Source of the DNA: a virus | Length of the DNA stretch: 21,118 bases | Virus record (IMG/VR): IMGVR_UViG_3300025674_000490 | Coordinates: 1 to 21,118 of that record | Reading direction: 5' to 3' (one strand) | Shown here: piece by piece, positions 1 to 21,118 of the stretch | Layout of the letters: each line of letters begins with the position of its first letter | Position numbering within the stretch: position 1 is the stretch's first letter | The notes under the pieces: model-generated | The model's database searches: none | Told to the model about the DNA's origin: nothing | Seen by the model: the letters and a program-made list of their open reading frames with translations, nothing else | Position numbers and translations under genes: made by a program

Positions 1-2059
1 TCCTAACAGTTTGAAATATAAGAGCATGTAATGCCTCATGAGAAGGATCTGATATACTACCTATATCTTTATTTACTATTATTTCTTGTTCTTGAGTATC
101 TGGATTTTGCACTATAAAAGCACCTTCACCAGATTTTTTAATAGCATCTTCTTGATTTTTTACAAGGTTATTATTTTGTAGATAGTTTTGTATTTCTTCT
201 GTAGATAAAGTTTTAACTCCTACTTTATCTATTTGCTTTGCTATGCTTTCTATTTTAGCAGTTTCTTTAAGCTTAGCTTTAGTACTAAAGTCTCTAAGTA
301 AATCATTTATTTCTTTAACTCTTTGATCTTGAGGCTCTGTTAAAGCAGGTTCGTTTACTTGCTTTATTTCTTGCTGAAGTTTATTTTTTTCTTTAACAAG
401 CTCTACAATTTCACCTTGATCTTGCTCGTTTAAATTTAAAGGTTTAAGTTGATTAACAGCACCTTGTGTCTGCCTAAAGTTTAATTCTATTTCACCAGCT
501 TGCTCTGCGGTTAAATTACCTTTTTGAACATCTCTTTTTAATTGTCTAGTTAAAACTTTTTCAGCGCTAGGCGATTGACTTAGTTTTATTTGAACTTCAC
601 TTGTTGGTACATCTGTAGCAAAAGCTTGACTAACACTTTTAAATTCAGTAGGTTTTAAAAGCATATCTGCTTTTATTGATTGATAAGTTTCTCTACCAAG
701 CTGTACACCTTTAGATAAATTTACTGGTGCACCATATAGAGCACCACCACCAACACCTGTTAAAAAAGCATCAGTTAAACCTTCGTTCCAAGGCTTACCA
801 TTAACCATGTTTTGCGTAGCTTGTGTACCTACTTCTTCTAAACCATTACCAACAGCGGCTAAAGGAATACCACTTTTTTGTAAAGCAGCTTCATACATAG
901 ACGTAATACTCTGCTTAAATGTTTTCTTAGCTTGTTCTTCGCCAAGATCTTTGACCATGTTTTTATAAACCTTACCAGCAGCACCAGCTCCAAATACCCC
1001 TTCAAAAAACCCTTCAGATATTCCTATTAGTGTAGACTTCAAAAGCATTTCTCCTTTAGTATCTTCAGGAAATTCTTCTAGTTGAGTTCTCATTTCACCA
1101 GCAGCAAGAGGTAGACCACCACCTAAAGTTAAAGCAGTGCGTGATAAGCCAGCTGCTCCACCAACCATTAAAGATAAACTAACAGGCGCTGATTCAACCA
1201 ACGCTTCACCTAGCAAATAAAAACCATCAGACCAATTGCCTTTTTTAAAGTTTTCTCCAATACCTCCTTCTATATCGTATAAATCTTTATACTGTTGCTG
1301 CAAAGCACCTAACTTTTCTTGCTCTTCTATTAGTGAATCTAATAAAGGTCTAGTACCTATAGTTTCTTCGAATTTTTTTAAATCTGTTTCAGGTAAACCT
1401 AAAGCTCTATTTACGGGATCACTTACTAATGATCCTACTTCATAAATAAAAGAAGGCATAGATAATATAGTCTCACCTAAACCTTTATCAGCTTTACGTA
1501 AAACTCTATATAAAGATTTAAATGTACCTTCTTCTTTTAGCTTTTCATTCAAAGTTTTATTAACTTGTTTTCTACGGTTTAACAAGTTGTTGTATTCACT
1601 TATACGCTTTGGAGAATCTAACGCGTCGATCTGCATATCATCTCCAGCTAGAAGTTTTATTCTATCATCTATTTTTTGTATATTTTCTAGCAAATCCTCT
1701 GGAGTTCTATCAGAGTCATCAGCTGTTACCACAACTTCTTCAAGTTCTATTTCACCAAACTTATCTATAGCTGCTTGGTCAAGAGCTGCTTGTTTACGTC
1801 TTTTAAATATAGCTTCTGGAGAGTTATCTATTTGTTGTGATTCCAAAGAAGTATCTACCGACTCTAATTCCGTACTCTCGGGTGCTTGCCCGGTTTCCGA
1901 CACCGCAGGTGCACCCGTTTCCACAGTGTCGTTTGTCTTTCCCTCTGTAAAAGTAGCTTTACGTTCGTCAACTTTAGTTTGAATCTCTTCTGTAGATAAA
2001 CCTTTAGATTTTAGTTCATCTACTAAGACTTTTAACTCTTGAATTTGATCTTCGTTCAT
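1..2059 (-). CDS. Large internal virion/ejection (cargo) protein with HExxH motif, C-terminus cut by window edge
   Basis: The frame is open from an ATG at 2059 to the left edge, giving at least 686 residues with no stop; the C-terminus is missing. The first 180 residues or so are acidic, charged and probably disordered or coiled (a Pro/Thr/Glu-rich linker at about 45-70). Ala/Gly/Leu-rich hydrophobic segments lie at about 286-320, 340-365 and 395-445, as in phage internal virion proteins that cross the host envelope. The rest to about 640 is Lys/Glu/Gln-rich helix. Residues 674-678 read H-E-A-L-H, the zinc-metallopeptidase HExxH pattern. Third of three cargo-like genes, 13 bases after its upstream neighbour; the start is preceded by TATAGGAAATT, the nearest thing to a Shine-Dalgarno in the window. 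Ejection is inferred from position and composition; peptidase activity rests on the short motif alone. Confidence 0.75.
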   Translation of the reverse strand, partial: MNEDQIQELKVLVDELKSKGLSTEEIQTKVDERKATFTEGKTNDTVETGAPAVSETGQAPESTELESVDTSLESQQIDNSPEAIFKRRKQAALDQAAIDKFGEIELEEVVVTADDSDRTPEDLLENIQKIDDRIKLLAGDDMQIDALDSPKRISEYNNLLNRRKQVNKTLNEKLKEEGTFKSLYRVLRKADKGLGETILSMPSFIYEVGSLVSDPVNRALGLPETDLKKFEETIGTRPLLDSLIEEQEKLGALQQQYKDLYDIEGGIGENFKKGNWSDGFYLLGEALVESAPVSLSLMVGGAAGLSRTALTLGGGLPLAAGEMRTQLEEFPEDTKGEMLLKSTLIGISEGFFEGVFGAGAAGKVYKNMVKDLGEEQAKKTFKQSITSMYEAALQKSGIPLAAVGNGLEEVGTQATQNMVNGKPWNEGLTDAFLTGVGGGALYGAPVNLSKGVQLGRETYQSIKADMLLKPTEFKSVSQAFATDVPTSEVQIKLSQSPSAEKVLTRQLKRDVQKGNLTAEQAGEIELNFRQTQGAVNQLKPLNLNEQDQGEIVELVKEKNKLQQEIKQVNEPALTEPQDQRVKEINDLLRDFSTKAKLKETAKIESIAKQIDKVGVKTLSTEEIQNYLQNNNLVKNQEDAIKKSGEGAFIVQNPDTQEQEIIVNKDIGSISDPSHEALHALIFQTVR

Positions 2060-2072
2060 ACTATTTAATTTC

Positions 2073-3782
2073 CTATAAATATATACCTTTATACTGCGTA
2101 GAATCTACATTTGTATTATCACCTTTTTTAGCAGGCATTTTACCTGTTTCTACGAGTTCTAAAAGATCTTTTATTTCTTGAGGTGTCATTTCCTCGTTTA
2201 TTGTAGCTTGGTTGTCAGCTCCAGATACAGATTTAGTTATAGTAATTTTATTAACTCCTCTAGGCCCAACTTGTTCTGCCTTCTTAACAACAAAGCCTTT
2301 AGCGTTTAACGAGTTTTCAAGTTCATCTAAATCAACATATCTTTTACCACTTTCTTCAGCAGGACCTTCCTGTATGGGTATTTTAAGATCTTCTATATAG
2401 CTTATATCAACAGCTTGTTTTTCTTTTGTGTCTTTAACTTGCTTTTCTATTTGACTAGTAATATCCGTGGCTTTTTCTTTGTAATAAATAGCTGTAGGTA
2501 AACCACTTTCAGTTTGTAAATCTATTTCAATACCATTTTTTCTATAAAAATCAACATCTTCTTGTGTAACTATTCTAGATTTATAATCAGCACCGTATAA
2601 TCTACTTACGTCTTTTTGTTTTATAAGATCACTGAGATAAGCTTTTTGTTTTGCTGGATCTGCATTAAAAAACCTTTCTTTAGCAGCTGAACTAGAATCC
2701 GGTAAAGGTAAATTGTACTGCATGTATTTCCAAATCTGATCTTGTGGCATAGTCATAAAACCATCTATCTTAGCGTTTATAGTATCATTATAAACCCTAT
2801 CGTTCCACAACATATCTGGATCAAAATGTGTTTCTTCTACTTGGTAAGTTTTAAGACCTCTTTTTGTAGGTTTTCTAGTTACAGTTTGCTCTATTAAACC
2901 TTTTTTAGTTGGATTATTATTTTCATCTATGTATTGAGAAGCTCTTAAAGCTTCGTTGGTGCCCATATCAAATTCACCTAAATTCGTTAACAACGAACCT
3001 CCTTCAGCGAATTTATCAACATTTCTTTTCCACTCAAAAGTAGCGTCTGAATCTTCAAGCTCAGGATACATATTTTTCATACGTTTCCATAAATCACTAT
3101 TAGTATCAAAACTAGCAGATATACTCATCATATTATCATAAGTACCATTATCGTTTGCAACTCTACTAAATTTTTTATTAACTTTAACACCTTGAGCTTG
3201 TCTGTTTAATAAAGCATTTGAAGCTACCATGTTTTGAAATTCTTCTTTACCAGTGCCAGCAAAATCAAAGTTAGTGCCAATGGTGTAAGGCGACTGATCT
3301 TCTAATGGTTTTAACCCAGCTATAACGGCACCAGCTGCTTCTAGTGTTTGTTTTTGAAATTGCTCTGAGTTACTAACAATCATAGAGTAAGCGGCTCTTT
3401 GATCCGATGTTAGATTTGGATTTAACGCTAATTCTGTTTTGGCATCTATAGCACCAATGTTATAATCAACACCCTTATATTTAAACAACTCACCAGTAGT
3501 CATTTGATTTATAGCAACCTCTTTAAATTGCTCTAAAAACGCTTTATCTTTTATGCCTGAAGCAGCGACTGTTTCATCATATTGCTTTATCCGCTCAAGA
3601 AACGCTTTGTTACTATACAACTGTTTAGCTTGCAATTGTTTTTGAACAGCTTTTTCAGCTTCTCTTTGCTTATCTCTATACTTCATGAAATTAGATAAAA
3701 AATTTTCACTAGATTTTTGAAAACCTTGAATCATAAATTCTGCAGAGCGATCTAAAATTATCTGTGGGTTTCTATAACTCAT
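2073..3782 (-). CDS. Putative internal virion/cargo protein, 569 aa
   Basis: I recognise no enzyme domain in this 569-residue protein. Residues 1-70 form a Lys/Gln/Glu-rich amphipathic helix, followed by a mixed region with many aromatic and charged residues. Residues 435-460 (several K-E-K runs) look helical, and 480-550 look like a small alpha/beta domain ending in a Lys-rich tail. There is no signal peptide or clear membrane span. It sits between the Ala/Gly-rich 241-aa protein and the large protein with the HExxH motif, the place where T7-type phages keep gp14-gp16 and crAss-like phages keep cargo proteins. It is therefore probably packaged inside the head or tail and ejected. The start is ATG, 19 bases after the preceding stop, behind an A/T-only leader without Shine-Dalgarno; the stop is TAG. 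Confidence 0.7.
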   Translation of the reverse strand: MSYRNPQIILDRSAEFMIQGFQKSSENFLSNFMKYRDKQREAEKAVQKQLQAKQLYSNKAFLERIKQYDETVAASGIKDKAFLEQFKEVAINQMTTGELFKYKGVDYNIGAIDAKTELALNPNLTSDQRAAYSMIVSNSEQFQKQTLEAAGAVIAGLKPLEDQSPYTIGTNFDFAGTGKEEFQNMVASNALLNRQAQGVKVNKKFSRVANDNGTYDNMMSISASFDTNSDLWKRMKNMYPELEDSDATFEWKRNVDKFAEGGSLLTNLGEFDMGTNEALRASQYIDENNNPTKKGLIEQTVTRKPTKRGLKTYQVEETHFDPDMLWNDRVYNDTINAKIDGFMTMPQDQIWKYMQYNLPLPDSSSAAKERFFNADPAKQKAYLSDLIKQKDVSRLYGADYKSRIVTQEDVDFYRKNGIEIDLQTESGLPTAIYYKEKATDITSQIEKQVKDTKEKQAVDISYIEDLKIPIQEGPAEESGKRYVDLDELENSLNAKGFVVKKAEQVGPRGVNKITITKSVSGADNQATINEEMTPQEIKDLLELVETGKMPAKKGDNTNVDSTQYKGIYL

Positions 3783-3801
3783 TTTTATATTTTATTTATT
3801 A

Positions 3802-4527
3802 TCAACTAAAACCACCACCAGCAGCTGCACCAGCTATGCTACCAATAGAACTAGCAACACCACCCCAAGCAGCAGCTTTAGCTTGATTAGCTGAAGCTTG
3901 TTGCGCTCTAGCAGCGTCTTCTTTACCAGCGGCTCTATCAAGATCAGCATTAAGTCTATTTTCTTCTTGAGTAAATTGCCAAGCTTTCCCTTCAGCTTCA
4001 GCAGCTTGAACTCTTTGACCTTCAGATATTTTAATAGATTGAATTCTTTGTTGTTCAGCCATTTTAAGCTGTTGCATTTGTGATTCTCCTTGAGCTTTTA
4101 ATTTTTCGTTTTGAGCTTCTTGTTGTTCAATGTTGGCCGAAATACCTTGCTTAGATTTTAAAGCAGCTTGAGCAAGAGCTGTAGCACCACCCGCTGACGC
4201 ACCTGTGGCTCTCAACGTATCTAATGTATTTGCTAAAGCTATATCAGCTTCTTCAGCTTGCATTTCCGCAGCTTTAGTAGCTACACCCAGTTGATTATAT
4301 GGGTTTGTAATTTGACTAGAAAGATCTTGCGCCATAGTACTAAGATCTTTTACGCCAGCGTAAGGGTTTATAACCGTCTGTCTTTTAGCTTTAAGAGCTT
4401 CAACTTCGGCTGCTGCTGCTGCTGCTCTACCTCTCGCTCCTTTAGCGGCTTGTTTTGCTTGGTTAGCTCCGACTGCCCCAGCCACTACTGAAGCCCCTGC
4501 CGCCACTACTGCTGCTACTACTGCCAT
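3802..4527 (-). CDS. Small Ala/Gly-rich internal virion protein (T7 gp14-like in design)
   Basis: This 241-residue protein opens with an Ala/Val/Gly hydrophobic helix at residues 2-20 and has a poly-Ala run at 35-40. A long Gln/Ala/Glu-rich coiled-coil stretch covers about 85-215, and a hydrophobic Gly/Ala/Ser tail covers 220-241. This pattern (hydrophobic end, coiled coil, hydrophobic end) is typical of small phage internal virion proteins that insert into the host outer membrane during DNA ejection, such as T7 gp14. I infer that role from design and position, not from sequence identity. It is the first of three cargo-like genes. The preceding GNAT gene ends three bases upstream in the same frame (TAA ATT ATG). 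The poly-Ala run is encoded by a near-perfect GCN repeat. The stop is TGA. Confidence 0.68.
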   Translation of the reverse strand: MAVVAAVVAAGASVVAGAVGANQAKQAAKGARGRAAAAAAEVEALKAKRQTVINPYAGVKDLSTMAQDLSSQITNPYNQLGVATKAAEMQAEEADIALANTLDTLRATGASAGGATALAQAALKSKQGISANIEQQEAQNEKLKAQGESQMQQLKMAEQQRIQSIKISEGQRVQAAEAEGKAWQFTQEENRLNADLDRAAGKEDAARAQQASANQAKAAAWGGVASSIGSIAGAAAGGGFS

Positions 4528-4530
4528 AAT

Positions 4531-4938
4531 TTATATATTTTTTATTAATTCGTGCGATGGATCTTCATCAACAGTCCACCCTAATTTTTTATGCGTTTCT
4601 ATTAAATGTCTATTTCGACCAATACTGAACATGTGCACTTTTCCTAACGATTTACAAGCTTCCTCTGCCGATGTTATTAATAGCTCTATCGCTTGTTTCC
4701 TGTCCTTATCTCTGTATTCTGGATCTGATACAATCCACTCTAACAATACCGCGTCAGAGTTTGTTAAATATATAAACCCTGCACATATTGGCCTACCTTC
4801 TTTTTCAACCATAAATCCCCCCTTGCCGTTATCAGGCAAAAAGCTTTTAGGCGGGTTGACCCATTTAGGCCATGCTTCCCACCATCTACATAATGTATCC
4901 CAATCTTCTTCTTGAAGACGACGTATATTTAATTCCAT
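4531..4938 (-). CDS. GNAT-family N-acetyltransferase-like protein
   Basis: This 135-residue protein has the GNAT order: an N-terminal beta strand with I-R-x-L (residues 5-8), a Trp-rich alpha1/alpha2 segment (13-26) and strands at about 41-57 (F-M-V-E-K-E-G-R-P). The beta4 strand is L-L-E-W-I-V-S-D (65-72), followed by the acetyl-CoA loop and helix (75-96), a strand V-H-M-F-S-I (101-106) and a closing helix with H-K-K-L-G-W (116-121), the usual GNAT ending. The loop reads Y-R-D-K-D-R-K and lacks the glycines of the R/Q-x-x-G-x-G/A signature, so cofactor binding may be altered. The substrate cannot be read from sequence. It lies inside the structural operon, between the muzzle and cargo genes, 5 bases after one and 3 before the next, so it should be made late with virion proteins. 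Small GNATs are known from marine phage genomes. Modification of a virion or host protein is speculation. Confidence 0.72.
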   Translation of the reverse strand: MELNIRRLQEEDWDTLCRWWEAWPKWVNPPKSFLPDNGKGGFMVEKEGRPICAGFIYLTNSDAVLLEWIVSDPEYRDKDRKQAIELLITSAEEACKSLGKVHMFSIGRNRHLIETHKKLGWTVDEDPSHELIKNI

Positions 4939-4943
4939 TTAAT

Positions 4944-6395
4944 TTAATATGATGATTCTACATACTCTGACGATACTGCAAATAGTTCTCGGGCTTTACC
5001 GCCGCTACCTACTACTTGTGTACTATTATCTGTTCTTATAGTCACAGTCGCGTAATAACCTTTTACACCTGAAATACTACTACCCCATATAACCTCACCA
5101 GCTGTTTCTTGACTATTATTTATAAGATTAGCAAAGTACTTACCTTCTTTTTTGTAAAACCCAGCGTAATATTGTATACCATCTTGTGTGTAACCACCCT
5201 CGTCATAACTTACTATAGATAGATTTTCGTTGTTAATATCTGGTCTTATTGAGTTAGAAATGTCTGTTAACCCAAAGCTTCTAGCTGCATTAAATTCAGA
5301 AACTTCCCAACCTGTAGATCCTTCATAGTTTATTGTTTTAAATACTTTAGAAGCGCTAACGTTTGGATTAAATATAAACGTTATACTTGAATCGCTGTAA
5401 GTATCATAGAATATAGATCTATTATCATTTGCGTTACTAGAATAATTATGTTGCCAAACTTTACCTTCATACACACTATAATATTTATTTTTAACGCTAA
5501 ATATTTGCTCTGGTTTATATGTGTATCTAGTTGTCCAACCAAGCACAGACTCATCAAACGATAGTGTTTGATAACTATTACTGCCTACAACAGGTATGTT
5601 TTGTCCTTGTAAGCTAACTACATATTGCTTTGTGTATATATCCCAAGCGCCCAAAGCTTTTTCTGTAGAACTTAAATTACCTAGTTGATCTCTAAAATAA
5701 TCATACATACCGTAGTTAGATATTTCTGTAATACCGTCTTGTGATAATCTCAATACAGCGTTTCTATTTTTATCTACAAAGTATTTTCTATAACCATACA
5801 CAGCAAAGCTCTCTGGGTTCTTGCTAATACCAAAGTTGCCAGCATAAGGAACAATTTGACCTATAACTAAATTAAGCGTGCTTACGGCTGATCCTTGTCC
5901 TTCAGCGGAATATATAGCATCTTTGTCTATAAGTGCTCTACTAACTTTATTTTCTTGAAATATATTAAGGTTTGTATCTTCAGCATATAGTTTTTGTATA
6001 CTACCATTTGCTGGGTCTGCAGACTTGGTTATATCTTCACCTACACTAAATACATTGGTATTATTTATACCCGTTCTAGAGTTAAATATACCAGAATATA
6101 TTAACGAATTAAATCTAATGCTTGAATTAGGTTCTTCGTCTACCAAATAAGCACGAACACCATAATCAACATTAGTATTGTTGTAACCACCACGTATTCT
6201 AGCTTCTTCCACAAGCCAACTATCTTGTGCTTCCATGTTTGCTAGGGGAACAACTGGATAACCACCGCCTTCACCACTAGGCACGCCTGTGCTACCAAGC
6301 CACGTGGGCACTTGATCTACACCTACTTGTCTTTCGTTTAACGCCTTCTTTAATATAAAAGAGTTAAAATACTTTACTTCTACTACTGCTCCCAT
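4944..6395 (-). CDS. Tail muzzle/nozzle-type structural protein, second (C-terminal) part
   Basis: The 483 residues carry beta-rich motifs that I associate with the tail muzzle of crAss-like and related marine phages. These include R-I-R-G-G-Y-N-N-T (67-75), S-G-I-F-N-S-R-T-G-I-N-N-T (101-113), K-L-Y-A-E-D-T-N-L (135-143), V-S-R-A-L-I-D-K-D-A-I-Y (151-162), G-I-S-K-N-P-E-S-F-A-V-Y-G (189-201) and N-A-V-L-R-L-S-Q-D-G (212-221). The pattern Y-F-V-D-K-N-R-N-A-V-L-R-L resembles a propeller blade of a tail nozzle. The ATG at 6395 follows a single TAA and one GAT codon, in the same frame as the 1340-aa upstream protein, so the two may be halves of one ancestral protein. Its N-terminus (V-E-V-K-Y-F-N-S-F) looks like a natural start, which favours a genuine separate gene. 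The role is structural, at the distal short tail. Stop TAA. Confidence 0.72.
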   Translation of the reverse strand: MGAVVEVKYFNSFILKKALNERQVGVDQVPTWLGSTGVPSGEGGGYPVVPLANMEAQDSWLVEEARIRGGYNNTNVDYGVRAYLVDEEPNSSIRFNSLIYSGIFNSRTGINNTNVFSVGEDITKSADPANGSIQKLYAEDTNLNIFQENKVSRALIDKDAIYSAEGQGSAVSTLNLVIGQIVPYAGNFGISKNPESFAVYGYRKYFVDKNRNAVLRLSQDGITEISNYGMYDYFRDQLGNLSSTEKALGAWDIYTKQYVVSLQGQNIPVVGSNSYQTLSFDESVLGWTTRYTYKPEQIFSVKNKYYSVYEGKVWQHNYSSNANDNRSIFYDTYSDSSITFIFNPNVSASKVFKTINYEGSTGWEVSEFNAARSFGLTDISNSIRPDINNENLSIVSYDEGGYTQDGIQYYAGFYKKEGKYFANLINNSQETAGEVIWGSSISGVKGYYATVTIRTDNSTQVVGSGGKARELFAVSSEYVESSY

Positions 6396-6401
6396 ATCTT
6401 A
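6396..6401 (-). other. In-frame TAA-GAT junction between the two muzzle-type proteins
   Basis: The stop TAA (6399-6401) of the 1340-aa protein is followed by GAT and then the ATG of the 483-aa protein, all in one reading frame. Readthrough would give a single protein of about 1825 residues. No Shine-Dalgarno precedes the ATG, but that is true of nearly all genes here. Unlike several other junctions, there is no second in-frame stop. Confidence 0.85.
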
Positions 6402-9400
6402 CGAATATAAACAAGGTGTTGGTATTGAATTCACTAATCCATTGCTGAGGAAAGAAGCTGTATAAGCTCCGTCTTTTGTATACTCAGGATTAAACACAGT
6501 ATTACCATCAGCTGAATCTACCCGTTGCATTCTTCTAAATTTATATATACCTGTTGTTAATGAAGATGGTTGTAAAAAATTTACATCATCATAAAGTTGC
6601 GTAACGTAATTTGCAAAAGGTTCTTTAGCGTATTTATAAACATTATTAAAATTTGAAGAACACGCAGCATTAGGACCTACTATTTCATATCTATAAGTGC
6701 TTCCATAAGTAGCAAAGTCAGTTGGATTTGCAATATCACTAGGAGGATTGTAGAAATCACCTATTTGTAAACCAGCGCTAGATTCAAATGAGTCTCCTGT
6801 ATAATTGCAATTTACACCAGTGTCATAAAAACCATAATTAGATTGTAAATTACCTAGTATTATTCTATAATCACCAACCGTGTTAAACGCAAAAACTTTT
6901 GCGCCATCAGCGCCGAAACCTTCAGCTTCAGTGTATTTATTAGATACAAGCAAACCAGAGTTTGACCCATAGTTATTGTTAACTGTACTTATTAAACCAT
7001 CTATTGATGGGATTGCTACGTCCCATTCCCATGTACCACTAGGAACTCCAGCGGGTTGCGTTGTTACAGTGGATATACCATTTAAATCATATACAGGTTG
7101 CCATCCAATATTTGCATTAGGCCGCTGTTGTATACTATATCTTAAATTAACAAAACTTTGAAATAAAGATTGGCTTATGTTTCTAGCATTTGAAACTGAT
7201 AATATAATAAAAATCGTTCCTTGTGTAAGTGCACCAGATATTCTTTCATTGTAAAAATACGGTTCGCTATCAAAACCTCCTGACGTACATAAATTATTAT
7301 TTACAGGGTTGTTTGAACTACTTGATGGCGCTTCATAACCATTTAACCAACCTTGAAAAGGAGGTTGACTACCTAAAATACTAACCTCATTACCTGTTAA
7401 ACTTGAAAAACCACTGGTGCCAGTAAACCAAAAAGCAGCGCCATATCCCGAGTATATTTCGTAATCAGCAAAGCTAGAAAATACAGAATCAACAGGTGGC
7501 TCTCCAAAGTTAATATTAAATGTTTTTGAAGCTGTAGCTCCTCCAGCGTCTGTAACTTGCAAGGTAAAACTTTCAATACCAATAGCTGTGTTATCTGAAT
7601 TTAATACCTGAAGACCGCTAATAGAAAAAATGTTTCGAGATTGACTAGTAAGAGCAAACTGTAAATCATTAGTAGAGTTACCGCCTAAAGGATTAGAACC
7701 GTTAACAGCGTCTATTGTTAGTATTAACGATTGTCCTCTTGTAACGTTTATTGTGCTAGTGTTTGAGTTGTTTATTATGGGCGGATTGTTTGTTAAAGAA
7801 CCTGTTATTGAGGGTGTTGTAAATACGGGTTGGTTATTATTGTCTAAAGTTTCTACTGTAAAAGTAAACGTATAAGACTCAAGCTGCGCTGCATTAATAC
7901 CATAATAAAAATAATCAGCTGTTTGTAGTTTATAAAAACCAGGGCTAACTTCTACCAAGGTAAATTCACCATTTCTATTATCGTTTGGATCTAAATCGTC
8001 GTAAACAGACGTTAATACCGGAGTGCTGTTAGGTATTATTATAGAACCTTGAACATCAGTGAAAGAAAACTCATCTGTAACATCTGCTCCTATTCCATCC
8101 TCTTCTTCATGGTCATAATTAAAGTTAATTATTCCAAACGCTCCGTTAGTATCTTGCTGGATAGCTGTGTTTAAATCTTCAATCAAACCGGAAGTCGTAG
8201 ATTCCCAAAATATGTCTAATCTAGACGTTGTTGGTTTTGTTTCAAAAATTGATAAGTTTTCAAATTTTTGATACTCCGTGTTTGGACTATTGTTATAATC
8301 TATGTTATTTGTACCAAATTGATTTGCAGGTGTTTGAGAAGTAATAAATTCTGCTATAAAAGGATTTGACTCGGATCTATAAAACGCATAATATGGGTTG
8401 TTTGTATTTGTTATAGGCACTGGATTATTATTACTGCCTTCAAAATCAGCTACGTCAAATAAATCAAAAAGATCTTCTATGGTATTTGTAGTAAAAGATT
8501 TTCTACCTGGAAAATACTGCTTGTTACCTCTTACATTATATGGAATGAAAAAATTATTTTCTACCAAACCAAATAATTCAACAGAACTTCTAAACTGTTT
8601 ATCTTGAGGTCCTACCTCTGATAAATCTCTTGGAACTTTATTTATATTATCATTTAATAAAGTTATAAACGATGCGTTTTCATTTGTTAAAGGTATTGGT
8701 GAGGTTATGCTGGTATCGTAGTAAGGACTACCTTTCATAGCGCCAGACGCATATACATTGTAGTATTCTTGCTCCAACTGTTTAACAACTATTTTATAAC
8801 TGTACCAACCTAAAGGCTTGTAATCTGGGTCAGTAGGATCACCGTTATATAGACCAGGTTCTCCAGTCGCGCTAGACTTAGTAGAATCTATAAATTTGTT
8901 AAATAATATTTTTAAAGAATTACCAATAAAAGCATTTGAATCATAAGCTGTAGAATTAGAATAAGGCAAGTATACAGTGTCAGCGCCGTAATCACCATCT
9001 GTTTGAGAAGTGTTGTTTGACAGTATAACAGTAGATTGTCTACCGTACTTGTCTGCAAGTACAACTCCAACTTGATAATTTCTATTTTGTTTTACAGTGT
9101 GGTTAGGATATTCTATATTTGTTTTTGCCCAACCAACATCACCATTTTCATTTTTACGAGTGGCAGCTACTTGATAATCAATACCAGAAGGTGGCGTGTG
9201 CTTATCTTGAAAATTAGCATACACAACTCTATTAGATGTTACTTCTTGCCCTAGAGCTCTTACAGGTACTTTATCATAGACTCTAGTTATTTCATTTTCT
9301 GGAAGTGTTTTATAAGGTTTTGTAGAATTGTACACGTATTCAAACACAGTACTTGTACCAGTTATTTGAGAAACTGGTATTGTTTCTACAACTTGCAAAG

Positions 9401-10421
9401 CTAAACCATCTGATTCTTTGTATATAATATCTAACTCTGTTATTTTAAACAAAGAATTTATTTCACCAACAGTAGCTGTAGTACCATCTGGTTTTTTAGG
9501 CATTGGTATTTGTAAAGCTATTTCATTTACTTTATTTTCCATAAACTCAACAATAGTACTTGCTACTGTTTGTTGTTCGTCACCTGGTAAAAAATAACCA
9601 TCTTGTTTTGGTATAAAACAAACTTGAGTAAACGGAGCTATAAGTGAATATTCACCATCATCAAATTTAAATCTATAACTAAATCTAACAAATTTATCTT
9701 CTAAAAATTGAGGATCACCTGGAAAATTAGGATTACCCGCGGGGTCTTCGTCAGCCCAATATGGGTTTGCAACATAAGAAGAATCATCTATAGGTATGTA
9801 TTGGCTAAATACATCTTTCATTGTTGTCTCGAAATTTCCAGGAGACAACGTAGATTCTTTTATAACCTCTATAGCTTGGTATGGAAAATACTTGGCTACA
9901 GATATTTGATCCTCATTAACATAATAGTTTGCTTGACCAAACTGGTTAGCTAAATTAACATTGATTTTTCTAGGTTGATTTCTATTATCTGTAAAAAACA
10001 ATAAGTTTTCTAAGATATTAATACCTGTTATAGGAAAAGCTTTTGAAAAATTTAAAAAAGGACCCTCAACTAATTTTGTTAGAGTATTACTTATAGCGTT
10101 GTATCTATATATAAAATGATTAGAACCAGCACCGCTTGGCGTATAATTAAAACCTGTGTCTGGGTTATCTGTAAAAAACAAATATACTAAAGAGTTTGTT
10201 TCATCTACTTTTCTACCTATACAACTTAAGTTAGGAATACCTAACTCTAAATCAGCAACAGACACGTTGCCTACAACGTTTTCCAACGCGCCAACGTCAT
10301 CACTTTCTGACTTGCTAACCTGTATGTTAACAGCGTCGCGATATTCACCTTGAGGAACTAACCTTGAGTCAAGGTCTTTGTTCATCTTTGATTTGATGAA
10401 TGAGTTTTTAACTTCAGCCAT
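6399..10421 (-). CDS. Giant tail nozzle/muzzle-type structural protein with Ig/cadherin-like domains, 1340 aa
   Basis: The N-terminus (K-M-N-K-D-L-D-S-R-L-V-P at 12-23, then G-E-Y-R-D-A-V-N) has the layout of a tail nozzle whose beta-propeller starts by binding the connector, as in T7 gp12-type proteins. Two blade-like copies of L-F-F-T-D-N lie at residues 81-86 and 141-146, exactly 60 residues apart. Beta-rich segments continue to about 750. Two Ig/cadherin-like modules follow, at about 760-875 and 878-972; the second has V-T-R-G-Q-S-L-I-L and ends with S-F-T-L-Q-V-T-D-A-G-G-A-T-A-S-K. Residues 980-1340 are Gly/Ser/Asn-rich beta sequence and contain most of its cysteines. Composition is very Asn/Thr/Tyr-rich, as in tail proteins. 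It probably forms the distal tail tube or muzzle together with the next gene. The ATG at 10421 follows TAA AAT TAA, two in-frame stops. Confidence 0.75.
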   Translation of the reverse strand: MAEVKNSFIKSKMNKDLDSRLVPQGEYRDAVNIQVSKSESDDVGALENVVGNVSVADLELGIPNLSCIGRKVDETNSLVYLFFTDNPDTGFNYTPSGAGSNHFIYRYNAISNTLTKLVEGPFLNFSKAFPITGINILENLLFFTDNRNQPRKINVNLANQFGQANYYVNEDQISVAKYFPYQAIEVIKESTLSPGNFETTMKDVFSQYIPIDDSSYVANPYWADEDPAGNPNFPGDPQFLEDKFVRFSYRFKFDDGEYSLIAPFTQVCFIPKQDGYFLPGDEQQTVASTIVEFMENKVNEIALQIPMPKKPDGTTATVGEINSLFKITELDIIYKESDGLALQVVETIPVSQITGTSTVFEYVYNSTKPYKTLPENEITRVYDKVPVRALGQEVTSNRVVYANFQDKHTPPSGIDYQVAATRKNENGDVGWAKTNIEYPNHTVKQNRNYQVGVVLADKYGRQSTVILSNNTSQTDGDYGADTVYLPYSNSTAYDSNAFIGNSLKILFNKFIDSTKSSATGEPGLYNGDPTDPDYKPLGWYSYKIVVKQLEQEYYNVYASGAMKGSPYYDTSITSPIPLTNENASFITLLNDNINKVPRDLSEVGPQDKQFRSSVELFGLVENNFFIPYNVRGNKQYFPGRKSFTTNTIEDLFDLFDVADFEGSNNNPVPITNTNNPYYAFYRSESNPFIAEFITSQTPANQFGTNNIDYNNSPNTEYQKFENLSIFETKPTTSRLDIFWESTTSGLIEDLNTAIQQDTNGAFGIINFNYDHEEEDGIGADVTDEFSFTDVQGSIIIPNSTPVLTSVYDDLDPNDNRNGEFTLVEVSPGFYKLQTADYFYYGINAAQLESYTFTFTVETLDNNNQPVFTTPSITGSLTNNPPIINNSNTSTINVTRGQSLILTIDAVNGSNPLGGNSTNDLQFALTSQSRNIFSISGLQVLNSDNTAIGIESFTLQVTDAGGATASKTFNINFGEPPVDSVFSSFADYEIYSGYGAAFWFTGTSGFSSLTGNEVSILGSQPPFQGWLNGYEAPSSSSNNPVNNNLCTSGGFDSEPYFYNERISGALTQGTIFIILSVSNARNISQSLFQSFVNLRYSIQQRPNANIGWQPVYDLNGISTVTTQPAGVPSGTWEWDVAIPSIDGLISTVNNNYGSNSGLLVSNKYTEAEGFGADGAKVFAFNTVGDYRIILGNLQSNYGFYDTGVNCNYTGDSFESSAGLQIGDFYNPPSDIANPTDFATYGSTYRYEIVGPNAACSSNFNNVYKYAKEPFANYVTQLYDDVNFLQPSSLTTGIYKFRRMQRVDSADGNTVFNPEYTKDGAYTASFLSNGLVNSIPTPCLYS
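9985..10181 (-). repeat. Two copies of a 17-base repeat 180 bases apart, encoding L-F-F-T-D-N blades
   Basis: The string ttatctgtaaaaaacaa occurs at 9985-10001 and 10165-10181. The spacing of 180 bases equals 60 codons, and both copies encode L-F-F-T-D-N at the same frame in the large muzzle-type protein. This marks structurally repeated units, probably beta-propeller blades, rather than a mobile or regulatory repeat. Confidence 0.6.
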
Positions 10422-10427
10422 TTAATT

Positions 10428-11630
10428 TTAGTGTTTAATCCATTTAGATTTACCACGCATAGTTTGAATAAGCTCATTAAGCTTAATATTTGAAAGTCTA
10501 AGCTTAGCATTTCTAATCTTAGCACTTTTCTCTTTCTTAAGTCTTTGAACTATATACTCAGGTTGATTTATTCTTGTGGATATGATAGCGTGCAATATCG
10601 ATGCATACATTGCTTCTTCAGCAAGTTTAGGTACTTTAGTATCTAAGTCAGTTGATAAGCCATCAGATATATACTCAAAAGTGATTAGTTTGTCAACTAG
10701 ATTCGCAGAAAAAGATATTTTACCTTCTCTATCGTTTATAGTAAAGTAACCATTTGCATTAGCATACCTTGGGTCCATACCATATTGTTGTCCATAAAAT
10801 GGATCACCCCAACCGTAACCGTACTCCCATGTTTCAATAATGTTGTCAATATTTCTTTGTTCACCGAGTACGTTATCTTTCCATCTTAGCTCAGCAATAG
10901 AAGTACCACTAGTATTGTTATCAAAGTTATCTTGCAAAGGTATGCCTTCAGAGTCTTGAAGCGGTTGGGTGTATGGGTTGCTAGTTAAATCTGTTGGTAA
11001 TATAATATGTTTAACACCTTGATTATCAAACCAATATAAGTTAACATAGTTAACATAATCCTGGGGCATTACAACACTTAAGTTGTGTGGTATGTTTAGT
11101 TCTTGTGATTTTATAGCTTTAAGTGTATCGTAACTAAGCTCTTGCATAGCGCGCTTAGCGTGGAATATAACATCAGTTCGTTTTACAGACGGTATAAGCT
11201 TGTCTTGACCAACATAAGCTATTAAGAAATTATTTATAACGTCATCTAATTTAGTATAAGCATAAGAGCCATAGTTTTGCTCAACTACAGAGCCATAAGC
11301 TTTATCTTGAGTGGTGTTACCATATTTACCGCCGTCTAATCTTTTTAACTGAACAACTATAAAAAGATTGTTAGCTGGAGGCGTATCGAATGTTATAATG
11401 TTGTTTGTAACTGAATAATCAGCTACAACTTCAGACCAAGTTCCAGGAGTACCAGCTACACTAGTATATAACTTAAAGTTGTTTTTTTGATAGTTTACGT
11501 CTGTTTGCTCTGCAGCTCCAAAAACCAAATCAGTATCAAATGTAGTTGTAAAACTAACAGTTGTTCCATCGCCTCTAAAGCCTTGAGCGCCTTCGTAATA
11601 TTGTCTATTGTTTTCTGTTAGCAAAGCCAT
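10428..11630 (-). CDS. Tail connector/ring protein with extra N-terminal beta domain, 400 aa
   Basis: Residues 120-400 have the pattern of connector/ring proteins of crAss-like and P22/T7-type podoviruses. They comprise an alpha-helical start (I-F-H-A-K-R-A-M-Q-E-L, 155-165), a beta middle (N-I-P-H-N-L-S-V-V-M-P, 179-189), the conserved F-E-Y-I-S-D-G-L (318-325) with a helix (P-K-L-A-E-E-A-M-Y-A), and a Lys/Arg-rich C-terminal helix. Residues 10-105 form a separate beta domain (F-R-G-D-G-T-T-V-S-F at 18-27; N-I-I-T-F-D-T-P-P-A at 77-86) of the type seen at the start of T7-like tail-fibre and adaptor proteins. The protein probably stacks below the portal and may dock a fibre or the muzzle. It starts with ATG after TAA TAA, in the same frame as the upstream connector gene. 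The fibre-docking idea is inference. Confidence 0.72.
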   Translation of the reverse strand: MALLTENNRQYYEGAQGFRGDGTTVSFTTTFDTDLVFGAAEQTDVNYQKNNFKLYTSVAGTPGTWSEVVADYSVTNNIITFDTPPANNLFIVVQLKRLDGGKYGNTTQDKAYGSVVEQNYGSYAYTKLDDVINNFLIAYVGQDKLIPSVKRTDVIFHAKRAMQELSYDTLKAIKSQELNIPHNLSVVMPQDYVNYVNLYWFDNQGVKHIILPTDLTSNPYTQPLQDSEGIPLQDNFDNNTSGTSIAELRWKDNVLGEQRNIDNIIETWEYGYGWGDPFYGQQYGMDPRYANANGYFTINDREGKISFSANLVDKLITFEYISDGLSTDLDTKVPKLAEEAMYASILHAIISTRINQPEYIVQRLKKEKSAKIRNAKLRLSNIKLNELIQTMRGKSKWIKH

Positions 11631-11633
11631 TTA

Positions 11634-12419
11634 TTAACTTTTTTGATTCATTTCGTTTTGTGCTATTTCACTAGCAGCAGCTTGTACTATTTGCGGATCT
11701 CTTATAACTATACCAGAGTATTGTAATATTCTAAGTATGATATTAGTTTGTTCTTCTGGTAATAATTCAAAATCGTATGAAGCTCCTGGGTTATAATTGT
11801 ATTGACCTAAACCACCAACACCATACGCCCAAACAACATTAACTGGTCTTCTTATAAAATTTGCCTGCACGTTACTTGTTATAGCTGCTGGAGCTACGTT
11901 TAGTAAACCACTTTCGTAAAGATATACTGGAAAGCTCGTGCTAGGCGTTGTTAACTTAGATTTTTGTATTTCATAAAAATCATCTCGCTGTAATCTTTGT
12001 AGTTCAACTGGATAACTACCACCACCATTATAAACTACAGTGCCCAATTTGTAAAAAGAAAAACCACCTTGAGTTCCGTTCCATGGTGCTATGGTTTGAT
12101 AGTTGTCATCGTACACAACGCTAGCGCCTGTTATAAGATCCGTAGTAGGAAGATTAAATCTACCGTTAGAATAAACACAATCACCAATACATTTAAATTT
12201 AGATATTTTTTCATCTATACTCATTTGCCTATCAGCGTAATCATAATCAGCTTGCTGTACTCTTAATTGTTGATTTAGATCATCAAAGTATTGTTCGAAT
12301 ATATCTAGTTGTACTTGTGTAGCTGTTTTATTAAACTCATCAGGCGTCATGTAACCACGTTGCTCTTTGTTTAATATAAGCAAAACGGTTTGATACACAT
12401 TGTTTACGTTTATTGCCAT
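11634..12419 (-). CDS. Head-tail connector/ring protein, 261 aa
   Basis: The start (V-Y-Q-T-V-L-L-I-L-N-K-E-Q-R-G-Y-M-T-P-D-E-F, residues 8-29, quoted in part) is the pattern I associate with ring or tail-stabilisation proteins of crAss-like phages, which bind under the portal. The helical N-terminus (residues 5-60, with Q-V-Q-L-D-I-F-E-Q-Y-F) is followed by a beta region (80-200) and a C-terminal helix (220-258, E-E-Q-T-N-I-I-L-R-I-L). A strongly polar Q-R-L-Q-R-D-D-F-Y-E-I motif lies at 141-151. The start ATG at 12419 follows a hairpin terminator, so it may begin a separately controlled set of tail genes. It ends TAA, with a second TAA directly before the next ATG. The head-to-tail joining role is inferred from family resemblance and gene order. 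Confidence 0.75.
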   Translation of the reverse strand: MAINVNNVYQTVLLILNKEQRGYMTPDEFNKTATQVQLDIFEQYFDDLNQQLRVQQADYDYADRQMSIDEKISKFKCIGDCVYSNGRFNLPTTDLITGASVVYDDNYQTIAPWNGTQGGFSFYKLGTVVYNGGGSYPVELQRLQRDDFYEIQKSKLTTPSTSFPVYLYESGLLNVAPAAITSNVQANFIRRPVNVVWAYGVGGLGQYNYNPGASYDFELLPEEQTNIILRILQYSGIVIRDPQIVQAAASEIAQNEMNQKS

Positions 12420-12440
12420 TTATATTTTTATTTAAATATA

Positions 12441-12462
12441 AGGGCCCGAGTGAACGAGCCCT
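12441..12462 (-). terminator. Hairpin terminator after the 256-aa gene
   Basis: An inverted repeat pairs 12441-12448 with 12455-12462 (8 pairs, 6-base loop). One position (12446/12457) is a C/A mismatch on the plus strand but a G·U pair in RNA made from the minus strand, so the hairpin is complete only in the direction of the genes. A T/A-rich run follows. It fills most of the 61-base gap before the first connector gene. Confidence 0.6.
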
Positions 12463-12480
12463 ATATACTATTGTTACATG

Positions 12481-13251
12481 TTATTTAAGTTTTTTCTCTA
12501 TAGACTTGAAGACTTCTACACCTTCGTCAGTCTTAAAGAAAGCAGCCATTGCTGAGTATGGGTTTTCGTCAAATGGAACATTCATAAGTTTCTTACCATT
12601 AGACGCCCAAGCAAATGATCTTTGATCATCAGCTAGCAAAATAATTTTAGCTTCAGTTGCTTTAATAGCAAAGTTTCTAAGCTGTACATTATCATCGTTA
12701 GCAAGTTCTATAAACAATTTTGGGTTTTTTCTAGCAAATATTAATAGATCTCGTTTAACCTCTTTAGAAGACATTTGATTTACTTTACTTCCAACTTCAA
12801 CTCTTAATATAGCTTCTGCTTGATCAATGTCCATAATTCTAGCAGCGTTAAGAGCGTCAATCTGAAGTTCCATGATGTCTAATTCATCTTCAGCTTCTAC
12901 TACAGCATTATATTCTGTATATCGTATATTTTTTAACGGGTGATATAATGAAAGTAGTTTTTGTAATGCTTGATGTTCTTTTGAAACAAACAAAGCACCA
13001 TCTTTAAATAAAATAGTACCTAATGTAACTTCACCATATTGATCTTCAACAAATGGAGAAGACATATTTGTAGCGTACCTTAATTCTTTTTGTTCGTTAG
13101 TCTCTGGATCAAACCACAGTAGTGGAAATTTTCTGCTATGTCTAGCTGGTATCCTAAGTGTTAATGGTTTGTATTTTCCTTTAACGAAGTATGTTCTATC
13201 TTTAATCTCCCAACCCTGTTCAACGCTAGGAGCTTCTTTTGTTTTTGCCAT
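12481..13251 (-). CDS. Conserved phage protein of unknown function, between capsid and connector genes
   Basis: This 256-residue protein has no enzyme motif I can name. It begins with a beta-type region (W-E-I-K-D-R-T-Y-F at 14-22, P-A-R-H-S-R-K-F-P at 35-43, L-R-Y-A-T-N-M-S-S-P-F at 57-67). A long helical part follows (about 88-256), including I-D-A-L-N-A-A-R-I-M-D-I-D, E-V-K-R-D-L-L-I-F-A-R-K and N-V-Q-L-R-N-F-A-I-K-A-T-E. I recall closely similar, strongly conserved proteins in marine phage genomes, encoded near the capsid gene. A head-completion or neck role fits the position, but I cannot show it. Hairpin terminators lie on both sides, so its transcript level probably differs from that of its neighbours. 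Start ATG behind an A/T-only leader; stop TAA. Confidence 0.7.
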   Translation of the reverse strand: MAKTKEAPSVEQGWEIKDRTYFVKGKYKPLTLRIPARHSRKFPLLWFDPETNEQKELRYATNMSSPFVEDQYGEVTLGTILFKDGALFVSKEHQALQKLLSLYHPLKNIRYTEYNAVVEAEDELDIMELQIDALNAARIMDIDQAEAILRVEVGSKVNQMSSKEVKRDLLIFARKNPKLFIELANDDNVQLRNFAIKATEAKIILLADDQRSFAWASNGKKLMNVPFDENPYSAMAAFFKTDEGVEVFKSIEKKLK

Positions 13252-13287
13252 GATATAATATAATAAAAATGTTAATAAAAGTAAGAA

Positions 13288-13315
13288 TTACCCTCGCCGA
13301 TAAAGACGAGGGTAA
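13288..13315 (-). terminator. Rho-independent-type terminator after the major capsid gene
   Basis: A perfect 9-base inverted repeat, TTACCCTCG with CGAGGGTAA, pairs 13288-13296 with 13307-13315 around a 10-base loop. On the minus strand it is followed by a T-rich tract (TTCTTACTTTTATT). It lies in the 87-base gap just after the capsid stop. It is likely a partial terminator that sets the capsid message apart from the downstream genes, because no clear new promoter is visible before the next start. Confidence 0.75.
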
Positions 13316-13338
13316 AAACTTACGTAATTTACTGCTTA

Positions 13339-14799
13339 TTAGGCAGCTGTAAACAATACAAAGTTGTTAGCACCTTGTACACACAAACATCTTTCAGAAA
13401 GGAAGTTTACTTCCATAGCGTCAAGATCAGATGTAGCAGCACCACCAACAGATCCAGTCAACCAAGACTTCATACGACGATCGTCAGTTTGAGACGCTCT
13501 ATATCGTACGTGTAAGAATGGACGACGGATGTTAGTACCAAGAATTTGATCGTAAACAGTTGAGGTACCAGCAGGAACTAGTACACCATCGATAGCGTAA
13601 ACAGGAGCAGCAGTTGCAGCGGCCTCAACAAAACCTCCACGAGTAGAAGCATCGTTCAAGTATTTCCAGTCAGTTTTGTAGAAATCGTAAGAACCACGAC
13701 GGAAACCAGAGAAACCTAGGTTAAGAGCCATGTCTTCAGAATTTTCAAACAAACCGTAAGCAGAACCAGCACCAGCGTTACCACCGTTCAAACCAGCAAG
13801 CATATCATCGATAGTCAAAGAAGTTTCGCGATTCAAGAAAAGCATGTTTTCTTCAATAGCTCCTTGAGTATCTAGGTTTTTAAGGATAAGGTCAAACTGA
13901 GCAAGAGCGTTAGCAGAACTTAATCCAGCAAATCCAGTTTCAACGTTACCACGATCGTTAACGGCAGCGAAGAGACCTTCAGTACCTTTGTATCCAGCAC
14001 CTTCAGCACCAGAAGAACCAGCAGCTTTTTCACCTTCAACTACGCTCATTTCAAGATAATCTTCGAAACGTAGACGAGTTTCAGACTCAGCTTTCAAATA
14101 CCAAAGGTATCCAGAAGTTCCGTCTTCAGTAGCAACTTCAACCCAACCGATTTGAGCAGTATCAGAACCAGAAACAACATATTTGTTACGGATAATGATT
14201 GGAGAGTTGGAGTATTGAGTGAAATCAGGATCAACACTTACATAACCATTAAATGCTCCAGTTGTAGCAGTGTTGTTAGGAGTAGAAGAACCTTTAGCAT
14301 ATTCAGATCCATAAACGAAGATCTTAACAGTAGAAGCCAAACCAGATAGATCAGCAGATCCGTAAGGAGCCACAGTCAAGACACCAGTAGTTTGGTTTGA
14401 TCCAGTAACAACAGCTTTAGCTTCAGCTCCAACAGCATCTACAATTACGATTGTTTGACCAACTGAGATTACGTTTCTTACTGTAGCAGAAACAGGGATA
14501 GTTACAGTGTTAGCAACACCACCGTTGGTACAGTCAGAATAAGAGATATGCAAACGATTTTGCTCAGACCAGATAACTTGGTCAGAAGTCATAGGCATTT
14601 CAGCACCTACCATACGCAAGAATCCAGAGAGAGTACGGTTTCCGTAACGCTCTACTTCAGCTGCATATACTTCAGGTAGATATTGTTGAGCGAAAGTGTC
14701 AGTACCGTCAGTACCGTTGTTAAATACTAAATAGTTACTATCTAGCAATTGTTGTTTTTGAGATGGGACGATGTCACCAAATAAAGGACTTAAAGCCAT
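13339..14799 (-). CDS. Major capsid protein (crAss-like / HK97-fold type)
   Basis: The 486-residue length matches crAss-like capsid proteins (about 490). Visible landmarks are L-P-E-V-Y-A-A-E-V-E-R-Y-G-N-R-T (41-56), M-V-G-A-E-M-P-M-T-S-D-Q-V-I-W-S-E-Q (63-80), a beta-rich insert (about 98-165), E-T-R-L-R-F-E-D-Y-L-E-M (240-251), and an ending N-F-L-S-E-R-C-L-C-V-Q-G-A-N-N-F-V-L-F (465-483). It should form the icosahedral shell with the HK97 fold, which I infer from the family. It follows the scaffold gene by 18 bases and is followed by a strong hairpin. Codon choice differs from the neighbours: more GGT, CGT, TTC, AAC and TAC, and higher GC, as expected for the most abundant virion protein. 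Stop TAA, start ATG. Confidence 0.85.
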   Translation of the reverse strand: MALSPLFGDIVPSQKQQLLDSNYLVFNNGTDGTDTFAQQYLPEVYAAEVERYGNRTLSGFLRMVGAEMPMTSDQVIWSEQNRLHISYSDCTNGGVANTVTIPVSATVRNVISVGQTIVIVDAVGAEAKAVVTGSNQTTGVLTVAPYGSADLSGLASTVKIFVYGSEYAKGSSTPNNTATTGAFNGYVSVDPDFTQYSNSPIIIRNKYVVSGSDTAQIGWVEVATEDGTSGYLWYLKAESETRLRFEDYLEMSVVEGEKAAGSSGAEGAGYKGTEGLFAAVNDRGNVETGFAGLSSANALAQFDLILKNLDTQGAIEENMLFLNRETSLTIDDMLAGLNGGNAGAGSAYGLFENSEDMALNLGFSGFRRGSYDFYKTDWKYLNDASTRGGFVEAAATAAPVYAIDGVLVPAGTSTVYDQILGTNIRRPFLHVRYRASQTDDRRMKSWLTGSVGGAATSDLDAMEVNFLSERCLCVQGANNFVLFTAA

Positions 14800-14817
14800 T
14801 TTAATAAATTTTTAAAG

Positions 14818-16029
14818 TTATTTTCTAGTTTTTATTTTTAACCTTGAAGAATCAACACCATTAATAGCTTTTACTCTAAAACCTCCAATCGAAATATCAC
14901 CAGCAGCAGTTGCTCGTGGTTCAGTTGAAATATTTTTAGATTTAGCAACTACATCCTTAACAGCATCGGCTTTGCCTTGCTCGTAAAAATGTTGTGCTAT
15001 AGTATCAGCATTTCTAGCCGCGTATAAAGCCTTGTGGTATCCTTGCATATCTGTTATTTCATTTTTTTCATTCAAGAACGTCTTGATAAAATTTGTAATA
15101 TCAGATTGGGCATCTGCCACTTGACTTGGGTTTTTAACACCATACCTAAACTTTTTCTCTCCGACATTGAAATCAAAACCTTTGAAATCATCGTTTAGAA
15201 AACTCTTTGTACGATTAACAAAACCCTCGTGTTGTTGCTTTATAGCTTGTTGCTCTTCGTTATATCTATTGAAAAAGTCCATTGCTTTTTGTTGGTCTTG
15301 AGTTACGCCTGGTCTCAACTTGATCTCATCGTAGTATTTACTCTTTAAACCATCTAAAAATTTACGGGCTTTTGCAACTTCTTCTTTAAACGCAATTTTT
15401 GCTCTGCGTATATCTTTCTCATCATCTAGCTCTTCATCGTATGAAAAATCCTCTAATAGAATGTTTACATCTTCAGAATCCAAATGAGGTTTAGTTTGTT
15501 TATAATATTCTCTAAGTAATGTTTTGCCATCTACATTAGAGTAATCGGCATTTAGTCGAACATAATCTTCAACTGTACCGCCAGTTTCCTCCATAAAAGA
15601 AACTAGTTTTTCAATATTTTCAGGAAGAGGTTTACCTGTTTGTTGGCTTTCTTTTACAGCTTCAACAACTTGTTTTTCAGTTACTTCTTCTTCTTGCAAA
15701 TCTTCGATAGCGGTGAGGGGAGACTCGACATCTGAGTCGGAGGTCCGTACTTCTTCAACCACTTCTTTGCTGTCGCTACTGTCTTCGGGTTGTCCGACAG
15801 TATCATCGCTTGCATTTGTTTCATTGAGTCGAACGGCATCTTCTTCTTCTTCTTTTTTATCTATTTGTACTTTAATAACTTCAGGATCTACTTCCCCTTG
15901 AGCTTCTTTAGCTGTGTTCGGTATTTCTACCTTTGTCATAGATTCTGAAGCTTTACCTAAATTTTTAGGTTTCTTTACAGTTTTACCTTTAAGAGAAAAC
16001 TCTCCTTCTTTTTTTACTTCTTCTGACAT
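14818..16029 (-). CDS. Scaffolding-type head assembly protein
   Basis: This is a 403-residue, strongly charged protein. It has a Lys-rich start (5-26), then an acidic, low-complexity region (45-125, with runs of Glu and Asp/Ser). A central helical domain follows (136-230), containing F-M-E-E-T-G-G-T-V-E-D-Y-V-R-L-N (145-160), R-E-Y-Y-K-Q-T-K-P-H-L-D and A-R-K-F-L-D-G-L-K. Helices continue to about 365, and the C-terminal tail is short and basic (K-I-K-T-R-K at the end). The place between portal and capsid genes, the helical make-up and the basic tail (which binds coat protein in other scaffolds) all point to a scaffold. I see no protease triad. The acidic linker coincides with a locally GC-richer patch at about 15710-15800. 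Start ATG at 16029, stop TAA. Confidence 0.75.
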   Translation of the reverse strand: MSEEVKKEGEFSLKGKTVKKPKNLGKASESMTKVEIPNTAKEAQGEVDPEVIKVQIDKKEEEEDAVRLNETNASDDTVGQPEDSSDSKEVVEEVRTSDSDVESPLTAIEDLQEEEVTEKQVVEAVKESQQTGKPLPENIEKLVSFMEETGGTVEDYVRLNADYSNVDGKTLLREYYKQTKPHLDSEDVNILLEDFSYDEELDDEKDIRRAKIAFKEEVAKARKFLDGLKSKYYDEIKLRPGVTQDQQKAMDFFNRYNEEQQAIKQQHEGFVNRTKSFLNDDFKGFDFNVGEKKFRYGVKNPSQVADAQSDITNFIKTFLNEKNEITDMQGYHKALYAARNADTIAQHFYEQGKADAVKDVVAKSKNISTEPRATAAGDISIGGFRVKAINGVDSSRLKIKTRK

Positions 16030-16062
16030 GATATGATAATATAAAATTAATAAAAATTATTT

Positions 16063-18486
16063 TTAACGAGGTTCAAACTGTTCTAGTCCAAATCCTCCTA
16101 ATGAATCAAAACCTGCGCTTTCAAAGTTTTTAGGTAGTTCATCATTTTTTCTTTGAGATATTAATTCAGATTGTTGCGTGGCTTGTATTCTAGTACGCTC
16201 ATCTTTTCTATCTTCTATATCTTTCAATTTATTAGTTTCTGCTTTAGCTCTAGCTTCAGCAAGTTGAATGTTATAATTAAACTCTTCAGCCATTAATTGT
16301 TTTTTAATCTCAGCTTCTGTTTGCATACGTTGTATTTCGAACTGAGACTTACCTTGCTCTATTTGTAATTGTGTTTCAGCTAAAGCTTGTTGTTTCTGCA
16401 TTTCAGCTAAAGCAGCTTGCTCTGATGCTTGAGCATTTGCTTGTGCTTGAGCTTGAATATTAGCCATTTGAGCTTGCTGATCTCTTTGTTGTTTTTGCTT
16501 ACGTTTTATCTTAAGCAATTGATTAGCTAACTTAATGTTATTAATCTCTCTTAGATCTATTACATCTTCTAAATCAATTTGACCGGTTTGAAGAGCTACT
16601 TGTATATTTTGTTCTAACACTTGTTTATCTTGCTCTTCTGGTTCTAATTCTAAGAAAATACCAAACTCATGCATATTTAGTTTTTCCATTTGCTCAAGCG
16701 TATTTACGTTGAAAGTACTAATACTATTCATTAACGCTTGTTTTGTTAACGGGAAACTAACCATATCCGCAGCTCTCAAGCTGATATTCTCAGCATTACG
16801 TACTGTTAAGTACATAAGAGACTGTAGTATATGTTTTGTAGCTGTATTTGAAGCAGCTGCAGCGAGTTTTTGTAAACCAACTAAAGAATCTTTGCTAGGT
16901 TGACTACCATCTCTAGCCTCATTTAATCCCGTTACATCACGTATCATTTGTAAATAATATTGATACGTTTGTGTAAGCGCTTGAATCTTAGCAATACCAG
17001 AAGATGATTGTAACTCTTGAATAGGTATCATACCTCTGTTACCATCACCATCTTGTGTCATGCTTCTACCAACGATACTACCTGTTTGGAAATACATGTT
17101 AAGTGCTTCCTGTGGATTGTAAGTTGTGCCATTTCCAAGATCAACTTCAGCTAAACCATCAACATCTACGAAAACACCATCAGGAACCATTCTAGACAAC
17201 ACCTGTTGTATTTTAAGATGTGTTAGTTGAATCATATCGGCAAAACCAATACACTTGCTTACTAAGCTTTCGATGCGTCCTTTATATATTCTAGGAGCAA
17301 CGATATTGTAATTCATTCTAACCTTAGTCTGATCACTATATGGGCGAGTCATATTTTCAGCTAACTCCCATTTAAGCATTTTTTCGTGACCAAGTATTTT
17401 AGCGCCGCTATACAAAACCTCTATAGCTCTATGAACTCTTTCAAAGTTATCACTTTCTGGAGCTTCTAAGAAAGTATCTGGTTTTTCTAAAGCTTTTTCT
17501 AAACCTTGTTCAGTATGCTTAATTTTAAATACTTGATTATTATAAGTCTTATATTCAAAGAACAAAACCTGAACTTGACTATAATCATCATCATTTCCAG
17601 CGGTGTTTCTAGTATAGTTAATATTACCTGGGTATTTTTGTATTTCCTCTAATTCACTATCTGTTAAATAAGGAAATAACTTTTTAACCTCCTGTAATGT
17701 AATACTTTTTACTTCACCTACATAATATATATCTTCGAAATTAGGATCTTCTGTATAAGAATATACTAAGTTTGCTGGATCTACATATTTAACTTCAATA
17801 CCATTAGCTAAGTTAAAATCAGTTTTACTAGCAGCAATACCAAGTACAGTTAAATCGTAAGCTAATCTTTTCTTTATTTCTTCGTATTTATTAAAACTAA
17901 ATACATTTTCTATAAGCTCTTCTTCAGCTATTTCAATAGCTTGCTTATAAGTAAGCTGCATATGAAGCTCTAACTCTTCCTTAGTCGTTGGCAATTGATC
18001 TTCTGGTACATTACTTCTTTTTAAATCTACACCAAGAAGATCTTTAGTTTGAGCCATTAGATCTTTTGCGAAAGCATCCTGAGCTATGGCTGTAGCGTGA
18101 GCTGTTCTTTCTTTTGTCGCAAATGGATCTGTAGCAAATGAATTTATTTTATAACCTTTATCTGTCATACCATTTACTACAATATCTACAAACTTAGATA
18201 AAACAGCAACTGGCTTCCAGTCTAAATTAAGATAAGACAAGTCACCGTTAATAGACAGCTCATCTTTATATTTTTGAACGCTTTGTTCTCCTCTAGCGTA
18301 AAGTCTTAGCTGATGAAATCTTTGCCAGCTATTACCAAATCTGCCACCTATGTTAGTTCCTCTATCACCTCTGAACCATTCATTCTCGATAGCTCTTCCT
18401 ACAGCTAAGCCGTAGTCATACGTTGATTTCTCTTCATCAGGTACTACCTGACTTGGGAAAGAACTATTAACGTTAGTATAAATCAT
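16063..18486 (-). CDS. Portal protein (crAss-like type)
   Basis: The 807-residue length fits crAss-like portals (about 800). The wing/stem region contains L-N-L-D-W-K-P-V-A-V-L-S-K-F-V-D-I-V-V-N-G-M (86-107, quoted in part), which I associate with this family. Other family-like segments are R-M-N-Y-N-I-V-A-P-R-I-Y-K-G-R-I-E-S (390-407), M-I-R-D-V-T-G-L-N-E-A-R-D-G-S (514-528) and S-L-V-G-L-Q-K-L-A-A-A-A-S-N (534-547), which is typical of phage portal crown helices. Residues 660-775 are a Gln/Ala/Glu-rich coiled coil, and the last 25 are Gly/Phe-rich. Twelve copies should form the DNA channel at one capsid vertex and the terminase dock. Start ATG at 18486, after TAA TAG that closes the terminase gene. 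Stop TAA. Confidence 0.85.
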   Translation of the reverse strand: MIYTNVNSSFPSQVVPDEEKSTYDYGLAVGRAIENEWFRGDRGTNIGGRFGNSWQRFHQLRLYARGEQSVQKYKDELSINGDLSYLNLDWKPVAVLSKFVDIVVNGMTDKGYKINSFATDPFATKERTAHATAIAQDAFAKDLMAQTKDLLGVDLKRSNVPEDQLPTTKEELELHMQLTYKQAIEIAEEELIENVFSFNKYEEIKKRLAYDLTVLGIAASKTDFNLANGIEVKYVDPANLVYSYTEDPNFEDIYYVGEVKSITLQEVKKLFPYLTDSELEEIQKYPGNINYTRNTAGNDDDYSQVQVLFFEYKTYNNQVFKIKHTEQGLEKALEKPDTFLEAPESDNFERVHRAIEVLYSGAKILGHEKMLKWELAENMTRPYSDQTKVRMNYNIVAPRIYKGRIESLVSKCIGFADMIQLTHLKIQQVLSRMVPDGVFVDVDGLAEVDLGNGTTYNPQEALNMYFQTGSIVGRSMTQDGDGNRGMIPIQELQSSSGIAKIQALTQTYQYYLQMIRDVTGLNEARDGSQPSKDSLVGLQKLAAAASNTATKHILQSLMYLTVRNAENISLRAADMVSFPLTKQALMNSISTFNVNTLEQMEKLNMHEFGIFLELEPEEQDKQVLEQNIQVALQTGQIDLEDVIDLREINNIKLANQLLKIKRKQKQQRDQQAQMANIQAQAQANAQASEQAALAEMQKQQALAETQLQIEQGKSQFEIQRMQTEAEIKKQLMAEEFNYNIQLAEARAKAETNKLKDIEDRKDERTRIQATQQSELISQRKNDELPKNFESAGFDSLGGFGLEQFEPR

Positions 18487-18489
18487 CTA

Positions 18490-20712
18490 TTATATTATTT
18501 TTGAACTATATCCACTGTTGTTGTATTTCTTAAATGAAAGATTAACAGGTTCTTTTTTAATGTTATAAACTGGAGCGTATTTGTTTTTGTTACACGCCAT
18601 TATAGCTAAGCCAGAGCTAATAGAAGCATCGTGCTTTGTTCTATTGTTTATATTAAACGCCGCCCAATCTTCTAATGTTCTTTGAAAATACATTTGACCG
18701 TAAGTATCATTATTAATACCAACGTGATCTTCGATGTAACTTTCAATAGCAGCTGCGTGAGCTTGTTTGATATCTTCTGAGGAGTTTGGTATACCTCCTA
18801 TATCTTTTTCTGTAACTGATAGTTTGTTGTAAACTTTATCAGGTCTATTTATTGAGAAGTTTCTATAACCTCTTCTTTTTAAATAGTATAGTAACCTTGG
18901 TTTGTTATTTTCTGCTAGTATTGGCATACCATAAAAATGTAACGCCATAAGCACATCTTCAAAAAATATTTCAGCGGTTTCAGGTCTTGCAATATATTCT
19001 AAGAAAAACATATTAGCTGGAGCGTTTTCCATACTAAACTTTGTTAGTCCATGCAAAGATCCTTTTGAACCTCTTTTGTCAACAGTGCCAGATATATCGT
19101 AAGAGTCACAACCAAACGCTCCTACGTGTTCGTTGCCTGGATACTTTAAACCATTCTTTACTATAACACGATTTTGCATTTCTGCTGGTGGAACCCAAGA
19201 AACTAAAAATCTACCGTTTTTATTCGGTACAAATCTTACTCTAGTATCTCTTACCTCACCTTCCCATTGAAAGCTTCCGCGTGTGACTAACACTTGATTT
19301 TTTATATCTTCATTATAATCTATCTGTTCGTATATCCTAGTTAGATTAAATAAAGACTCTTTTGTTTCGTCTCTAAACGCGTGTTTTTCTGTACGCGGAA
19401 ATTGACGATAATATTCATTTAAACCGTCTTGATCATTTCTAAGACCATCAACTTCATTTTCCCAATGTTCTACAACGCCAATTCTTATTAAATCTCCATT
19501 AGCGTCTTTAATTGTTCCTGTTGGTGTTTCAAATACAGGGTATCCATAAGCATCAATGAATCCCTCGTAGTTCCATTCCATAGGTATGAACAAAGAATAT
19601 AATCCCGAAGCAGTCTGTCCATTGCGGTTTCGTTTAGTAACATCTGAATCTTCGTATAACTTTTTAAAGTTTGCTCCACCTTTATCTAATGCGTTAGAGG
19701 TCGAGCCCATCATACATTTTCCAACTACTCTAGCACCAAGTCTTAATGTAGTTTTTGTTACTCGCCAGTTATTTAATATATTATCAGGTTTTTCCCATTT
19801 ACCACTTTCATCGTGAACAAGGAGTTTAAGCTTTTCACCGTCGTAGCTGTTGTCTCCTGTATTTTTCCAGTCAATAGTTGTATCAAGTCCCTCAAGCTGC
19901 TCCGCTGTTTCTCCATCATCAAACTTTCTTCTAGTGAGTTTAGAAGCTGGTATTCTATAAGCAAGCTCTGTCTTTGGCCGATCCATTCCGTCTTGTATTG
20001 GTTTAAAGAAAAACGGGTAGTTGATCGATATTGGTACAACTTTATCGGTAAACATTTTTTTGGCATCAGCTCCAGTTTTTGATAATATACCAAATCTAGA
20101 GTCGCTAGATATTGTTGCTTGATTAACTGTTTCTCCAGACGCCATAAAGGAGAAACCAGACCGTCTATTTTTGAGGTAGCACATGCCATAACATCTTTGG
20201 TCTGCTTTACAAGCTTCCCAGAATATAAAGAATAATCTGTTTGATTCTCTATAATCTGGCGCTCCAACATCAATTTTAGACCACTGCAAATACATGTAAT
20301 GAGTACCAGTGATGTAAGTAGGTTTACCATTGTTATAAAACCAAAAACCTTCATCTCTTTTTGTAAACTCATTATCTATGTAATCATACCATTTTTCCTT
20401 AAAGTTTAATGGAAACCTCTCCCATTCAAACCTACTTTTAATTTTATCTAATTCTTTAGGATAATCAAGCTTTTGCCACATTTGCTCATCTTGTTTATCA
20501 GAGCAAGCGTATACATTTTCAGGAATAGCTGGTAGCGCTATAATTAAATTTTGTATTTCTATTATCTCACCTATTGTACCGTCTTTACTAATAATAACTA
20601 CATCATGTTCAGGATCATATCCGTACTCCCATTTTTTGTATTTATTATTTTTTTTTAGTATAGATGGTTTAATGTGGTTATGTACTGTTCTTACTAATGT
20701 TTGCTCGTACAT
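18490..20712 (-). CDS. terL: Terminase large subunit (DNA packaging ATPase/nuclease)
   Basis: This protein pumps DNA into the head and cuts concatemers. It has about 740 residues. A Walker A-like loop, K-N-R-R-S-G-F-S, lies at about 181-188, and Walker B, L-L-V-H-D-E, at about 297-302. The coupling motif is G-S-T-S (about 336-339). A RuvC-type nuclease domain has the first aspartate in F-G-C-D-S-Y-D-I-S (about 533-541) and acidic residues in E-I-F-F-E-D-V-L (about 581-588). G-F-W-F-Y-N-N-G-K-P-T-Y-I-T-G-T-H-Y (about 122-139) is a signature I know from crAss-like terminases. The Walker A loop lacks the usual G-K-S/T. I chose ATG at 20712, which overlaps the upstream TGA by one base (TGATG); a GTG at 20715 would add one residue. 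TAA is followed by an immediate in-frame TAG. Confidence 0.9.
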   Translation of the reverse strand: MYEQTLVRTVHNHIKPSILKKNNKYKKWEYGYDPEHDVVIISKDGTIGEIIEIQNLIIALPAIPENVYACSDKQDEQMWQKLDYPKELDKIKSRFEWERFPLNFKEKWYDYIDNEFTKRDEGFWFYNNGKPTYITGTHYMYLQWSKIDVGAPDYRESNRLFFIFWEACKADQRCYGMCYLKNRRSGFSFMASGETVNQATISSDSRFGILSKTGADAKKMFTDKVVPISINYPFFFKPIQDGMDRPKTELAYRIPASKLTRRKFDDGETAEQLEGLDTTIDWKNTGDNSYDGEKLKLLVHDESGKWEKPDNILNNWRVTKTTLRLGARVVGKCMMGSTSNALDKGGANFKKLYEDSDVTKRNRNGQTASGLYSLFIPMEWNYEGFIDAYGYPVFETPTGTIKDANGDLIRIGVVEHWENEVDGLRNDQDGLNEYYRQFPRTEKHAFRDETKESLFNLTRIYEQIDYNEDIKNQVLVTRGSFQWEGEVRDTRVRFVPNKNGRFLVSWVPPAEMQNRVIVKNGLKYPGNEHVGAFGCDSYDISGTVDKRGSKGSLHGLTKFSMENAPANMFFLEYIARPETAEIFFEDVLMALHFYGMPILAENNKPRLLYYLKRRGYRNFSINRPDKVYNKLSVTEKDIGGIPNSSEDIKQAHAAAIESYIEDHVGINNDTYGQMYFQRTLEDWAAFNINNRTKHDASISSGLAIMACNKNKYAPVYNIKKEPVNLSFKKYNNSGYSSKII

Positions 20713-20987
20713 CACTTAGATCTTCCTTCAGCAAAACCTCTGAACGTTTTTTGTTCAGTTTTATTGTCTTCAGATTTTAAGGTATTCTCCTCTTCTTCGA
20801 TGCGCATTAATATTTCAAAAGCATCGAATATAGCTAGTTTTTTAGTTGCAGCTGCGTTTTTAAGCCTATCAGCAGAAACATCATCATCTGTGTTTGTAAT
20901 GATTTTTTCTTCTGCTACTTTAATAAGCTCATCTACCGCTTTCCGCCCAGCTTGGATTATATTCTTCCTCGTTTCCTTTGAACTCAT
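20712..20987 (-). CDS. Small conserved protein upstream of terL, possible small terminase subunit
   Basis: The 91 residues are mostly helical. An N-terminal basic helix (T-R-K-N-I-I-Q-A-G-R-K, 6-16) is followed by a helix with D-E-L-I-K-V-A-E-E-K (19-28). An acidic turn precedes the conserved-looking S-A-D-R-L-K-N-A-A-A-T-K-K-L-A-I-F-D-A-F-E (38-58), and the tail is charged and probably disordered. Position directly before terL, with stop and start overlapping (TGATG, translational coupling), fits a small terminase subunit. At 91 residues it is short for one, and no DNA-binding helix-turn-helix is obvious. The start is ATG at 20987, inside the end of the GroES-like gene (59-base overlap). Function unproven. 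Confidence 0.65.
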   Translation of the reverse strand: MSSKETRKNIIQAGRKAVDELIKVAEEKIITNTDDDVSADRLKNAAATKKLAIFDAFEILMRIEEEENTLKSEDNKTEQKTFRGFAEGRSK

Positions 20988-21118
20988 GTTTCACTAATAT
21001 ATCATTTGATTCCATACAATAAAGTCTTTGACCATCAATCAAAAACTCAAATTCCCTGTTAGATTTAAAGCCCACTAGATCGCCCTCGTTTATTTCTAGC
21101 GCCTCTAGCGTCTTATTA
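20929..21118 (-). CDS. GroES-like co-chaperonin, C-terminal part only
   Basis: The gene enters from the right edge; 62 codons and a TGA stop (20929-20931) are visible. The fragment reads E-G-D-L-V-G-F-K-S, then E-F-L-I-D-G-Q-R-L-Y-C-M-E-S-N-D-I-L-V. This matches the end of the GroES fold: G-D-x-V-x-F, a strand with dG-x-x-Y, and D-I-L near the C-terminus. Such proteins cap the host GroEL chamber, and phage versions (T4 gp31 is the known case) allow capsid protein folding. An extra acidic tail of about 20 residues follows the GroES core and overlaps the next gene in another frame. The N-terminus is outside the window, so the mobile loop that contacts GroEL cannot be seen. Confidence 0.72.
   Translation of the reverse strand, partial: NKTLEALEINEGDLVGFKSNREFEFLIDGQRLYCMESNDILVKHEFKGNEEEYNPSWAESGR

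Follow-up and report, generated by a model that had tools for sequence, protein, structure and literature searches.

In the most abundant group of gut phages and in their relatives, the muzzle serves as the gate, and it is thought to touch the cell surface. The first-pass annotation of the DNA analysed here referred to a single very long muzzle in crAss-like phages, and this holds for all four gut crassviruses that we examined, crAss001, cr108_1, cr115_1 and cr118_1, each of which carries one muzzle gene. A split muzzle in cr108_1, suggested by a list of tblastn matches, was rejected, the protein being encoded by one gene of 2031 aa. Single muzzle genes are also found in the Cellulophaga phage phi38:1 (gp97, 1324 aa), the Flavobacterium phage elemo (gp22, 1470 aa) and the Tenacibaculum phage Gundel_1 (gp60, 1386 aa). 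In gp44, the muzzle of phicrAss001, an IG2 domain with an inserted crass fold occupies residues 318-1021, and the gate is formed by a loop within propeller blade 4; insertions into the crass and IG2 domains give rise to variation in muzzle length (PMC10172136). No report of a split muzzle was found in the literature that we searched.

The window, the whole 21,118-nucleotide stretch of viral DNA analysed here, carries two adjacent genes, P1 and P2, that together match these single-gene muzzles. The first-pass annotation described the 1340-aa and 483-aa products as lying in one frame with only TAA GAT between them, and we confirmed this arrangement on the minus strand, where the junction reads TTA TAT TCG TAA GAT ATG GGA and contains a single stop. 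We conclude that P1 and P2 together correspond to a single muzzle (tail-nozzle) protein, in a marine relative of gut crAss phages. The whole explanation that we propose, with a probability of about 90%, is fission of the muzzle gene, together with about 600 extra residues, yielding two chains that are expected to co-assemble.

Table 1 Features of the split muzzle locus in the window and, where a locus is named, in related loci
Feature	Coordinates	Strand	Basis or remark
P1, N-terminal muzzle gene, 1340 aa	6399..10421, stop included	-	phrog_14478; hhalign; fold match
P1 distal tail, residues ~770-1340, poorly conserved	6399..8114	-	identity drop at ~760; without match in fused muzzles
Junction: stop TAA (6399-6401) and spacer GAT (6396-6398)	6396..6401	-	frame, length and stop codon not conserved
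P2, C-terminal muzzle gene, 483 aa	4944..6395	-	crAss_MUZ_C; hhalign; model
135-aa gene downstream; phrog_17252; syntenic with phi38:1 gp98	4531..4938	-	gene order of fused relatives kept
400-aa structural gene upstream; phrog_13977; syntenic with phi38:1 gp96	10428..11630	-	
Nucleotidyltransferase-like ORF between muzzle halves, L031 and L038	6610-6999		
Nucleotidyltransferase-like ORF between muzzle halves, L079	6543-6974		
Site-II muzzle with putative glycosidase gene between parts, L086 (MW202828)	7001-13021		

The identity of the two proteins was established by several profile comparisons. A single PHROG profile, phrog_14478 (1474 aa, virion structural protein), spans both, matching P1 at its start (1-190) and P2 at positions 923-1221, and the Pfam domain crAss_MUZ_C was found in P2 at residues 326-424 with 43.8 bits, against a cut-off of 27. 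Alignment with hhalign placed P1 on residues 9-152 of crAss001 gp44 and P2 residues 113-373 on residues 1035-1292; these profile alignments are collinear with gp44, P1 representing its N part and P2 its C part. In a fold search with AlphaFold models built from relatives, the best solved-structure match of the P2 model was the phicrAss001 muzzle (7qok_A, E 9e-12), with a low TM-score, followed by P22, GP4, Sf6 and other podovirus tail proteins. The P2 model is of low confidence (mean pLDDT 60.7), and for this reason the independent profile alignment to gp44 matters. The P1 model, covering residues 1-1000, found 7qok_A at rank 11 (E 1.7e-8) amid many cadherin-repeat matches, for which the Ig-like distal region is the probable source. 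No match to PF25731, the Pfam model of the full-length muzzle, was obtained in P1, in P2 or in the single-gene phi38:1 muzzle; because PF25731 misses even this intact muzzle, the model does not reach this branch. PDB sequence searches with P1, P2 and their profiles returned no nozzle, which was reached only by the fold search and hhalign.

Crassvirus-type muzzles are one polypeptide, acting as a gate in the form of a hexamer at the tail tip. Since the window has two ORFs in place of that one polypeptide, we class the locus as a split muzzle variant and not as a typical member. Within the crAss001 muzzle, P2 appears to correspond to the later regions: the end of IG2, the later propeller blades and the C-terminal domain. 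P2 residue 113 maps just past IG2, so the break would fall within the IG2/crass region, in a loop whose exact position is predicted. The pair sits among tail and structural genes, and the gene order that flanks it is that of phi38:1 gp93-gp101, gene for gene on both sides. Both halves are homologous to single-gene muzzles, with synteny kept, and P2 is homologous to muzzle C-termini by both the above-cut-off crAss_MUZ_C match and the gp44 1035-1292 alignment; fission, the reading that the first-pass annotation preferred, is supported.

The same annotation described the muzzle as interrupted by a single in-frame TAA, a wording that misleads. One in-frame TAA is indeed present, but the two-gene state is old and the break bears about 600 extra residues, so that the split consists of more than one stop codon set in a gene that is otherwise fused. 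Across 34 relatives, P1 shows an identity to the window of 0.43-0.85 over the first 760 residues and of 0.20-0.35 thereafter; the value is 0.58 at residues 721-760 and drops to 0.2-0.35 after ~760. The conserved muzzle part of P1 therefore comprises residues 1 to ~760. Profiles of P1 770-1340 matched none of 45 fused muzzles or N-genes of muzzles split at a second position, termed site II and described below. Within this tail, an Ig-like Big_9 match at residues 878-971 was below the cut-off, and cadherin/Ig-like folds were present in the modelled part of residues ~770-1340. Spacing was measured in 26 of these 45 (25 fused and one site-II): their P1-like part ends at ~745, and the sequence resumes at P2-like position ~57 after mostly 8-44 residues (median ~22). 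This short spacing indicates that the P1 tail is extra, amounting to ~600 residues in the split lineage. As judged from these comparisons, the gene boundary is at the C-terminal end of the extra residues.

A first scan of IMG/VR retained 80 close relatives, and all of these that show both halves are split like the window. On an unrooted FastTree phylogeny (175 non-redundant rows, 641 columns), 76 of the 77 non-redundant loci split at this position (site I) form one group, with support of 100, that includes the window; the remaining locus, L183, stands alone among fused muzzles, giving two origins of the site-I split, and a 70-row IQ-TREE run agrees. By the evidence of these sequences, the fission is old. 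An error of sequencing or assembly, or a recent mutation disabling a fused gene, is a barely conceivable source of the TAA, as the near-identical locus L002 is split and so are the relatives at 52-90% identity, all with an ATG at the same protein position behind spacers that differ.

Site II lies ~270 residues into P2. The muzzle is split there in ~45 loci and in ctfjg026 (MW202828), and the C-terminal module is a gene of its own, ~240-290 aa in most, lying anywhere from adjacent to 3.6 kb away; the site-II split needs 3-5 changes on the tree. Some seemingly fused muzzles of the site-II clade were reclassified, where the contig ends inside the gene or no C-terminal module was found along it. 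L209, a candidate for a large intervening insert, was rejected, its N gene seeming to carry a frame break. The break in Maribacter phage Panino (PP540027.1) was left out of the split count, as it resembles a change of frame within the C part of the muzzle (7180-8316), whether by frameshift, sequencing error or another split. In Bohxovirus 'endotrachealis' (PV686213.1), the annotation breaks the muzzle region up into many short hypothetical ORFs, and a recoded stop codon was likely overlooked by the annotators.

An unrooted tree does not separate fission from fusion, and it would also accommodate two ancestral genes; Cellulophaga-type phages and gut crassviruses would then have gained their single-gene muzzles by later fusion. 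We regard this history as improbable, since the muzzle is fused in crAss001, cr108_1, cr115_1 and cr118_1 and in isolates from several families alike, and the other splits (L183 and site II) are placed among fused muzzles. Fission is thus preferred on account of the fused state in more distant crassviruses and not of a rooted tree.

The shared frame of P1 and P2 had raised an alternative: were the TAA read through, in a leaky or programmed manner, some virions would incorporate a minor P1-P2 fusion product of ~1825 residues. Same frame and single stop are found in the window and in L002, and the sequence alone is compatible with low-level background leakiness. In the 110 split loci, a count that includes two duplicate contigs, the frame of the P2 ATG relative to the P1 stop was 0 in 44, 2 in 35 and 1 in 31. 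The distance between stop and ATG is 1-53 nt in most split loci and varies even among close relatives (1, 2, 3, 9, 11, 12, 17 or 26 nt), and the stop itself may be TAA, TAG or TGA. In L031, L038 and L079, another ORF, encoding a nucleotidyltransferase-like protein of 129-143 aa (VGGALHKKETKDIDI), lies between the halves. The predicted RNA fold at the junction was nothing unusual relative to shuffled sequences (z -0.46), and a search of four related loci for tRNA genes yielded none. With all three frames and an occasional intervening gene among relatives, readthrough fails the test that the first-pass annotation had proposed for it, and neither frame, spacer length nor stop codon is conserved. 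We consider the fusion product highly improbable, and readthrough as a conserved function is rejected on this comparative evidence.

Within the window, 8 of 13 gene junctions are in frame and four have a gap of exactly 3 nt (TerL/portal, 261/400 aa, P1/P2 and 135/241 aa); the shared frame of P1 and P2 is no more than chance or local gene packing gives. Double in-frame stops, noted earlier at other junctions, were found as TAA TAG, TAA TAA and TAA AAT TAA. The lone in-frame TAA is incidental, a product of the 3-nt spacing.

In many split relatives outside the close subclade of the window, a conserved element, GTAA-14 bases-AWGTRATWAT or a near variant, stands just before the P2 ATG, in spacers that are mostly 24-53 nt long (for example in L066, at ~6968-7000, and in L022, L028 and L047). 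A search of whole records located it in few places besides the junction, namely upstream of small ORFs, a 271-aa tail gene, a GroEL gene and an ERF-like recombinase gene that has a sigma-factor-like gene as its neighbour, the ERF-like, sigma-factor-like and GroEL names being assigned by eye from sequence. There were 23 matches in whole records against 6 for a reversed control pattern, and when two 59-kb records were scanned with a weight matrix, six sites emerged, all intergenic, against one in shuffled sequence. The phage GroEL-like gene (517 aa; L258, G011:35500-38500) is preceded by the element at G011:37512-37539. Taken together, these features of the element resemble those of a phage promoter. 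No such element was found before P2 in the window or its close subclade, where the spacer is 1-3 nt in most members, and at this spacing translational coupling is the simplest route to P2.

We propose that the ancestral muzzle was encoded by a single gene, and that a loop in its distal domain was the point of breakage, at which this lineage also bears the ~600 fast-evolving residues that now form the C-terminal end of P1. The two chains would co-assemble into one nozzle, to which P1 would bring the N-terminal region and the distal domains facing the host, and P2 would add the later propeller blades and the C-terminal domain. In the window, P2 would most simply be made by termination and re-initiation across TAA-GAT-ATG, and the conserved promoter-like element in front of P2 may serve instead in many of the split relatives that are more distant. 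More tentatively, muzzle fission could be a recurrent route, taken at two loops and several times, to a two-chain, fast-diversifying tail tip in which the promoter-like element of P2 lets the amounts of the chains differ, a possibility that we consider rather doubtful. These marine phages suggest that a muzzle made of two chains can function, and they show which positions tolerate a cut. The break marks permissive loops, close to a rapidly evolving region that may determine host recognition. For annotation, half-muzzles of marine phages should not be taken for truncated genes.

Among known systems, the nozzle-type tail proteins of T7 (gp12), P22 (gp10) and Sf6 share a similar fold by fold search, but they are much smaller, lack the crass domain, and such a split was not seen in them here. 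The muzzle of phicrAss001 (gp44; PDB 7QOK/7QOL; Pfam PF25731, PF25729) resembles the window in its fold match to both halves in N-then-C order, in the C-terminal domain PF25729, which is present in P2, and in the placement of its gene after that of a ring/tail-tubular protein; it differs in being one chain of 1371 aa, whereas the window has two chains and a long cadherin/Ig-like tail at the break. The muzzles of phi38:1, elemo and Gundel_1 are ~25-33% identical to both window halves, and phi38:1 and elemo share the gene order on both sides, but each of the three is one gene in which no counterpart of P1 770-1340 was found. The uncultured podovirus ctfjg026 and ~45 site-II relatives from IMG/VR likewise have a two-gene muzzle, whose first gene carries additional sequence beyond the break; their break lies ~270 residues further on, the second gene encodes the C-terminal module only, and in ctfjg026 a putative glycosidase gene separates the muzzle parts.
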